From Bradyrhizobium oligotrophicum S58 (GTDB taxonomy: Bacteria; Pseudomonadota; Alphaproteobacteria; Rhizobiales; Xanthobacteraceae), in NCBI RefSeq assembly GCF_000344805.1, contig NC_020453.1:2852001-2916000 (forward strand): a DNA stretch of 64,000 bases, written 5' to 3'. Shown piece by piece: positions 1 to 64,000 of the stretch. The position numbers and the translations under genes were made by a program. The notes under the pieces were generated by a model. The model was not told where the DNA came from, ran no database searches, and was given only the letters and a program-made list of their open reading frames with translations. The stretch's first letter is position 1. The number at the start of each line of letters is the position of its first letter.

Positions 1-45
1 CGGTCATCCGACGCCCAAACAGACCATCAAGCGAGATTTTCGTGA
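1..45 (+). CDS. 3' end of an upstream gene (partial)
   Basis: The first 42 bases are open in the frame that ends at a TGA at 43-45, giving a C-terminal tail of 14 residues (RSSDAQTDHQARFS). The stop overlaps the start codons of the next gene in a TGATG arrangement, which is typical of translationally coupled genes. Only the tail is visible, so the product cannot be named. Genes for SGNH-type O-acetylation proteins often follow an MBOAT acyltransferase gene, but that is inference only. The frame could also be open by chance. Confidence 0.35.
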   Translation, partial: RSSDAQTDHQARFS

Positions 46-1106
46 TGTCGACAGCAGACGCGGCTGAAATGGGCGATACGCTGGGATCGGCGGCTTCCAG
101 GCGCTATCTTGGCATGGTCGGCGTCGTAGGCCTCGTGGTCGTCTTGGTGCTCTTGCTGGGTGTCTCGCTGTTCTCTCACGAGGGCTGGACCCTCCAAGAT
201 GGCCTGTTGCAGATTCCGCGCAAGGAGAGCCCCGGCTGGTATCGTGATTTCGGGGGCCGCAGCATTCCGCAAATCCAGGATCAGGACGTCTTTTACAGCA
301 ATCTGGGAGGCTCGGTCGACGCCGCCAGGAATGCTGACATCGTGTTCCTCGGCCCGTCCTTCGTCAGCTATGCCCTCGATCGGCAGACGCTCGAGGAATC
401 GCAGGCGCTCAACCGGTTGAAGATCTACAACATGGCCTTCGTCGGGATTCGGGGCGGCGAGTTTTCGCGCCGGGTCATCGAACGATGGAGGATCCGTCCG
501 CGCCTGTGGGTCATCAATGCCGATGACCAGTTTGTTCATTTTTTCAGCAATGACTTGAATGTCACTCTCGGTCCGCAGAAGCAGCCCATCGCCGCCGTTC
601 AGCGCAATCGACTGCGTGGATATCTCACGGTCATCGGCCGCAATCTCCACTGGCGAATCGAGGATTTGATCGCCGCGTATCAGAATGGATATTTCACACC
701 GACGGGCCTCTATCGGAGCATCTCCGACGGAGACATGGGGCTGGATGCCAACCCTGGTTTTGTCGCTCAAGGCAACAAGCCGATGCTGTCGGCGCGGGAT
801 CCCGACTGCCATACGAATCCCGCCGTCGTGGACTATGCGAGAAGCTTCCTTGCCGAGATCGGCGGTCAGGTCGTGCTCACGCTGGTCCCGCACAGCCAGT
901 CTTGCATGCAGCAGGCGGCCGAATTGGCAAAGGCGCTGAACGTCGAACTGATCGCGCCGCCCTTCGATGGACTGACGACGATCGACGGCGGCGGTCATCT
1001 GGATCGGTATGGCGCGCAGAAATTTACGAGCTATCTTGCTCGCGAGATCGTCAAGACCTCGGCATACAAGCAGGCATTTCCCGTTGGCCTCACTGAGGCC
1101 AGATGA
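45..1106 (+). CDS. SGNH/AlgX-like membrane-anchored protein, probable polysaccharide modification
   Basis: Protein of 353 residues; GTG at 42 directly precedes the ATG at 45 and could also be used. One hydrophobic segment near residues 25-48 anchors it, leaving a large domain probably in the periplasm. The segment DIVFLGPSFVSYAL, near residue 95, resembles block I of SGNH hydrolases with the nucleophile Ser in a GPS rather than GDS setting. GGGHLDRYGAQKF near residue 315 resembles the C-terminal Asp/His block of the AlgJ/AlgX/DHHW group. Those families O-acetylate exported polysaccharides with a membrane acyltransferase partner, which would fit the glycan genes downstream. The assignment rests on motif resemblance only. 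Alternative: a catalytically dead SGNH-fold protein. Confidence 0.55.
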   Translation: MSTADAAEMGDTLGSAASRRYLGMVGVVGLVVVLVLLLGVSLFSHEGWTLQDGLLQIPRKESPGWYRDFGGRSIPQIQDQDVFYSNLGGSVDAARNADIVFLGPSFVSYALDRQTLEESQALNRLKIYNMAFVGIRGGEFSRRVIERWRIRPRLWVINADDQFVHFFSNDLNVTLGPQKQPIAAVQRNRLRGYLTVIGRNLHWRIEDLIAAYQNGYFTPTGLYRSISDGDMGLDANPGFVAQGNKPMLSARDPDCHTNPAVVDYARSFLAEIGGQVVLTLVPHSQSCMQQAAELAKALNVELIAPPFDGLTTIDGGGHLDRYGAQKFTSYLAREIVKTSAYKQAFPVGLTEAR

Positions 1107-1335
1107 TAACGTGACTGCGGAGGCGAGTGGGGGCATGCCAGGCAGCGCCAGATCGGCAGCTCCAGCTGGAGCGATCGCGCCGTTTGCCATCCGAGCCGTT
1201 TGCAGTCTGATCTGTTGCACTCTGATCTGTTTGCGCTATGCATAGTGATCCGAATAGGTAGAGCTGCAGGCTATCTTCGGCTCTCGTTGTTCACGTCGAT
1301 CTGTCGGTTTGCTCATTGTCATCATCATGTTCGGC

Positions 1336-1364
1336 TTGGCTTGTTCGCGGCACCTCTGTTATAG
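1336..1364 (+). promoter_or_regulatory. sigma-70-type promoter for the glycosyltransferase gene
   Basis: TTGGCT at 1336-1341 and TTATAG at 1359-1364 are separated by 17 bases, a good housekeeping promoter match. A start near 1371 would give a leader of about 210 bases before the ATG at 1581. It lies in the 474-base gap between the SGNH-like gene and the glycosyltransferase gene; besides the inverted repeat at 1382-1402 nothing else was recognised in that gap. Confidence 0.5.
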
Positions 1365-1381
1365 CTGACCGCGATCCAATC

Positions 1382-1402
1382 AGTTCAATTCCTGATTGAA
1401 CT
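1382..1402. promoter_or_regulatory. perfect inverted repeat just downstream of the promoter, candidate operator
   Basis: AGTTCAAT at 1382-1389 and ATTGAACT at 1395-1402 form a perfect 8-base inverted repeat around TCCTG. The site would begin about 11 bases after the predicted transcription start, a position where a dimeric repressor would block transcription. It could also act as an RNA hairpin in the leader. Confidence 0.4.
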
Positions 1403-1580
1403 CTGCGGGCTGGCGTTTCCTCGTTGGGGGGCGCCGCATCGAACGCGACGGACGTACGTCCTCCTCCTGAGAAATGATCTTGGGCGCGCGCCGGACGCGA
1501 CATGCAGGGCAGACGGTCCGAGCTCCGCTTTGATCCGGACGCGTTCAGTTGGGGCTACAGGTTGCGTGGAACTTGGTCGC

Positions 1581-3545
1581 ATGAAACTGCAAGAGCACAG
1601 GTCGAAGCGCTTTGCCCGCAGGCGGCTGGTTTATCTGGTCTTTGTCGTCGTTGGGGCGGTCCTCAATCTGCTGCACCGACGTACCATGTTCCTTCTTCTG
1701 GTGCTCGCCGAAGCCGCTAGAGTTCCGCTCAGGCGGCGGCTCTGTCAGGCCTATTTCCCGTATGTCACGTCCCACCTTGCTCGTCAGCCCGGGTTTCGTT
1801 TCTCGACGGTGCTCAGCCGCTGCTTTTATAGTTCCTCAGTTCGCGTCCTTTGCAGGATCGGTGCTTACCGTGAGTTGATCGGTGCTGTCCGACGCGAGAC
1901 CTTGGCATGCGATGACGCGGAGCTCAGAAGTGCGCTCGTTCGGTCGCTGTTCGAATTGGGCGAGTTTTCCGATGCGCGAGAGGCCGCGGCAGGCGCGCGC
2001 CCCGAAGAACTCGATGCGATAGGCGATCTGGCGTTCTACAAGGCGATGGTCGACGTGATCGGGGGAGATGAAGCTGGCGCGCTCGATGCGATGTTCTGGG
2101 CCTGCCGCGGCAGTGTGCACCTCTTCCGCCCTCACCAGAACATCGCGGCACGACATCCCGCGCACTATTCTCCCAACAGCCTTGATATTATCTGCGGATC
2201 TCCGGGGCGCCTGTTCGACTTGTGCAACTTCGCCGGACAGCGCGTCACCCATGTTGGCCGCGGCGAGATTGGAGTCCGGCTATTCGAGCGTGCATTGAAT
2301 GCGCAACAGGAACTCCGGGACTCGCCGCCGCCCCTCTCTGAAGAGTTGAGACGGCTGCTCGGCTCGCTTGACGTGTCTCTGGAGGAGCTCCGACTCATTC
2401 CGGAGGAGTGGACCACCCAGATTGGTCATCTCGGCATGCTCGACATTCTGTTTCGCATGCGTGAGCTCGGCTGGTGGTCAGGCAAGGCTGTGATAGTCGT
2501 CCGGCCGGCGCTGATCGCCAACGCCATCTTCTTCAAGCTCTTCGAAGGGCAGGGCAAGGTGCTGGCGCTGGGGCAGACCGTTTCGGAACGGGTTGGCGAG
2601 GAATTGCTGTCGTTGCAGCGCTGGTACGGCCTGAACTTCAATGCGTTTCGGCTGCCCGATGGGCGGGCTGTTCCATGGCAGGATGCGGGGGCGATCGCCA
2701 TCCAACAATGGGAGCGTGAGGGACGAGGGCATCCGCTGCGCGACAAATATGATCAGACCGCAGGCAGCGCGAACGTCGTAGCTGAGCTCTATGGCGAACT
2801 CCGCGCCCGGCATGGCATGAAATCCGATGACTGGTATGTTTGCCTGCACACGCGGGATGCTGCGCACTATCTCGAGTTCATGGGGACTGGCCAGACGCAT
2901 CGTAATGCTCCGATCGAGACGTTGCTCGACGCCATTCGTCTCATCACGTCTCGTGGTGGGTGGGTCGTCAAGCTCGGTGGCCCGAACTCGCCGAAACTCC
3001 CGCCGATGGAGCGCACGATCGACTATGCGACCAGCGAGTTCAGATCCGATCTGATGGACGTCCATCTGATCCGCCATGCCAAGGCGTTCATTGGAACGAC
3101 GTCCGGGCTGACGAATGTCGCGGTCAGCTTCGGAATTCCGTGCGCAGTCGTCAACGCGATCACGACCGACGCCCAGTTGTGGAACAGCAACGTCCGCTTT
3201 GCTCTCAAGCCCGTCCGGCTGGCGGATGGGGCCATGCTGACGCAGCGCCAGCTCACCAGCACGCCTTGGCGCTGGCGTGTGTTCGATGCCGCGGTGCTCG
3301 GCCGCAACGGTGCGCATCCGGAGAACAATTCGGCCGAGGATATCCTGCGCACGGTCGATGAAGTCCTGGCGATTGCCGACGGTCGGATCGCAGAGTTCGA
3401 TGCTGGCCATGACGCCGAAAGGCTGCTGGCGCGCTGGAGACGGACGCTGGAATTGCCTTATTACTACGGCGCGAGCCGGCCGAGCCTTGGTTTTCTCGCG
3501 CGGCATGAGAAGGAGTTCCTTCTCGATGCCACCGAGCAAGGCTGA
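1581..3545 (+). CDS. TIGR04372-type glycosyltransferase
   Basis: Large protein of 654 residues from the ATG at 1581; an in-frame TTG at 1530 would add 17 residues but has no better ribosome-binding site. The N-terminal half is helical, basic at the start, with a hydrophobic stretch (VYLVFVVVGAVLNLL) near residues 15-30. The C-terminal half carries the signature of the TIGR04372 glycosyltransferase family: VCLHTRD near residue 420, a Gly-rich segment (GGWVVKLGG) and KAFIGTTSGLTNVAVSFG near residue 500. That last block resembles the nucleotide-sugar-binding part of GT-B enzymes. Donor and acceptor are unknown. It lies just upstream of the asparagine-synthase-like gene, probably in one transcript, supporting a role in glycan or glycoconjugate assembly. 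Confidence 0.7.
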   Translation: MKLQEHRSKRFARRRLVYLVFVVVGAVLNLLHRRTMFLLLVLAEAARVPLRRRLCQAYFPYVTSHLARQPGFRFSTVLSRCFYSSSVRVLCRIGAYRELIGAVRRETLACDDAELRSALVRSLFELGEFSDAREAAAGARPEELDAIGDLAFYKAMVDVIGGDEAGALDAMFWACRGSVHLFRPHQNIAARHPAHYSPNSLDIICGSPGRLFDLCNFAGQRVTHVGRGEIGVRLFERALNAQQELRDSPPPLSEELRRLLGSLDVSLEELRLIPEEWTTQIGHLGMLDILFRMRELGWWSGKAVIVVRPALIANAIFFKLFEGQGKVLALGQTVSERVGEELLSLQRWYGLNFNAFRLPDGRAVPWQDAGAIAIQQWEREGRGHPLRDKYDQTAGSANVVAELYGELRARHGMKSDDWYVCLHTRDAAHYLEFMGTGQTHRNAPIETLLDAIRLITSRGGWVVKLGGPNSPKLPPMERTIDYATSEFRSDLMDVHLIRHAKAFIGTTSGLTNVAVSFGIPCAVVNAITTDAQLWNSNVRFALKPVRLADGAMLTQRQLTSTPWRWRVFDAAVLGRNGAHPENNSAEDILRTVDEVLAIADGRIAEFDAGHDAERLLARWRRTLELPYYYGASRPSLGFLARHEKEFLLDATEQG

Positions 3546-3583
3546 GCCATGCGACGGCGGCTCCTGGCATCCGTGAGGGCATC

Positions 3584-5554
3584 ATGTGCGGCATAACCGG
3601 CCTGTTGCGACCCGGGGGCGTCGATGAGGGGCGGCTGACGGGCATCGTCGAACGGATGACGGCCGCGCTGGCGCATCGCGGGCCTGATGCGTCGGGGATT
3701 TGGGCGAAGGCCGATGCCGGCGTTGCGTTGGGGCAGCGGCGCCTGGCGATTCTCGATCTTTCCGAGGCGGGTGCGCAGCCGATGCACAGCGCCTGCGGGC
3801 GCTACACGATCACCTTCAACGGCGAAATCTACAATCACCTCGATGTCCGCGCCGAACTCGAATCCTGTGGCGGTGCGCCGAACTGGCGCGGCCATTCCGA
3901 CACCGAGACGCTGCTCGCCGCCGTCCGGCAGTGGGGCGTGGAGCCGGCGCTGCAGCGCCTGATCGGCATGTTCGCCTTCGCGCTGTGGGACTCCGAAACG
4001 CGGCAGTTGATCCTGGCCCGCGATCGCTTCGGCGAGAAGCCGCTGTTCTACGGCTGGAGCGGCGCAGATCTGGTGTTCGGCTCCGAGCTGAAGGCGCTCG
4101 CGGCTCACCCTGAATGGGCGCCGTCGCTCGATCGCGCGGCGCTGACGGCGTTCATGCGCTACTCCTATGTGCCGGCTCCCGCCACGATCTGGACCGGCGT
4201 ACGCAAGCTGCCTGCGGCCTCATTCGTGCGCTTTTCCGCTGATGCGGCGCCGGGGAGCTGGCCCGTGCCGCAACCCTATTGGTCGCTGCGTGGCCGTGTC
4301 GTTGCCGCGCAGGGGGACCGCATCGGCAATGAGGCGGAGGCGATCGCACGGCTGGAGCAGCTGCTGTCGATCGCCGTGAAACGGCAGTGCCTGTCGGACG
4401 TGCCGCTCGGTGCGTTCCTGTCCGGCGGCGTCGATTCCTCGACGATCGTGGCGTTGATGCAGGCCCAGGCGAACCGGCCGGTACGCACCTTCAGCATCGG
4501 CTTCACCGAAGGCGGCTACAACGAGGCCGAGGATGCGCGCAGGGTCGCACAGCATCTCGGCACCGATCATACCGAGCTCTACGTCGATGCGCGGACCGCG
4601 ATGGAGGTGGTCCCGAAGCTGCCGCGCATCTATGACGAGCCGTTCGCCGACTCCTCGCAGATCCCCACACATCTGGTGGCGCAACTCGCGCGCCGGCACG
4701 TCACCGTCGCATTGTCCGGCGACGCCGGCGATGAGCTGTTCGGCGGCTACAACAGGCATGTCTGGGGCGGGGCGTTGCAGGCGCGTCTTGGCCGGCTGCC
4801 GATGCCGCTGCGGCGCGCCATCGGTGCCGCGCTCGGCGCGATCGCGCCGGAGCCGGCCGATACGATTCTCAAAGCGCTGCAGCCGGTGTTGCCGGCCCGA
4901 TTGAAGGTGCGGCATGCCGGTGATCAGGTCGCCAAGCTCGGCCGCATCATCGCGGCCGACGGCTTCGATGGTCTTTATCGGACGCTGTGCTCGATCGATC
5001 AGGATCCGGCCGGGACGGTGGTGGGCGGCACGGAGCAGGAGAGTTGGGCAGGGGGCGAGATGCGGCAGCTTGCGGCGAAGCTCGATCCGCTCGACCGCAT
5101 GACCCTGGCGGATTCCCTCAGCTATCTGAGCGACGACATCCTGCAGAAGGTCGATCGCGCGGCGATGGCGGTCGCGCTGGAGACGCGCGTGCCGTTCCTC
5201 GACAAGGACGTCGTCGAGTTCTCGGCCAAGGTGCCCGCCGGCATGAAGGTGCGTGATGGCCGCGGCAAATGGCTGGTGCGGCAGGTGCTCTATCGCCACG
5301 TCCCGGCGGAGATGATCGATCGGCCGAAGACGGGCTTCAGCATTCCGCTCGATGCGTGGCTGCGCGGGCCGTTGAAATCATGGGCATCGGATCTGCTGTC
5401 GCCGGAGCGGCTGAAGCGGCAGGGTCTGTTCGATCCGGTACGGGTGACGCGGATGTTCGACGAGCATGTCAGCCGCCGCCACAATCATTCCTATTGGCTG
5501 TGGAACGTGCTGATGGCGCAGGCCTGGCACGACGAATGGGCGCGCGCCGCGTAG
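3584..5554 (+). CDS. asnB: glutamine-hydrolysing asparagine synthase family protein
   Basis: Protein of 656 residues, usual for the polysaccharide-locus AsnB group. The chain begins MCGITG, so Cys2 becomes the N-terminal nucleophile of the class II glutaminase after Met removal. FNGEIYNH completes the glutamine pocket. The synthetase half has the PP-loop SGGVDSS near residue 280 and SGDAGDELFGGYNRH, which bind ATP and the acyl-adenylate intermediate. The family makes asparagine from aspartate, but copies inside glycan loci are often thought to amidate sugar carboxylates. UDP-uronate genes lie nearby, so such a role is possible here; this is inference. It follows the glycosyltransferase by 38 bases. 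Confidence 0.85.
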   Translation: MCGITGLLRPGGVDEGRLTGIVERMTAALAHRGPDASGIWAKADAGVALGQRRLAILDLSEAGAQPMHSACGRYTITFNGEIYNHLDVRAELESCGGAPNWRGHSDTETLLAAVRQWGVEPALQRLIGMFAFALWDSETRQLILARDRFGEKPLFYGWSGADLVFGSELKALAAHPEWAPSLDRAALTAFMRYSYVPAPATIWTGVRKLPAASFVRFSADAAPGSWPVPQPYWSLRGRVVAAQGDRIGNEAEAIARLEQLLSIAVKRQCLSDVPLGAFLSGGVDSSTIVALMQAQANRPVRTFSIGFTEGGYNEAEDARRVAQHLGTDHTELYVDARTAMEVVPKLPRIYDEPFADSSQIPTHLVAQLARRHVTVALSGDAGDELFGGYNRHVWGGALQARLGRLPMPLRRAIGAALGAIAPEPADTILKALQPVLPARLKVRHAGDQVAKLGRIIAADGFDGLYRTLCSIDQDPAGTVVGGTEQESWAGGEMRQLAAKLDPLDRMTLADSLSYLSDDILQKVDRAAMAVALETRVPFLDKDVVEFSAKVPAGMKVRDGRGKWLVRQVLYRHVPAEMIDRPKTGFSIPLDAWLRGPLKSWASDLLSPERLKRQGLFDPVRVTRMFDEHVSRRHNHSYWLWNVLMAQAWHDEWARAA

Positions 5555-5555
5555 G

Positions 5556-6518
5556 TCAGTCTTCGACCGTCGCGGGAACGGCGAGGCGGCCGGCGCCTTT
5601 TTCGGCGCTGAGAATCCACACCAGCCCGCCCATGCCGCCGACGATGAAGTAGACCGCGCCGAACAGGATCGAGACCACGGTGCCGTCGGCCGGCACCAGG
5701 CCGGCATAGCCGAATGCGACCATCATCGTCGCCTCGCGCACGCCCCAGCCGGCGATCGAGATCGGCAGCATCGTGATCAGCATGATCGGCGGGGTCAGCA
5801 GGAACAGTTGTTCGAATGCGGCTGGCGCCGCGATGGAGCGCACGGCGCACCAGGCGATGACGACGGCGAGCACATGGATCGACAGCGACAGCACGGCGAT
5901 CTTTGCAGCCGTGCCGGGGCCGAAGATCACCTTGTTCGCGATCACCGAGCAGGCATAGACGTGGCGCGTCGGCCACCACGCCTTCATCCATGCCGCCGGC
6001 AGATAGCCGATGGTGAGGAAGCCGACGCCGGCCGCAAGCGCTGCGGCATCGACCAGCACCAGGGCGAGCCGCCCGTGCTCGTCGGCGATCATGCCGTAGC
6101 TCCAGGGCAGGCTCGCGACGATGATCAGCGCCAGCGCGATGAAGCCGACGGCGCGGTCCGTCAGGATCGAGTAGCTGGCCGCCCGCCAGCCGGCGCCGGT
6201 GCGGCCGATCAGCCATAGACGCACGGCATCGCCGCCGATCGAGGACGGCAGGGTCTGGTTGAAGAAGGCGCCGATCATGTTGTAGCGGAACGCCTGCATG
6301 TCCGTCAGCGGCGCGCCGCACAGCGCGGAGATCTCTCGCCACCGCAGGGCGCCGATGAAAATCTGCACCAGAGTGATGGCCACCGCCAGCCCGATCCAGC
6401 CGATGTTGATCTGGCTGAGCCGCTCGCGGATCGCCGCAAAGTTGATCCCGCGCAGCGCGAGATACAGCAGAGCGAGCGACACCACGATCCGGAGGAGAAG
6501 AATCAAAAACGCACGCAT
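5556..6518 (-). CDS. LPG-synthase-TM family integral membrane protein
   Basis: Protein of 320 residues with about eight hydrophobic segments. It matches the lysylphosphatidylglycerol synthase transmembrane family (also called UPF0104/AglD-like): an N-terminal helix, FNQTLPSSIGGDAVR as the conserved loop, and PISIAGWGVREA near the C-terminus. Members lacking the soluble aminoacyltransferase domain, as here, are common in glycan loci and are thought to handle lipid-linked intermediates. The stop codon is 1 base past the convergent asnB stop. The start chosen is the ATG at 6518, which leads straight into the first helix; the frame stays open far upstream, antisense to the next gene, but that part is a composition shadow. 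Confidence 0.8.
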   Translation of the reverse strand: MRAFLILLLRIVVSLALLYLALRGINFAAIRERLSQINIGWIGLAVAITLVQIFIGALRWREISALCGAPLTDMQAFRYNMIGAFFNQTLPSSIGGDAVRLWLIGRTGAGWRAASYSILTDRAVGFIALALIIVASLPWSYGMIADEHGRLALVLVDAAALAAGVGFLTIGYLPAAWMKAWWPTRHVYACSVIANKVIFGPGTAAKIAVLSLSIHVLAVVIAWCAVRSIAAPAAFEQLFLLTPPIMLITMLPISIAGWGVREATMMVAFGYAGLVPADGTVVSILFGAVYFIVGGMGGLVWILSAEKGAGRLAVPATVED

Positions 6519-6707
6519 GCCAAGCTGGCTTCGCTCTTGGTTGAAACGGGGCCAAGCCGAGTGCGATACGCGCAACTCCCGTCCTGGCAAGGCCGGACCC
6601 CGGGTCGAGGGCGGGCCGTAGCCGCCCCTTGCGGTCCTGATGCCCCGGTGGCTAAACAGTCGCAGGGGTGGCGTCAATGGCCTCCGAAACGACCGGAATA
6701 TCAATTT

Positions 6708-7991
6708 ATGTCTCATGGCCGGAAGATTGCGGTGATAGGCCTTGGCTATGTCGGCCTGCCGGTCGCGGCTGCGTTCGCGCGGACAGGCTGCCCGGCGATC
6801 GGGTTCGACATCGATGCGGCCCGGGTCGCGGAGCTGAAGGACGCAAGGGACCGGACCTGCGAGGTCGATGCAGCCGATCTGCGCCGGCCGGGCCTGCGCT
6901 TCACCAGCGAGCCGGACGACATCGCGACTGCCGATTTTTTCATCGTCACCGTTCCGACCCCGATCGACAGCGCACGGCGGCCCGATCTCGGCGCCATGCT
7001 GGCCGCCACGCGCACGGTGGGAGCCGTTCTGAAGCGCGGCGACATCGTCGTCTATGAGTCGACCGTCTATCCGGGCGCCGTCGAGGAAGACTGCGTCCCG
7101 TTGCTGGAGAGCAGCTCGGGCTTGAAGGCGGGGGCCGATTTCAACGTCGGCTATTCGCCGGAGCGCATCAATCCCGGCGACAAGACCCATCGCTTCGAGA
7201 CCATCACCAAGGTGGTCTCGGCACAGAATCCGCAGACGCTCGCGATCGTCGCCGCCGTCTACGGCTCGGTGGTCACCGCCGGGATCCATCGCGCGCCTTC
7301 GATCAAGGTGGCCGAGGCCGCCAAGGTGATCGAGAACACCCAGCGCGATCTCAACATCGCCTTCATGAACGAGCTGTCGCTGATCTTCCAGGCGCTCGAG
7401 ATCGACACCGGAGACGTGCTCGCAGCCGCCGCGACCAAGTGGAACTTCCTGCCGTTCACCCCCGGCCTCGTCGGCGGCCACTGCATCGGCGTCGATCCTT
7501 ATTACCTCACCTATCGCGCGGAGAAGGCGGGCTACCATCCCGAGGTGATCCTTGCAGGCCGTCGCATCAACGACGAGATGGGCCGGCGCATCGCGCGCGA
7601 ATGCATCCGCGGATTGCTGCGACGAAAGGGCCGGGGTGGCCTCGTCACCATCCTGGGCATGACGTTCAAGGAGAACGTGCCGGACATCCGCAATTCGCGC
7701 GTGATCGACATCATCGGTGAATTGCAGTCCTTCGGCGTCGAGGTGCAGATCGCCGATCCGCTGGCCGATGCAGCGGCGGTGCACGAGGAGTACGGCATCG
7801 GCCTGACGGCGATCGAGGCGCTGCGTCCGGCCGACGCCGTCGTATTGGCCGTGTCGCACGATCAGTATCTCGCCGGAGGCTGGCCTCTTGTGCAGGGTCT
7901 GCTGCGCGAGGAGAGCGGCCTCGTGCTCGACGTGAAGATGAAGCTCGACCGCGCGAGCAAACCCACCGCCATCGAACTGTGGCGACCCTGA
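6708..7991 (+). CDS. nucleotide-sugar dehydrogenase (WbpO/TviB-like, UDP-HexNAc or UDP-Glc 6-dehydrogenase)
   Basis: Protein of 427 residues. The N-terminal Rossmann motif is IAVIGLGYVGLPVA, and the active-site block VGGHCIGVDPYYLT, with the catalytic Cys near residue 259, oxidises C6 of a UDP-sugar to the uronic acid using NAD. KENVPDIRNSR marks the C-terminal UDP-binding domain. This form is closer to the UDP-GalNAc/GlcNAc dehydrogenases (WbpO, TviB) than to plain UDP-glucose dehydrogenase, but the substrate cannot be fixed by eye. The ATG at 6708 follows GGAA by about ten bases; an upstream in-frame start at 6537 would add a non-conserved 57-residue tail. The epimerase gene follows after 10 bases, so the two are surely co-transcribed. 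Confidence 0.85.
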   Translation: MSHGRKIAVIGLGYVGLPVAAAFARTGCPAIGFDIDAARVAELKDARDRTCEVDAADLRRPGLRFTSEPDDIATADFFIVTVPTPIDSARRPDLGAMLAATRTVGAVLKRGDIVVYESTVYPGAVEEDCVPLLESSSGLKAGADFNVGYSPERINPGDKTHRFETITKVVSAQNPQTLAIVAAVYGSVVTAGIHRAPSIKVAEAAKVIENTQRDLNIAFMNELSLIFQALEIDTGDVLAAAATKWNFLPFTPGLVGGHCIGVDPYYLTYRAEKAGYHPEVILAGRRINDEMGRRIARECIRGLLRRKGRGGLVTILGMTFKENVPDIRNSRVIDIIGELQSFGVEVQIADPLADAAAVHEEYGIGLTAIEALRPADAVVLAVSHDQYLAGGWPLVQGLLREESGLVLDVKMKLDRASKPTAIELWRP

Positions 7992-8001
7992 CGGAGCGAC
8001 C

Positions 8002-9018
8002 ATGGCAGACCATCCCATCCTCGTCACCGGCGCGGCCGGCTTCATCGGCTTCCACCTGACGCAGCGGCTGCTCGCCGAGGGACGCCAGGTGATCGGGATC
8101 GACAACATCAATGCCTACTATGATCCGAAGCTGAAGGAGGCGCGCCTCGAGATCCTGAAGGCGCAGCCGGGTTTCGTTTTCCACAAGCTCGATCTCGTCG
8201 ATCGCGCCGGCATCAAGGCGTTGTTCGCCCAGCATCGCTTTCCCGCAGTCGTGCACCTCGCCGCCCAGGCCGGCGTGCGCTACTCGCTGGAAAATCCGCA
8301 CGCCTATGTCGACGCCAATCTCGAGGGCTTCATCAACGTGCTCGAGGGCTGCCGGCATCACGGCTGCGAGCATCTGCTGTTCGCCTCGTCATCGTCGGTC
8401 TATGGCGCCAATACGAAGCTGCCGTTCTCGGTCAGGGACAATGTCGACCATCCGATCAGCCTGTATGCGGCGAGCAAGAAGGCGAACGAGCTGATGGCGC
8501 ATTCCTACAGCCATTTGTACCAGCTGCCCGCCACCGGCCTGCGTTTCTTTACCGTCTATGGCCCCTGGGGCCGGCCGGACATGGCGATGTTCATCTTTGC
8601 CAAGGCGATCCTGGCAGGACAGCCGGTCAGGCTGTTCAATCACGGCCAGATGCGGCGTGATTTTACCTATGTCGACGACATCGTGCAGGCGATCTTTCGC
8701 CTGATCGGGCGTCCGCCACAGGGAAACCCGGATTGGGACGGAAACAAGCCCGACCCGTCGAGCAGCCGGGCGCCCTGGCGGATTTACAATATCGGCAACA
8801 ATCATCCCGAGCAGTTGCTGGACGTGATAACGCTGCTGGAGAAGGAATTCGGGCGGCCGGCGATCAAAGAGATGCTGCCGATGCAGCCCGGGGACGTCGA
8901 GGCGACCTATGCTGATGTCAGCGATCTCGAGCGGGACATCGGCTTCCGGCCGGCGACCTCGATCGCCGACGGCATCGGACGTTTCGCAAAATGGTATCGC
9001 GACTATCATCGGATTTGA
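8002..9018 (+). CDS. NAD-dependent UDP-glucuronate 4-epimerase-like protein
   Basis: Protein of 338 residues of the extended short-chain dehydrogenase family. The NAD motif GAAGFIGFHL is at residues 9-18 and the catalytic Tyr155/Lys159 pair lies in YAASK. FFTVYGPWGRPDM and RRDFTYVDDIV are hallmarks of the CapI/LspL group that interconverts UDP-glucuronate and UDP-galacturonate. Paired directly with the dehydrogenase, it would make an epimerised uronic acid for surface polysaccharide. A TviC-like UDP-HexNAcA epimerase role is the alternative. The next gene starts 12 bases downstream, suggesting a three-gene operon with manC. Confidence 0.85.
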   Translation: MADHPILVTGAAGFIGFHLTQRLLAEGRQVIGIDNINAYYDPKLKEARLEILKAQPGFVFHKLDLVDRAGIKALFAQHRFPAVVHLAAQAGVRYSLENPHAYVDANLEGFINVLEGCRHHGCEHLLFASSSSVYGANTKLPFSVRDNVDHPISLYAASKKANELMAHSYSHLYQLPATGLRFFTVYGPWGRPDMAMFIFAKAILAGQPVRLFNHGQMRRDFTYVDDIVQAIFRLIGRPPQGNPDWDGNKPDPSSSRAPWRIYNIGNNHPEQLLDVITLLEKEFGRPAIKEMLPMQPGDVEATYADVSDLERDIGFRPATSIADGIGRFAKWYRDYHRI

Positions 9019-9030
9019 CGGACTGATTTC

Positions 9031-10443
9031 ATGACCGGACGTATCATTCCCCTCATCATGTGCGGCGGCGCCGGGACCCGGCTGTGGCCGGCATCGCGGG
9101 AGGTTCGGCCGAAGCAGTTCCTGCCGCTGTTCGGCGCGCGCTCGACATTCCAGGACACGCTGCTGCGCGTCTCCGATGCCGACCTGTTCGCGCGGCCGAT
9201 CATCATCACCAACACGGCCTACCGCTTCATGGTGCTGGAGCAACTGGCCGAGATCGGCATCGAGGCCGACGTGCTGCTGGAGCCGATGCGGCGCGACTCC
9301 GGACCCGCGATCGCCGCCGGTGCGGCCTTCGCGCAATCCCGCGATCAGGACGCCGTCGTGCTGGCGCTCGCCGCCGACCATGTGGTGCGTGACACCGCCG
9401 CTTTCGTAGCGGCTTGCCGCCAGGGTCTGGCGGCGGCCGAGACCGGCCGCATCGTGACCTTCGGCGTCAATCCGGAGCGTGCCGCCACCGAATACGGCTA
9501 TATCAGCCCGGGTGCGGCGGTATCCGGAGAGGTGCGGGCGGTCGCCAAATTCGTCGAGAAGCCGGACCAGCCGACCGCCGAACGCTATATTCGCGAGGGC
9601 TATCTCTGGAACAGCGGCAACTTCATGTTCCGCGCGTCCGTGCTGCTCGACGAATACCGCAAATACGATGCAGCCAGCGTACAGACGGTGACTGATGCGG
9701 TCGCCAAGGCCGGCCGCGACCTCAGCTTCATCATCCTGGAGTCCGATGCCTTCGCCGCGGCCAAGCCGATCTCGATCGACTATGCCGTGATGGAGAAGAC
9801 CGAACGCGCCGCGGTGGCGCCGGTGTCGTGCGGCTGGTCGGATGTCGGCTCTTGGCATGCGGTCTGGGAACTGTCCGACAAGGACGGGCAGGGCAATGCC
9901 GCGCGCGGCCCCGCCGTGTTCGAGGATTCCCGTAATTGCAACGTCGTCACCGACAAGGCGCTGGTCGCGCTCGAAGGCGTCGACGATCTGGTCGTGGTGG
10001 CGGCTCAGGATGCCGTGCTGGTGTCGCGCCAGCGCGATGCCAACGGGCTGAAGCGGCTGGTCGCCAAGCTCAAGACCGTGGCGCCGGAGGTGACCGAGGC
10101 CCACATCAAGGTGCACCGCCCCTGGGGCAGCTATCAGTCGGTCGACAATGGCGAGCGCCATCAGGTCAAGCGCATCATCGTCAAGCCCGGCCAGCGGCTG
10201 TCGCTGCAGAAGCACTATCATCGCTCCGAGCACTGGATCGTGGTGCGCGGGGCTGCCCGGGTCACGGTGAACGAGACGGTCAAGACCGTCCATGAGAACG
10301 AATCGATCTATATCCCGATGGGCGCGGTGCACCGCCTGGAGAATCCGGGCAAGATCCTGCTGGAGCTGATCGAGGTCCAGACCGGGTCCTATCTCGGCGA
10401 GGACGACATCATCCGCATCGAGGACGATTACCGTCGCGAGTAG
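9031..10443 (+). CDS. manC: mannose-1-phosphate guanylyltransferase / mannose-6-phosphate isomerase
   Basis: Bifunctional protein of 470 residues, the standard length. The nucleotidyltransferase signature is CGGAGTRLWPASRE followed by RPKQFLPL; FVEKPDQPTAERY belongs to the sugar-phosphate site. The C-terminal cupin, about residues 350-465, carries GQRLSLQKHYHRSEHW, whose histidines bind the isomerase metal. The enzyme turns fructose-6-P-derived mannose-6-P, after a mutase step, into GDP-mannose. It is the last gene of the nucleotide-sugar operon and lies 70 bases upstream of the first TPR-OGT gene. Confidence 0.92.
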   Translation: MTGRIIPLIMCGGAGTRLWPASREVRPKQFLPLFGARSTFQDTLLRVSDADLFARPIIITNTAYRFMVLEQLAEIGIEADVLLEPMRRDSGPAIAAGAAFAQSRDQDAVVLALAADHVVRDTAAFVAACRQGLAAAETGRIVTFGVNPERAATEYGYISPGAAVSGEVRAVAKFVEKPDQPTAERYIREGYLWNSGNFMFRASVLLDEYRKYDAASVQTVTDAVAKAGRDLSFIILESDAFAAAKPISIDYAVMEKTERAAVAPVSCGWSDVGSWHAVWELSDKDGQGNAARGPAVFEDSRNCNVVTDKALVALEGVDDLVVVAAQDAVLVSRQRDANGLKRLVAKLKTVAPEVTEAHIKVHRPWGSYQSVDNGERHQVKRIIVKPGQRLSLQKHYHRSEHWIVVRGAARVTVNETVKTVHENESIYIPMGAVHRLENPGKILLELIEVQTGSYLGEDDIIRIEDDYRRE

Positions 10444-10513
10444 GGCGCGGGCTCCCCTCGAATCACGCGAGCCGTGCTAGATAGCCCCGGACGTCCTCCG
10501 CCGGAGAGCTTCC

Positions 10514-12736
10514 TTGCAAAGCACGATCGGATCGCGCGCGTTCCAGAACGCGCGCCTGCAGAAAAAGAACCGCAAGCAGGCCGATGGCCTGCTGCCGCAG
10601 GCCGTAGCGGCCTACCGCAGCGGCCGGCATGCGGATGCCCAGACGATCTGCGGACAAATCCTGGCGCTCGTGCCCGATCATTTCGAGGCCCTGCACCTCC
10701 TGGGTGCTTCCGCGCTCGACAGCGGCCGGCTCGATCTGGCGGAGCAGGCACTGGCCCGCGCCGTCGCGGTCGAACCGCGCAATGCCGAGGCTCAGGCCAA
10801 TCTCGGCCTCGTGCTCTCCAGCATGAAGCGCTACGAGGAGGCGCGTGCCGTCCAGGAGCGTGCGATCGCGCTGAAGCCGAATTTCGCGACGGCGCTGACC
10901 GGCCTCGGCAATACCCTGATGAACATGCAGCTGTTCGCGCAGGCGATCGAGGCGCATGACCGTGCCATCGCCGCCAAGCCCGACTATGCCGACGCCTATT
11001 GTAACCGCGGCATGGCGCAGCTGCTCCTGCTGCGGAACGAAGAAGCAAGGCAGAGCTTCGATCGTGCGCTGGCGCTGGCGCCCCGGCACATGCAGGCGAC
11101 GTTCGGCAAGGGTCTCGTCAACATCAATCTGCGGCATTTCGAGCAGGCGCTGGTTGCCTTCAATGCGGCGCTTGCGATCAAGCCGGATGCAGCGGCCGTG
11201 ATCGCGCAGCGTGGGCGCCTCTACATCCAGATGGCCCGGTTCGAGGAAGCCGAAGCCGATTTCAACGCGGCACTCGCCACCGATCCGATGCTGGAGACGG
11301 CGCTGCTCGGCAGGGCACATGTCTGCGTGCTCACCGAGCGGATCGCGCCGGCCATGGCCGCGTGCAAACGGGTGCTGGAGCGCAATCCGGCGTCGGAGGT
11401 CGCGCTGGCCTGGCTCGGTGCCTGTTTCGCCAAGCAGGGCGACACGGCCGCCGCGATCCAGCACTTCGACCGCGCGCTCGAGATCAAGCCGGATTTCGAG
11501 GACGCGATCCTGAAGAAGATCTTCGCACTCGATTTCTATCCCGGGGCCGATATCGCCGTGCATCAGGCCGTCCGGCGCGAATGGTGGGACCGGATCGGCG
11601 CGCACATTCCGCGGCTCGCACTCGGCGCGATCGACCGTGATGCGGAGCGCCGGATCACGGTCGGCTATGTGTCGTCCGACTTCCGCAGCCATTCGGCTGC
11701 GCTGACGTTCCTGCCGGTGCTGCGCCATCACGATCACCAGCCGTTCAAGATCATCTGCTACTCGTGCTCGCCGCTGGTGGATTCGGTGACGGAGCATTGC
11801 AAGGCCGCTTCCGATGGCTGGGTCGACGCCTGGCAGATGTCGGATGAGGAGCTGGCCGTGCGCATCCGCTCGGATCAGGTCGACATCCTCGTCGATCTCT
11901 CCGGGCATTCGGCCGGCAACCGCCTCACTTTGTTCGCGCGCAAGCCCGCACCGATCCAGGTGACGGCATGGGGCAATGCCACCGGCACCGGCCTGCCGAC
12001 CATGGACTACTTCTTTGCCGATCCGGTCACGGTGCCCGAAGCCGTCCGGCCGCTGTTCGCGGAAGAGGTCTACGATCTGCCGGCCCTGATCACCACGGAT
12101 CCGCTGCCGGGCGCGCAACCGACGCCGCTGCCGATGCTGCAGAATGGCTACGTTACCTTCGGCGTCTTCAACCGTGTCGACAAGATCTCCGATCAGGTCC
12201 TCGACGTCTGGTCGGCGCTGTTCCGCGCGCTGCCCGATGCACGCGTCGTGGTCAAGAACGGCGCGCTGGACGACAGCTTCCTGCGTGACGGGCTGATCGC
12301 ACGCTTCGTGGCCCATGGCATCGCGGAGAGCCGGCTGACGTGCCTCGGCTCGTCGATGCGGCAGGAGCATATCGCCGCCTTCGCCCTCGTCGACATCTCG
12401 CTCGATCCGTTCCCGCAGAACGGCGGCGTGAGCACGTGGGAGTCGCTGCAGGCCGGCGTGCCGGTCGTGGCCAAGCTGGGCAACAGCTCGGCGTCGCGCG
12501 CCGGCGGTGCGATCGTCAAGGCTGTCGGCCTCGACGACTGGGTGGCTGAGGACGATGAAGCTTATGTCGCGATCGCCCTGAAGTACGCTGCAGATCCCTC
12601 CGCATTGGCACGACTGAGAGCCGAGCTGCCGGCGCGCGTCGCGAGCTCGCCTGCCGGCAATGTCGTCACCTATACGAGAAAGGTCGAGGAAGGCTATCGC
12701 ACGTTCTGGCGGCGCTACTGCGCCGCGGGCGGCTGA
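10514..12736 (+). CDS. TPR / O-GlcNAc-transferase-like (SPINDLY, GT41) protein, paralogue 1
   Basis: Protein of 740 residues starting at TTG; GGAG about eight bases upstream supports this start, and the same layout recurs before the three following paralogues. The N-terminus has the motif GSRAFQNARLQKKNRKQAD shared by all four. About nine TPR units fill residues 25-340. The C-terminal GT41 catalytic region has GYVSSDFRSHSAAL (putative catalytic His), DILVDLSGHSAGNRL, the UDP-phosphate Lys in FNRVDKIS, and DPFPQNGGVSTWESLQAG. OGT-family enzymes transfer a sugar from a nucleotide sugar to Ser/Thr of cytosolic proteins, with the TPR superhelix selecting targets. The substrate is unknown. The gene follows manC closely. 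Confidence 0.85.
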   Translation: MQSTIGSRAFQNARLQKKNRKQADGLLPQAVAAYRSGRHADAQTICGQILALVPDHFEALHLLGASALDSGRLDLAEQALARAVAVEPRNAEAQANLGLVLSSMKRYEEARAVQERAIALKPNFATALTGLGNTLMNMQLFAQAIEAHDRAIAAKPDYADAYCNRGMAQLLLLRNEEARQSFDRALALAPRHMQATFGKGLVNINLRHFEQALVAFNAALAIKPDAAAVIAQRGRLYIQMARFEEAEADFNAALATDPMLETALLGRAHVCVLTERIAPAMAACKRVLERNPASEVALAWLGACFAKQGDTAAAIQHFDRALEIKPDFEDAILKKIFALDFYPGADIAVHQAVRREWWDRIGAHIPRLALGAIDRDAERRITVGYVSSDFRSHSAALTFLPVLRHHDHQPFKIICYSCSPLVDSVTEHCKAASDGWVDAWQMSDEELAVRIRSDQVDILVDLSGHSAGNRLTLFARKPAPIQVTAWGNATGTGLPTMDYFFADPVTVPEAVRPLFAEEVYDLPALITTDPLPGAQPTPLPMLQNGYVTFGVFNRVDKISDQVLDVWSALFRALPDARVVVKNGALDDSFLRDGLIARFVAHGIAESRLTCLGSSMRQEHIAAFALVDISLDPFPQNGGVSTWESLQAGVPVVAKLGNSSASRAGGAIVKAVGLDDWVAEDDEAYVAIALKYAADPSALARLRAELPARVASSPAGNVVTYTRKVEEGYRTFWRRYCAAGG

Positions 12737-12937
12737 ATGCCGTAAGCAAGGCAGTTGGAGGCCTGTGTCGGCCTAGCCAGGATCGCTACGTTTCGCGCGA
12801 ATCAGGCGCCGCGTGCTAGCGTTGCGGGTAGTATTTGCGAGCGGGCGGTCAGCAAGCCGGCCTGAATCTCGGAGCGGCCACACCAGCCGCGTGAGTTGCG
12901 TTTGTCCCATCCGGCTCATCTGATCTGGAGACGATCC

Positions 12938-15151
12938 TTGGCTGGCAATGTCGGCTCGCGCGCGTTTCAGAACGCTCGGCTCGAAAAGAAGAACCGCAAG
13001 CAGGCCGAGCCGTTGCTGGCGGCGGCTGCCGCCGCGCACCGCGCCCGTCGGCCGGCCGAGGTGAGGGCGCTGTGCAGCCAGGTCCTGGCGCTGCTGCCGG
13101 ACCACGCCGGCGCGTTGCGGCTGTTGGGCATGGCTGCGCTCGATGCCGGCGCATTGTCCGACGCCGCGGCGGCACTGACCCGCGCCGTGGAGGTCGATCC
13201 GCGCGACGTCGACGCTCACGCCAATCTCGGCATCGTGCTGTCCAATATGGGGCGTCACGCCGAGGCCCGCGGGCACCAGGAGCGTGCGGTTGCGCTGGTC
13301 CCGAATTTTTTTGCGGGCTGGAACAGTCTCGGCAGCACCCTGCTGCGGCTGGAGCAGGCGGAGCAGGCGATCGCGGCTTATGACCGCGCGCTTGCGTTGA
13401 AGCCCGACTACGCCGAGGCCCATTGCAACCGTGGCATGGCGCTGCTCCTCGTCGACCGCAGTGCCGAGGCGCTGCAGAGCTTCGATCGCGCCTTGGCGTT
13501 CAATCCGCGCTACGTGCAGGCCCTCCATGGAAAGGGCATGGTGAACCTCGGCTTGCGCCGTGTCGATGCGGCGCTCGCCGCCTTCGATGCGGCGCTCGCG
13601 ATCAGTCCGGACGCGGCGAGCGTCCTTGCCGAGCGCGGCCGGGCCTACCTGCAGGCCGGCCGGTTCGATCAGGCCAAGGCGGATTTCGACGCGGCGCTCG
13701 CGCACGCGCCCGATCTCGAAGCCGCGCTGCTCGGCCGGGCCCATCTCGGCGTAGACAAGAACGATGTCGCACCCGCCGTCGCGGCCTGCCGCAAGGTGCT
13801 GGAGCAGAACCCGAACTCGGAGGCCGCCTGGACCTGGCTCGGCGGCTGCTATGCCAAGCAGGGCGAGATTGACGCGGCCCTGCAGCACTTCGATCATGCG
13901 CTCGCGCTCAAGCCCGACTGTCGGGATGCGATTGCGGCCAAGATCTTCACCCTCGACTTCCTGCCCGACGCCGATTTTGCCAGGCAGCAGGCGGTCCGCC
14001 GCGAATGGTGGGAGCGGATCGGGGCGAGGCTTCCGCGCGCTGCGCTCAGCCCGCGCAACATGGACCCGGAGCGGCGGCTCGTCATCGGCTATGTCTCCGC
14101 GGATTTCCGCAATCATTCGGCGGCCTTCACCGTCCTTCCGGTGTTGAGCCATCACGATCGCGCCCGGTTCCAGGTGATCTGCTACACGTGCTCGGCGCGG
14201 CAGGATGAGATCACGGCGCGCTGCCGGGCGGCCGCTGACGTCTGGGTCGAGGCCTGGCAGATGTCGGACGGCGATCTGGCCGATCGCATCCAGGCCGACG
14301 GAGTCGATATCCTGGTGGATCTGTCCGGCCACTCGGCCGGCAATCGGCTCACGCTGTTCGCCAGCAAGCCGGCGCCGATCCAGGTGACGGCCTGGGGCCA
14401 TGGCACCGGGACCGGCCTGCCGACGATCGACTACTTCTTCGCCGACCCGGTGACGGTGCCGTCCGGCGTGCGTCATTTGTTCGCCGAGCAGGTCTACGAC
14501 CTGCCCGCGGTGATCACCACCGATCCGCTCCCGGGAGCGCCATCCACGACGTTGCCGATGCTGCGGACTGGCCACGTCACGTTCGGCGTCTTCAACCGGA
14601 TCGACAAGATCTCCGATGCGGCTCTGGCGGTCTGGGCGCGGCTGATGGCGCTGCTGCCGGACTCCCGCATCGTGATCAAGAATTCCGCGATCGACGACAA
14701 TTTTCTTCGCGAAGGGCTCATTGCGCGTTTCGTGGCGCATGGCGTGGCAGCGGAGCGCGTCATCTGCCTGGGATCGACGACGCGGGAGCAGCACGTCGCG
14801 CAGTTCGCCCATGTCGACATCTCGCTCGATCCGTTTCCCCAGAATGGCGGCGTGAGCACCTGGGAGTCGCTCCAGGCGGGCGTGCCCGTGGTCGCCAGGC
14901 TCGGCTGCAGCACGGCCTCGCGGGCGGCCGCCGCCATCAACACGGCGCTCGGGCTTGACGACTGGGTGGCCGGGGACGATGACGGCTATCTCGCCATTGC
15001 CCTGAAACACGCCGCTGATACTGCCGAGCTGGCACGTCTCAGAGCGGAATTGCCAGCGCGTGTCGCGACCTCCGCGGCGGGCAATGTCGAGACCTACACC
15101 CGCAAGGTCGAGGAGGGCTACCGGCAATTCTGGCGCCGCTACTGCGCCTGA
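12938..15151 (+). CDS. TPR / OGT-like (GT41) protein, paralogue 2
   Basis: Protein of 737 residues. The TTG at 12938 was chosen because GGAG precedes it and because the chain from there (LAGNVGSRAFQNARLEKK) lines up with the other paralogues; the frame is open to 12896 but that part is not conserved. It has about nine TPRs and then the GT41 region: GYVSADFRNHSAAF, FNRIDKIS and NGGVSTWESLQAG. It is the most divergent of the four in the first TPRs (AAAAHRARRPAEV) and lies after a 201-base gap that could hold its own promoter. Presumably a protein glycosyltransferase with a different target range; this is inference. Confidence 0.85.
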   Translation: MAGNVGSRAFQNARLEKKNRKQAEPLLAAAAAAHRARRPAEVRALCSQVLALLPDHAGALRLLGMAALDAGALSDAAAALTRAVEVDPRDVDAHANLGIVLSNMGRHAEARGHQERAVALVPNFFAGWNSLGSTLLRLEQAEQAIAAYDRALALKPDYAEAHCNRGMALLLVDRSAEALQSFDRALAFNPRYVQALHGKGMVNLGLRRVDAALAAFDAALAISPDAASVLAERGRAYLQAGRFDQAKADFDAALAHAPDLEAALLGRAHLGVDKNDVAPAVAACRKVLEQNPNSEAAWTWLGGCYAKQGEIDAALQHFDHALALKPDCRDAIAAKIFTLDFLPDADFARQQAVRREWWERIGARLPRAALSPRNMDPERRLVIGYVSADFRNHSAAFTVLPVLSHHDRARFQVICYTCSARQDEITARCRAAADVWVEAWQMSDGDLADRIQADGVDILVDLSGHSAGNRLTLFASKPAPIQVTAWGHGTGTGLPTIDYFFADPVTVPSGVRHLFAEQVYDLPAVITTDPLPGAPSTTLPMLRTGHVTFGVFNRIDKISDAALAVWARLMALLPDSRIVIKNSAIDDNFLREGLIARFVAHGVAAERVICLGSTTREQHVAQFAHVDISLDPFPQNGGVSTWESLQAGVPVVARLGCSTASRAAAAINTALGLDDWVAGDDDGYLAIALKHAADTAELARLRAELPARVATSAAGNVETYTRKVEEGYRQFWRRYCA

Positions 15152-15235
15152 ATGCGTCCGCGGCGGTCTCGATCGATGCCGGTTATTAATCACCTCTCTG
15201 CAGATACTTCTCTGTAGATCTATTGGAGGTCGTCT

Positions 15236-17455
15236 TTGGCGAGCGATGTCGGTTCCCGCGCGTTCCAGAATGCGAGGCTTCAGAAGAAGCATCGCAAGCA
15301 GGCCGATGCGCTGATGCAACAGGCCGTCGCTGCCTATCGCGGCGGCCGCCGCGCTGAAGCCCAGGCGATCTGCGGGCAGATCCTGGCGCTGCTGCCCGAT
15401 CATTTCGATGCGCTGCATCTGCTCGGCGTGTCGGCGCTCGATGGCGGCCGGCTCGATCTCGCGGAGCAGGCTTTGACGAAGGCGGTGGAGATCGAGCCGC
15501 GTCACGCCGAGGCGCTCTCCAACCTCGGGCTCGCGCTGTTCAACCGCAAGCGCTTCGAGGACGCGCGCAAATGCCAGGAGCGGGCGATCGCGCTGAAGCC
15601 TACGCTCGTGGTTGCGCAGACCGGCCTCGGCAATACGCTGATGCGGCTGGGCCATCCGGAGGAGGCGATCGCCGCTCATGACCGGGCGATCGCACTGAAG
15701 CCGGACTATGCCGACGCCTATTGCAACCGCGGCATGGCGCTGCTGCCGCTCGGTCGCAACGCCGACGCCAATCGGAGCTTCGACCGTGCGCTGTCGCTCA
15801 ATCCGCGGCACATGGAGGCGATGTTCGGCAAGGGGCTGGCCATTATCAACCTGCATCATTTCGACGACGCGCTCGCCGCGTTCGATGCCGCGCTCGCTCT
15901 CAAGCCCGGCGCCGCGCAGGTGCTGGCGCAGCGTGGCCGGCTGCATCAGATCGCCGGGCGCTTCGAGCAGGCCAAGGCTGATTTCGACGCCGCGCTGGTC
16001 GGTGATCCCTGGCTGGAAATGGCGCTGCTCGGCAAGGCCCAGCTCGGCCATTTCAAGGACGTCGCGCAATCCGTGGATGCCTGCCGCAAGGTGCTGGAGC
16101 AGAATCCGCTGTCCGAGGATGCCTGGCTGTGGCTCGGCGTCTGCTACGGCAAGCAGGGCGAGGTCGCCGCCGCCGTCGCGCATTTCGATCGCGCCCTGGA
16201 GATCAGGCCGGATTTTGCCGAGGCGATGACGGCAAAGATCTTCACCCTCGAGTTCATGCCGGATGCCGATTTCGAGCTGCATCAGGCGGCCAGGCGCGAG
16301 TGGTGGCAACGGATCGGCAGCCGGATTCCCCAGCGACGGTTGCTGCCGCGCAATCTCGATCCGGAGCGGCGCCTCATCATCGGCTACGTCTCGTCCGATT
16401 TCAGGAATCACTCGGCCGCACTGACCTACCTGCCCGTGCTGAAGCATGCCAACCGACAGGATTTCCAGGTCTGCTGCTATGCCTGCTCGCCGGTGCAGGA
16501 TGCGGTGACGGCGCAGTTCCGCGGCTGCGCCGATGTCTGGGTCGATGCCTCGCAGATGTCCGACGACGAACTGGCGGATTGCATCACGGCCGACGGCGTC
16601 GACATCCTGGTCGATCTCTCCGGCCATTCCGCCGGCAATCGTCTGCCGTTGTTTGCCCGCAAGCCTGCACCGGTTCAGGTGACCGCGTGGGGCAGCGGCA
16701 CCGGCACGGGCCTGCCGACGATCGACTACTTCTTGGCCGATCCGGTCACGATCCCCGAGGCGGCGCGTCATCTGTTCGCCGAGCAGGTCTACGACCTGCC
16801 GGCGGTCATCACCACGGACGCGCTGCCGGGCATCGAGCCCACGCCGCTGCCGATGTTGCACAATGGCCATGTGACCTTCGGCGTGTTCAATCGGCTGGAC
16901 AAGATCTCCGACCCGGCGCTCGCGGTCTGGACAGCTCTCATGCAGCGGGTGCCGGACTCCCGCATCGTGATCAAGAGCAGCTCGCTCGACGATCCCTTGC
17001 TGCGTGATCGTCTGCTGGCGCGTTTTGCCGCCCATGGCGTGACGCAGGAGCGCATCACCTGTCTCGGCTGGTCGACGCGCGAGCAGCAGATCGCCCAGTT
17101 CGCCCAGGTCGACATCTCGCTCGATCCGTTCCCGCAGAATGGCGGCGTCAGCACCTGGGAATCGTTGCAGGCCGGCGTGCCCGTGATCGCCAGGCTCGGA
17201 CGGAGCGCGGCGTCGCGCGCAGCCGGCGCCATCGTCACGGCCGTCGGGCTCGGCGACTGGGTGGCTGAGGACGATGACAGCTACATCGCGATCGCCGTGA
17301 AATGGGCGGCGCAGCCGGCGGAGTTGGCCAAGCTGCGGACGGAGCTCCCGGCGCGCGTTGGCAACTCCGCGGCCGGCAATGTCGAGACCTACGCGCGCAA
17401 GGTCGAGGAAGGCTATCGCCTGTTCTGGCGGCGTCATTGTGCGAGCGTCGGCTGA
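15236..17455 (+). CDS. TPR / OGT-like (GT41) protein, paralogue 3
   Basis: Protein of 739 residues from a TTG preceded by GGAGG at 15225-15229. Its N-terminus, MASDVGSRAFQNARLQKK, is the same as in paralogue 4, and the TPR part of the two is nearly identical over long stretches (for example LSNLGLALFNRKRFEDARK), pointing to a recent duplication. The GT41 region keeps GYVSSDFRNHSAAL, DILVDLSGHSAGNRL, FNRLDKIS and NGGVSTWESLQAG. The 84-base gap before it suggests co-transcription with paralogue 2. Confidence 0.85.
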   Translation: MASDVGSRAFQNARLQKKHRKQADALMQQAVAAYRGGRRAEAQAICGQILALLPDHFDALHLLGVSALDGGRLDLAEQALTKAVEIEPRHAEALSNLGLALFNRKRFEDARKCQERAIALKPTLVVAQTGLGNTLMRLGHPEEAIAAHDRAIALKPDYADAYCNRGMALLPLGRNADANRSFDRALSLNPRHMEAMFGKGLAIINLHHFDDALAAFDAALALKPGAAQVLAQRGRLHQIAGRFEQAKADFDAALVGDPWLEMALLGKAQLGHFKDVAQSVDACRKVLEQNPLSEDAWLWLGVCYGKQGEVAAAVAHFDRALEIRPDFAEAMTAKIFTLEFMPDADFELHQAARREWWQRIGSRIPQRRLLPRNLDPERRLIIGYVSSDFRNHSAALTYLPVLKHANRQDFQVCCYACSPVQDAVTAQFRGCADVWVDASQMSDDELADCITADGVDILVDLSGHSAGNRLPLFARKPAPVQVTAWGSGTGTGLPTIDYFLADPVTIPEAARHLFAEQVYDLPAVITTDALPGIEPTPLPMLHNGHVTFGVFNRLDKISDPALAVWTALMQRVPDSRIVIKSSSLDDPLLRDRLLARFAAHGVTQERITCLGWSTREQQIAQFAQVDISLDPFPQNGGVSTWESLQAGVPVIARLGRSAASRAAGAIVTAVGLGDWVAEDDDSYIAIAVKWAAQPAELAKLRTELPARVGNSAAGNVETYARKVEEGYRLFWRRHCASVG

Positions 17456-17524
17456 TACGGCAGTGTGCTGGAGTTGAGTTGGTCCGCGTTGCAGGATCTG
17501 TAAGTCACCTTCTGGAGGCCATCT

Positions 17525-19744
17525 TTGGCAAGCGATGTCGGGTCCCGCGCATTTCAGAATGCGCGGCTGCAGAAGAAGCACCGCAAGCAGGCTGATGAGC
17601 TGCTGCCGCGTGCCGTCGCGGCCTATCGCGCCGGCCGTCCGGCCGAAGCGCAGGCAATCTGTGGGCAGGTGCTGGCGCTGTTGCCCGATCATTTCGACGC
17701 CCTGCATCTGCTCGGCGTGGTGGCGCTCGATGGCGGTCAGCTCGATCTCGCGGAGCAGGCTTTGACGAAGGCCGTCGAGATCGATCCGCGTCACGCCGAG
17801 GCGCTCTCCAATCTCGGTCTCGCGCTGTTCAACCGCAAGCGCTTCGAGGATGCGCGCAAATGCCAGGAGCGGGCGATCGCGTTGAAGCCTAACATGGTCG
17901 TCGCGCTCACCGGCCTCGGCAACACGCTGATGCGGCTGGGCCGTCCGGAGGAGGCGATCGCTGCGCATGACCGGGCGATCGCGCTGAAGCCGGATTACGC
18001 CGACGCCTACTGCAATCGCGGCATGGCGCTGCTGCCGCTTGCGCGCAATGTGGAGGCCAATCAGAGCTTCGACCGCGCGCTCTCTCTCAATCCGCGCCAC
18101 ATGGAGGCGATGTTCGGCAAGGGATTGGCCAGCATCAACCTGCGCCATTCCAATGACGCGCTCGCTGCGTTCGATGCCGCGCTCGCGATCAGGCCGCACG
18201 CGGCGCAGGTGTTGGCGCAGCGCGGCCGTCTGCACCAGCAGGCCGGGCGGTTCGATCCCGCCATGGCCGACTTCACAGCGGCACTGGCGATCGATCCGCG
18301 GCAGGACATGGCGCTGCTGGGCTTCGCCCAGCTGAGCGTGATCAAGGACAACATCGCGCCGGCGATGGACGCCTGCCGCAAGGTGCTGGAGCAGAATCCG
18401 GAATCGGAGGTGGCCTGGACCTGGCTCGGCGAATGCTTCTGCAAGCAGGGCGATCTCGCCACCGCCTTGCAGCACTTCGAGCGCGCGCTCGAGATCAAGC
18501 CGGACTTTGGTGATGCGATCACCGCGAAGATATTCCTGCTCGACTTCATGCCGGACACCGACTTCGCTCAGCACCAGGCGGTGCGCCGGGAATGGTGGAC
18601 CAGGATCGGCAGCAAGATCACCCGCAGGCCGCCGCCGCTTCGCGACCGCGATCCGGAGCGGCGGCTCACCATCGGCTACGTCTCGTCCGATTTCAGGAAT
18701 CACTCGGCTGCGCTGGTGTTCCTGCCGGTGCTGCGCCACCACGATCACAAGGCCTTCAAGGTCGTCTGCTACTCCTGCTCGCCGCTGCAGGACGGCATGA
18801 CCGAGCGCTGCCGCGCGGCCGCGGACCTCTGGGTCGACGCCTGGCAGATGTCCGACGAGGAGCTGACCGATCGCATCGCGGCCGACGAGGTCGACATCCT
18901 GGTCGATCTCTCCGGCCATTCCGCCGGCAACCGGCTGCCGGTGTTTGCCCGCAAGCCGGCGCCGGTCCAGGTCACCGCCTGGGGCAGCGGCACCGGCACG
19001 GGGCTTCCGACCATCGACTATTTCTTCGCCGATCCGGTGACGGTGCCGGAGGAGGCGCGCCCTCTGTTTGCCGAACAGGTCTATGACCTGCCGGCCGTGA
19101 TCACCACCGATCCGCTGCAGGGGTGGCAACCGACGCCGCTGCCGATGCTGCGCAACGGCTACGTCACCTTCGGCGTGTTCAACCGCATCGACAAGATCTC
19201 CGACCCCGCGCTTGCGCTCTGGTCGCGTCTGATGGGCGCGCTGCCGGACTCGCGCATCGTCATCAAGAACGGCGCGCTCGATGAGCCCTTGCTGCGCGAT
19301 GGCCTCGTCGCGCGGTTCGTGGCGCATGGCATCGCGCAGGAGCGCATCACCTGCCTCGGTCTCTCGACGCGCGATCAGCACATCGCGCAGTTCGCCGCGA
19401 TCGACATGTCGCTCGATCCGTTCCCGCAGAACGGCGGCGTCAGCACCTGGGAATCGCTGCAGGCCGGCGTGCCCGTGATCGCCAAGCTCGGCCACGGCGC
19501 CGCGGCGCGCGCGGCCGCGGCCATCAACACCGCGGTCGGGCTCGGCGAGTTCGTGGCGGAGGACGATGACGGCTACATCGCCATCGCCCTCAGATATGCA
19601 GCGCAGCCCGCGGAGCTGGCGAAGCTGCGCGCGGAGCTGCCGGCGATGGTTGCCGGCTCTGCGGCGGGCGACGTCGAGACCTACACGCGCAAGGTCGAGG
19701 AGGGCTATCGTCTGTTCTGGCACCACTACTGCGCCTCCTCCTGA
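17525..19744 (+). CDS. TPR / OGT-like (GT41) protein, paralogue 4
   Basis: Protein of 739 residues from a TTG preceded by GGAGG at 17513-17517, the same spacing as in paralogue 3. About nine TPRs are followed by the GT41 region with the candidate catalytic His near residue 393 (SSDFRNHSAAL) and the candidate UDP-binding Lys near residue 558 (FNRIDKIS). In human OGT the donor-site segment reads NGHTTGMD; all four paralogues here read NGGVSTWE, replacing several donor-contacting residues, so the nucleotide sugar may not be UDP-GlcNAc. The gene ends 9 bases before the stop of the convergent DUF1223 gene. Confidence 0.85.
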   Translation: MASDVGSRAFQNARLQKKHRKQADELLPRAVAAYRAGRPAEAQAICGQVLALLPDHFDALHLLGVVALDGGQLDLAEQALTKAVEIDPRHAEALSNLGLALFNRKRFEDARKCQERAIALKPNMVVALTGLGNTLMRLGRPEEAIAAHDRAIALKPDYADAYCNRGMALLPLARNVEANQSFDRALSLNPRHMEAMFGKGLASINLRHSNDALAAFDAALAIRPHAAQVLAQRGRLHQQAGRFDPAMADFTAALAIDPRQDMALLGFAQLSVIKDNIAPAMDACRKVLEQNPESEVAWTWLGECFCKQGDLATALQHFERALEIKPDFGDAITAKIFLLDFMPDTDFAQHQAVRREWWTRIGSKITRRPPPLRDRDPERRLTIGYVSSDFRNHSAALVFLPVLRHHDHKAFKVVCYSCSPLQDGMTERCRAAADLWVDAWQMSDEELTDRIAADEVDILVDLSGHSAGNRLPVFARKPAPVQVTAWGSGTGTGLPTIDYFFADPVTVPEEARPLFAEQVYDLPAVITTDPLQGWQPTPLPMLRNGYVTFGVFNRIDKISDPALALWSRLMGALPDSRIVIKNGALDEPLLRDGLVARFVAHGIAQERITCLGLSTRDQHIAQFAAIDMSLDPFPQNGGVSTWESLQAGVPVIAKLGHGAAARAAAAINTAVGLGEFVAEDDDGYIAIALRYAAQPAELAKLRAELPAMVAGSAAGDVETYTRKVEEGYRLFWHHYCASS

Positions 19745-19753
19745 CCTCGGCAA

Positions 19754-20464
19754 CTATAGCCGCGCGGCACCGACGATGCGCCCGTCCGCCGCTTCGAGAA
19801 TCACCGCGGCGTCCTCGCCTTCGGGCATCGGCTCGGACAGGCGCAGCGCGGTGCCGCTCCAATCCGCCAGCGCGCGGACCGAGCGCACCACGTTCAGCTC
19901 CTCCAGCGTGCGACCGCCATTCTCGCCGCGGCCGATCGCCGTTTCATGCCGATGATCGAAGCCGACCAGGAGGACGCGGCCGCGTCCTTCACCGCCGCCG
20001 ACTTCGACCGTGAGCTTGTCGCCATGGCGTGCAAGCTTGAGCGGCGTCGCGGTGGCGCGCGCGGCTCTGGCGCGATCGATCGCGGGGCCGACCTCGGCCC
20101 TGTTTGATCCGACATGGCTGGTGACGCCGTCGACGACGATCTCCGGCGTGTAGGAGCCGTCGCCGAAGCGGCTGCCGTAGCGGGCCTGGCGGTCGGTGGC
20201 GGCCGGTAATGAGAACGGATCCTTCCAGCCCAGCCGGTCCCAATAGGTGACGTGAAAGGCGAGGGGCAGCACGTCGCGGCGCTGCCGCACCATCTCGTTC
20301 AGATAGGCATTTGCAGGCGGGCAGGAGGAGCAGCCCTGCGAGGTGAAAAGCTCGATGACGACGGGCCGATCCGTTGCGGCAGCCGATGGCGACCACGGGG
20401 CAAATGATGCGAGCAGCACGGCGAAGGTGGAGGCACGGCGGAGCGAGGCGAGGCTGAGGGTCAT
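19754..20464 (-). CDS. secreted DUF1223 (thioredoxin-fold) protein
   Basis: Protein of 236 residues with a signal peptide (cleavage near residue 30, ...SPSAAA). The mature chain begins with the DUF1223 core: VIELFTSQGCSSCPPAN, giving a CxxC pair at Cys45/Cys48, then HVTYWDRLGWKDPF and YTPEIVVDG, where the Pro is in the cis-Pro position of thioredoxin folds. The family is common in rhizobia and its role is unknown; a periplasmic thiol-disulfide role is a reasonable guess. GGGAGA lies 7 bases upstream of the ATG. It is convergent with the last OGT paralogue and probably unrelated to it. Confidence 0.85.
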   Translation of the reverse strand: MTLSLASLRRASTFAVLLASFAPWSPSAAATDRPVVIELFTSQGCSSCPPANAYLNEMVRQRRDVLPLAFHVTYWDRLGWKDPFSLPAATDRQARYGSRFGDGSYTPEIVVDGVTSHVGSNRAEVGPAIDRARAARATATPLKLARHGDKLTVEVGGGEGRGRVLLVGFDHRHETAIGRGENGGRTLEELNVVRSVRALADWSGTALRLSEPMPEGEDAAVILEAADGRIVGAARL

Positions 20465-20824
20465 GGGTGTTCTCCCGCGAGGTGACGTGATCTCCTTCGC
20501 TGCTGGGATCCACAGCGTTACCTCCAGCTGCAGCCCACACGCAGGCGTGAAGACGCATCAACCGTTACCTTCGAAGCCTGTCGTGACGCGTGAGCGGGGC
20601 CTTGTCCACACGCGAAGGCCACGACGCAGGTCCTTCAAAACACACCGTTTTTCGTCGGCTATGAATGTAACTTTCTGAATCAAATCGTGTCCTGAAAAGA
20701 CTTTCCGCATTCGCCTCGCTTGGGGCGGCGTGCTAGGAGAGCTTCGACCGGTGATTTGCAGTTCGTTAACCGTTACGGCCAATCCGTGACGTCGCAACCC
20801 GGGGACATTGATGGGGTCGATGAC
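20465..20824. other. 360-base gap between divergent genes, no gene seen
   Basis: This gap separates the divergent DUF1223 and Gfo/Idh genes and must hold both promoters. I see no convincing -35/-10 pair, hairpin or RNA gene in it. An in-frame start at 20720 for the downstream gene would encode an unconserved leader and was not used. A GTTAAC element at 20765-20770 resembles half of a CtrA site but has no properly spaced partner. Confidence 0.4.
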
Positions 20825-21832
20825 ATGAGTTCCAAGGGGGCGGGCCACAAGGCCGAGCTGAGGCAGGCGCTGCGAGTAGGCGTCATCGGGGCCGGCGTGA
20901 TGGGCAGCAATCATGCCCGTGTGCTCGCCGGACTGCCTGACGTACACCTCGTCGGCGTCGTCGATCCGCTTCCGGCCCATCGCACCCGCGTCACCGAGCT
21001 TGCGAACTGCCCGACCTTCGAGACCCTCGATCAGCTCGCCGCCGAAGGCGTCGACGCCGTCACCATTGCCGCTCCGACGCACCTGCATCATGAGCTCGCG
21101 CTCGCCTGCATCGCGCGCAAGGTGCATCTGATGGTCGAGAAGCCGATCGCCTCGACGGTGGACGAGGGCAGGGAGATCGTCTCGGCCGCGCATCGCGCCG
21201 GCGTCACCCTGATGATCGGCCATGTCGAGCGCTTCAATCCGGCGGTGGCCGCGATCAAGAAGGCGATCGCCGGCGAGGACATCTTGTCGATCGCCATCAC
21301 CCGCGTCGGCCCGTTCCCGCCGCGCATGTCGAATGTCGGCGTCGTCATCGATCTCGCCGTGCACGACATCGATCTGATCCGCTGGTTCACCGAATCCGAC
21401 ATCATCGAGGTGCAGCCGCAGCTGTCGAGCGCGGTGGCCGAGCGCGAGGACATCGCGCTGCTGCAGTTCCGCACTGCGTCGGGCGTGCTCGCCCACATCA
21501 ATACCAACTGGCTGACGCCGTTCAAGGCGCGCAACGTCACCGTGGCGACCCGCGGCAAGTACATCATGGGCGATCTGCTCACCCGCCAGGTCACCGAGTG
21601 CTTCGGCTTCAAGCCGGATGGCAGCTACTCGATGCGGCATCTGCCCGTCGGCCATGACGAGCCGCTGCGCGCCGAACTGATCGCCTTCCTGCACGCGGTG
21701 CGCTCGGGCACGGCGCCCGCCGTGACCGGCGACGAGGGCGTCGCGAGTCTCGCGATCGCCACGCAGTGCCTGGAAACTTCGAGCCATCGCCCGGCCGAGG
21801 CCGCCGCAGCCAAGCGGCGCGCCGTCGGCTAG
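20825..21832 (+). CDS. Gfo/Idh/MocA-family NAD-dependent sugar oxidoreductase
   Basis: Protein of 335 residues from the ATG at 20825, which puts the Rossmann motif VGVIGAGVMGSNHA at residues 18-31. MVEKPIAS, near residues 103-110, is the EKP motif of the family, and VVIDLAVHDIDLIRWF carries the conserved active-site Asp and His. The closest functional type appears to be UDP-GlcNAc 3-dehydrogenase (WlbA-like), because the next gene encodes a sugar aminotransferase and the two together would make a 3-amino sugar nucleotide. That pairing is inference. The aminotransferase start lies 55 bases downstream. Confidence 0.8.
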   Translation: MSSKGAGHKAELRQALRVGVIGAGVMGSNHARVLAGLPDVHLVGVVDPLPAHRTRVTELANCPTFETLDQLAAEGVDAVTIAAPTHLHHELALACIARKVHLMVEKPIASTVDEGREIVSAAHRAGVTLMIGHVERFNPAVAAIKKAIAGEDILSIAITRVGPFPPRMSNVGVVIDLAVHDIDLIRWFTESDIIEVQPQLSSAVAEREDIALLQFRTASGVLAHINTNWLTPFKARNVTVATRGKYIMGDLLTRQVTECFGFKPDGSYSMRHLPVGHDEPLRAELIAFLHAVRSGTAPAVTGDEGVASLAIATQCLETSSHRPAEAAAAKRRAVG

Positions 21833-21887
21833 CCGGCCCGGCCTTCGCTTCACCCTCATTTCCGTTTCCGAACCTTTGTCAGAGCTC

Positions 21888-23039
21888 ATGAACCAGCACC
21901 TGCGTCATCAGCCCATTCCGTTCATCGACACCGCCGCGCAGCGCCAGCGGCTCGGCAAGTCGCTCGACGACGCCGTCGCCCGCGTGCTCGCGCATTGCCA
22001 GTTCCTCGGCGGCCCCGAAATCATCCAGCTCGAAGCGGAGCTCGCAGCCTACTGCGGCGCCAAATATGCGGTGAGCTGCTCCAGCGGCACCGACGCGCTG
22101 CTGATGGTGCTGATGGCCCAGGGCATCGGCCCGGGCGACGCCGTGCTGTGCCCGTCCTTCACCTTCTGCGCGACCGGCGAAGCCGTGGCGCTGACCGGCG
22201 CCACGCCGGTGTTCGTCGACGTGCTGGAGGAGACCTTCAACATCGATCCGGCCTCGCTTCGCCGCGGCATTGCGACCGCCAAGCGCCTTGGCCTCAAGCC
22301 CAAGGCGGTGATCCCCGTCGATCTGTTCGGCCAGAGCGCCGACCATGATGCGGTGGCCGCGATCGCTGGGGATGAGGGCCTGTTCGTGCTCGACGACGCC
22401 GCGCAAGGCTTTGGCGCCAGCTACAAGGGCCGCCGCATCGGCACCTTCGGGCTCGCGACCGCCACCAGCTTCTATCCGGCCAAGCCGCTCGGCTGCTTCG
22501 GCGACGGCGGCGCCATCCTCACCGATGATGCCGGCCTGCTGGAGCGCCTGCGCAGCGTGCGCGCCCATGGCGGCGGCAGCGACAAATACGACAATGTCCG
22601 CCTCGGCCTCACCGCGCGGCTCGACACCATCCAGGCCGCGGTCCTGATCGAGAAGCTCAAGATTTTCGACGACGAGATCGCCGTCCGCAACGCGGTGGCC
22701 GAGCGCTACACGGCGGCACTCGCCGATGTGGTCAAGGTGCCGCGCCTCGCCGAAGGCTGCACCTCGGTCTGGGCGCAATACACCATCCGCCTGCCCAAGG
22801 GCGTCGATCGCGACACCTTCGCTGCGGCGTTGAAGGCGCAGGGTGTTCCGACCGCGATCTATTATCCGAAGTCGATGCACCAGCAGACCGCCTACCGGAT
22901 CTTCCCGTCCGCCGATGGCGGCCTGCCGGTCAGCGAGCAGCTCTCCGCTGACGTCATCAGCCTGCCGATGCACGCCTATCTGGACGAGCCGACGCAAGGG
23001 CGCATCATCGACGTCGTCCGCGGCGCCGTGGCGGCTTAA
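21888..23039 (+). CDS. DegT/DnrJ/EryC1/StrS-family sugar aminotransferase
   Basis: Protein of 383 residues from the ATG at 21888; a TTG four codons upstream is also possible. It is a PLP-dependent transaminase that aminates keto-sugar nucleotides. CSSGTDALLMVL binds the PLP phosphate, DDAAQGFGA contains the Asp that contacts the pyridine nitrogen, and Lys199 in SFYPAKPLGCFGDGG is the Schiff-base lysine. With the oxidoreductase upstream it would convert a UDP-HexNAc into a diamino sugar nucleotide. This could serve the glycan genes or donate to the OGT-like enzymes; neither is shown. Confidence 0.88.
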   Translation: MNQHLRHQPIPFIDTAAQRQRLGKSLDDAVARVLAHCQFLGGPEIIQLEAELAAYCGAKYAVSCSSGTDALLMVLMAQGIGPGDAVLCPSFTFCATGEAVALTGATPVFVDVLEETFNIDPASLRRGIATAKRLGLKPKAVIPVDLFGQSADHDAVAAIAGDEGLFVLDDAAQGFGASYKGRRIGTFGLATATSFYPAKPLGCFGDGGAILTDDAGLLERLRSVRAHGGGSDKYDNVRLGLTARLDTIQAAVLIEKLKIFDDEIAVRNAVAERYTAALADVVKVPRLAEGCTSVWAQYTIRLPKGVDRDTFAAALKAQGVPTAIYYPKSMHQQTAYRIFPSADGGLPVSEQLSADVISLPMHAYLDEPTQGRIIDVVRGAVAA

Positions 23040-23130
23040 AGTCTCACGCATCGCGACACCGCCGTTTCGCTTACGGCGTCGTGTCAACAGCCAGGCCGCT
23101 GATCTGCCCGGCTGATAGCGCCAACTAACA

Positions 23131-23281
23131 CTGTCGTCCCGGCGAACGCCGGGACCCATACCGCGTGATGTATGAAACGGGCAGGCGGCCCGTCCCGCGC
23201 GCCCCATCGACGGTACGGAGTATGGATCCCGGATCGGCGCCCGCCGCCGCTTCGCGCCGGCAGGCTTGTCCGGGACGACAG
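23131..23281. repeat. palindromic intergenic repeat (GTCCCGGCGAACGCCGGGAC type)
   Basis: CTGTCGTCCCGG at 23131-23142 is the exact reverse complement of 23270-23281. Inside it, CCGGGACCCATA is mirrored imperfectly by TATGGATCCCGG. Elements of this kind are scattered between genes in Bradyrhizobium and can be read as spurious short ORFs. It lies in the 1059-base gap 23040-24098, which holds three repeats, one possible small ORF and a tRNA-like fragment. Confidence 0.75.
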
Positions 23282-23350
23282 CGGAATGCGTGATACGCGT
23301 CTCGCCTTCCCACCGGCGTCGCAAGTGCTGACGCGGGACCTGCATACTCA

Positions 23351-23435
23351 CCGTCATTGCGAGCGAAGCGAAGCAATCCAGAGTCCCGCACGCGACTCTG
23401 GATTGCTTCGTCGCTTACGCTCCTCGCAATGACGG
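23351..23435. repeat. palindromic intergenic repeat (GTCATTGCGAGCGAAGCGAAGCAATCC type)
   Basis: Two nested perfect arms: CCGTCATTGCGAG at 23351-23363 pairs with 23423-23435, and a 17-base arm at 23368-23384 (CGAAGCAATCCAGAGTC) pairs with 23394-23410. The transcript would fold into one long hairpin. This is the widespread alphaproteobacterial element whose spurious translation contains HCERSEAIQ. Mobilised copies of this type are usually non-coding. Confidence 0.8.
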
Positions 23436-23518
23436 CGATGAGACATGACTCCACTCTCTCGCGGCGCATCTTGCGTCCGAGCTTTGCCCTTAGACCTGCC
23501 CCCTCATCGAAGAGGGCA

Positions 23519-23618
23519 CGGGGAATGCCGGGCGCTGGCCGCACCCATGGCCCGCCAGCTGAAAAAAATGCTGGCGGCAGGAACCACAGGTTCAGCCGAG
23601 GCATCCCGGCATTCCCCG
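23519..23618. repeat. palindromic intergenic repeat with internal hairpin
   Basis: CGGGGAATGCCGGG at 23519-23532 is perfectly reverse-complementary to 23605-23618, and a second hairpin with GCCAGC/GCTGGC arms lies inside near 23554-23575. The surrounding block, up to about 23690, has the composition of the long Bradyrhizobium mosaic repeat. Spurious reading frames cover it on both strands. Confidence 0.7.
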
Positions 23619-23885
23619 CGCGATGGATGGAACGGCTGCTTCGCGTTCTCCCCGGTGCTCCGGGCTTTTTGGCCACCGTCATCGGCACTGCGCTTTGCGC
23701 ATCAGCACCAACTTGGCATCAGCGTCGGGATGCCAGGACCACGCGACTTGACCGTGCGCATCAATGCCGTTCGTCGGCGCGGCAAAACCACGCTGCAACA
23801 TCGACACGCCCACCGCATCCCGCCTCAACGTCCGTGACGACCGCGAAGCGCCCCTCTGATCGAGACGGGACGGCGACATACAATC

Positions 23886-24032
23886 ATGATTTCTGTTAAA
23901 AAGAAAGAGGAATATTTTTCAGAAGCGGGCTGGAGAGAGGATGCGCTTGAAGCGGCTCGTGAAATGAGTTTTTTGGCGCGGGCGGTACGGACAGCGCAAG
24001 GCGGGCTGGAGACCAGCGGGCGGCCTAAATAG
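23886..24032 (+). CDS. possible 48-residue protein, unknown
   Basis: ATG at 23886 opens a frame of 48 codons starting MISVKKKEEYFSEAGWRED and ending at TAG 24030-24032. The first third is AT-rich and Lys/Glu-rich, unlike the surrounding GC-rich repeats. The rest is a predicted amphipathic helix (ALEAAREMSFLARAV). No ribosome-binding site is visible, so it may be a chance frame or a remnant. I do not recognise it. Confidence 0.3.
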   Translation: MISVKKKEEYFSEAGWREDALEAAREMSFLARAVRTAQGGLETSGRPK

Positions 24033-24072
24033 ACCGCGTCGCGCTATCAACTGAGCTGCCCCACGATCCGGC
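24030..24072 (-). pseudogene. tRNA-like 5'-half fragment
   Basis: Read on the minus strand, the segment contains GGGGCAGCTCAGTTGATAGC, which resembles the end of an acceptor stem and the D arm of a tRNA (AGCTCAGTTGGTAGAGC in intact genes). No anticodon arm of normal geometry and no T arm (GGTTCRA) follows, so it cannot be a functional tRNA. It may be a decayed tRNA or a leftover of an attachment site. Confidence 0.3.
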
Positions 24073-24098
24073 CGCGGCTCAAGCCGGCCTTGCACGCT

Positions 24099-25214
24099 CT
24101 AATCCGGTATCCCCCAGGTGCGCCGTCGAAATAATTCGGGCGGCGGCATCACTACATCGAGCGCCAGGGGACTACGATCCAATTTGACGGCGACCAAATT
24201 GTTGCGCTCGTGGAGGTCGGTTTCGATCGCTTTGAGCGGCAAGCCATCTGCCGTGACGCAATCGTATGAATATGATTCACGCCCCGTCTCCTGGTGGATC
24301 GTGCACGCTTCGCCGAGAATCTCGCTATGGCCGCTGTCGGGTGGGCTCGAATAAGAAAACGTACGCAGCGCCTTCTGGATGCTGAGTCGGATCGGCTGGC
24401 CGGCTGCGTCGCTCTCGAACACGATGTTAAGCCGCTGCAGCTCGTTCTTGAACGAAATGGTTCGCTCCGAATTTGCTTTCACATCTTCGGTGGAGGTCCA
24501 GGGAAAGTGTCGCCGTATCGTGCGGGTCCGTACGCCAAAAGGAATGTCTACCGTTGTACTTTGCAGGATCACTGTCACGTCGCCGGGGGGATCGGGCGGA
24601 TTCTCGGGCGGGGGAGTGGTCAACCAGGAGTTCAGATCGAGCTTGCCATCCGGCAACCGCACAGCGTCACGCTCGACCCGTGTCCGCTCAAGCGACGTGA
24701 TTTCAAACGAGTTGCCAGGAGTGAAATCGTTCTCGACGCGGGACCAAAGCTCGATGCCGTCGGGCGTAATGCAGCTCAGTCGCCGCGCGCGCGACGAAAG
24801 AAAGGCCTGCGACAGGTTCCACACCTCGCAGCTTTCGCCAGCGACCACCTCGCTGTCACTTGTCTTGAATGGGTTCTGTCCCCAGCGAATGAGATGCGCG
24901 GAGCCTGAACCGCGCATGACATGCAGCCAGTCATGGCCTTCCCGCTCTGAGGGATCACGAGCAAAGGTGATGATGAGCCCTTCGGGGCCAAAATAGCTGG
25001 TCGAGCGATAGGCGTTTCGGTCGACACCACCATCGACCCGGGTCCAACCACCGTGATAGGTGCGGACCTCGTTGACGACCGGCCCATGGGAAAGCTTGAT
25101 GCGGACACTTGCAACGTAGTCGGGAATATCAGGCCCAGGCAGGAACGGCTGTTCGGTCGCCGATGCCAAACACGACCAAGACAGCGCAAGTATAGCAACA
25201 AAAACTGTTTTCAT
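24099..25214 (-). CDS. secreted protein of unknown function
   Basis: Protein of 371 residues. The ATG at 25214 was chosen because it starts directly with a signal peptide, MKTVFVAILALSWSCLASA; the open frame continues 35 codons upstream without conserved features. The mature part is rich in beta-strand-like segments and contains two similar blocks, each pairing a Cys with an 'ITPDGIELWS' or 'VTADGLPLKA' motif: SCEVWN...LSCITPDG near residues 150-190 and ACTIHQ...YDCVTADG near 320-345. This suggests an internal duplication of a small disulfide-bearing beta unit. I do not recognise a family. Its GC content is lower than that of neighbouring genes, which may mark transfer. Confidence 0.7.
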   Translation of the reverse strand: MKTVFVAILALSWSCLASATEQPFLPGPDIPDYVASVRIKLSHGPVVNEVRTYHGGWTRVDGGVDRNAYRSTSYFGPEGLIITFARDPSEREGHDWLHVMRGSGSAHLIRWGQNPFKTSDSEVVAGESCEVWNLSQAFLSSRARRLSCITPDGIELWSRVENDFTPGNSFEITSLERTRVERDAVRLPDGKLDLNSWLTTPPPENPPDPPGDVTVILQSTTVDIPFGVRTRTIRRHFPWTSTEDVKANSERTISFKNELQRLNIVFESDAAGQPIRLSIQKALRTFSYSSPPDSGHSEILGEACTIHQETGRESYSYDCVTADGLPLKAIETDLHERNNLVAVKLDRSPLALDVVMPPPELFRRRTWGIPD

Positions 25215-25575
25215 CTTTGTCGAGCTCGACGGCAATTGCACGGCGACCGCTGTTGTCGCACATACTGCAACAGCGTTCAAACGCACTCGCCTAGGACCCG
25301 CGTCGAACGCCAGGATCAAGGGCGCGTTGGTCAGACGTCGCTACAACATCAGGCCTCGTTCCGAGAGCCCGCCGAAGTCAGGATTTCAGCCACATGCGAT
25401 AGCCCTGCCGCATGCGAGGAGAAGTTTTCCGAGCGGCGGGCCGCAAAGCCCCGAGATGATGTGTGCCGGTCCTGGCCGGGCTGGGCTGCGAACAGGTCGC
25501 CATACTTTGGCCGCAAGCGCGAATCGCGCACGTTCCCCGCTTCAAACTCCGCGCTCAATGCTCTAGAAGCCCCCC
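25215..25575. other. 361-base gap between divergent genes, no gene seen
   Basis: The gap separates the secreted unknown protein from murJ. I see no RNA gene, strong hairpin or good promoter match. No purine-rich ribosome-binding site precedes the murJ ATG. Confidence 0.35.
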
Positions 25576-27105
25576 ATGCTCGGACGTATCTTCACGGTTG
25601 GCGGCTATACGCTGCTGTCTCGGCTCACCGGCTTTGCCCGCGACATCATGCTGGCGGCTATACTTGGCGCTGGGCCGGTCGCCGACGCGTTCTTCATTGC
25701 GTTTCGGCTGCCCAACCATTTCCGGGCGATCTTCGCCGAGGGGGCGTTCAACGCGGCGTTCGTGCCTGCGTATGCGCATGTGCATGGCGAGAAGGGACCG
25801 GCCTCCGCCAGCCTGTTTGCCGACCGCATCTTCACCTTGCTGCTGGCGTCGCAGATCGTGCTGCTGATCCTGGCCTGGGCCTTCATGCCGCAGGCGATGA
25901 CGATCCTGGCGCCGGGCTTCACCGACGATCCGGCGCAGCGCGAGCTTGCGATCACGCTGACGCGAATCACGTTTCCCTATCTGCTGCTGATCACGCTGGT
26001 GACGCTGTATGGCGGCATGCTCAACGTGATGCAGCGTTTCGCGAGCGCGGCGGTGGCGTCGATCTTCCTTAATCTCGCGATGATGGCGACGCTCGCGCTG
26101 GCGGCGTTCTTCCCCGGCGTCGGCCACGCCGCGGCATGGGGCGTGCTGATCTCGGGGTTCCTGCAATACTTCCTGCTCGCGGGTGATCTGGCGCGCCACG
26201 GCGGCCTGCCGCGGTTTGCGCCGCTCAGGCTCGACGACGACATCCGCGCCTTCTTCCGCGCGCTCGGGCCCGCCACGCTGGGCTCGATGGGCACGCAGGT
26301 CGCGATGTTCGCGGACACGATCATCGCGACGTTCCTCCCCGCAGGCGCGATCTCGGCGCTGTATTACGCCGATCGTCTCAACCAGCTGCCGATCGGCGTG
26401 ATCGGCATCGCCATCGGCACCGTGCTGCTGCCGGAGATGTCGCGGCGGCTGACGGCGAACGACCACGACGGCGCCATGGAGCAGCAGCGCCGCGCCTTCG
26501 AGTTCACGCTGCTGTTCTCGGTGCCGTTCGTCGCCGCCTTCTTGGCCGTGCCTGATGTCATCACGCGCGCGATGTTCGCCCGCGGCGCCTTCACCAGGGG
26601 GGACGCCGCGGCGGCCGGTGCGACCCTCGCGGCCTATGCCGTGGGGCTCATTCCGTTCGTGATGATCCGCAGCGCGGTCTCGACCTTCTATGCGCGCAAG
26701 GACACGGCAACGCCGGTGAAGGCCTCGCTGACCGGGCTCAGCGTCAACGTGCTGCTCAAGCTGCTGCTGATGGGATCGCTGGCCCAGGTCGGCCTCGCTT
26801 TGGCGACGGCCGTCGGCGCGTGGATCAACCTGCTGCTGGTGCTCGGCTTTGCCGTCCACAAGGGCTATCTGCGTTTCGATCGGCGCCTGACGTCATCGCT
26901 GCTGAAGTTCGCCGGCACCGGGGTGGTGCTCGCGGCCGCGTTGTGGTTCACCGCGCGCTTTGCCGCGGTCCATCTCGCATTGCTCGGCCGCCTGCAGGAC
27001 GAGGCTGCGCTCGGCGCGCTGATCGTGGCCGGTGCCATCGTCTATGCCGGAGCGATCCTCGCGCTGTTCGGCCCGCGCTGGCTCAAGGCGCTGGTGCGGC
27101 GCTGA
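25576..27105 (+). CDS. murJ: lipid II flippase MurJ
   Basis: Protein of 509 residues with about 14 transmembrane segments, the normal MurJ (MviN) size. The N-terminus, VGGYTLLSRLTGFARDIMLA, carries the Ser-Arg...Gly-x-x-Arg-Asp pattern of the family. GPVADAFFIAFRLPNHFRAIFAEGAFNAAFVPAY continues the first signature (quoted in part: DAFFIAFRLPN, FAEGAFNAAFVP). The later YYADRLNQLPIGVIGIA segment is also diagnostic. MurJ moves undecaprenyl-linked peptidoglycan precursor across the inner membrane and is normally essential. Its neighbours are unrelated. Confidence 0.93.
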   Translation: MLGRIFTVGGYTLLSRLTGFARDIMLAAILGAGPVADAFFIAFRLPNHFRAIFAEGAFNAAFVPAYAHVHGEKGPASASLFADRIFTLLLASQIVLLILAWAFMPQAMTILAPGFTDDPAQRELAITLTRITFPYLLLITLVTLYGGMLNVMQRFASAAVASIFLNLAMMATLALAAFFPGVGHAAAWGVLISGFLQYFLLAGDLARHGGLPRFAPLRLDDDIRAFFRALGPATLGSMGTQVAMFADTIIATFLPAGAISALYYADRLNQLPIGVIGIAIGTVLLPEMSRRLTANDHDGAMEQQRRAFEFTLLFSVPFVAAFLAVPDVITRAMFARGAFTRGDAAAAGATLAAYAVGLIPFVMIRSAVSTFYARKDTATPVKASLTGLSVNVLLKLLLMGSLAQVGLALATAVGAWINLLLVLGFAVHKGYLRFDRRLTSSLLKFAGTGVVLAAALWFTARFAAVHLALLGRLQDEAALGALIVAGAIVYAGAILALFGPRWLKALVRR

Positions 27106-27256
27106 TCGTTTGCATTGCAGCATTCGCTGCTGGCATGCCTGACGAGAGTTGACCACGCGTGTTCCGGCGCGCGGCCATATGGCGTTTGCGCGAGCCTGCG
27201 ATCCGCTGCAATATGTCGTTCAACATTCGCGACAATGCAGTGGGAAGTGAAACCAG

Positions 27257-29566
27257 ATGGCAGCTCCAATCAAGTTCGGCGTCGGACAGAGCGTTCTGCG
27301 GAAAGAGGATGACGCGCTGATTCGCGGCAAGGGCCGCTATACCGATGATCTGGCGCCGGCTGCCGCCTTGCATGCACTGGTGCTGCGCTCGCCGCATGCC
27401 CACGCGAGGTTCACGATCGATGCCGCGCAGGCGCGGCTGTCGCCGGGCGTGGCGCTGATCCTGACCGCGGAGGATACCGCGGAACTCGGCGGATTGCCGT
27501 GCCTGTTCAACCTCGAGACCGATCCGTTCACCGCGCCGCCTTATCCGATCCTCGCCAAGGACGAGGTGCGTCACGTCGGCGATGCCATCGCCTTCGTCGT
27601 CGCCGATACGCTCGATCACGCGCGCGATGCGCTGGAGGCGATCAAGGTCGAGTGGACGACCCTGCCGGCCGTCACCGGCGTCGTCAATGCGATCAAGCCG
27701 GATGCGCCGCAGGTGTGGGCCGAGCACAAGGGCAACGTGCTGTTCGACGTCGGGATTGGTGACAAAGCCGCGGTCGATGCGGCCTTCGCGAAGGCGCATG
27801 CCGTCGCCGAGATCCGCATCATCAATCCGCGCGTGGTGGCGAGCTTCATGGAGACCCGCGCCGCGGTCTGCGAATACGACACCAAGCGCGACCATCTGAC
27901 CTTGACGGCCGGCAGCCAGGGCAGCCATCGCCTGCGCGACATTCTCTGCCAGAACGTGCTGAAGATCCCGACCGAGAAGATGCGGGTGATCTGCCCGGAC
28001 GTCGGCGGCGGCTTCGGCACAAAACTGTTTCCCTACCGGGAGTATGCGCTGGTCGCGGTCGCCGCGCAGCGGCTGCGCAAGTCGGTGCGCTGGGCCGCCG
28101 ACCGCTCCGAGCATTTCATGGGCGATGCGCAGGGCCGCGACAACGTCACCACCGCGAAGATGGCGCTTGCCGAGGACGGCAAGTTCCTCGGCATGGATGT
28201 CGACCTGATGGGCGACATGGGCGCCTATCTGTCGACCTTCGCGCCCTACATCCCGCATGGCGGCGCCGGCATGCTGCCGGGCCTCTACGACATCCAGGCG
28301 TTCCACTGCCGCGTGCGCACGATCTTCACCCACACCGTTCCGGTCGACGCCTATCGCGGCGCTGGCCGTCCCGAGGCGGCTTACGTGATCGAGCGTCTGG
28401 TCGATGCCTGCGCACGCAAGCTCGACATGTCAGTCGATGCCGTCAGGCGCAAGAACTTCATCGCGCCGCGCGCGTTGCCCTACAAGACTGCGACCGGCAA
28501 GATCTACGACTCCGGCGATTTCAACGCGCATCTCAAGCGCGCGATGGAGATCGCCGAGTGGAAGGATTTCTCGAAGCGCGCCAAGGCGGCGAAGAAGAAC
28601 GGGCTCGTGCGCGGCATCGGACTTGCGAGCTACGTCGAGGTCTGCGGCGTCATGGGCGAGGAGACTGCCAATGTGCGGCTCGATCCCAATGGCGACGTCA
28701 CCGTCCTGATCGGCACGCAGTCGAGCGGGCAGGGCCACCAGACCGCCTATGCCCAGATCGTCGCCGAGCAGTTCGGCCTGGCGCCGGAGCGCGTGCACGT
28801 CCATCAGGGCGACACCGCCGAGATCGCAACGGGCCTCGGCACCGGCGGCTCGGCGTCGATCCCGTCGGGCGGCGTCAGCGTTCAGCGCGCCACGCATGAT
28901 CTCGGCGACAAGCTCAAGCAGATCGCAGCCGAAGCACTCGAAGCCGGGCTCGGCGATCTCGAGATCGCCAACGGCGTGATCCGCGTCGCCGGCACCGACC
29001 GCGCGATCTCCTTCGCCGATCTCGCCAAGCGCCCGGGCGTCGATCCCGCCAAGCTCAACGGCAGCGCGACGTTCGCCAGTGCCGACGGCACCTATCCGAA
29101 CGGCACGCATGTCGCGGAGGTCGAGATCGATCCGGCCACCGGCATCATCAGGATCGTGAACTACGTGATCGTCGACGATTTCGGCGTCACGCTCAATCCG
29201 CTGCTGCTGGCCGGCCAGGTGCATGGCGGCGCGGTGCAGGGCATCGGCCAGGCGCTGATGGAGCAGGTGGTCTACAGCAATTCCGATGCGCAGCTGGTGA
29301 CCGGCAGCTACATGGACTACGCGCTGCCGCGCGCCGCGGATGCGCCCACCTTCACCTTCGAGACCCACAACGTGCCCTGCAAGACCAACCCGATGGGCGT
29401 CAAGGGCGCGGGCGAAGCAGGCGCGATCGGCTCGTGCCCGGCCGTGGTCAATGCGATCGTCGAAGCACTTTGGCGCGAGTACAAAATTGATCACATCGAC
29501 ATGCCGGCGACCCCCGAGCGGGTCTGGATTGCGATCCGGGAGCAGCATCGCCGTCATAGTCTCTGA
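27257..29566 (+). CDS. xanthine-oxidase-family molybdopterin subunit, CoxL form II-like
   Basis: Protein of 769 residues with the two molybdopterin-binding domains of the xanthine oxidase family: an N-terminal aldehyde oxidase a/b hammerhead (about 20-130) and the large molybdenum domain (about 150-700). The active-site loop at residues 365-371 reads AYRGAGR, the form II signature; true CO dehydrogenase (form I) has AYxCSFR with a Cys, so CO oxidation is unlikely. GGGFGTK and [11 protein letters not shown] are further Moco contacts. The [2Fe-2S] and FAD subunits that normally accompany it are absent on either side. Two c-type cytochrome genes follow and might accept electrons. Likely a hydroxylase for an aldehyde or heterocycle. 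Confidence 0.85.
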
Positions 29567-29689
29567 CTAGTCTTCGGACACCTCCGATATCCGCCTCAAT
29601 TCCGGAATAACCCCCCGGAGTTGGGGTTGACTGATGGGAACCTCGTCCAGGTGGGCTGGGCGGGATTGTGACAACAAAGGAGCGAATTG

Positions 29690-30139
29690 ATGAAGCGGAC
29701 TGTCGTGGCTGTCGCAGCGTTGCTGCTAGGGGCCGGAGCCGTGATGGCGCAGCAGGATCTGGTCAAGCATAGCCAGGACACGATGAAGGCCAACGCCAAG
29801 AACCTCGGCGGTGTTCTGATCGCCATGGTGAAGGGCGAGAAGCCGTACGACCAGGCCGCGGTCAATGCCGCTCTGGCGCAGCTCGACGAGACGGCCAAGA
29901 AGCTGCCGACGATGTACCCGGCGAGCGTCAAGGGCGCGAAGTTCGAGGGCGATTACAGCCCGTCGCCGAAGATCTGGGAAGACCAGGCCGGCTTCAAGGC
30001 CAAGATCGACAGCTTCGGCAAGGTGGTCGCCGAGGCCAAGGCCAAGATCAAGGATCTCGACAGCCTCAAGGCGACTGCGCCGGCGATCGGCAAGGAGTGC
30101 GGCGGCTGCCATGAGACCTTCCGGCTCAAGGCCAGCTGA
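29690..30139 (+). CDS. periplasmic class II cytochrome c (c'/c556 type)
   Basis: Protein of 149 residues; AAGGAG at 29677-29682 selects the ATG at 29690 over the adjoining TTG at 29687. A signal peptide ends near residue 20 (AGAVMAQ). Four-helix-bundle cytochrome c' features follow, with the haem site CGGCH at residues 137-141 close to the C-terminus, as in this class. Family members act in periplasmic electron transfer or gas binding. It lies between the molybdoenzyme and the dihaem cytochrome, hinting at an electron-transfer link, and is followed by a strong terminator. Confidence 0.88.
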   Translation: MKRTVVAVAALLLGAGAVMAQQDLVKHSQDTMKANAKNLGGVLIAMVKGEKPYDQAAVNAALAQLDETAKKLPTMYPASVKGAKFEGDYSPSPKIWEDQAGFKAKIDSFGKVVAEAKAKIKDLDSLKATAPAIGKECGGCHETFRLKAS

Positions 30140-30160
30140 TCTGACGTGATCTGATGCGGG

Positions 30161-30196
30161 GGGCGAACGCGTGCTGCGCGTTCGCCCTGTTTGTTT
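30161..30196 (+). terminator. rho-independent terminator after the cytochrome c' gene
   Basis: GGGCGAACGCG at 30161-30171 pairs perfectly with CGCGTTCGCCC at 30177-30187 (11 pairs, 5-base loop), followed by the T-rich tract TGTTTGTTTG. It ends the transcript of the c' gene, so the dihaem cytochrome downstream probably has its own promoter. Confidence 0.8.
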
Positions 30197-30303
30197 GTGC
30201 GCCTTGGTTTGTGCGCCCGAGCGTCCCGTCGTATCGATCACCGCCGACGTCCTGAGGCCTGCGGCAAGAACGACGACATCCTCCCCGCTGTGACGGAGCG
30301 ACC

Positions 30304-31224
30304 ATGTTGCGACGCCTTCTGCTTGCTGTCTGTGTGCTCGGCGCCGCCGGCCTTGCGGTATTCTGGTGGCTGACCAGCCCCACGACCGTGGCGCTCGCGG
30401 CGGCGACCCGGGCGCCGGATCTCGCCAATGGCCAGGAGATGTTCAACATTGGCGGCTGCTCGTCATGCCATGCGGTCCCGAACCAGCCGGACCGGCTGAA
30501 GCTCGGCGGCGGGCTTCCGCTGACATCCCCGTTCGGCACGTTCTACGCTCCCAACATCTCGCCGGACCCGAATGACGGCATCGGCCGCTGGAGCGAGGCC
30601 GACTTCGTCAACGCGGTCGCGAGGGGCGTCTCGCCGGGCGGTAGCCACTATTATCCGGCGTTTCCCTATACCTCCTACGCGGCCGCGAAGGTCGACGACA
30701 TCCGAGATCTCTTTGCCTACATCAAGACGCTGCCCGCCGTGACCGGCGCCTCGCGCGCGCACGAGCTGCCATTCCCGTTCAACATCCGCCGCACGCTCGG
30801 CGTCTGGAAGCTGCTGTTCTTCGACGACAGGCCGTTCGTGGCGGACGGCTCGCGCTCGGCCGAATGGAATCGCGGCGCCTATCTCGTCAACATCTTCGGC
30901 CATTGCGCCGAATGCCACAGCCCCCGCAATCCGCTCGGCGGCATCAAGACCGCGCAGCGCTTCGCCGGCGGGCCCGAGCCGGAAGGCCAGGGCTTCGTGC
31001 CGAACATCACCCAGAAGGGACTGTCCGACTGGAGCGAGGGCGACATCAGCTACTTCCTGGAGACCGGCCAGCTGCCGGACGGCGACAATGCCGGCGGCTC
31101 GATGGCGCGCGTGATCCGCAACACCTCGCAGCTTACGGCCGACGATCGCAAGGCGATGGCGGTCTATCTGAAATCGCTGCCGCCGGTCGAAGGCCCGCCG
31201 AAGCCGAAGAAGCCGGCGAGCTGA
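30304..31224 (+). CDS. membrane-anchored dihaem cytochrome c
   Basis: Protein of 306 residues with an N-terminal hydrophobic anchor (about 5-22, LLLAVCVLGAAGLAVFWW). Two haem sites are visible: CSSCH at residues 52-56 and CAECH at 201-205, each starting a cytochrome c domain with later Met/Pro-rich ligand loops. The pattern resembles the cytochrome subunits that couple periplasmic alcohol or aldehyde dehydrogenases to the respiratory chain. With the CoxL-like gene upstream it could serve as electron acceptor, though the intervening terminator argues against a single operon. Confidence 0.85.
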   Translation: MLRRLLLAVCVLGAAGLAVFWWLTSPTTVALAAATRAPDLANGQEMFNIGGCSSCHAVPNQPDRLKLGGGLPLTSPFGTFYAPNISPDPNDGIGRWSEADFVNAVARGVSPGGSHYYPAFPYTSYAAAKVDDIRDLFAYIKTLPAVTGASRAHELPFPFNIRRTLGVWKLLFFDDRPFVADGSRSAEWNRGAYLVNIFGHCAECHSPRNPLGGIKTAQRFAGGPEPEGQGFVPNITQKGLSDWSEGDISYFLETGQLPDGDNAGGSMARVIRNTSQLTADDRKAMAVYLKSLPPVEGPPKPKKPAS

Positions 31225-31254
31225 TCAGTTCGGCCGTCGTCCGCTCATGCGGGA

Positions 31255-32415
31255 TCAGATCGGCTTGAAGCTGCCGTCGCTCTGGATCACCGTCAGCGAC
31301 ACCTGCGGCGGGTTCTCCTTGCGCGCGCTGCCGAAGTTGACGACCAGCCCGCCGATGTCGAACTGGCCGACCTCGTTGATGATGCGAAGCAGCTCGGCGC
31401 GGGTCGGGTTCGGCCCGGTCATCGCCAGGGCGCGCGCCACCAGGCGGCCGGTGATGTAGCCCTCCAGCCCGATGAAGTCGGGCGTCTGGCTCGGATCCAG
31501 CGTCTTCATCGCGGCCTGGTAGTCGGCGACGATGCGGCGATCTGTGTCCCACGGGAACGGCACCACTTCGGAAACGATGACGCCGCGGCCCTCCGGGCCG
31601 AGCTCCTTGGCAAGCGCATTGCCGCCGACGAAGGACACCGCCGAGAAGGTGGGGTTGAAGCCGCTGCGGTGCGACATCTTGATGAACTCGGCGCACGGGC
31701 CGTAGGTGCCGACCAGGATGACGGCTTCCGGCTCGGCGCGCCGGATCACCTTCAAGGCCGCGCCGACGGCGCGCGTGTTGCGCTCGAACGTGCCCTCGGC
31801 GGCGAGCTCGAGGCCGCGGCGATCGAGATAGGTCTTCACGCCGGCCAGCACGTCGCGGCCGAACGCGTCGTCCTGATAGAAGATGGCGATGCGGGTGAGG
31901 CGAAGCTCTTCGGTGAGATGCTTGATCGTGGCTTCCGCCTCGGCCGCGTAGCTGGCGCGGATGTTCACGATGTTCTGGAATTCCGGCGCGCGCAGGAATT
32001 CGGCGCCGGACACCGGCCCGATGAAGGGCACGTCGTTCGAGGCTGCGATCGGCGCCGTGGCCATCGCGGTCGGCGTGCCGACGGCGCCGATCAGCGCAAA
32101 GACCTTGTCCTCGTAGATCAGCTTGATGGTCTCGACCACCGAGCGATCGGGGTCGTAGCCGTCATTGCGGCTCACCAGCTTGAGCCGGCGTCCGTAGACC
32201 CCGCCCTTGGCGTTGAGCTCGCTGAAGGCGGCCAGCAGTCCCTGGCGTGCCGCCTGGCCGAGCGCCGCCGACGGGCCTTCGAGCGCCGCCACCTGGCCGA
32301 ACAGGATGGAGTCGTTGGTGACGCCGAGCTCGTCGGCATGCGCGGAGGCGAGCGGGAGCACGCCGGCGAGCAGGATGAGGACGATGGAGTTTCGGAAACC
32401 TGAAAGCCACTTCAT
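31255..32415 (-). CDS. ABC-transporter periplasmic binding protein, branched-chain amino acid type
   Basis: Protein of 386 residues. The ATG at 32415 begins a clean signal peptide (SIVLILLAGVLPLASAHA). The mature chain has the type I periplasmic binding fold of the LivJ/HAAT group: ILFGQVAALEGPSAALG, GRRLKLVSRNDGYDP, and LIGAVGTPTAMA. Such proteins bind amino acids, amides or aromatic acids. No permease or ATPase genes adjoin it, so it is an orphan that must share a transporter encoded elsewhere or act in sensing. It is convergent with the dihaem cytochrome gene. Confidence 0.85.
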   Translation of the reverse strand: MKWLSGFRNSIVLILLAGVLPLASAHADELGVTNDSILFGQVAALEGPSAALGQAARQGLLAAFSELNAKGGVYGRRLKLVSRNDGYDPDRSVVETIKLIYEDKVFALIGAVGTPTAMATAPIAASNDVPFIGPVSGAEFLRAPEFQNIVNIRASYAAEAEATIKHLTEELRLTRIAIFYQDDAFGRDVLAGVKTYLDRRGLELAAEGTFERNTRAVGAALKVIRRAEPEAVILVGTYGPCAEFIKMSHRSGFNPTFSAVSFVGGNALAKELGPEGRGVIVSEVVPFPWDTDRRIVADYQAAMKTLDPSQTPDFIGLEGYITGRLVARALAMTGPNPTRAELLRIINEVGQFDIGGLVVNFGSARKENPPQVSLTVIQSDGSFKPI

Positions 32416-32638
32416 TGCGATCTTCGATGCACCGTACGCGTCATGAGAACTCAGCATACGCGCGTTGAATGAAGACCTCGCTAAAGACGTACCCCGTGCT
32501 TGATCGCGTTTTGGGCGGCCGTAAAAAGTCAGCCGTTAACCAAGCCCCGGTTTACGGTACTCCACAACTGATCATCTTTGACCGTCCTTAACTTAGCCCG
32601 GCGAGCATCAGCCGGATCGTTAGTCCAGGGGCAGCCGT

Positions 32639-35161
32639 TTGGCGGGGGCCATATTGCAGGTTGAAGAGTACAGCGCACCGACGCTGCAGGAACAGGATGA
32701 TGCTCGCAATGGTAGCGGGCGCGAGAAGCTGCGCGCGTCGCTATCGCGATACCGCCTGTATCGCCCTGCGATCATCGCTGCCTGCGTCGGCGTCGTTCTG
32801 TCGATCGCGGGAACGGTTGCAGTCGGACGCTGGGAAAACCGGCTGGCGCGGAGTGATTTCGAAGGTGTGGCCGAGGCGCAGGCGATCCTGGTCCAGAACG
32901 GCGTCAACGAATATGTCAGCCGGCTGACCGCGCTGCGGACGCGTTTCGAATCGGCCAACGACGACATCACGCGCAGCGAGTACCAGACCTTCAGTGCGCG
33001 CCTGTTCGAGGCGCATCGCGGCATGCTGCGTCTCGCCTGGCTGCCGCGGATCAAGCGCAAGGAGCGCGGTGAATACGAGGCGGCGGCGATCACCGACGGC
33101 GTCCCGGCCTTCCGCATCAAGTCCTATCCGGACGGCACGGTCGCGCCGGAAAACGACGAGTACTATCCCGTCTATTTCTCCACGGAGGCGAAGACCTCGC
33201 CGGTCTACGGCCTCGACTATTGGAGCATCCCCGACCATCGCGCCGTGCTGGAGCAGTCGCGCGACTACGACATGATCGGCGCGCTACGCACCCGACAGAA
33301 TCTGATCAATCAGAACGAGCGCAACAACGCCGTGATGATCGGAATCCCGGTCTATGCAAAGGGGACGTCGCGCACGACGGTCGCCGACCGCAGGCGCAAT
33401 CTCGCCGGCTTCATCGTCGGCGTGTTCGACCTGCCGATGTTGTTGCAGTCGGTGCGTGCCAACAATCCCAACAGTCCGGCGCTCCAGATCAACCTGCTTC
33501 CGCCCGAGCGCGTCATCAATGCCTCCGGCGTGGATCCACAGCGTTGGCCGGCCGATCCCAACATCTGGTCGACCACCTTGCGGATCGGCGACGCCGACTG
33601 GGTGTTTCAGGCCGCGCCCGCCGGCGGCGGGCTGATGGCCACGCACAACCGCGCGCTGGCGCTGTACGCGGCCGGCATCGCCACGACGATCTTCCTCGCC
33701 GTCTATCTCGCGCTGTCGAGCCGCAACGCCCAGCAGCTGGCGCTCGCCAACCGTCGCGTGCTCGAACTGGCGCAGACCGACGCGCTGACCGGGCTTGCGA
33801 ACCGCGCCTTCTTCCTGGAGGAGATGGAGCGCATCAACGACGACAAGAGCGGCCGCTTCACCGTCTTCCTGCTCGACCTCGACCGCTTCAAGAACGTCAA
33901 CGACTCGCTCGGTCATGGCGCGGGCGACGAACTGCTGGTGCAGGTCGCGCAGCGCCTGCGATCGCAGCTGCGCGACGAGGACGTGCTGGCCCGGCTCGGC
34001 GGCGACGAGTTCGCCCTGATCCAGGCCGGCTTCACCGACCAGCGCGCCGCCGCGATCGAACTTGCGCAGCGGATCACCAAGCTGATCGCCGAGCCGTTCC
34101 AGCTCGGCGGGCAGCGGGTCGAGATCGGCACCAGCATCGGCATCTCGCTCGCGCCCCAGCATGGCCGCGACCAGGAGCATCTGCTCAAGAAGGCCGACCT
34201 CGCGCTGTATCGTTCGAAATCCGCCGGCCGCAGCTGCTACACGCTCTATGACGACGCGATGTCGGCGGAGCTCGAGGCGCGCAACACGCTGGAGGGCGAT
34301 CTGCGCGACGCCATCGCGCAGTGCCAGTTCGAGGTTCACTACCAGCCGTTCTACGACGCCGAGACGCGCGAACGCCGCGGCGTCGAGGCGCTGGTGCGCT
34401 GGCGTCACCCGGTCAAGGGCCTGGTGCCGCCGGACAAGTTCATTCCGCTCGCGGAATCGACCGGCCTGATCGTCCCGCTCGGGGAGTGGATCATCGGCCG
34501 CGCCTGCGACGACGCGACGTTGTGGCCCGACGACGTCAGGCTCGCAGTCAATCTGTCGCCGGTCCAGTTCAAGCAGGCGGAACTGTTCGACGTCATCCAG
34601 TCGGCGCTCGCACGGTCCGGCCTCGATCCGAAACGTCTCGAGATCGAGATCACGGAGTCGGTGCTGCTGGAGCGCGCAGCGGAGAACGAGAGCTTCATCG
34701 ACCGGCTCAAGGGCCTCGGCATCTCGCTGGCGCTCGACGATTTCGGCACCGGCTATTCGTCGCTGCGCTCGTTGACGGCCTTCCCGTTCAACAAGATCAA
34801 GATCGACAAGTCCTTCATCGCCAATCTGAGCGTGCGCGACGAAAGCGCCGCCGTCATCTCCTCGGTGGTGACGCTGGCGCGCGGGCTCGGCATCCAGATC
34901 ACCGCAGAGGGCGTCGAGACGGAGGAGCAGCTCGCGCAGTTGCGCTCGCTCGGCGTCAACTTCGCGCAAGGCTATCTGCTGGGCCGGCCGATGCCGGTCG
35001 AGCAGCTCGAGCAGCATCTCGAGATCGCGCGAGCCCCGTCCGAGACGGATGAGCAGCAGCCGGCCGCCGAAGCCTCCGAGGATGACGACCAGCCCTCGGC
35101 CGATGTCGTCGCACTCATTCCCCGGTCCGGGGCGCTGCTATCCCTCGCATCCAACGGCTGA
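32639..35161 (+). CDS. membrane GGDEF-EAL protein with CHASE-type sensor domain
   Basis: Protein of 840 residues from a TTG at 32639 preceded by AGGGG; no ATG is available before the first helix. Transmembrane segments near residues 45-65 and 340-360 flank a periplasmic CHASE-like sensor with the FxGMLRLAWLPRI-type pattern. The GGDEF domain has an intact ARLGGDEF motif near residue 454, and the EAL domain begins at EALVRWRHP (Glu583) and keeps DDFGTGYSSL and AEGVE. Both cyclic-di-GMP synthesis and breakdown therefore look possible. The acidic C-terminal tail overlaps the convergent AraC gene by 47 bases. Confidence 0.9.
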   Translation: MAGAILQVEEYSAPTLQEQDDARNGSGREKLRASLSRYRLYRPAIIAACVGVVLSIAGTVAVGRWENRLARSDFEGVAEAQAILVQNGVNEYVSRLTALRTRFESANDDITRSEYQTFSARLFEAHRGMLRLAWLPRIKRKERGEYEAAAITDGVPAFRIKSYPDGTVAPENDEYYPVYFSTEAKTSPVYGLDYWSIPDHRAVLEQSRDYDMIGALRTRQNLINQNERNNAVMIGIPVYAKGTSRTTVADRRRNLAGFIVGVFDLPMLLQSVRANNPNSPALQINLLPPERVINASGVDPQRWPADPNIWSTTLRIGDADWVFQAAPAGGGLMATHNRALALYAAGIATTIFLAVYLALSSRNAQQLALANRRVLELAQTDALTGLANRAFFLEEMERINDDKSGRFTVFLLDLDRFKNVNDSLGHGAGDELLVQVAQRLRSQLRDEDVLARLGGDEFALIQAGFTDQRAAAIELAQRITKLIAEPFQLGGQRVEIGTSIGISLAPQHGRDQEHLLKKADLALYRSKSAGRSCYTLYDDAMSAELEARNTLEGDLRDAIAQCQFEVHYQPFYDAETRERRGVEALVRWRHPVKGLVPPDKFIPLAESTGLIVPLGEWIIGRACDDATLWPDDVRLAVNLSPVQFKQAELFDVIQSALARSGLDPKRLEIEITESVLLERAAENESFIDRLKGLGISLALDDFGTGYSSLRSLTAFPFNKIKIDKSFIANLSVRDESAAVISSVVTLARGLGIQITAEGVETEEQLAQLRSLGVNFAQGYLLGRPMPVEQLEQHLEIARAPSETDEQQPAAEASEDDDQPSADVVALIPRSGALLSLASNG

Positions 35162-36191
35162 GCGGCGAGGCCGCTTCGCCGCCTGCGTCGGGCGGCGATT
35201 GCCGCAGGTCCAGCATCGCCGCATCACGCGCGGCGCTCGGCGTGATACCGTAGGCGGTCTTGAACAGCCGCGTGAAATGCGCGTCGGTGCCGAGCTGCCA
35301 GCGCCGCGCCACCTCACCGACGCGGCTGCTCCGCGATCCGGTTCCTGCGAGATCGAAGAAGGCGCGGTGCAGGCGGCGGCTGCGGATGTAGTCGGCGATG
35401 CCGCCGATCGGGGCGAACAGGCGATAGAGCGATGCCCGCGACAGCCCGAAATGCAGCGCGACGGCGTCGGCGCTGAGCTCGGGGCTCGACAGCTGCGCCT
35501 CGATATACTGACGGATCCGAAACAGCGAGGCGTCGGCGGCGACACTGCGGTCGGCGTCGCGACGTTCGAGCTCGCCGCGCAGGCAGGCGGAGATCAGCGC
35601 GATCGTGCCTTCGACGACGGCTTGGCACTCGTCGAAGCGCATGCGCGGTGCGCAGTCGAACAGTGCGCCGAAATGCCGCGCCAGCAGCGGGGCGAGTGCG
35701 CCGTCGCGCGGCAGCACGAGCCCGTGCAGATCATCGACCTGCAGCAGGCGGGCGTCGAACATCGGACGCGGGACGACCATCGTGACGTTCTCGAATGCGG
35801 TCGCACGCGTCTCGAGTGTCTGGGCCAGATCGAGCACGCAGAGGTCGCCGGCTTCCACCCGGATCGGGTGAGCGCCTGCGACGCCGTCGTAGCCGCCCTT
35901 CACGTAGAGCTGCAGGATGATGTGGTCGACGCCGCTGCGCGCGATCATTTCGGCCGATCGGCGGAAGCGCTGGCCGCTCGCGCGCGCCGATCCCAGCAGC
36001 ACCGATCCGAGCGCATAGGACAGGACATCGGCGCGGAACGGCGTGGCCTCGCCGGCGGCGAGCTCGTCGACGTCGAAGAATGTCGAGGTGGCTTCGCGCC
36101 ACGCTGCGATGTTGGCCTCGGTGTCCATCTCCGCGGCTGAGAAGCCGTAGCTCGGCAGCAGGGACGAAACGGATTCGATGTCACTCTTCAC
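35115..36191 (-). CDS. AraC-family transcriptional regulator
   Basis: Protein of 358 residues. The N-terminal 200 residues form an AraC-binding-like sensor domain (ARSGVDHIILQLYVKGGY, VEAGDLCVLDLAQ). The C-terminal AraC DNA-binding domain, about residues 235-335, has LSADAVALHFGLSRASLYRLF as first helix-turn-helix (quoted in part: AVALHFGLSRASLYRLF) and TRLFKTAYGITPSAARD at the end. Its coding end overlaps the end of the GGDEF-EAL gene. The regulated genes are not evident; upstream lies the candidate small RNA gene. Confidence 0.85.
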   Translation of the reverse strand: MKSDIESVSSLLPSYGFSAAEMDTEANIAAWREATSTFFDVDELAAGEATPFRADVLSYALGSVLLGSARASGQRFRRSAEMIARSGVDHIILQLYVKGGYDGVAGAHPIRVEAGDLCVLDLAQTLETRATAFENVTMVVPRPMFDARLLQVDDLHGLVLPRDGALAPLLARHFGALFDCAPRMRFDECQAVVEGTIALISACLRGELERRDADRSVAADASLFRIRQYIEAQLSSPELSADAVALHFGLSRASLYRLFAPIGGIADYIRSRRLHRAFFDLAGTGSRSSRVGEVARRWQLGTDAHFTRLFKTAYGITPSAARDAAMLDLRQSPPDAGGEAASPLSRWMRGIAAPRTGE

Positions 36192-36266
36192 GCGACGCGC
36201 TGCAGACCTTGTTCTTGAGCTTTCGTCTCAACTTCTTGATCGATCGTATCGATCGGGGCGTTCGAC

Positions 36267-36296
36267 TTGACCCGGTGTGCCATGCACCGCCTATAG
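36267..36296 (+). promoter_or_regulatory. sigma-70-type promoter of a candidate small RNA
   Basis: TTGACC at 36267-36272 and CTATAG at 36291-36296 are separated by 18 bases, one of the best promoter matches in the window. No protein gene begins behind it on this strand. It points into the 378-base gap 36192-36569 and is followed by hairpins and a terminator. Confidence 0.5.
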
Positions 36297-36302
36297 AGCC
36301 CT

Positions 36303-36540
36303 ATCGCCAAGTTGCGAAAAAGGAAAGCCGGGCTCTTCGACGGTCCCTAATGCCCCTCGCGAACGGAGGGTCCGGCTTTCCGCCCCGCACGATTGGGGCC
36401 GGCGCGAACGTGTCCTGCGGCCGCAGATCGTTCGTGGCGGCTGCAGGCGGGCTCCCGTCAGCCACCGTCTTTCATGACGAAACCATGCTTGAACGATTTT
36501 GAGAAGCTCGGCGCCCGTCGGCAACGGCGGGCGCCTTTCT
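36303..36540 (+). ncRNA. candidate small regulatory RNA
   Basis: Bounded by the promoter at 36267-36296 and an intrinsic terminator at 36510-36540, giving a transcript of about 238 nucleotides. Near the 5' end GGAAAGCCGG (36322-36331) pairs perfectly with CCGGCTTTCC (36372-36381) to form a long hairpin with further inner pairing (GGTCCCT against GGAGGGTCC). No conserved protein frame covers it. I do not recognise an Rfam family; it has no 4.5S, 6S, RNase P or tmRNA signature that I could identify. The 5' boundary is estimated from the promoter. Confidence 0.45.
36510..36540 (+). terminator. rho-independent terminator of the candidate small RNA
   Basis: GGCGCCCG at 36510-36517 pairs with CGGGCGCC at 36528-36535, with TTTCT following. 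The T tract lies on the plus-strand side only, so it serves plus-strand transcription and not the minus-strand Lrp-like gene whose coding end is at 36570. Confidence 0.65.
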
Positions 36541-36569
36541 CTCGGGAGCGCAGGGCAGGGCGCTTGCTG

Positions 36570-36815
36570 CTAGGTGGCGCCAAACGCCTTGAACGTGATG
36601 ATGGTGTGCGTGTCCTGGATACCGGGCAGCACCTGCACCTTCTCGTTCACGAAGTGGCCGATATCGGTATCCTTGTCGACATAGAACTTCACCAGCAGGT
36701 CGTAATTGCCCGCCGTTGAGTAGATCTCCGAGGCGATCTCGGCCTCTGCCAGCGCATTCGCCACCACGTAGGACTGGCCGAGCTTGCACTTGATCTGGAC
36801 GAAGAAGGGAACCAT
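36570..36815 (-). CDS. stand-alone Lrp/AsnC ligand-binding (RAM) domain protein
   Basis: Protein of 81 residues that corresponds to only the C-terminal dimerisation and effector-binding domain of Lrp/AsnC regulators: FFVQIKCKLGQSYVVANAL, then STAGNYDLLVKFYVDKDTD with the conserved G-x-YD pattern, and TITFKAFG. No helix-turn-helix is encoded before it; the ATG at 36815 starts right at the first beta strand and no upstream frame adds one. Stand-alone RAM proteins are known and bind amino acids, possibly as modulators of full-length partners. It is divergent from thiD. Confidence 0.85.
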   Translation of the reverse strand: MVPFFVQIKCKLGQSYVVANALAEAEIASEIYSTAGNYDLLVKFYVDKDTDIGHFVNEKVQVLPGIQDTHTIITFKAFGAT

Positions 36816-36935
36816 TGCGGGCTGTCTCCGGACGAATTTTCAGGCCTCAATATAGCGTTTTCGGACGAAGTCGATACGCTTTCTGAGCGGGCGGCTTGCT
36901 TGCCGGGCACGGCCGCCCCGCGCTAGGAAGGGGGC

Positions 36936-37736
36936 ATGAGCACCCCCGTCGCACTCACCATTGCCGGCTCGGATTCCTCAGGGGGAGCCGGCATCCAGGC
37001 CGATCTGAAGACCTTTGCGGCGCTGTCCGTCTACGGCGCCTCGGTGCTGACGGCGCTGACCGCCCAGAACACCAAGGGCGTCACCGGGGTGCATCTGGTA
37101 CCGCCGGATTTCGTCACCGCACAGATCGATGCCGTCTTCGACGACCTCGCCGTCGGCGCGGTCAAGATCGGCATGGTGGCGCAGGCGCCGATCGCAGACG
37201 CCATCGGCGCAAGCCTTGCGCGCTGGAAGCCGGCCCATGTCGTGCTCGATCCGGTGATGGTCGCGACCTCCGGCGCCCGGCTGCTGCCGGAGGCGGCGAT
37301 CGCTGTGCTGCGCAGCCGACTCATTCCGCAGGCCACGCTGATCACGCCGAATCTGCCGGAGGCGGCCGCGCTGCTGGACGAGCCGATTGCTGATACGGAT
37401 GAGGCGATCGCGGCGCAGGGCCGCCGCCTGCTCGCGCTCGGCTGTCCGGCCGTGCTGATCAAGGGCGGCCACGGGCAGGGCAGCCACAGCACCGATTACC
37501 TGATCAGCTCAGAGACCAGCATCGCGTTGGCAGCGCCGCGTGTGGCCACGGCGAATACGCACGGCACCGGTTGTTCGCTGTCGGCGGCGGTAGCGGCCGG
37601 GCTCGCGAAGGGCGAGAGCCTCGAGGCTGCCGTCCGCAATGCCAAGGCGTTCATCTCCGGCGCGATCGCAGCGGCCGATCGTTTCACGGTCGGACACGGC
37701 CATGGCCCGGTGCATCATTTCCACCGCTATTATTGA
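36936..37736 (+). CDS. thiD: hydroxymethylpyrimidine / phosphomethylpyrimidine kinase
   Basis: Protein of 266 residues, the typical ThiD size, of the ribokinase-like fold. [17 protein letters not shown] near the N-terminus binds the pyrimidine. [11 protein letters not shown] and LITPNLPEA are family hallmarks, and the anion-hole motif [18 protein letters not shown] near residue 210 contains the catalytic Cys/Gly loop. It phosphorylates HMP twice in thiamine biosynthesis. No other thi genes are adjacent. Confidence 0.93.
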
Positions 37737-37856
37737 GCTCACATAGCTTTGAGGTCACATCATGCGGGAAGTTCGCTTGATTGCAGCTGGTGACGGCCGA
37801 GAGAGCGGATGGGGCGGACAACGGCTGCATATCCCCGGTCCAGAGGAGATGACGGA

Positions 37857-38312
37857 ATGATGACGCGTTTCGCCGCGACGGCTGCGGTGCTGTTCGCCAC
37901 GGTCGCGACACCGGCGCTGGCACAGCGGGCTTATTCGGCGCAGGAGGAGCGCAACAAGGCGATCGTGCTCGACTTCTATGAGCAGGGACTCAACCGCAAG
38001 GATTTCGAGGCGGCGTCGAAATATCTCGGCACCTACAAGCAGCACAATCCGAACGCCGAGGACGGCCCGGAAGGCTTTCGCAAGTTCATCGAATTCCTGA
38101 AGACCAAGTTTCCGCAGTCGCACAGCGAGATCACGCAGGTGCATGTCGACGGCGATGTCGTCGTGCTGCGGGTTCACGCCATCCGCGAGCCCGGCACCCG
38201 CGGCAACGCCATCGTCGACATCTTCCGTCTCAAGGACGGCAAGATCGAAGAGCATTGGGATTCGGTGCAGCCCATTCCCGAGCAGTCGGCCAATACCAAC
38301 GGGATGTTCTAG
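37857..38312 (+). CDS. secreted SnoaL-like (NTF2 fold) protein
   Basis: Protein of 151 residues; AGAGGAG at 37842-37848 supports the ATG at 37857, directly followed by a second ATG. A signal peptide ends at ATPALAQ near residue 22. The mature domain is of the SnoaL-like polyketide cyclase/NTF2 superfamily: ERNKAIVLDFYEQGLNRKDF, KYLGTYKQHNPNAEDG, and DGKIEEHWDSVQ. Family members range from isomerases to proteins without known activity. It lies 120 bases after thiD and ends 30 bases before the convergent AraC gene. Confidence 0.8.
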   Translation: MMTRFAATAAVLFATVATPALAQRAYSAQEERNKAIVLDFYEQGLNRKDFEAASKYLGTYKQHNPNAEDGPEGFRKFIEFLKTKFPQSHSEITQVHVDGDVVVLRVHAIREPGTRGNAIVDIFRLKDGKIEEHWDSVQPIPEQSANTNGMF

Positions 38313-38342
38313 GCGCGCCGCCCGATGCGCCGCCTGCAGAGG

Positions 38343-39392
38343 TCACGTCCCGCGCGCGAGCGCGATGTCCCGGCGATGTCCTTCCATCACGCGGGAGCGA
38401 TACTCGCCCGGTGATTCACCGAACCAACGGTTCGAGGCGCGGAAGAACGTGCTCTGATCGGAATAGCCGAGCAGATAGCCGATGTCGGTGAGCGTCATGC
38501 GGGCATCGGCGAGATGGCGCTGGGCGAGCTCGCGGCGCGTATCCTCGACGAGATCGCTGAACGAGAGCCCTTCGTCCGCCAGCCGGCGCTGGAACGTGCG
38601 GTCGCTGAGGCCGAGCTCGGCGGCGATGGCCGAGCGCAGCGGGCTGCCGTCCGGCAGCAGCTTGGCGATCGCGGCGCGCGCGCGGTGCGCAATGTCGGTC
38701 CTGACCAGGCGCTCCAGCGCTTCGTCGGCGATGCGATCGTGGATCGCGGCGAGCTCCGGCGCCGATGTCGTCAGCTTGCAGGCGAGGTCCTGTTCCGACA
38801 CCAGAAAGCCGTTGAACGGCGCGTCGAATTCGAGCGGCGACTGAAACGCCCTGTTGTAGGCCGCGATCGACATCGGCACCGCATGCGAGAAGCGCGTCGA
38901 GAGCGGCGTCAACGGACGATCCAGCATCCAGCGGCAAAGATTGAGCAGATTGACGACGCCGTAATCATAGCGCTGCCGCGGAATGGGGCACTCGCCGCCG
39001 AATACGTCCGTGCGCACCCAGCGTCCGCCATCGCCTTGCTCGAGGGTGATGGCGACGGCGTCGCTCACCAGGCACATGTAGCGGATCAGACGTGTCAGCC
39101 CGGTCAGCAGATTGGGGCTGGACATCATGGCGTAGCCGGCGACGCCATAGTTGTGAGGTCGCGGCGCGTCAAACTTCGCAAGCCCGATGTCCGGATTGCC
39201 CGAGCGTTCGGCCGCCAGCACCCAAAGCCTGCTCAATTCCTCGGTCGGCCAGCGGCGATCGCAATCGTCGAGATCGTCGATCGATAGCCCGACCTCGGCG
39301 AACAGCGCGGCTGCATCGAGGCCTTGCTCTTTCAGCGTGGTCGCGACTCCGCGCATCCAGGACGACGATGTGGTTCGAGTTTGCTGAGCCAT
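38343..39392 (-). CDS. AraC-family regulator (arabinose-binding-type sensor), divergent from the nine-gene cluster
   Basis: Protein of 349 residues from the ATG at 39392, with AGAAGG about eight bases upstream; in-frame upstream starts lack conserved sequence. The N-terminal part is the ligand domain of the OruR/ArgR-like group (RLWVLAAERSGNPDIGL, YGVVNLLNLCRWML). The C-terminal AraC domain contains GLSDRTFQRRLADEG and IGYLLGYSDQSTFFRASNRW, the two helix-turn-helix units. It is divergent from the alpha/beta hydrolase gene across 142 bases with a palindrome, so it is the likely activator of the cluster at 39535-47225. Confidence 0.88.
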   Translation of the reverse strand: MAQQTRTTSSSWMRGVATTLKEQGLDAAALFAEVGLSIDDLDDCDRRWPTEELSRLWVLAAERSGNPDIGLAKFDAPRPHNYGVAGYAMMSSPNLLTGLTRLIRYMCLVSDAVAITLEQGDGGRWVRTDVFGGECPIPRQRYDYGVVNLLNLCRWMLDRPLTPLSTRFSHAVPMSIAAYNRAFQSPLEFDAPFNGFLVSEQDLACKLTTSAPELAAIHDRIADEALERLVRTDIAHRARAAIAKLLPDGSPLRSAIAAELGLSDRTFQRRLADEGLSFSDLVEDTRRELAQRHLADARMTLTDIGYLLGYSDQSTFFRASNRWFGESPGEYRSRVMEGHRRDIALARGT

Positions 39393-39436
39393 CCCCTTGG
39401 CCTTCTGGAGCCAGTGCTTTGGCCTCCTCGGATCAT

Positions 39437-39450
39437 TGTGCAGGTGCACA
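39437..39450. promoter_or_regulatory. palindrome in the divergent control region
   Basis: TGTGCA at 39437-39442 and TGCACA at 39445-39450 form a perfect 6-base inverted repeat with a GG centre, about 45 bases upstream of the AraC start and 85 upstream of the hydrolase start. AraC regulators more often bind direct repeats, so this could be a site for another dimer. Confidence 0.3.
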
Positions 39451-39534
39451 TGAGATTGCATAGCATCTGGGATAGGCGATCGCGATACGAAATTTTGTCG
39501 GAGCGACCGCGCGGCTGATGCGCAGGAGAAGAAC

Positions 39535-40359
39535 ATGCCCGTTCTGAAAACCAACGACGGCACAGAGATTTACTACAAGGATTGGGGCTCCGGCCAGCCG
39601 ATCGTGTTCAGCCATGGCTGGCCGCTGTCGTCGGATGATTGGGATGCGCAGATGATGTTCTTCCTCAATCGCGGCTTCCGCGTCGTCGCCCATGATCGCC
39701 GCGGCCACGGCCGCTCCAGCCAGGTCGCCGACGGCCACGACATGGACCACTATGCCGACGATCTCGCGGCGCTGACGGCGCATCTCGACCTGAACAACGC
39801 CATCCATGTCGGCCATTCCACCGGCGGCGGTGAGGTCGTGCACTACCTTGCGCGGCACGGCGAGAGCAGGGCGGCGAAGGCTGCGATCATCGCGGCGGTG
39901 CCGCCTTTGATGGTGCGGACGGCTTCCAATCCGGGCGGCCTGCCCAAGGCGGTGTTCGACGACTTCCAGACCCAGGTCGCGACCCGCCGCGCCGAGTTCT
40001 ATCGCGACGTCGCGGCCGGGCCGTTCTACGGCTACAACAAGCCTGGCGCCAAGCCGTCGGAAGCGGTGATCCAGAACTGGTGGCGCCAGGGTATGATGGG
40101 CAGCGCCAAGGCGCATTACGACGGCGTCGTCGCCTTCTCGCAGACCGACTTCACCGAGGATCTGAAGAAGATCACCTTGCCGGTGCTGGTCATGCACAGC
40201 GAGGACGACCAGATCGTGCCCTATGCGGACTCGGCGCCGCTGTCGGCCAAGCTCCTGAAGAACGGCACGCTGAAGACCTACAAGGGTTTTCCGCACGGCA
40301 TGCCGACCACCGAGGCCGAGACCATCAACGCCGATCTCCTGTCTTTCATCAAGAGCTGA
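39535..40359 (+). CDS. alpha/beta hydrolase, non-haem chloroperoxidase type
   Basis: Protein of 274 residues, the usual size of cofactor-free chloroperoxidase/arylesterase enzymes. FSHGWPLSSDDW forms the oxyanion region, GHSTGG has the nucleophile Ser95, the acid is an Asp in HSEDDQIVP (about 224-225), and His254 in FPHGMP completes the triad. Such enzymes hydrolyse esters or lactones and make peracids in the presence of peroxide. It is first in the cluster, follows a GCAGGAGAAG ribosome-binding site, and the next gene starts 15 bases after its stop. Confidence 0.88.
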   Translation: MPVLKTNDGTEIYYKDWGSGQPIVFSHGWPLSSDDWDAQMMFFLNRGFRVVAHDRRGHGRSSQVADGHDMDHYADDLAALTAHLDLNNAIHVGHSTGGGEVVHYLARHGESRAAKAAIIAAVPPLMVRTASNPGGLPKAVFDDFQTQVATRRAEFYRDVAAGPFYGYNKPGAKPSEAVIQNWWRQGMMGSAKAHYDGVVAFSQTDFTEDLKKITLPVLVMHSEDDQIVPYADSAPLSAKLLKNGTLKTYKGFPHGMPTTEAETINADLLSFIKS

Positions 40360-40374
40360 TCAGAGGAGGCTTGC

Positions 40375-40887
40375 ATGACCTGGGGAATTCCGACTGCCGT
40401 GTTTCTTCAGATCCACGTGGTGCTGAGCCTGATCGGAATTGCGACCGGGCTCGTCATGCTCGCGGGCATGCTGGCAGGCCGCCATCTGGCGCTGTGGGCG
40501 GCGCTATTCCTGGCCACGACCTTCCTCACCGGCGTGACCGGCTTCCCGCTGCCGCCGTTCGGTCTCGACCCGCCGCGCATCATCGGCATCATCCTGCTCG
40601 CGCTGCTCGTTGCGGCCGGCGCGGCGCTCTATGCGTTCGCGCTGTCGGGGCGGTGGCGATCGGTCTACGTCGTCTCTGCGCTGCTCTCGCTCTATCTCAA
40701 CGTCTTCGTTGCGATCGTGCAGTCGTTCCAGAAGATCGGCGTGCTGAACGCGCTGGCGCCGACCCAGAGCGAGCCGCCGTTCGCGGTGGCCCAGCTCGCC
40801 ACGCTCGTCCTGTTCATCGCTCTCGGCATTTTCGCGTGGCGGCGTTTCGCGCCCGCCGCGGCCACTGCGCGAGCTTCGCTCGCCTGA
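40375..40887 (+). CDS. small integral membrane protein, unknown
   Basis: Protein of 170 residues with about four transmembrane helices (residues 8-30, 38-58, 66-90, 95-115 roughly) and a fifth near 140-158. A conserved-looking loop is TGFPLPPFGLDPPRIIG between helices two and three. No transport or redox motif is visible. It sits between the hydrolase and isochorismatase-like genes with short spacing, so it is probably part of the same system; the function is unknown. Confidence 0.75.
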   Translation: MTWGIPTAVFLQIHVVLSLIGIATGLVMLAGMLAGRHLALWAALFLATTFLTGVTGFPLPPFGLDPPRIIGIILLALLVAAGAALYAFALSGRWRSVYVVSALLSLYLNVFVAIVQSFQKIGVLNALAPTQSEPPFAVAQLATLVLFIALGIFAWRRFAPAAATARASLA

Positions 40888-40914
40888 CCCATTTTGCTTT
40901 CCAAGGAGAACCCC

Positions 40915-41565
40915 GTGTCCAAGCTCGAAATGCTCACTCCGCAGAACTGCGCCGTCGCGCTGATCGACTATCAGCCGGCGATGTACCAGGGCGTGCAGTC
41001 GCACGACCGCCTCGGCGTGTTCAACAACATCCAGATCGTCGCCAAGGCGGCAAAACTGTTCAAGATCCCGACCGTGCTCACCACGGTCGCCAAAGACTCG
41101 TTCTCCGGTCCCTTCATGCCCGAGGTGACCGAGCTGTTTCCCGATCATGACATCGTCGACCGCACGGCGATGAATTCCTGGCTCGATGCCGGCTTCCGCA
41201 AGCAGGTCGCCGCCACCGGCCGCAAGAAGTTCCTGATCGCGGGACTCTGGACCGAAGCCTGCGTGCTGTTTCCGACGCTCGACATGCTGCGCGAGGGCTA
41301 TGAGATCTACATCCCGGCGGACGCCTGTGGCGATCTGTCGCTCGAGGCGCACAACCGCGCGATGGATCGCGCGGTGCAGGCCGGCGCGGTGCCGATCACC
41401 TCGTGCCAGTTCGCATTCGAGCTGCAGCAGGATTGGGCGCGCGCCGAGACCTATGACGGCATGATGGAGATCCTCAAGGCCCATTCGCCCTATGGCATCC
41501 AGATCCGCTTCTCGAAATGGGCGCTGGGCGAGCATGCCTCCGAAGGCGGCGCCACGGTCGCGTGA
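40915..41565 (+). CDS. isochorismatase-like cysteine hydrolase (YcaC type)
   Basis: Protein of 216 residues; AAGGAG at 40903-40908 selects the GTG at 40915 over an in-frame TTG at 40894. Asp18 in VALIDYQP and Cys116 in LWTEACVLF are the expected Asp and nucleophile Cys of the isochorismatase-like hydrolases, which cleave amides such as nicotinamide, N-carbamoyl compounds or cyanuric-acid-like rings. The YcaC-like subgroup has no agreed substrate. The position between a membrane protein and an XapX protein matches clusters I have seen in other proteobacteria. Confidence 0.85.
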   Translation: MSKLEMLTPQNCAVALIDYQPAMYQGVQSHDRLGVFNNIQIVAKAAKLFKIPTVLTTVAKDSFSGPFMPEVTELFPDHDIVDRTAMNSWLDAGFRKQVAATGRKKFLIAGLWTEACVLFPTLDMLREGYEIYIPADACGDLSLEAHNRAMDRAVQAGAVPITSCQFAFELQQDWARAETYDGMMEILKAHSPYGIQIRFSKWALGEHASEGGATVA

Positions 41566-41573
41566 GGCGCGTG

Positions 41574-41861
41574 ATGAAGATCTATCTGTTCTCGCTCGGG
41601 GCGGGGCTGTTGGTCGGCGTGGTCTACAGCCTGCTTCAGGTGCGCTCGCCGGCGCCGCCGCTGGTGGCGCTGATAGGCCTGCTCGGCATTCTCGTCGGTG
41701 AGCAGGTCATTCCCGTGGGCAAGCAGCTTCTCACCGGCACCAGCCTCGCTGCCGCGTGGCAGAAGGCGGCTTGCGCCACCCACATCTTCGGCATGCTGCC
41801 CGGCCATCACGGCCGGGCAGAGACGACCACGCCTCCGGCGCAAAACGAGACGGCTTCATGA
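41574..41861 (+). CDS. XapX domain (DUF1427) protein
   Basis: Protein of 95 residues; a GTG three bases earlier could also be the start. The first 55 residues are the XapX domain: two hydrophobic helices, YLFSLGAGLLVGVVYSLL and PPLVALIGLLGILVGEQ, followed by a polar tail with several His and Cys residues (ACATHIFGMLPGHHG). The family's role is unknown. Its stop overlaps the amidohydrolase start in ATGA, so translation is coupled. Confidence 0.85.
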   Translation: MKIYLFSLGAGLLVGVVYSLLQVRSPAPPLVALIGLLGILVGEQVIPVGKQLLTGTSLAAAWQKAACATHIFGMLPGHHGRAETTTPPAQNETAS

Positions 41862-43735
41862 GCGACCATCCCGACCTCATCCTGCATCGCGGCCTGTTCA
41901 CGACGCTGGACAGGTCCAATCCCACGGCGAGCGCGGTCGCGATCAAGGACGGCGCGTTCGTCGCGGTGGGGCATGAGCAGGACGTGATGAAGCTCGCCGG
42001 TCCGGCGACGAAGGTGATCGACATGAAGGGCCGGCGCGTGCTGCCGGGCCTGATCGATAATCATCTGCACATCATCCGCGGCGGCCTCAACTTCAACATG
42101 GAGCTGCGCTGGGACGGCGTGCGTTCGCTCGCCGACGCGATGGCGATGCTGAAAGCCCAGGTCGCGGTCACGCCGCCGCCGCAATGGGTGCGCGTGGTCG
42201 GCGGCTTCACCGAGCATCAGTTCGCCGAGAAGCGGCTGCCGACCATCGACGAGCTCAACGCCGTCGCGCCGGACACGCCGGTGTTCCTGCTGCATCTGTA
42301 CGATCGCGCCATCCTGAACGGCGCCGCGCTGCGCGCCGTCGGCTACACCAGGGACACGCCGCAGCCGCCGGGCGGCGAGATCGCGCGCGATGCCCAGGGC
42401 AATCCGACTGGCCTGCTGCTCGCCAAGCCGAACGCCGCCATCCTCTATGCGACGCTCGCCAAGGGCCCGAAGCTGCCGTTCGACTATCAGCTCAACTCGA
42501 CCCGGCATTTCATGCGCGAGCTGAACCGGCTCGGCGTCACCGGCGCCATCGATGCCGGCGGCGGCTTCCAGAACTATCCCGACGACTATGCCGTGATCCA
42601 GCAGCTCGCCGATGACGGCCAGCTCACGATCCGGCTGGCCTACAACCTGTTCACGCAGAAGCCGAAGGGCGAGAAGGACGACTTCCTGCGCTGGACCCAG
42701 ACATCGACCTACAAGCAGGGCAACGACTATTTCCGCCACAACGGCGCCGGCGAGATGCTGGTGTTCTCGGCCGCCGATTTCGAGGATTTTCGCGTGCCGC
42801 GGCCGGACATGCCCCAGGAGATGGAGGGCGAGCTCGAAGAGGTCGTGCGCATCCTCGTGCAGAACAAATGGCCGTGGCGGCTGCACGCCACCTACGACGA
42901 GACCATCTCGCGCGCGCTCGACGTGTTCGAGAAGGTCAACCAGGACATGCCGCTCGACGGTATCAACTGGTTCTTCGACCATGCCGAGACCATCTCGGAC
43001 CAGTCGATCGACCGGATCGCAGCGTTGGGTGGCGGTATCGCCGTGCAGCACCGCATGGCCTATCAGGGCGAATATTTCGTCGAGCGCTACGGTTTTGGCG
43101 CGGCGGAAGCGACGCCGCCGGTGAAGAAGATCCTCGACAAGGGCGTCAAGGTCTCCGCCGGCACCGACGCGACCCGCGTCGCCTCCTACAATCCCTGGGT
43201 TTCGCTGTCGTGGCTCGTCACCGGCCGCACCGTCGGCGGCCTCAGGCTCACGCCCCAGCGCAACTGCCTCGACCGCGAGACGGCGCTGCGGATGTGGACC
43301 GAGAACGTCACCTGGTTCTCCAACGAAGAAGGCAAGAAGGGCCGCATCGAGGTCGGTCAGTTCGCCGACCTGATCGTGCCGGATCGTGATTTCTTCTCAT
43401 GTGCGGAGGCCGAGATCGCCGACATCAGCAGCGACCTCACCATGGTCGGCGGCCGCATCGTCTATGCCGCCTCCGACTTCAAGCCGCTGGATGACGCCGC
43501 GCCGCCGCCTGCGATGCCAGAGTGGTCTCCGGTGCGCCGCTTCGGCGGCTACGGCGCCTGGCTGAAGAAGGACGATAATGGCGCGGTGCGCACGCAGGCG
43601 ATGCAGATGTGCGGCTGCGCCAATGCATGCGGCATGCACGGCCACGATCACGCGCGGTCATGGTCCTCCAGCCTGCCGGTCTCCGACCTCAAGAGCTTCT
43701 GGGGCGCGCTCGGCTGCGCCTGCTGGGCGGTCTGA
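41858..43735 (+). CDS. YtcJ-like metal-dependent amidohydrolase with Cys/His-rich tail
   Basis: Protein of 625 residues of the amidohydrolase superfamily. The first metal motif is LPGLIDNHLH (His69, His71); LHATYDE, FDHAET and SAGTDATRV supply the later His and Asp ligands. YtcJ-type members hydrolyse amides or formamides. Beyond the usual end, residues after about 580 form an unusual tail with MCGCANACGMHGHDH and a final GCACWAV, able to bind a metal or form disulfides. The start overlaps the XapX stop by four bases and the DoxX gene begins one base after its stop. Confidence 0.88.
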   Translation: MSDHPDLILHRGLFTTLDRSNPTASAVAIKDGAFVAVGHEQDVMKLAGPATKVIDMKGRRVLPGLIDNHLHIIRGGLNFNMELRWDGVRSLADAMAMLKAQVAVTPPPQWVRVVGGFTEHQFAEKRLPTIDELNAVAPDTPVFLLHLYDRAILNGAALRAVGYTRDTPQPPGGEIARDAQGNPTGLLLAKPNAAILYATLAKGPKLPFDYQLNSTRHFMRELNRLGVTGAIDAGGGFQNYPDDYAVIQQLADDGQLTIRLAYNLFTQKPKGEKDDFLRWTQTSTYKQGNDYFRHNGAGEMLVFSAADFEDFRVPRPDMPQEMEGELEEVVRILVQNKWPWRLHATYDETISRALDVFEKVNQDMPLDGINWFFDHAETISDQSIDRIAALGGGIAVQHRMAYQGEYFVERYGFGAAEATPPVKKILDKGVKVSAGTDATRVASYNPWVSLSWLVTGRTVGGLRLTPQRNCLDRETALRMWTENVTWFSNEEGKKGRIEVGQFADLIVPDRDFFSCAEAEIADISSDLTMVGGRIVYAASDFKPLDDAAPPPAMPEWSPVRRFGGYGAWLKKDDNGAVRTQAMQMCGCANACGMHGHDHARSWSSSLPVSDLKSFWGALGCACWAV

Positions 43736-43736
43736 G

Positions 43737-44162
43737 ATGGCGGTTCTGTCGGAGACGCCGAGGCCGATCGCTGCGATTCTCGATTGGCCCTGGCTATGGC
43801 CGTTGGCGCGCCTCGCGCTGGTGTCGGCCTATCTGATCGGCGGCGTCCAGAAGCTCACGGACTTCCAGGGCGCGATCGCCGAGCAGGCCCATTTCGGCCT
43901 GCAGCCGGCGGCGCTGTGGGCGGTGGCCGCGATTGCGGTCGAGCTGATCGGCTCGGTGCTCATCATGGTCAATCGTCTCGTCTGGCTCGGCGCCGGCGCG
44001 CTTGGCGTGCTCACATTGGTGGCGATGCTCACCGCCAACGACTTCTGGCACATGACAGGCCATGACCGCTTCATGGCGCTCAACGCCTTCTTCGAGCATC
44101 TCGGCCTGATCGCAGGCCTGGTGCTCGTCTCCATCCTGTCCTGGCGCGCGCGCCGCGCCTGA
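43737..44162 (+). CDS. DoxX-family membrane protein
   Basis: Protein of 141 residues with four transmembrane helices, matching DoxX: LARLALVSAYLIGGVQKLTDF is the conserved first helix and loop, then AVELIGSVLIM, and a Trp-His pair in NDFWHMTGHDRFMAL. DoxX relatives are linked to quinone or thiol redox systems, but many lack assigned roles. One base separates its start from the amidohydrolase stop, so it belongs to the same transcript. Confidence 0.85.
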   Translation: MAVLSETPRPIAAILDWPWLWPLARLALVSAYLIGGVQKLTDFQGAIAEQAHFGLQPAALWAVAAIAVELIGSVLIMVNRLVWLGAGALGVLTLVAMLTANDFWHMTGHDRFMALNAFFEHLGLIAGLVLVSILSWRARRA

Positions 44163-44188
44163 TCTGCGTCTACTCACTCGAGGTCGTC

Positions 44189-45079
44189 ATGATTCGTTCC
44201 CGTCATCTGCTCGGCGCGTTGGTTGCAACCACGCTGCTCGCCGCTCCCGCGCTCGCCAAAGACACCGTGAAGCTGATCGGCGTCGGCGCGCAATACGACA
44301 CCACCCATGTCTATGTCGCGCCCGATGACGTCGAAAAATTCGCGGCCAGCTTCCTCGCCACCTTCGGCGGCCAGAGCACCAAGCAGGTCGTTGCGACCGT
44401 CACGCCGACACCGAGCAGCACGACCTCGCAGCTGTTGCAAACGCCGGTCGGCACGGTGTCGCTGTTCGGATTCAAGACGGGAATCCCTTATCCGTTCGGC
44501 GCCGAGCGCACCGGTTATCTCGTCACTGACTTGGACCAGGCGATCAAGGCGGCCAAGGCCGCCGGCGCAGATGTTGTGGTGGCGCCGTTTCCCGATCCGA
44601 TCGGCCGCGATGCCGTCATCCAATGGCCCGGCGGCGTCAACATGCAGCTGTATTGGCACACGACCAAGCCGTCCTATGCTGCGTACGAGGCCGTCCCGGA
44701 CAATCGCGTCTATGTCTCGCCCGATCGCGCCGAGGCTTTCACGCGCGCCTTCCTGCGCTTCTCCAGGGGCAAGGTCATCTCTGATGACACCAAGGCGCCG
44801 GGCGTCGAGATCGGCCGTCCCAACGATCGCTATCGGCGCATCCGCATCGAGTCCGTGTTCGGCCGCATGACGGTGCTCGTCACCGACGGCCATCTGCCTT
44901 ATCCGTTCGGCCGTGAGATGGCCGGCTACGAGGTCACCGATCTCAAGGCGACGCTGGACAAGGCGAAAGGGACCGGCGCTACTGTGCTGGTCGAGCCGTT
45001 CACCTCGGACAAGCGCGAGCAGGCTTTGGTGCAGTTTCCCGGCGGCTATGTCGCGGAGATTCATGCTGTCGTGAAGTAG
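44189..45079 (+). CDS. secreted glyoxalase/VOC-like protein
   Basis: Protein of 296 residues with a signal peptide (LLAAPALAK, cleavage near residue 23). The mature chain has two similar halves, each with a beta-alpha-beta module of the vicinal-oxygen-chelate fold: IPYPFGAERTGYLVTDLDQ and LPYPFGREMAGYEVTDLKA are clear duplicates. VQFPGGYVAEIHAV and IQWPGGVNMQLYW close each half. VOC proteins bind metals and act on small electrophiles or diols, but are usually cytosolic; export is unusual. It follows the DoxX gene by 26 bases. Confidence 0.8.
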   Translation: MIRSRHLLGALVATTLLAAPALAKDTVKLIGVGAQYDTTHVYVAPDDVEKFAASFLATFGGQSTKQVVATVTPTPSSTTSQLLQTPVGTVSLFGFKTGIPYPFGAERTGYLVTDLDQAIKAAKAAGADVVVAPFPDPIGRDAVIQWPGGVNMQLYWHTTKPSYAAYEAVPDNRVYVSPDRAEAFTRAFLRFSRGKVISDDTKAPGVEIGRPNDRYRRIRIESVFGRMTVLVTDGHLPYPFGREMAGYEVTDLKATLDKAKGTGATVLVEPFTSDKREQALVQFPGGYVAEIHAVVK

Positions 45080-45093
45080 GAGGCATTGGCGAG

Positions 45094-46515
45094 ATGCCGG
45101 CGAAGTTGCAGACGGTGCGGACTCTGACGACGATGGCGGTCGCGGGCGTGTTGCTCGCTGCGCCAGGCGCCGCCAATTCGGCTGTTGCCGAGGATAATGC
45201 CGGACGCCCGGCGATCCGCACCAATCGCTGGCAGGAGGACTGGTCCGTGCTGGCCAATCCCGCGCTGCGCACGGCGCCGTTCGACCCGATCAAATACGTC
45301 CCGCTGCAGCCGGGTTCGCCGCAGAGCTATATCTCGTTCGGCATGACCCTGCGCGAGCGGTTCGAGAGCCTGGACGCGGCGAGTTTCGGCATCGGCGGGA
45401 CAAAGCCCGATCAGCACCTGCTGCAACGGCTGCAGATCCACGCCGACGCGCATCTCAACGAGCACTGGCAGCTGTTCGTCCAGCTCGAGGATGACCGTGC
45501 ATTCGGCAAGGCCAATGTCACGCCGGTCGACCAGGACCCGCTCGATCTCCGGCTCGCCTTCCTCGCCTATGTCGATACGACGGAGAAGGGCACGTTCAAG
45601 GCGCGTGTCGGGCGGCAGGATTTCGACTTCGACCTGCAGCGCTTCGTCTCGTCGCGCGATGGTCCGAACGTGCGCCAGTCCTTCGACGCGCTGTGGGGCG
45701 ATTGGGAGAGCGGGCCATGGCGCTTCATCGGTTTCGTCAGCCAGCCGGTCCAGTACAATCTGCTGCGTCCGTTCGACGACACCTCGAACGGGCATCTCCT
45801 GTTTCACACCTTCCGCGTCGAACACCAGGTGCTCGGCACCAATGAGCTGTCGTCGTATTATTCCTATTATCAGCGCGACAATGCGCGCTTCCTCGATGCC
45901 GCCGGCACCGAGCAGCGCCACGTGCTCGATATCCGCTTCGCCGGCAAGCTCGCCGGCTTCGACTGGGACCTCGAGGCGATGGGGCAGGCGGGCTCGGTGG
46001 GCGCGAAGCAGATCCGCGCCTGGGGCGCAGGCGCGCGCACCGGCTACACGTTTGCCGATGTCGCCGGGCAGCCACGGATCGGCCTTCAGCTCGACGGCGC
46101 CTCCGGTGACCGCAATCCCGGCGACGGCCGGATCGAGACCTTCAATCCACTGTTCCCGAACGGCTATTACTTCACGCTCGCCGGCTTCACCGGCTACACC
46201 AACCTGATCCATCTCAAGCCGTCGCTGACGATAAAGCCGGCCGCCGATCTCTCGTTGATGGCTGCGATAGGCCTGCAGTGGCGTGCGACCACGGCCGACG
46301 CGATCTACGTTCAGCCCAACGTCGCGGTGGCCGGTACGGCCGGGCAGGGCAGCCCATGGTCGGGCGCCTATGCGCAGCTACGCGCCGACTACCGCTTCGA
46401 CGCCAATCTCACCGGCGCGCTGGAGGCCGTGCACTACAAGATCGGTGATACGCTGCGCCGTGCCGGCGGGCATGACAGCGACTACATCGGCATCGAGCTG
46501 AAATACGCGCTCTGA
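45094..46515 (+). CDS. alginate-export-type outer membrane porin
   Basis: Protein of 473 residues with a signal peptide (GVLLAAPGAANSAVA). It matches the alginate-export domain: SYISFGMTLRERFESLD, LLQRLQIHADAHLNEHWQLF (quoted here as consecutive strands), VGRQDFDFDLQRFVSSRDGPN with its Arg-rich strand, and a C-terminal aromatic-type strand ending IELKYAL. Members form 16-18-strand beta barrels, some for alginate secretion and many for uptake of carboxylated compounds. As the only outer-membrane protein of the cluster it probably admits the substrate. Confidence 0.83.
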   Translation: MPAKLQTVRTLTTMAVAGVLLAAPGAANSAVAEDNAGRPAIRTNRWQEDWSVLANPALRTAPFDPIKYVPLQPGSPQSYISFGMTLRERFESLDAASFGIGGTKPDQHLLQRLQIHADAHLNEHWQLFVQLEDDRAFGKANVTPVDQDPLDLRLAFLAYVDTTEKGTFKARVGRQDFDFDLQRFVSSRDGPNVRQSFDALWGDWESGPWRFIGFVSQPVQYNLLRPFDDTSNGHLLFHTFRVEHQVLGTNELSSYYSYYQRDNARFLDAAGTEQRHVLDIRFAGKLAGFDWDLEAMGQAGSVGAKQIRAWGAGARTGYTFADVAGQPRIGLQLDGASGDRNPGDGRIETFNPLFPNGYYFTLAGFTGYTNLIHLKPSLTIKPAADLSLMAAIGLQWRATTADAIYVQPNVAVAGTAGQGSPWSGAYAQLRADYRFDANLTGALEAVHYKIGDTLRRAGGHDSDYIGIELKYAL

Positions 46516-46532
46516 ACAACGAAGGCAGGCCT

Positions 46533-47225
46533 ATGTCACAGTTCGAATCCCGCAACGTCGTGCCGCTGCTGCTCAGCGTCAACGCCGGCTATGTCGACAC
46601 CGCCGGCTTCCTGGCCTTGCAGGGCCTGTTCACCGCGCATGTCACCGGCAACTTCGTCACGCTGGGTGCGGCGCTGGCGCTCGGCACCTCGGGCGCCGTG
46701 GCGAAGCTGCTGGCGTTGCCGGTGTTCTGCGTGGTGGTGATCGCGACGCGGCTGACCGGCTCCCTGCTGTCGCGGCGGTGGTCGCGGGCGTTCGAGATCC
46801 TGATCGGCGTCAAGCTCGTGCTGCTCATCCTCGGCGCCGTGCTCGCGATCCATTTCGGCCCGTTCCACAATGGCGACAGCCACGAGGCGATCGTCACCGG
46901 CATGGTACTGGTTGCGGCGATGGCGATCCAGAATGCCGTGCATCGGATCCATCTGCCGACCGCGCCGCCGTCGACCCTGATGACCGGGACCACGACGCAG
47001 GTGATGATCGATGTCGCCGATCGGATCTACGTCGCCGACAAGAACCAGGCGCCGCCGCCGGCGCGTCTGGCGCAGATGGCGGTCAATGTGCTGGCCTTCG
47101 CGCTCGGCTGCGGCGCCGCCGCCCTGCTGTTCACGCGGCTGGGGAGCTGGTGCTTCGTCGTCCCTCCGATCGTCGCCGCGCTGGCGCTGGCCGTGCGACT
47201 CGCCGGGCCGGTACCGGCACGCTGA
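46533..47225 (+). CDS. DUF1275 (YoaK-like) membrane protein
   Basis: Protein of 230 residues with six or so transmembrane helices. NAGYVDTAGFLALQGLFTAHVTGN near the N-terminus is the DUF1275 signature (core: GYVDTAGF...HVTGNFV), followed by NAVHRIHLPTAPPSTLMTGT. The family is widely distributed, and its function is unknown. It starts 17 bases after the porin and ends the cluster, followed by intergenic repeats. Confidence 0.85.
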   Translation: MSQFESRNVVPLLLSVNAGYVDTAGFLALQGLFTAHVTGNFVTLGAALALGTSGAVAKLLALPVFCVVVIATRLTGSLLSRRWSRAFEILIGVKLVLLILGAVLAIHFGPFHNGDSHEAIVTGMVLVAAMAIQNAVHRIHLPTAPPSTLMTGTTTQVMIDVADRIYVADKNQAPPPARLAQMAVNVLAFALGCGAAALLFTRLGSWCFVVPPIVAALALAVRLAGPVPAR

Positions 47226-47251
47226 GTCCTGGCGCGCCGCTTCCACGAGCG

Positions 47252-47440
47252 CGCTGTCATTCCGCGGCATTCGCGCGCAAAATGGCGCAGCCATTTTGGA
47301 GCAGCGCGAATGAGCCCGGAATCCATACCCACAGGCCGACAATGTTTGATGAAAGCCGCAGTGGGCGAGCATCACGAACATCACCAACGGTCGTGGTCAT
47401 GGATTCCGGGCTCGCGCGGTCGCGCGCCCCGGAATGACGG
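47252..47440. repeat. palindromic intergenic repeat (GTCATTCCG...CGGAATGAC type)
   Basis: GCCCGGAATCCAT at 47314-47326 is exactly complementary to 47399-47411, and outer GTCATTCCG (47256-47264) to CGGAATGAC (47430-47438). A separate hairpin, CAAAATGG/CCATTTTG at 47278-47298, sits inside. It occupies most of the 315-base gap after the DUF1275 gene. Confidence 0.75.
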
Positions 47441-47451
47441 CGGAGAGAGCG

Positions 47452-47521
47452 CGTAGCCCGGGTGAGCGCAGCGACACCCGGGGGGACCGTCCCGCATGTC
47501 GCTTCGCTCATGCGGGCTACG
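47452..47521. repeat. short palindromic repeat (GTAGCCCGGGTGAGCGCAGCGACACCCGGG type)
   Basis: Three nested or adjacent arms: GTAGCCC (47453-47459) with GGGCTAC (47514-47520), CCCGGGT/ACCCGGG in the left half, and CCCGCAT/ATGCGGG in the right half, predicting a three-way fold. It lies directly next to the previous repeat, forming a mosaic downstream of two convergent operons. Confidence 0.7.
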
Positions 47522-47540
47522 ATGTCCCAGGCAAGCCGCC

Positions 47541-48392
47541 TCAAACCGCCTCGTCCGCGATGCCGTTGCGCAGCAGTCCGATCCTGTCGATCTCGACCTC
47601 GACGACGTCGCCGGCTTTCATCCACAGCGGGGGCGTGCGGCGCGAGCCGACGCCGCCGGGCGTGCCCGTGGCGATGACGTCGCCGGGCTCGAGCCGGGTG
47701 AACGAGGAGCAGTATTCGATCTGGCGCGGGATATCGAAGATCATCTGATTGATCGTCGCGTCCTGCACCACCTCGCCATTGAGCCGCGTCTGCAGTCGCA
47801 ACGATCCGAGATCGTCGATCTCGTCCGGCGTGACCAGCCACGGGCCGAACGCGCCCGTTGCCGGAAAATTCTTGCCGGGCGTGAACTGATGGGTGTGGCG
47901 CTGGAAGTCGCGCACGCTGCCTTCGTTGTAACAGGCGTAGCCGGCGATGTGCTGCCATGCGTCGCTGCGCGGGATGTAGCGGCCGGGCTTGCCGATGACG
48001 ATGGCGAGCTCGCCCTCGAAGTCGAGATCGGTCGAAACGCGCGGGCGTATGATGTTGGTGAGATGCCCGGTCTGGCTGTTGGCGAAGCGGCCGAACACGG
48101 TGGGGTTCTCGACCTCGGAGCGGCCGGTCTCCTTGCGGTGGGTCTCGTAGTTCAGACCGATGCAGAGGATCTTGTCCGGATTCGGAATGACCGGGAGGAA
48201 GGTGATTGCGGACAGCGGGTGCCGCTTGGCGCCGGCTGCCGCGGCAGCCGCCTCCTTCAGCGCATCGGCTGCGATCGCCGACTTCAGGTCCGGGAAGCGG
48301 TCGCGCAGGATGGCGCCGAGATCGGCGATCTCAGTGCCCTCGACCAGTCCCCAGGACGGCGTGTCGTTGATGGCGAAGCTTGCAAATTTCAT
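47541..48392 (-). CDS. fumarylacetoacetate hydrolase (FAH) family protein
   Basis: Protein of 283 residues. ILCIGLNYETHRKETG begins the FAH core; DLDFEGELAIVIGKPGRYI has the metal-binding Glu residues of the ExE motif, and TGTPGGVG is the conserved glycine loop. Family members hydrolyse C-C bonds of ring-cleavage products or hydrate 2-oxo-dienoates using Mg. It is the last gene of the operon running from 52231, nine bases after the MFS gene, and would process the product of the extradiol dioxygenase. Confidence 0.88.
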   Translation of the reverse strand: MKFASFAINDTPSWGLVEGTEIADLGAILRDRFPDLKSAIAADALKEAAAAAAGAKRHPLSAITFLPVIPNPDKILCIGLNYETHRKETGRSEVENPTVFGRFANSQTGHLTNIIRPRVSTDLDFEGELAIVIGKPGRYIPRSDAWQHIAGYACYNEGSVRDFQRHTHQFTPGKNFPATGAFGPWLVTPDEIDDLGSLRLQTRLNGEVVQDATINQMIFDIPRQIEYCSSFTRLEPGDVIATGTPGGVGSRRTPPLWMKAGDVVEVEIDRIGLLRNGIADEAV

Positions 48393-48401
48393 CTGGTGTC
48401 C

Positions 48402-49727
48402 TCAGGTCGAGACCGCCGCTACGGCGGAGGGGGAAGCCGGTTCTTGCGCTGCCCTCGCGAAGCGCGCGATGGTGCGCTCCGGGTAGATCAGCGCAAACGC
48501 GGAGATGGCGCCGACGATCAGCACGCCGGCGGTGAAGGTCATGGCGTGGGCGTAGCCGAGCGGCACGTTGCTGCCGGCCTCACCGACGATCCAGCCGGTG
48601 AGCGCGTTCGAGACCAGCGCCGACGCGGCGTTGCCGGAATAGATCACGACGATCAGCCGGCCGCGCTGCACGGCCGGCGCGATCGCGCCGAGCGCGACCG
48701 GGCCGAAGATCGTGGTGAGGCTCGGTGCGGCGAAGGCGATGGCGATACAGGCGAGCTGCAGGGGGCCTGATGTGACGATGCTCAAGAGCAGCGCGCAGCC
48801 GGCGGCGAGCAGCGCGTAGCCCGAGGCGTGGCCGAGGCAGGCACGCAGGCTGTAACCCTTGCGCTGCAGAGCTTGCGTCAGCCAGGAGCCGCCGAGCAGC
48901 AGCGGCGACTGGAACAGATAGATCCCTGAGATGATCCAGCCGACATCGACCTGCTTGTAGCCGAGCCCGAGCTGCAGATATGGCGGCAGCCAGGTCGCGG
49001 ACATGCCGACGATCCAGTACGACGCGGTCGACATGATGATGACGCCGATCACGGTCGGATCGCCCCACAGCACGCGCGCGGGCAGCGCCTTGTCTTTCGC
49101 CACCGCAGCTTCCGGCGCATGCGCCGCGGAGTAAGGGCCTTCGCCGCCGACGAAGAACCAGCCGAGCATCCAGGCAAGGCCGAGCAGGCCGCAGAACAGG
49201 AAGCCGGTGCGCCAGCCATAATTGACGATGACATAGGTCAGGATCGGGCCGCCGGCGAGGAGACCGACGCTGATGCCCTGCAGCACCACGGCGCTCGGCA
49301 CGCTGCGCCGGTCGGCGGGAAACCAGTTGTAGCAGGCGTGCAGGGCGGTCGGCAGTCCCGGGCCTTCGCCCGCGCCGAGGATGATACGGCAGATCACCAG
49401 CACCGCGATCGAGCCGGAGAAGAAGATCGGGATCTGCGTCGCCGACCAGACGCCGGCCATGATCAAGAGCAGCCATTTCACCGGGAAGCGGCCGACCACG
49501 AACATGCCGACCGCCATGCCGGAGAGCGAGAACAAGAGAAAGAAGCTGCTGCCGACCAGGCCGAATTCCTTCGGGCTCAAGCCCAGCTCCTTCATCATCG
49601 GCACGGCCGACAGGCCGAACACCAGCTTGTCGAAGAAGTTCAGCGTCTGGAACAGGAACAGCATGATCAGGACAGCGATCGCGCGCCCTCCCACGGTGCT
49701 TCTGGCTGTGTCCGATGATGGCGTCAT
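48402..49727 (-). CDS. MFS transporter, anion:cation symporter (aromatic acid) type
   Basis: Protein of 441 residues with 12 predicted helices. The N-terminal helix pair around NFFDKLVFGLSAVPMMKELG resembles the ACS subfamily (DRxxLGxA-type loop). RIILGAGEGPGLPTALHACYNWFP is the subfamily signature (core: GAGEGPGLP). ACS members import organic anions such as aromatic acids. Its place between the ring hydroxylase and the FAH hydrolase suggests it imports the operon's substrate. Confidence 0.88.
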   Translation of the reverse strand: MTPSSDTARSTVGGRAIAVLIMLFLFQTLNFFDKLVFGLSAVPMMKELGLSPKEFGLVGSSFFLLFSLSGMAVGMFVVGRFPVKWLLLIMAGVWSATQIPIFFSGSIAVLVICRIILGAGEGPGLPTALHACYNWFPADRRSVPSAVVLQGISVGLLAGGPILTYVIVNYGWRTGFLFCGLLGLAWMLGWFFVGGEGPYSAAHAPEAAVAKDKALPARVLWGDPTVIGVIIMSTASYWIVGMSATWLPPYLQLGLGYKQVDVGWIISGIYLFQSPLLLGGSWLTQALQRKGYSLRACLGHASGYALLAAGCALLLSIVTSGPLQLACIAIAFAAPSLTTIFGPVALGAIAPAVQRGRLIVVIYSGNAASALVSNALTGWIVGEAGSNVPLGYAHAMTFTAGVLIVGAISAFALIYPERTIARFARAAQEPASPSAVAAVST

Positions 49728-49758
49728 GGCGTTTCCCCGTTTGATAGTCTTGTTTTGA

Positions 49759-51309
49759 TTAGTGCAGTCGTTCGTTCAGTTCTCTCAGCAGCGCGGCGAG
49801 CTCCGGCGCGTCCCTGGCGACGCCGTAGACGTAGTGGTCGGGACGCACCAGCGCGGCGCTGCAGCCGTGGCGCTCGAACCAGCGTGCGACGACGGCGCTT
49901 TCCTCCTGCAAGCCGTTGCCATCGATGGTGATGGTGTTGATGCCGGCATCGCGCGTCGCCGCATCGATCGCGCTCGTGTTCAGCGTGCTCCGTCCATCGA
50001 GGATCAGCCGCCACCCGGTGCCGGCGACGCTGTCGAGCAGCACCCGGTCGCCGTCGCGCAGAATCCAGGGCTGCGGAAACAGCGTGCCGTTGGCCGCGTT
50101 TGGTCTTGTCGCCAGCAGGCCCTGCGTCAGCGGCGGCACGATTTCCTGCCGGGTGATGGTGCGCGGCGCACCGCCGCCTTCGGCGAGAATCCGGGCATCG
50201 CGCGCCGCGGCGGCCTCCGGATCCTGTTCGCAGATCACGCGGCCGATCGCCTTGATGCGCGCGGTCAGCTCGCGCACATGAGTGCTGCGCTCGATCTCGT
50301 AGCTGTCGAGCAGCGCCGCGCTCGATTGTCCACGCAGCACGCGGCCGAGCTTCCAGCACAGATTGGCAGCGTCGCGCAGGCCCTGGCACATGCCCTGGCC
50401 GACGAACGGCGGCTGTTGGTGGGCGGCGTCGCCGGCGAGCAGCACGCGGCCCTGGCGCCACCGGCTCGCGACCAGCGCATGGAAGCGATAGCTCGCCGCG
50501 CGCCATAGCTTTCCATCGTCAGGCGTGAGCCACGGCGAGAGCAGCTGCCAGACCTGCTCCGGCTGCTCCATCGCGTGACGATCTTCGCCGGGGCGCAGCA
50601 TGATCTCGAAGCGACGATGATTGCCGGGCCCGATGATGTAGGTGGTCGGTCGCGCCGGATTGCAGAACTGGGCTGCGGTCGCCGGCAGCTTGCCGACACC
50701 AGCGTCGTTGATGAGGAGGTCGACGACGAGCCATGGCTCGTCGAAGTCGAGATCGTCGAAGCTGATGCCGAGCTTCTGGCGTACCGTGCTGGAGGCGCCG
50801 TCACACGCGATCACGTAGTTCGCCGTCACCTCGTGCGTCGCGCCGTCTGCCGCCTGCAGGATAACGGTTGCGACTTTCGCATCCTGACGGATGCCGACCA
50901 GCGTCGTGCCGAGTTCGACCGTCACGGAGGGGAAGCTGTCGACGCGGTCGCGCATCACCTGCTCGACCGGCGGCTGCGTGAACACCATGCTCGGTGTGTA
51001 GCCGAGCGGGTAGGGCTCGCCGACCATGTCGATGCGCCGGATCAACTGCCCTTGCGCGCCAAAGTGCTCGGAAGGAGGAAACGGCGCGACGTGGCGGCTG
51101 ACCTGTTCGGCAATGCCGAGATTGTCGAACAGCCGCATGATCTCGTGATCGAGCGCGATCGCGCGCGGCTTGTCGTAGATGTCGACGGCGCGATCGATCG
51201 CGAGCGTAGTGATGCCCTGCGTGCCGAGCAGGCTCGCCGCGATGGCGCCGGTCGGCCCGAAGCCGATGACCACGACCTCGAAATGCTTTTGCTCTGACGT
51301 GGCGGACAT
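49759..51309 (-). CDS. FAD-dependent aromatic hydroxylase (MhpA/PheA type)
   Basis: Protein of 516 residues from the ATG at 51309; longer in-frame starts overlap the dioxygenase end and add no conserved sequence. The FAD motif GFGPTGAIAASLLG is near residue 15, ACDGASSTVR near 170 is the DG motif, and LLAGDAAHQQPPFVGQGMCQG near 285 is the GD motif (core GDAAH). It would hydroxylate a phenolic ring using NAD(P)H and oxygen to give a catechol for the dioxygenase encoded just upstream. 3-(3-hydroxyphenyl)propionate hydroxylase is the nearest named relative. Confidence 0.88.
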   Translation of the reverse strand: MSATSEQKHFEVVVIGFGPTGAIAASLLGTQGITTLAIDRAVDIYDKPRAIALDHEIMRLFDNLGIAEQVSRHVAPFPPSEHFGAQGQLIRRIDMVGEPYPLGYTPSMVFTQPPVEQVMRDRVDSFPSVTVELGTTLVGIRQDAKVATVILQAADGATHEVTANYVIACDGASSTVRQKLGISFDDLDFDEPWLVVDLLINDAGVGKLPATAAQFCNPARPTTYIIGPGNHRRFEIMLRPGEDRHAMEQPEQVWQLLSPWLTPDDGKLWRAASYRFHALVASRWRQGRVLLAGDAAHQQPPFVGQGMCQGLRDAANLCWKLGRVLRGQSSAALLDSYEIERSTHVRELTARIKAIGRVICEQDPEAAAARDARILAEGGGAPRTITRQEIVPPLTQGLLATRPNAANGTLFPQPWILRDGDRVLLDSVAGTGWRLILDGRSTLNTSAIDAATRDAGINTITIDGNGLQEESAVVARWFERHGCSAALVRPDHYVYGVARDAPELAALLRELNERLH

Positions 51310-51337
51310 GGATCGAAACTCGGAGTTGGAAAATGAA

Positions 51338-52231
51338 TCAGGCGGCGTAGCCGACCGCGAGCTGCGCGGCCTTGACATGATCTGCCTTTGGCGGCGCGAT
51401 GCCCCATTGGTCGGTGCGGCCCGGCGGCCAGACCCAATGCTCCGGTCCGCGCACGACATAGTCGTCGTCGACCTGCAGCACCTCGGCGGTGTATTCGATG
51501 ACGGTGCCCTGGGGATCGATGAAGTAGGCGAACACGTTGTCGCCGGGGCCGTGGCGGCCGACGCCCCAGGCGATCGGATAACCAGCGTCGATCATGCGGC
51601 CGGCGCCGCGCATCACGCCTTCCCAGGTCGGCATCAGGAAGGCGACGTGGTTGAGGCCATCGACCTTGGCCGCGGCGATCACGACCGCATGGTGATCGGA
51701 GTTGCAGCGAACGAAGGCCATCGCCGCGGAGCGGTCGGTCAGCTTGAAGCCGAGCGCCTTCTCGTAGAATGCCGCGGAGCGGTCGACATCGGTGCTGTTG
51801 AGATTGACGTGGGCGAGCCGCTCCGGAAGCTCGGACTGCCGCGGCTTGGCATCGTGCCTGATGTCGTCATGGACGAAGCGCAGCACACCGCCTTCGGGGC
51901 CGCGCAGGCTCATCATCACGCCGCCGTCGGGGGCAGTGTTCGGCGCAGGCGCCGACAGCAGCGTTGCACCTTCATGGATGGCGTTACGCCCGATCGCATC
52001 GAAATCGCTGATGTCGGCGAGGCGGAAGGTCACGGCCTTCAGCTCGGTGCGCTTGCTCGGATGCAGCGCCACGACGTGATGATCGCTGCCGGTCGCCCGC
52101 AGATAGACCACGCCGTCGGCGTCGGCGACGCGCTCCAATCCCCAGGTCTGGCGATAGAACGCCTCCGAACGCGCGAGATCGGGCGTGCCCAGATCGACGC
52201 TGCGCAGAGCCGTGACCGGAAACCGGGTCAT
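51338..52231 (-). CDS. extradiol ring-cleavage dioxygenase of the VOC superfamily
   Basis: Protein of 297 residues with two VOC domains, as in BphC/catechol 2,3-dioxygenases. The iron ligands appear as His in LAHVNLN (domain 2 start, about residue 140), His in GLNHVAFLM (about 195) and Glu in TVIEYTAEV (about 245); FAYFIDPQGTVIEY is the extradiol signature. It would open a catechol ring next to the hydroxyls. It is first in its operon with GGAGG eight bases before the ATG, and is divergent from the GntR regulator. Confidence 0.87.
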   Translation of the reverse strand: MTRFPVTALRSVDLGTPDLARSEAFYRQTWGLERVADADGVVYLRATGSDHHVVALHPSKRTELKAVTFRLADISDFDAIGRNAIHEGATLLSAPAPNTAPDGGVMMSLRGPEGGVLRFVHDDIRHDAKPRQSELPERLAHVNLNSTDVDRSAAFYEKALGFKLTDRSAAMAFVRCNSDHHAVVIAAAKVDGLNHVAFLMPTWEGVMRGAGRMIDAGYPIAWGVGRHGPGDNVFAYFIDPQGTVIEYTAEVLQVDDDYVVRGPEHWVWPPGRTDQWGIAPPKADHVKAAQLAVGYAA

Positions 52232-52337
52232 GAGCGTGTCCTCCAGCGCGATCCCCGGCGGGGACGCGCGACATTTCTATGCGTGGCCGGCGAGCCGGCT
52301 CGATCTGTTTATTACATAAAAAATCGAAATCAAACAG

Positions 52338-52349
52338 AATTTATAAATT
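52338..52349. promoter_or_regulatory. AT-rich palindrome in the catabolic control region, candidate GntR operator
   Basis: AATTTATAAATT at 52338-52349 is a perfect 12-base palindrome. It sits within larger arms CATAAAA and TTTTATG (roughly 52307-52355), in an AT-rich island between the divergent dioxygenase and GntR genes. TATACA at 52371-52376 is a possible -10 for the regulator gene, so the site would allow autoregulation as well as control of the catabolic operon. Confidence 0.45.
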
Positions 52350-52403
52350 TTATGTTTCGGGGGTAGGCTCTATACAAGTTGCCTGATTCAGAGGAGATCG
52401 AGC

Positions 52404-53120
52404 GTGGATGCGGTGATCGAGGCCGAGGGGCAGGGCCCGTCGACCCAGGCGAGCCATGTGTATGACCGGCTGCGCGAGGACCTGCTGTCCGGCCGGCTCG
52501 CGCCGTCGCGCAAGCTGCAGATGCGGTTTTTGACCGAGACCTATCAGACCGGGCAGACGCCGCTGCGCGAGGCGCTCAACCGTCTCACCGCCGACGGGTT
52601 GGTCGAGGTGCGTGAGCAGCGCGGCTTCTACGTCAAGGACATCAGCCGCGCCGAGCTCGCCGAGCTGACCAAGACGCGCTGCTGGGTCGAGGCGCTGGCG
52701 CTGCGCGAGTCGATGGCGGCGGCGACGCCTGATTGGGAGGAGCAGCTGGTGCTGGCGCAGCATCGCCTCAGCCGCGCGCCGCGCTCGCTCAGCGCGACGA
52801 CGTTCGAGGACAATCCGGAGTGGGAGAGGCTGCACCGGATCTATCACCGGATCCTGATCTCCAACTGCGGCTCGCAATCGCTGATCGCGTTCTGCGGTCA
52901 ACTCGCCGACCAGCTCTATCGCTATCGCCGGCTGTCGATCCGCAAGGCGTTTCCATCACGCGCCGTCGGCGACGAGCACGCCGACATCGTCAACGCCGTG
53001 CTGAACGCCGACACGGAAGGCGCGGTCGCGCTGCTCACCGCGCACTATCAGCGCACCGCCGACGTGATCCTGCAGGACGAGACGATCTTTCCGGAGCTGC
53101 GCAAGAACAAGCAGACGTAA
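52404..53120 (+). CDS. GntR-family regulator, FadR/FCD type
   Basis: Protein of 238 residues from a GTG with AGAGGAG seven bases upstream. The winged helix-turn-helix (about residues 12-80) has SHVYDRLREDLLSGRLAP and TPLREALNRLTADGLVE. The C-terminal FCD domain (about 90-215) holds Asp/His-type metal and effector contacts (DEHADIVNAVLNAD, LTAHYQRT). These regulators are usually repressors released by a pathway acid. Divergence from the meta-cleavage operon makes it the local regulator. Confidence 0.88.
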   Translation: MDAVIEAEGQGPSTQASHVYDRLREDLLSGRLAPSRKLQMRFLTETYQTGQTPLREALNRLTADGLVEVREQRGFYVKDISRAELAELTKTRCWVEALALRESMAAATPDWEEQLVLAQHRLSRAPRSLSATTFEDNPEWERLHRIYHRILISNCGSQSLIAFCGQLADQLYRYRRLSIRKAFPSRAVGDEHADIVNAVLNADTEGAVALLTAHYQRTADVILQDETIFPELRKNKQT

Positions 53121-53122
53121 GG

Positions 53123-53791
53123 TCACGTCGTCGCGGCGAGGAAGAAGTCGACGCGCTTCTCGACATGCGCCTGGGCTTCCTTCTTCAGGGCCCGCATGTC
53201 CTCGCCGAGCAGGCTGCGGATCAGCACGGCGAACACGACGAGATCGAGGAAGATCCGTGCGCTGTCCTCGATACGGTCGGCCGAGAATGCGCCCTTGCCG
53301 GCGAGGCCTTCGGCGCGGGCCAGCTCGCCGATCGCGTGGCTCACATTGCAGGTGGCGCGCTTGCGGGCCGTATCCTGGATTTCGAGCGTCAGCTCGGGAA
53401 AACGCGGATTTTCAGCAATCGCGGTGCGCATCAGGCCGATCGTGTCCTCGACGAAGGCGCGCTCGATCAAGGTCAGCCCGAGGCTGATCAGCCGGGCGCG
53501 AAAGGTGCGGCCCTGCGGTACGAGGTTCTCATATTGGGTGTTGCGCGCGGCATGGCGGGCGATCACCGCCGCGAACAGCGCCGCCTTGCTGGGAAAGCGC
53601 GCATAGATGGTCGGCTTGCCGGCGCGCGCGGTCTGCGCGATCTCGTCGACGCTCGCGCCCTCGAAGCCATTTGCGAGGAACACCGTCTTTGCCGCGTCGA
53701 GAATGCGTTCCTCGACCTCGCCGGCACGTTCGAGCGAAGGCCGCCCCACCTTGCCGCGCGCCGTCTTGGAAGCAACCATTCGATCCGCCAT
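53123..53791 (-). CDS. TetR-family transcriptional regulator
   Basis: Protein of 222 residues from the ATG at 53791; an in-frame GTG at 53851 would add 20 Lys-rich residues. The N-terminal helix-turn-helix is typical: ERILDAAKTVFLANGFEGAS, then IAQTARAGKPTIYARFPSKAALF (core GKPTIYARF). The C-terminal domain resembles the TetR_C group with long helices (IFLDLVVFAVLIRSLLGED). Its stop is two bases from the convergent GntR stop. The target may be the CHRD gene, which is divergent from it. Confidence 0.88.
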   Translation of the reverse strand: MADRMVASKTARGKVGRPSLERAGEVEERILDAAKTVFLANGFEGASVDEIAQTARAGKPTIYARFPSKAALFAAVIARHAARNTQYENLVPQGRTFRARLISLGLTLIERAFVEDTIGLMRTAIAENPRFPELTLEIQDTARKRATCNVSHAIGELARAEGLAGKGAFSADRIEDSARIFLDLVVFAVLIRSLLGEDMRALKKEAQAHVEKRVDFFLAATT

Positions 53792-53985
53792 GGCTTTCTT
53801 TCTTTCGAGGCTTTCTTTCGAGGCCTTTTTGTTCCCGTCCTTGTTTGGCACAGGGGTCGGGATTGTTCAATCAACGCGGCCGAGGCCGCTGCTCATGCCT
53901 GGGTACCAACGCGTTTGACGGAATATCGGCTTGCCCGCGGGGTCTCGAACACTCAGACTGCACAAAACGATTTGGGAGGAAAACC

Positions 53986-54417
53986 ATGGCTGGGAAATTC
54001 GTTCATCTGGCGTTGCTCGCCGTCGCCGCCTGCGTCGCGGCCGCGCCGCTCGCTCATGCCGAAACCGTCATCCTGAAGTCCGAGCTCAAGGCCGCCAACG
54101 AGGTGCCGCCGAATGCCTCCGCCGCGTCGGGCGCGGCTGAAGCAAGCCTCGATACCGCGACCAGGACGCTGACCTGGAAGGTCACCTATTCGGGCCTCAC
54201 CGGGCCGGCGATGGGGGCCCATTTCCACGGCCCCAGCGAGCCCGGCAAGAATGCCGGCATCGTGCTGCCGTTCAAGAGCCCTGAAAGCCCGATTAGCGGC
54301 TCGGCCGTGATCACGGACGCCCAGGCCGCCGATCTGCTGGCCGGCAAATGGTACGCCAACGTCCACACTCAGGCGAACCCGGGCGGCGAAATTCGCGGCC
54401 AGATGACGAGGCAGTGA
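53986..54417 (+). CDS. secreted CHRD-domain protein
   Basis: Protein of 143 residues; GGGAGGA at 53974-53980 marks the ATG at 53986. A signal peptide ends at PLAHA near residue 25. The rest is a CHRD domain: LKAANEVPPNASAASGAAEA, LTWKVTYSGLTGPAMGAHFHGPS (core: GAHFHGP), and WYANVHTQANPGGEIRGQM at the C-terminus, with the conserved His residues of the fold. CHRD proteins are exported beta-rich proteins of unknown molecular role. Confidence 0.88.
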   Translation: MAGKFVHLALLAVAACVAAAPLAHAETVILKSELKAANEVPPNASAASGAAEASLDTATRTLTWKVTYSGLTGPAMGAHFHGPSEPGKNAGIVLPFKSPESPISGSAVITDAQAADLLAGKWYANVHTQANPGGEIRGQMTRQ

Positions 54418-54442
54418 GGCGCGAGGTCCTGCGGGCTCGCCG

Positions 54443-56038
54443 TCATGCCGCCAGTTCCGGCTTGGCGGCGCGGCCCGGGACGGCTGACACCCGGCGCACG
54501 TCGAGGAACTGCTTGAAGCGGCCGAGCGACAGCGGCGGCGCGACTAGATAACCCTGGCCTTCCTCGACCCCGCAGGCGATCAGCGCATCGACCTGCTCCT
54601 GATGCTCGATGCCCTCGGCGACCACGGACATGTCGAGCTCGCGCGCCAGCGCCACCAGCATCTGCACCACCACGATGGCGGACTGGTCGCGGGTGATCGC
54701 GTCGACGAAGAACTTGTCGATCTTGAGGATGCGCGCGCCGAGCCGCTGGATATAGGACAGGCCGCTATGGCCGATGCCGACGTCGTCGAGCGCGACGCGG
54801 AAGCCGAGCTCGCCGAGCTCCTTTACGACGTCAGTCGCCTTGTCGAGATCGGCAAGCTCCTCGCGCTCGGTGACCTCGAGCACGACCTGGCGGGTGGAGA
54901 CCGATGACGACGCGACCGTCTTGCGCAGATCGTCGATGAAGCGGTCGCCGAGCAGATGACGCGGGGTGATGTTGACGGACAGCTTGAACAGCTTGTCCTG
55001 CTTCATCTCCGGCTGCAGCTCGCGCAAGGCGGTCTTGAGAAGCTGCCAGGTCAGCTTCTCGATGCGGCCGGAGCTCTCGGCCAGCGGGATGAAGCTCATC
55101 GGCGGAATCAGCCGGCCATCCGGCTTTTCCCAGCGCGCCAGGATCTCGCAGCCGATGATGTCGCCGGTCTTCAGCCGGAAGGTCGGCTGCACATAGGGCT
55201 TGAACTCGTTGGCCGCGAGCGCGCGGTCGAGCTCGGCGACCGGATCCACCGGCCGGCTGAGGTAGCTCGCGAGCAGCAGGCCGAATACGCCGCCCAGCGT
55301 GCCGGCGGCGAGCATCGTCAGGAGATAAGCGAGGTCGCGGCGCGCGCTCAGGCTCTGTGGCCGCACATGGATCGTGGCCTGCAGCGGATAGCGGTCGGAC
55401 ACGGTGGTGAAAGCGACGGACTGCGCCGGCGACTTGGCGGATGCGTCGGGATGATAGCCCGCTACCTGCTCGCCATCGGGCAGGGTCAGGGTGACGTTGC
55501 TCTCGGCGCGCAGGCCGACCGGCATCACGTCCAGCAAATTGCCGTCGATGCGCAGGATCGCCGCCAGCGACCGTTGCGCGTCGATGTCGCGCATCACGCC
55601 GAATGCGGCGCCGGTGAACTGCTCGACGCGGAACAGCCGCAACTCGCCGTCGGCGGACTTGAACATCTCGTCGCGCCGCGCCCAGCCATTGTCGAATTCG
55701 AGCGTCTCCGAATAGGCTGCGCATTGAACCGCTCCGTCGCGATCGACGGTGCGGATGTCCTTGATGATGGTGCCTTGATAGACGTGAAGGCGCAGCGCCT
55801 GCAGTGCGATGGCGCTGCAGTCCATGGGACCCTTTGCGATGAGGCGGTTCAGGATCGATCCGGCCGAGTCGATCGCGGCCTCGGAGCGGCGCAGCGCCAC
55901 CTTGCTGAGCTCGCTGAGCTGCCGCGCGGTCTGGCCGCCGATCAGTGCGGTGACGGCGAGATCGGCGCCGGCCAGGAAGACCCCGACGCAGGCGACCACC
56001 GCCCCGACACGAAGCATGTGTTTGCGTTGCAATGCCAT
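54443..56038 (-). CDS. CSS-motif EAL-domain cyclic-di-GMP phosphodiesterase
   Basis: Protein of 531 residues from the ATG at 56038; an ATG ten codons upstream is also possible. Two transmembrane segments (about 8-30 and 225-245) flank a periplasmic CSS-type sensor with Cys in GPMDCSAIAL and DGAVQCAAYSE, which in this family form a regulatory disulfide. The EAL domain has ExL as GCEILARW, SVNITPRHLL, LEVTERE, DDVGIGHSGL, KIDKFF and EGIEHQEQ, so the catalytic residues are present. It should break down cyclic-di-GMP in response to periplasmic thiol state. Confidence 0.88.
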   Translation of the reverse strand: MALQRKHMLRVGAVVACVGVFLAGADLAVTALIGGQTARQLSELSKVALRRSEAAIDSAGSILNRLIAKGPMDCSAIALQALRLHVYQGTIIKDIRTVDRDGAVQCAAYSETLEFDNGWARRDEMFKSADGELRLFRVEQFTGAAFGVMRDIDAQRSLAAILRIDGNLLDVMPVGLRAESNVTLTLPDGEQVAGYHPDASAKSPAQSVAFTTVSDRYPLQATIHVRPQSLSARRDLAYLLTMLAAGTLGGVFGLLLASYLSRPVDPVAELDRALAANEFKPYVQPTFRLKTGDIIGCEILARWEKPDGRLIPPMSFIPLAESSGRIEKLTWQLLKTALRELQPEMKQDKLFKLSVNITPRHLLGDRFIDDLRKTVASSSVSTRQVVLEVTEREELADLDKATDVVKELGELGFRVALDDVGIGHSGLSYIQRLGARILKIDKFFVDAITRDQSAIVVVQMLVALARELDMSVVAEGIEHQEQVDALIACGVEEGQGYLVAPPLSLGRFKQFLDVRRVSAVPGRAAKPELAA

Positions 56039-56188
56039 CGTGTCGTGAACGCTCCCCCGTATGACCACGGGGCATCGTTCAATCCAACCTTCAACTTTCC
56101 GTATATTGGCGGCCGATATGCCTTGCGGCAGCGCCAGGAGGGCGGGCGGGGCCTGAAAGCTGGTTAAGGACGTCTTACCAGGGGCGGC

Positions 56189-57376
56189 TCAGGCCGCCTC
56201 GTCTGGCGTACCGCTCGGAACCGCCGCCTCGGCGCGCTCGGCCGGGAGCAGCATCAAGGCGGCGAGCGCCGACAGGCTCAGGCTCGCCGACACGATCAGC
56301 ACGCCGCGGCCGAGCCCATCGATCAGCAGGCCGAACAGCAGCGGCGCGAAGGCCTGGCAGATCCGCGATGGCGCGCCGATCAGGCCGAGCCGGTAGGCGT
56401 AGTTGGCGGGGCCGAAGATCGCGAGCGGCAGGGTGCCGCGGGCAATCGTCAGGATGCCGTTGCCGGAGCCGTGCAGCAGCGCGAACGCCGCCGCCGCACC
56501 GCCGCCGAACAGCCCGATCGTCAAGGCGCCGATCGGATGGGTGATGCAGGCGAGCCGCGCCGAGGCGAGCGGATGGAAGCGGCTGAGGAAGCCGGCCTCG
56601 AACACGCGCGCGGCGACCTGCGCCGGCCCGATCATCATGCCCGCGAACAGCGCCTGTGCCGGCGTCGCGCCGAACGCCTGCATCAGCCGCGGCAGATGCA
56701 CCGCCATCGCCGCGGTCACGGTCCACGCCGCCGCCATCGCAAACGCGATCAGCACCATCGGACGGTCGAGCGGGATGCTCGGCTTGCCCGTCGGCATCTC
56801 GCCGGGCGCCATCTGGGTCGCACGCGGCAGCGACAAATTGAGCGGCAGGCCGATCACGAGATGCGCGATCGCCCAGGCAAAACAGGTCTCGCGCCAGCCG
56901 ATCGTCGCGAGCCCCCAGGTGCTCAGCGGCCAGCCGACGGTGGAGGCGAAGCCTGCGATCAGGGTGATGCCGGTGATCGCGCCGCGGGCATCCTTGCCAT
57001 AGATGCGCCCGAGCGCGCCGAATGCAGCATCGTAGAGGCCGAGCCCCATGCCGACGCCGAGCAGGAGCCACGCCACCGCCATCACCCACAGCGAATGCGA
57101 CAGGCCGAGCAAAGCGAGCCCGCCCGCCAGCACGAGGTTGGAGGCGCACAGCACCTGACGGCCGCCGACGCGGTCGATCTGGCGGCCGATGCGCGGGCCC
57201 AACAGGCCGGAGATGATCAGCGAGGCCGAGAACGCGGCGAAGAACCAGTTGTTGGACAGGCCGAGATCCCTGGCGATCGGGTCGGCGAGGATGGCGGGCA
57301 GATAATAGCTCGATCCCCAGGCCAGCGTCTGGGCGGTGCCGAGAGCGATGACCACGCCCAGCCGTCGTGCCTGCAT
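56189..57376 (-). CDS. MFS transporter linked to the arsenic island (possibly ArsK-like)
   Basis: Protein of 395 residues with 12 predicted helices; GTAQTLAWGSSYYLPAILADP in helix 1 (core: AWGSSYYLP) and GRQIDRVGGR in the 2-3 loop are typical of this MFS group. It lies 43 bases downstream of the flavoprotein gene in the same direction. MFS efflux proteins of this length in rhizobial ars loci include the trivalent-arsenical exporter ArsK, and this could be one, but I cannot confirm it from motifs. The ends are well defined and no truncation is seen. Confidence 0.75.
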   Translation of the reverse strand: MQARRLGVVIALGTAQTLAWGSSYYLPAILADPIARDLGLSNNWFFAAFSASLIISGLLGPRIGRQIDRVGGRQVLCASNLVLAGGLALLGLSHSLWVMAVAWLLLGVGMGLGLYDAAFGALGRIYGKDARGAITGITLIAGFASTVGWPLSTWGLATIGWRETCFAWAIAHLVIGLPLNLSLPRATQMAPGEMPTGKPSIPLDRPMVLIAFAMAAAWTVTAAMAVHLPRLMQAFGATPAQALFAGMMIGPAQVAARVFEAGFLSRFHPLASARLACITHPIGALTIGLFGGGAAAAFALLHGSGNGILTIARGTLPLAIFGPANYAYRLGLIGAPSRICQAFAPLLFGLLIDGLGRGVLIVSASLSLSALAALMLLPAERAEAAVPSGTPDEAA

Positions 57377-57419
57377 TCCGTTCGACCTCTCCTTGGCTCC
57401 GCGTCACGAAGTCTCTGCG

Positions 57420-58781
57420 TCACGAGCAGCCGCAGCCGCTGCGACCAGCCAGCTTGGCTTTGGCATCATCGGCACAGCAACTGTCTACGCCCGATGGCGC
57501 CGGTCCGCCACAGCAGCCGGACAAGGCTGCAATGCTCTCCACCCCGCCGCGGGTGCAGACGCCCGTCTCAGGTAGCTGCAATTCAACGCGATGCGCGGCA
57601 GTCTTGTCGCCGGCAATGTCGGCGGTGATCGAACGGACCTGCTCATAGCCCGTCATCATCAGGAAGTTTGGCGCGCGGCCATAGCTCTTCATGCCGGCGA
57701 GATAGAGCCCGGGCTCGTCGGCCTGCGCCAGTTCGCGTGCGCCATGCGGCCGCACCGTGCCGCAGGAATGTTCGTTGGGATCGATCAACGGGGCCAGCGC
57801 AACAGGGGCTTCGATCGCGGGATCGAGCCGCAGGCGCAGCTCCGACAGCAGCGAGAGGTCGGGGCGGAAGCCGGTGGCGACGATCAGCTCGTCCGCCGTG
57901 ATGTGGCGGTCACCGGTGGCAATGATCGAGAGCCGGCCGTCATCGTCCGCAATCCGCGCCACGCGAAAACCGGTCTCGACCCGGATGCGCCCCGATCGCA
58001 CCAGCGCGGCGAAGGCCATGCCGAGCTCGCCGCGGGCCGCGAGCTGATCGGCGCTGCCGCCGCCGAACGCCTTCGCCGGATCGTCGCTGCGCAGCAGCCA
58101 GATCGCCCGCGTTTCCGGCGCATCCTCGGCAAGGGTCGCCAGCTCCATCAGCGTACCGATCGCCGAATGGCCGGCGCCCAGCACCGCAACCGTCTTGCCG
58201 GCGTAGCGGCTGCACTGCGCGCCGCAGACGTCGGGCATCCCATAGGCGATGCGCGTGCGATGCTCGGACTCGCCGAGCGCCGGCAGGCCGTTGCCGCCGG
58301 CGTGATTGGGCGAGAACCAGGTGCCGGAGACGTCGATCACGGCGTCGGCCTGCAGTGCCGCCTCGCCGTTGCCGTTGCGGGTGCGGATCTCGAACGGCGC
58401 ATCGGCGCGTCCCTTCGACTTGGCCTTGTCGAAGCCGACGCGGCTGATCGCGGTGACGCGATGCGATGTCCTGATGACGTCGCGTAGCGCAGTGCGCGTC
58501 GCGAGCGGCGCGAGATAGGCATCGATCAACTCGCGCCCGGTCGGGTAGACCTCGGGTTCGGGCGAATTCCATCCCGTCGCAGCGAGCAGCCGCGCCGCTG
58601 CGGTATCGATGTTGTATTTCCACGGCGAGAACAGCTGGACGTGCTGCCACTGCCGCACCGCATGGGCCGCTTCGGGTCCGGCCTCCAGCACGACCGGTTG
58701 CAGGCCGCGCTCCAGCGCATGCGCCGCTGCCGCGAGTCCGACCGGGCCGGCGCCGATGATTGCAACCGTCTTGGCATCCAT
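57420..58781 (-). CDS. FAD/NAD(P)-binding oxidoreductase with Cys-rich C-terminus (arsenic-linked)
   Basis: Protein of 453 residues; GGGAGGA seven bases upstream fixes the ATG at 58781. AIIGAGPVGLAAAAHALE at the N-terminus is the FAD motif, TVAVLGAGHSAIGTL near residue 200 the NAD(P)H motif, and IVATGFRPD the late FAD contact, as in flavin monooxygenase-like proteins of ars operons (ArsO-like). The last 32 residues contain seven Cys, as CC, CC and CGC clusters (GCCGGP, SCCADD, GCGCS), a likely trivalent-metalloid site. A palindrome matching the ArsR1 control region lies just upstream. Confidence 0.83.
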   Translation of the reverse strand: MDAKTVAIIGAGPVGLAAAAHALERGLQPVVLEAGPEAAHAVRQWQHVQLFSPWKYNIDTAAARLLAATGWNSPEPEVYPTGRELIDAYLAPLATRTALRDVIRTSHRVTAISRVGFDKAKSKGRADAPFEIRTRNGNGEAALQADAVIDVSGTWFSPNHAGGNGLPALGESEHRTRIAYGMPDVCGAQCSRYAGKTVAVLGAGHSAIGTLMELATLAEDAPETRAIWLLRSDDPAKAFGGGSADQLAARGELGMAFAALVRSGRIRVETGFRVARIADDDGRLSIIATGDRHITADELIVATGFRPDLSLLSELRLRLDPAIEAPVALAPLIDPNEHSCGTVRPHGARELAQADEPGLYLAGMKSYGRAPNFLMMTGYEQVRSITADIAGDKTAAHRVELQLPETGVCTRGGVESIAALSGCCGGPAPSGVDSCCADDAKAKLAGRSGCGCS

Positions 58782-58795
58782 CACGTGTTCCTCCC

Positions 58796-58811
58796 ATATT
58801 TCTAGAATCAT
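58796..58811. promoter_or_regulatory. ArsR-type operator before the flavoprotein gene
   Basis: ATATTTCTAGAATCAT contains the palindromic core TTCTAGAA. The first 13 bases are identical to a site upstream of the minus-strand arsR gene (59189-59204). It lies 15 bases before the flavoprotein start, between it and arsR, so the same repressor probably controls both. Confidence 0.55.
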
Positions 58812-58830
58812 CGAATTATTTGCCAAATGA

Positions 58831-59148
58831 TCAGGCGGCCGGCCTCTCGGTGCCGCAGCCTTGCTCCTCGGCGCAGCATTCGGAGACCAGGAAGCCGAGC
58901 AGGGAGCGCATCACGTCATATTCGGCATGGCAGACCAGCGTCGTACCCTCGCGCTGCTGCGAGATCAGCCCGACCGCGACCAGCGCCTTGACGTGATGCG
59001 ACAGCGTGGACGCCGGAATCTTCAGCCGCTCCTGCAGCCGGCCGACCGGCATTCCGGCATGCCCGGCGCGCACCAGCGCGCGGTAGATCTTCAGGCGCGT
59101 GGTGTTGCCGAGGGCTTCCAGGCGGGCAGCGGCGTCGTCGAGCTTCAT
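58831..59148 (-). CDS. arsR: ArsR-family metalloregulator 1
   Basis: Protein of 105 residues, winged helix of the ArsR/SmtB family: LEALGNTTRLKIYRALV, then recognition helix IPASTLSHHVKALVAVGL. The usual ELCVCDL arsenic site in the helix is absent; instead Cys73 and a C-terminal cluster Cys91, Cys92 and Cys98 (ECCAEEQGCG) could bind As(III), as in other ArsR types with C-terminal sites. It is divergent from the second arsR and upstream of the flavoprotein gene. Confidence 0.88.
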   Translation of the reverse strand: MKLDDAAARLEALGNTTRLKIYRALVRAGHAGMPVGRLQERLKIPASTLSHHVKALVAVGLISQQREGTTLVCHAEYDVMRSLLGFLVSECCAEEQGCGTERPAA

Positions 59149-59188
59149 GACAAGAAGGATGCGGCACGCGGCGGGCCGAAGTCAAACG

Positions 59189-59204
59189 ATATTTCTAGAA
59201 TATT
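59189..59204. promoter_or_regulatory. ArsR-type operator upstream of arsR 1
   Basis: ATATTTCTAGAATATT has TTCTAGAA as its exact palindromic core and is the twin of the site at 58796. It lies 40 bases upstream of the minus-strand arsR start, suggesting autoregulation. Confidence 0.55.
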
Positions 59205-59273
59205 GGAAATATTGGGGTGAGGGATCGCGACCTCAGCGGATGCGCCAGTTGCCCGCTCCACCTCTCGTCCTGC

Positions 59274-59311
59274 TTGACTTTGGCAATATATATCCATAAT
59301 TCTGGATATAT
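59274..59311 (+). promoter_or_regulatory. promoter and operator of the plus-strand arsR-arsC-acr3 operon
   Basis: TTGACT at 59274-59279 and ATAATT at 59296-59301 (spacing 16) form the promoter. ATATATCCA (59288-59296) and TGGATATAT (59303-59311) form a perfect 9-base inverted repeat that covers the -10 element and the start codon at 59310. Transcription would begin within a few bases of the ATG, so the mRNA is probably leaderless, and repressor binding would block polymerase directly. The sequence differs from the TTCTAGAA sites. Confidence 0.6.
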
Positions 59312-59672
59312 GGAAAGCGAGCAAGCTGTTCTGGCCTTGGCCGCGCTGGCGCAGTCGACGCGCCTGCAGGCCTTTCGCATGTTGGTGCAGCATGAGCCTG
59401 GGGGGCTGGCGGCGGGTGAGCTCGCAAGTCTGCTCGAAGTGCCGCAGAACACGCTGTCGGCGCATCTCTCCGTGCTCGCGCGGGCCGGCCTCGTCACCTC
59501 GCAGCGGCACAGCCGCTCGATCGTCTACCGGGCCGATCTCTCGCAGTTCCGGGAGGTCGCGCTGTTTCTGCTGCAGGACTGCTGCGGCGGACGCCCGGAG
59601 GTCTGCGCGCCCGTCATCGAAAGTCTCACGCCTTGTTGTGCGCCGAAGCGCAAGGAGAAGAGCCGTGCCTGA
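59310..59672 (+). CDS. arsR: ArsR-family metalloregulator 2
   Basis: Protein of 120 residues from the ATG at 59310; the open frame extends upstream but contains the promoter. The winged helix has ALAQSTRLQAFRMLV and the recognition helix VPQNTLSAHLSVLARAGL. Five Cys residues lie after residue 90 (DCCGGRPEVC at 91, 92 and 99; PCC at 109-110), a different arrangement from regulator 1, and a vicinal CC pair suits As(III). The arsC start lies inside its last codons (8-base overlap), coupling regulator and reductase. Confidence 0.88.
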   Translation: MESEQAVLALAALAQSTRLQAFRMLVQHEPGGLAAGELASLLEVPQNTLSAHLSVLARAGLVTSQRHSRSIVYRADLSQFREVALFLLQDCCGGRPEVCAPVIESLTPCCAPKRKEKSRA

Positions 59673-60192
59673 TCGCAGCTACAATGTGCTGTTTCTCTGC
59701 ACCGGAAATTCGGCGCGCTCGGTGCTGGCCGAGTCGATCCTTCGCAAGGATGGTGCCGGCCGCTTCCGCGCCTTCTCCGCCGGCAGCACGCCGAAGGGCG
59801 CGGTACATCCCCTGGCGCTCGAGACACTCGTGCGCATGGACTATCCGACCGACGATCTGCGCTCCAAGAGCTGGAGCGAGTTCGCCGTCGCTGGCGCGCC
59901 GGTGATGGATTTCGTGTTCACCGTCTGCGACAATGCCGCCGGCGAAGCCTGCCCGATCTGGCCGGGGCAGCCGATGACCGCGCATTGGGGCATCGAGGAT
60001 CCGGCGGCGGCCGCAGGCACGGAGCTGGAGAAGCTCACGGCGTTCACGACCGCCTTCCGTTATCTGAAGAACCGGATCGACGCCTTCATCAATCTGCCGC
60101 TTGGCCGCATCGACGCGTTGTCGCTCGGCACGCGGCTGCGCGAGATCGGGACGGGCGATGGGACAACCTCGTTCCGCTCCGACGTGGCGTGA
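59665..60192 (+). CDS. arsC: arsenate reductase, low-molecular-weight phosphatase type
   Basis: Protein of 175 residues from a GTG at 59665, with AAGGAG seven bases upstream, overlapping the end of arsR. LFLCTGNSARSVLAE contains the CX5R P-loop (Cys12, Arg18). FSAGSTPKGAVHPLALE is the second hallmark, and VFTVCDNAAGEACP near residues 90-103 carries the Cys pair that shuttles the disulfide. It reduces arsenate to arsenite for export by Acr3. The C-terminus (about 150-175) is longer than in the Staphylococcus enzyme. Confidence 0.9.
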   Translation: MPDRSYNVLFLCTGNSARSVLAESILRKDGAGRFRAFSAGSTPKGAVHPLALETLVRMDYPTDDLRSKSWSEFAVAGAPVMDFVFTVCDNAAGEACPIWPGQPMTAHWGIEDPAAAAGTELEKLTAFTTAFRYLKNRIDAFINLPLGRIDALSLGTRLREIGTGDGTTSFRSDVA

Positions 60193-60196
60193 TCCG

Positions 60197-61225
60197 ATGA
60201 CGACGTTCGAGCGCTATCTGACGGTCTGGGTCCTGCTCTGCATCATCACGGGAATCGGTCTCGGCCATCTGATGCCGGGTCTGTTCGCCGTCGTGGCATC
60301 TGCTGAACTCGCCCGCGTCAACCTGCCGGTCGCGGCCCTGATCTGGCTGATGATCATTCCGATGCTGCTGAAGATCGATTTCGCCGCGCTCGGCAATGTG
60401 AAGGAGCATTGGCGCGGCATCGGCGTCACCTTGTTCGTGAACTGGGCCATCAAGCCGTTTTCGATGGCACTGCTCGGCAGTGTCTTCATTGGCCATGTCT
60501 TCGCCCCGATGCTGCCCGCGGGGCAGCTGTCGTCGTACGTGGCCGGACTCATCCTGCTGGCGGCCGCGCCGTGCACGGCCATGGTGTTCGTGTGGTCCAA
60601 CCTCTGCGAGGGTGAGCCGCACTATACGCTGAGCCAGGTCGCGCTCAACGACGTCATCATGGTGTTCTTGTTTGCACCGCTCGTCGGTCTTCTGCTCGGC
60701 GTCGCCTCGATCTCGGTGCCCTGGACCACGCTGCTGCTGTCGGTGCTGCTCTACATCGTGGTGCCGGTGATCGTGTCGCAGCTCTGGCGCCGGGCGTTGC
60801 TGCGCGCGAAGGGAGGCGCCTTCGAGCGCACCATGCGCGTGCTACAGCCGGTCTCTCTGGTCGCGCTGCTGGCGACGCTCGTGCTGCTGTTCGGCTTCCA
60901 GGGCGAGCAGATCCTGAAACAGCCGGTCGTGATCGCGATCCTTGCCGTGCCGATCCTGATCCAGGTCTATCTCAACGCGGGCATTGCCTATTGGCTGAGC
61001 CGCCGGCTCGGCGTGGCCTGGTGCGTCGCGGCTCCGGCCGCGTTGATCGGCGCCAGCAATTTCTTCGAGCTGGCGGTCGCCGCCGCGATCAGCCTGTTCG
61101 GGCTCGACTCCGGGGCCGCGCTTGCGACCGTCGTCGGGGTTCTGGTCGAAGTCCCCGTGATGCTGTCGGTCGTACGCATCGTCAAGGCGACGCGAAGCTG
61201 GTACGAAGCGGGCCTGCCGGCATAA
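60197..61225 (+). CDS. acr3: Acr3-family arsenite efflux transporter
   Basis: Protein of 342 residues with ten predicted helices. The conserved Cys of Acr3, needed for arsenite transport, is Cys126 in AAAPCTAMVFVWSNL; GASNFFELAVAAAIS and NDVIMVFLFAPLV are further family marks. It extrudes As(III) driven by the proton gradient. Its ATG is four bases after the arsC stop, so arsR-arsC-acr3 form one operon. Confidence 0.93.
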   Translation: MTTFERYLTVWVLLCIITGIGLGHLMPGLFAVVASAELARVNLPVAALIWLMIIPMLLKIDFAALGNVKEHWRGIGVTLFVNWAIKPFSMALLGSVFIGHVFAPMLPAGQLSSYVAGLILLAAAPCTAMVFVWSNLCEGEPHYTLSQVALNDVIMVFLFAPLVGLLLGVASISVPWTTLLLSVLLYIVVPVIVSQLWRRALLRAKGGAFERTMRVLQPVSLVALLATLVLLFGFQGEQILKQPVVIAILAVPILIQVYLNAGIAYWLSRRLGVAWCVAAPAALIGASNFFELAVAAAISLFGLDSGAALATVVGVLVEVPVMLSVVRIVKATRSWYEAGLPA

Positions 61226-61258
61226 CGCGTCGCCCGCGTCGTCAGCAGCCGATCCGCC

Positions 61259-61504
61259 TCACCGCCGCGGTTCGTCCTGGTCGTCGTCGTCGCCTTCGCG
61301 CTCCCTGCGGGCGGGCTCGTAGCTCAGCGACTGGCTTTCGGCCCGCTCATGCAGCGCCGCGAGATGCGCGTAGGCTCCGGGACCGCCGTCAATGGCACGG
61401 GCCACCGGCACCAGCGCCGGCGCCGTCTCCTGGCTGGCCTGTGACACCGCCCAAATGCCGCCCAGTCCCGCCAGCAGGGCTGCCAGTGTCATCGTCCTAC
61501 GCAT
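61259..61504 (-). CDS. small secreted protein, unknown
   Basis: Protein of 81 residues with a probable signal peptide (MTLAALLAGLGGIWAVSQAS) and an extremely acidic end (EGDDDDQDEPRR). I do not recognise it. It is divergent from the PepSY-response regulator genes across a region with phosphoregulator-type repeats, so it might be a target of that system. The acidic tail could bind cations. It might also be a chance frame. Confidence 0.5.
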   Translation of the reverse strand: MRRTMTLAALLAGLGGIWAVSQASQETAPALVPVARAIDGGPGAYAHLAALHERAESQSLSYEPARREREGDDDDQDEPRR

Positions 61505-61569
61505 GCTTACTCTCCGAACTCACCGCGCCCCCGGCTCGCTCCGTCCGGACGGATCGTGTCCCAGGTGCG

Positions 61570-61608
61570 CTGACAGCTTGCTGTCAGGTTGCGTCAGCGA
61601 ACTGTCAG
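61570..61608. promoter_or_regulatory. direct and inverted CTGTCAG repeats, candidate response-regulator box
   Basis: CTGTCAG (61581-61587), GCGTCAG (61591-61597) and CTGTCAG (61602-61608) place TCAG three times at spacings of 10 and 11 bases, as OmpR/PhoB-type regulators prefer. CTGACAG at 61570-61576 also forms a perfect inverted repeat with the first copy. The site lies in the 305-base gap 61505-61809, upstream of both the small secreted protein and the PepSY gene; nothing else was recognised there. Confidence 0.5.
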
Positions 61609-61809
61609 CTTGGCTCGGGCAGGATGCCGTAATGTGCGAGTTTCCACCCCCGCATCGATCCGAGCGCAATTCCGACATCGGAAGTTCAAACAAAAATCCG
61701 CACCAGCTCCCTAGCATTTGCGAATGCTCCGCAATCCGAAACCGGTAGGCGTGAGCGCAACGAATGACGACGAGCTTTGAAGATCAGAGCGTCTGGTCCC
61801 GGGAAGATC

Positions 61810-62142
61810 ATGCATTTGCCTCAAACAGGACGGTTTATGCGCGTCACGGCCGTGGCGATGCTGATATCGACGGCGGCGTCCGCGGCGACGGTGGCCCGCG
61901 AGGACGATCGTGAGCGCCGTGATGCGGTGCGCCGCGCCGTGGAAGCGGGCGACGTCCTGCCGCTGTCGCAGATCCTGCCGAGATTGCGCGGCCGGGTCGC
62001 GGGCGACGTGACGGGGATCGATGTCGAGCGCCAGCGTGGCCGCTGGCGCTATGAGTTTCGGGTGATCGGTCGCGATGGCCGGGTGCGCGAGGTCTATGTC
62101 GATGCGCGCAGCGGCGAGATCGAACGGATCGAGGAAAAATAG
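61810..62142 (+). CDS. secreted PepSY-domain protein
   Basis: Protein of 110 residues from the ATG at 61810; starts at 61777 (TTG) or 61837 (ATG) are possible. A signal peptide (VAMLISTAASAATVA) is followed by a single PepSY domain: DAVRRAVEAGDVLPLSQIL, then ERQRGRWRYEFRVIGRDG and EVYVDARSGEIERIEEK (core: YVDARSGE). PepSY proteins before response-regulator genes are common and may tune the sensor kinase from the periplasm. The stop is directly followed by the next gene's ATG. Confidence 0.88.
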   Translation: MHLPQTGRFMRVTAVAMLISTAASAATVAREDDRERRDAVRRAVEAGDVLPLSQILPRLRGRVAGDVTGIDVERQRGRWRYEFRVIGRDGRVREVYVDARSGEIERIEEK

Positions 62143-62808
62143 ATGCGTGTGCTGCTGGTCGAGGACGATCCGCGGCTGGCGTCCGACCTGTCGCGGACGC
62201 TCCAGGCTGCCGGCTATCTGGTGGAGACCTCGGGCGACGGCGAGCAGGCCTGGTTTCTCGGCGATACCGAAGACTATGGCGCCGTGATCCTCGATCTCGG
62301 TCTGCCCGGCATGGACGGCCTGTCGGTGCTGAAACGCTGGCGCGGCGCCGGCCGGCACATGCCGGTGCTGATTCTCACGGCGCGCGCGAGCTGGGCCGAG
62401 CGGGTCGACGGCATCGATGCCGGCGCTGACGATTACCTGCCGAAGCCGTTTCGCAACGAAGAGCTGCTGGCGCGGCTGCGCGCGATCGTCAGGCGCTCCG
62501 CCGGCCATGCCGCCCCGGTGCTCTCGTCCGGCGATCTCACGCTCGACGAGCGGCAGATGAAGGTCAGCCTGTCGGGCGTGCCGGTGGCGCTGTCGCAGCT
62601 CGAATACCGGCTGATCGCCTATCTGTTGCGGCAGAGCGGCCGGGTCGTGCCGCAGCACGAGCTGGAGGAGAACGTCTACGGCCTCGGCCACGAGCACGAC
62701 TCCAACGCGCTCGAAGTGCTGGTCCGGCGGGTGCGCAAGAAGCTCGGTGCCGACATCATCGAGACCCGCCGCGGCTTCGGCTATCTCATTCCGGAGACGG
62801 CAGAATGA
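62143..62808 (+). CDS. OmpR/PhoB-family response regulator
   Basis: Protein of 221 residues. The receiver domain has the acidic pocket VEDDPRL and the phosphorylation site Asp51 in AVILDLGLPGMDG, with Lys in DDYLPKPF. The C-terminal winged helix (about 125-218) has LSQLEYRLIAYLLRQSGRVV and VLVRRVRKKLGADIIETRRG (core: VRRVRKKLG, GFGYLI). It has the layout of QseB/PmrA-type regulators. Its TGA overlaps the kinase ATG by four bases. Confidence 0.93.
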   Translation: MRVLLVEDDPRLASDLSRTLQAAGYLVETSGDGEQAWFLGDTEDYGAVILDLGLPGMDGLSVLKRWRGAGRHMPVLILTARASWAERVDGIDAGADDYLPKPFRNEELLARLRAIVRRSAGHAAPVLSSGDLTLDERQMKVSLSGVPVALSQLEYRLIAYLLRQSGRVVPQHELEENVYGLGHEHDSNALEVLVRRVRKKLGADIIETRRGFGYLIPETAE

Positions 62809-64000
62809 GGCTGGGCTCGCTGCGGCTGCGTCTGGTGGCGGCGGGCACCATCGCTCTTCTCGTCGCGCTCGGCGTCGCCGGCTTCGGCATGGTCGTGCTG
62901 TTCAAGCGTCATGTCGCGCGGACGCTCGCGGCCGATCTCGACGTGCATCTGCGGCAATTGCTGAATGGCCTGGAGGTCGACGCCGAGGGACGCATCGTCG
63001 TGTCGCGGCCGCCGGCCGATCCGCGCTTCGTGGTGCCGCTGTCGGGGCTGTACTGGCAGATCTCGGACGATCACGGCCTGCTGCTGCGATCACGCTCGCT
63101 GTGGGACACGATCCTGCCGCTGCCGATCGACGAGCCCGGGCCGAGCGACGTGCATCAGCATGAGCTGGCCGGGCCGGACGGCGCGCACGTGCTGGTCGCG
63201 GAGCGCGGCATCGTGATGAATCCGGAAAGCCAGATCAAGGTGCGCGCGGCCGTGGCCTACGATCTCGACGGCGCCGCCATCGCGGTGCGCAACTTCGCCA
63301 AGGATCTGTCGATCGCGCTCGCTGTGCTCGCCTTCATCCTCGCGGTCGGCACCTCCGTTCAGGTCAGTCTCGGCCTGCGTCCGCTGGCCGTGCTGCGCCG
63401 TGGCGTCGCCGAGATCCGCAGCGGCCGGCGCCAGCATCTTCCGGTGGACGTGCCGACCGAGGTGGCGCCGCTGGTCGAGGAGGTCAACGCGCTGCTCGAT
63501 GCGCAGAGCCGCGAGATCATGCGCTCGCGCAGCCGTGCCGCCGATCTCGCGCACGGCTTCAAGACGCCGCTGGCTGCGCTCACCGCCGACGCCGCGCGGC
63601 TGAAGGAGCTCGGCCAGCTCGAGCTGGCGCGCAATGTCGAGGACGTCGCCGAGGCGATGAGCCGGCAGGTCGATCGCGAGCTGGCGCTGGCGCGGCTGCG
63701 CGGCAAGGCGCGCGGCGGGCCGGAGGCCGCGACCGAGCTGGCGCCGCTGGTGGATGCGCTGCTTGGAACGCTCGGCCGCACGCCGGCGGCCGCCCATGTC
63801 AGTTTCGATGGCGAGGTGCCGTCAGGCCTGCGCGTCGCCATGGATCGCACGGATCTCGCCGAGGTGCTCGGCAATCTCCTGGAGAATGCCGCGCGTCACG
63901 CGGCGAGCACCGTTCGCATCGTCGCCAGCGCGGCCCCGCTGATCGTCTCTGTGGAGGATGACGGCCCCGGCATCCCGGAGGCGAAGATCGGCCGCGTGCT
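62805..64000 (+). CDS. sensor histidine kinase (partial, runs off the window)
   Basis: The first 398 residues are visible; the end lies beyond 64000. A transmembrane helix near residues 8-32 and another near 165-185 enclose a periplasmic sensor domain of about 135 residues. The phosphoacceptor is His250 in LAHGFKTPLAAL, resembling the H box of the PhoQ group. VLGNLLENAARHA is the N box and VEDDGPGIP the G1 box. It forms an ATGA-coupled pair with the response regulator; the stimulus may involve the PepSY protein. Confidence 0.92.
   Translation, partial: MRLGSLRLRLVAAGTIALLVALGVAGFGMVVLFKRHVARTLAADLDVHLRQLLNGLEVDAEGRIVVSRPPADPRFVVPLSGLYWQISDDHGLLLRSRSLWDTILPLPIDEPGPSDVHQHELAGPDGAHVLVAERGIVMNPESQIKVRAAVAYDLDGAAIAVRNFAKDLSIALAVLAFILAVGTSVQVSLGLRPLAVLRRGVAEIRSGRRQHLPVDVPTEVAPLVEEVNALLDAQSREIMRSRSRAADLAHGFKTPLAALTADAARLKELGQLELARNVEDVAEAMSRQVDRELALARLRGKARGGPEAATELAPLVDALLGTLGRTPAAAHVSFDGEVPSGLRVAMDRTDLAEVLGNLLENAARHAASTVRIVASAAPLIVSVEDDGPGIPEAKIGRV

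Follow-up and report, generated by a model that had tools for sequence, protein, structure and literature searches.

Four tandem TPR-GT41 genes with an altered donor loop in Bradyrhizobium oligotrophicum, a candidate cytosolic protein-glycosylation system

How GT41 glycosyltransferases choose their sugar donors and their targets is an open question. For Arabidopsis SPINDLY (SPY), the parts of PMC9715652 used here describe K665 as the essential lysine, give roles to N661, H495 and S496, propose that Y744 (C917 in human O-GlcNAc transferase, hOGT) sets donor choice and report a significantly decreased activity for T748A. The same parts present the bacterial enzymes XcOGT and TtOGT as being without clear native substrates (PMC9715652). 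Caulobacter FlmG, a cytosolic enzyme that combines TPRs with a GT-B domain, modifies six flagellins and needs pseudaminic acid, according to the portion consulted of PMC7591256. Among bradyrhizobia, BRADO4235 and BRADO7123 of ORS278 have been described, in the sections used of PMC3899966, as TPR-containing relatives of O-GlcNAc transferase that belong to a gene set specific to Nod-independent bradyrhizobia and were candidates for mutagenesis. No study of the array described below was recognised in the literature searched.

The window analysed here is a stretch of 64,000 nucleotides from Bradyrhizobium oligotrophicum S58 (NC_020453.1, positions 2,852,001 to 2,916,000), in which an earlier sequence-only reading had noticed four same-strand TPR-GT41 genes in a row. 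This arrangement was borne out, with copy 1 (p1, 10514..12736, 740 aa), copy 2 (p2, 12938..15151, 737 aa, mechanical ORF start 12896), copy 3 (p3, 15236..17455, 739 aa) and copy 4 (p4, 17525..19744, 739 aa) all on the plus strand and separated by gaps of 201, 84 and 69 bases. Each of the four genes has a TTG start codon preceded by a GGAG-type site, and a TGA stop; a TGA flagged in copy 2 is, by its coordinates, the terminal stop of that gene. TTG also predominates among 81 related ORFs of at least 680 aa (TTG 71, ATG 5, GTG 4, one off the edge) in a count that favoured Shine-Dalgarno starts, and a separate count made without that preference was mostly TTG as well. Copies 2, 3 and 4 share 67, 68 and 72% identity with copy 1, and copies 3 and 4 share 79% with each other. 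A recent foreign import of the array was unsupported by base composition, the G+C content of the four genes being 0.665–0.686 versus 0.658 in the window outside them. The promoter and terminator scan gave no more sites than shuffled sequence, and the operon structure is therefore read from the gaps alone. A 2,326-codon open frame lies antisense across copies 2 to 4 (12773-19753, minus strand) and is most probably a side effect of the G+C-rich codon usage.

Copy 4 was modelled with AlphaFold2 on a 38-sequence alignment (mean pLDDT 92.3, pTM 0.84). The predicted fold comprises nine helix pairs of the TPR type (residues ~23-324) and a cap pair, together with a GT-B domain; the joining of the TPR superhelix to GT-B is supported by the model and PDB matches for copy 4 and by alignment for the other copies. 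The top PDB fold match of the model was SPY (E 1.5e-47), followed by human OGT and TtOGT, the last superposing on it at 2.1 Å over 520 columns, and SPY also came first in a PDB sequence search (E 9e-102). All four copies passed the PF13844 cut-off in a profile search of the own genome, copy 1 scoring 137.4 bits against a cut-off of 25 and matching many TPR models in addition, so that both the TPR and the GT41 motifs claimed from sequence were recovered. The genome's best PF13844 match is a different GT41 protein without TPR matches, of 408 aa as called (L023:9117-10343, minus strand), with ABC transporter genes nearby.

Inactive catalytic residues in every copy had been named by the sequence-only reading as the outcome that would speak against it, and the sequences do not show this. 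The catalytic lysine (SPY K665, hOGT K842) is present in all four copies and in 81 of the 82 aligned rows, and the positions aligned with SPY N661, H495 and S496 are likewise kept in all four. The copies therefore look like intact cytosolic GT41 enzymes that are probably active. One difference is confined to copy 3, which together with its four orthologues carries Gln where SPY has the base-stacking His H728; among array copies this change occurs in p3 only.

The distribution of such genes was examined in 61 Bradyrhizobium genomes, with 18 candidates scored per genome and a tandem run defined as two or more close relatives (E 1e-170 or better). Among the matches listed, a relative at E ≤1e-170 occurs in 21 of the 61 genomes, and 16 genomes, among them the own one, have tandem runs. 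Genome G030 has a second, divergent pair of GT41 genes side by side (L064:9759-14334, minus strand, ~30% identity to copy 4), which was excluded from the tandem count. An order-wide sample of 249 genomes, searched with four candidates scored per genome, contained eight that match at 1e-120; six of these belong to this genus, which is represented by nine genomes in the sample, and two to other families. Gene calls beyond the array come from a home-made gene finder based on codon usage. Two further neighbours were recorded in this survey, a GSCFA-family gene with weak TPR matches between two array copies of Tv2a-2 (L033:6197-7600, plus strand) and a sulfotransferase-family gene tail to tail with a solo TPR-GT41 gene in G060 (L065:6982-8277, plus strand).

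Other arrays occupy a second place, between an aapP-like amino-acid ABC transporter ATPase gene and a cysK-like cysteine synthase gene (the aap locus). These flanking genes lie on the same contig in 60 pairs and on different contigs in G053 and G033; two weaker AapP-like matches of G015 were omitted from the spacing count. Where array copies lie between the flanks, in 16 genomes, the distance is 2,989-9,528 bases; for the other 44 pairs (43 genomes) it is 23-2,739 bases (median 133). In the own genome the site is empty, with 65 bp between the flanking genes. A quick IQ-TREE analysis with SH-aLRT support only was run on 82 of 85 rows, leaving out three rows below 600 aa (the L028 partial gene and two pieces of a frameshifted L040 copy); the underlying alignment set omitted L035-L037, which are distant or short, and L038, which is the same place as L027. 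One clade holds 21 of the 22 rows of the photosynthetic clade and another holds the 40 aap-locus copies, with support of 100 each. "Photosynthetic clade" is our analysis label for all seven loci; BTAi1, STM3809 and others are termed photosynthetic in the part used of PMC4743980. Because the clades are separate and the aap site is empty in the own genome, the aap arrays represent a separate expansion, and a similar array arose independently at a second site in other bradyrhizobia.

The donor loop has been altered in the same way at both loci. It reads Q-N-G-G-V-S-T in all four window copies and Q-N-G-G-[V/I/A]-S-T in most relatives. The position of SPY Y744 and hOGT C917 is Gln in 73 of the 73 rows with a letter there, which cover the array, aap, Tv2a-2, own-solo, L054/L056/L068 and 710-aa groups, and is Gln in one of eight more distant rows. 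Of 81 rows across all groups, 80 have lost the Thr at SPY T748 and hOGT T921, which is replaced by Val in the four window copies. None of the four copies thus carries the donor signature of O-GlcNAc transferase (C917 and the N-G-H-T-T loop) or that of SPINDLY (Y744 and T748), the latter being replaced by Gln and Val. This shared change of the loop suggests one donor common to the copies at both loci and different from those of OGT and SPINDLY. Loss of the Thr at the T748 position also makes weak activity possible. Two Gmd (GDP-mannose 4,6-dehydratase) genes are over cut-off in the own genome, and a GDP-6-deoxy sugar could therefore be made. O-GlcNAcase (PF07555) had no match in the own genome, in a search that was also silent in every control genome. 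Taken together, the array is real, conserved and recurrent, with enzymes that are probably active and a donor loop that is unusual.

Different loops were seen in more distant proteins. One L064 copy, a more distant GT41, has the loop F-N-G-G-T-T and keeps a SPY T748-type Thr. In G248, from another family of the order, a single open frame of 2,106 aa (L079:7126-13446, plus strand) encodes three consecutive TPR-GT41 modules, all with the loop H-N-A-G-T-T-T and a T748-type Thr; this protein is a fused form of a tandem array.

Upstream of the window array, on the plus strand, are a nucleotide-sugar dehydrogenase (6732..7991, TIGR03026 over cut-off), a gene of the NAD-dependent sugar epimerase/dehydratase family (8002..9018) and a ManC-type GMP-PMI gene (9031..10443, TIGR01479 over cut-off), which ends 70 bases before copy 1 and could be co-transcribed with it. 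Downstream, a DUF1223 protein gene (19754..20464, minus strand) forms the border of the array in the photosynthetic clade and in Tv2a-2, followed by a GnnA-like UDP-GlcNAc 3-dehydrogenase gene (20825..21832, plus strand; NF040723, 262.6 bits, below the cut-off of 450) and a DegT-family aminotransferase gene (21888..23039, plus strand), presumably GnnB from its position beside GnnA. The lipid A of Bradyrhizobium is built on a 2,3-diaminoglucose backbone and contains galacturonic acid and mannose (PMC6102379, in the part used), sugars that could come from the activity of the flanking GnnAB-, dehydrogenase/epimerase- and ManC-type genes. The sequence-only reading had taken the oxidoreductase-aminotransferase pair as a possible maker of a special donor sugar for the array. 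This proposal was not upheld, as the GnnA-like gene is present as a single copy in 60 of the 61 genomes, array or not (the 61st, G044, is an assembly of ~1,310 contigs), which fits lipid A. It is also countered by the related arrays of other species, which adjoin an amino-acid ABC transporter; at one such aap-type locus (L047) none of the annotated neighbours is a nucleotide-sugar gene. The donor would then be independent of local sugar genes, and, as the neighbours differ between the two loci, a common neighbourhood was set aside as a guide to function.

An 11-gene run (L020:4885-14917, minus strand) ends ~16 kb upstream of the array. Its transketolase halves, heptose-kinase-like gene and dehydratases match a described O-antigen (bradyrhizose) operon, and its dehydratase gene shows two mismatches in 23 bases to a gdh primer of the ORS285 O-antigen operon. 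The portion used of PMC4743980 describes that operon with gdh in ORS285 and gives a gdh-rfaL spacing of 40-44 kb. Five Wzy_C matches occur in the genome, and the best, an rfaL candidate, is ~36 kb from the L020 dehydratase gene. From the operon match and this spacing, which is near that of the paper, the photosynthetic-clade array sits in an LPS region; the aap arrays are elsewhere in setting. The enzymes might accordingly be glycosyltransferases of LPS or another glycan that carry TPR scaffolds, as the O-antigen-type run with gdh (PMC4743980) and the GnnAB-, ManC- and dehydrogenase/epimerase-type flanks would suggest. We consider this unlikely. The second set of arrays adjoins an amino-acid transporter, and the annotated neighbours of the two solo copies in the own genome include no LPS genes. 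The nearest solved relatives, SPY and hOGT, act on proteins, and a long TPR superhelix would suit a protein ligand.

The copies themselves have been kept under constraint. Their dN/dS against orthologues is 0.11-0.15 (11 comparisons) versus 0.04-0.10 for five flanking genes, which indicates purifying selection on each of the four copies, looser than on the flanks. In the comparison of array conservation across Bradyrhizobium that the sequence-only reading had proposed, the p1-p4 order was found to be kept in the photosynthetic clade except in STM 3843. The orthologues of p1 (5 rows), p2 (3), p3 (5) and p4 (6) form separate clades with SH-aLRT of 100 and the same gene order. Copy identity is not universal: two copies of STM 3843 pair together outside p1-p4, and its third groups with the solo copy of the own genome at 1.996 Mb. 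B. aeschynomenes 83002 and BTAi1 have no p2 orthologue in their arrays, and SRS-191 is without p3.

These irregularities bear on the idea that the copies are redundant duplicates, all doing the same job and kept for dosage or by chance, with loss ongoing. Copy number does vary, from three to four in photosynthetic-clade arrays seen whole and from one to four at the aap locus. In G005 an aap-locus copy is frameshifted and split over two frames (L040:8220-10426, minus strand), and is a decaying member of a four-gene array. The pairing of the STM 3843 copies and the dN/dS of the array above that of its flanks point the same way. We nevertheless regard redundancy as improbable, because species other than STM 3843 keep separate orthologue clades, the change at the H728 position is confined to p3, and the largest differences between p3 and p4 fall in TPRs 7-9. 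Over residues 1-240, p3 and p4 are 84-89% alike, much as p3 orthologues are among themselves (84-90%); over residues 241-340, the region of greatest p3/p4 difference, they are 60-68% alike versus 75-91% among p3 orthologues. This pattern points to N-terminal exchange or unequal constraint, with the TPRs adjacent to the catalytic domain being kept apart.

With regard to target choice, copy-specific columns were compared between concave and other TPR positions, for which we assume two alternative position sets. In the photosynthetic clade, with 19 of 22 rows used and three STM 3843 rows omitted, copy-specific columns make up 15 of 54 concave and 21 of 252 other positions (p = 2.5e-4), or 15 of 43 versus 21 of 159 when only variable columns are counted (p = 0.003). 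The second position set gave p = 0.007, and p = 0.06 among variable columns. TPRs 7-9 alone showed no significant concave excess (p = 1 and 0.19), and the enrichment was absent in the aap array (3 of 54 versus 15 of 252, p = 1; 34 of 40 rows used, the omitted six falling outside the three large copy groups). Divergence of the concave surface as a general rule therefore failed in the aap clade and in TPRs 7-9 alone, and the result lends slight support to diverged target choice among the photosynthetic-clade copies. TPR position 6, which we take to be the place of the hOGT Asn ladder, is Asn in only two of the nine repeats of copy 4.

A specific protein target would be flagellin, if the copies were FlmG-like enzymes whose TPRs bind flagellin and whose GT domain attaches a nonulosonic acid to it ahead of export. 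FlmG offers a likeness as an alphaproteobacterial cytosolic TPR plus GT-B flagellin modifier (PMC7591256, in the part used), and ~102 kb downstream of the array lie three flagellin genes, one of them annotated. A related TPR-GT41 gene of G037, with the donor loop M-N-G-G (L061:408-2657, minus strand), adjoins a stretch (L061 2820-9200) that holds a GlcNAc 2-epimerase-family gene, a GHMP kinase gene, NeuB and a CMP-sugar-synthetase-type gene. Among the matches listed and uncorrected for kinship, NeuB is somewhat commoner in genomes with close relatives (13 of 21 versus 13 of 40, p = 0.03) and in those with tandem runs (10 of 16 versus 16 of 45, p = 0.08). However, NeuB had no match in the own genome, in a search that was positive in nine of 14 control genomes, and the FlmG/pseudaminate mechanism is therefore unlikely here, a rejection limited to this genome and not extended to the genus. 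Six of the 16 tandem-run genomes are also without a NeuB match among the matches listed, and no flagellin gene was found among the annotated array neighbours (the window flanks and L047). The part consulted of PMC4823718 held nothing on glycosylation of Bradyrhizobium flagella. Overall, we give the flagellin explanation a low chance, although glycosylation of flagellin with another sugar is possible.

A cytosolic protein-glycosylation system whose copies have diverged in specificity, much as the sequence-only reading had suggested, remains the best account in view of the four retained lysines, the purifying selection and the copy identities kept apart in most species of the clade, without the donor-sugar part of that suggestion. 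Four distinct target specificities, as that reading put it, are possible. We put at roughly 0.52 the probability that the array encodes four soluble GT41 enzymes, each of which would add an activated sugar to Ser/Thr of particular cytosolic proteins picked by its own TPR superhelix. The sugar would probably be the same for all copies and not that of OGT, which uses UDP-GlcNAc, or SPINDLY, which uses GDP-fucose. The set would have arisen through tandem duplication within the LPS region in photosynthetic bradyrhizobia, separately from the expansion at the other locus, and the copies would have been retained because their targets diverged. More tentatively, and with clearly less confidence, we propose a GT41 subfamily that evolved in Bradyrhizobium with a re-shaped pocket for a sugar new to the family, expanded twice at two unrelated loci into ordered tandem sets with a common donor and different cytosolic protein targets. 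If the reading of the array is true, a paralogue set whose members share a donor pocket and differ in their TPRs would amount to a natural experiment in donor and target choice, in culturable hosts with close relatives that are without single copies or have the set elsewhere.

Of the known systems, Arabidopsis SPINDLY, a GDP-fucose protein O-fucosyltransferase, is the most similar to the array by PDB sequence (9e-102) and by fold. It likewise joins a TPR superhelix to a GT41 GT-B domain that lacks the OGT insert, and the equivalents of its K665, N661, H495 and S496 are kept. The SPY loop is Y-A-G-T-T-T whereas that of the array is Q-N-G-G-V-S, and the tandem bacterial arrangement belongs to the array. 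Human and fly O-GlcNAc transferases share the TPR plus GT41 architecture and the Lys842 equivalent, but the array is without their intervening domain (split PF13844 match), has lost the equivalents of C917, H920 and T921 and has Asn at TPR position 6 in two of nine repeats. TtOGT (Thermobaculum terrenum, 5DJS) and XcOGT (2JLB) are, like the array, bacterial TPR-GT41 proteins without the insert; the residue that selects the donor is Tyr in these two enzymes (PMC9715652, in the part used) and Gln in the array, and TtOGT has three TPRs (PMC4683255, in the part used) in contrast to nine in the copy 4 model. Caulobacter FlmG, likened here by description and not by sequence, is also an alphaproteobacterial cytosolic TPR plus GT-B protein, and its TPR domain gives target choice (PMC7591256, in the part used). 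FlmG is a protein of 596 aa that depends on pseudaminic acid, whereas the genome that carries the array has no NeuB match.
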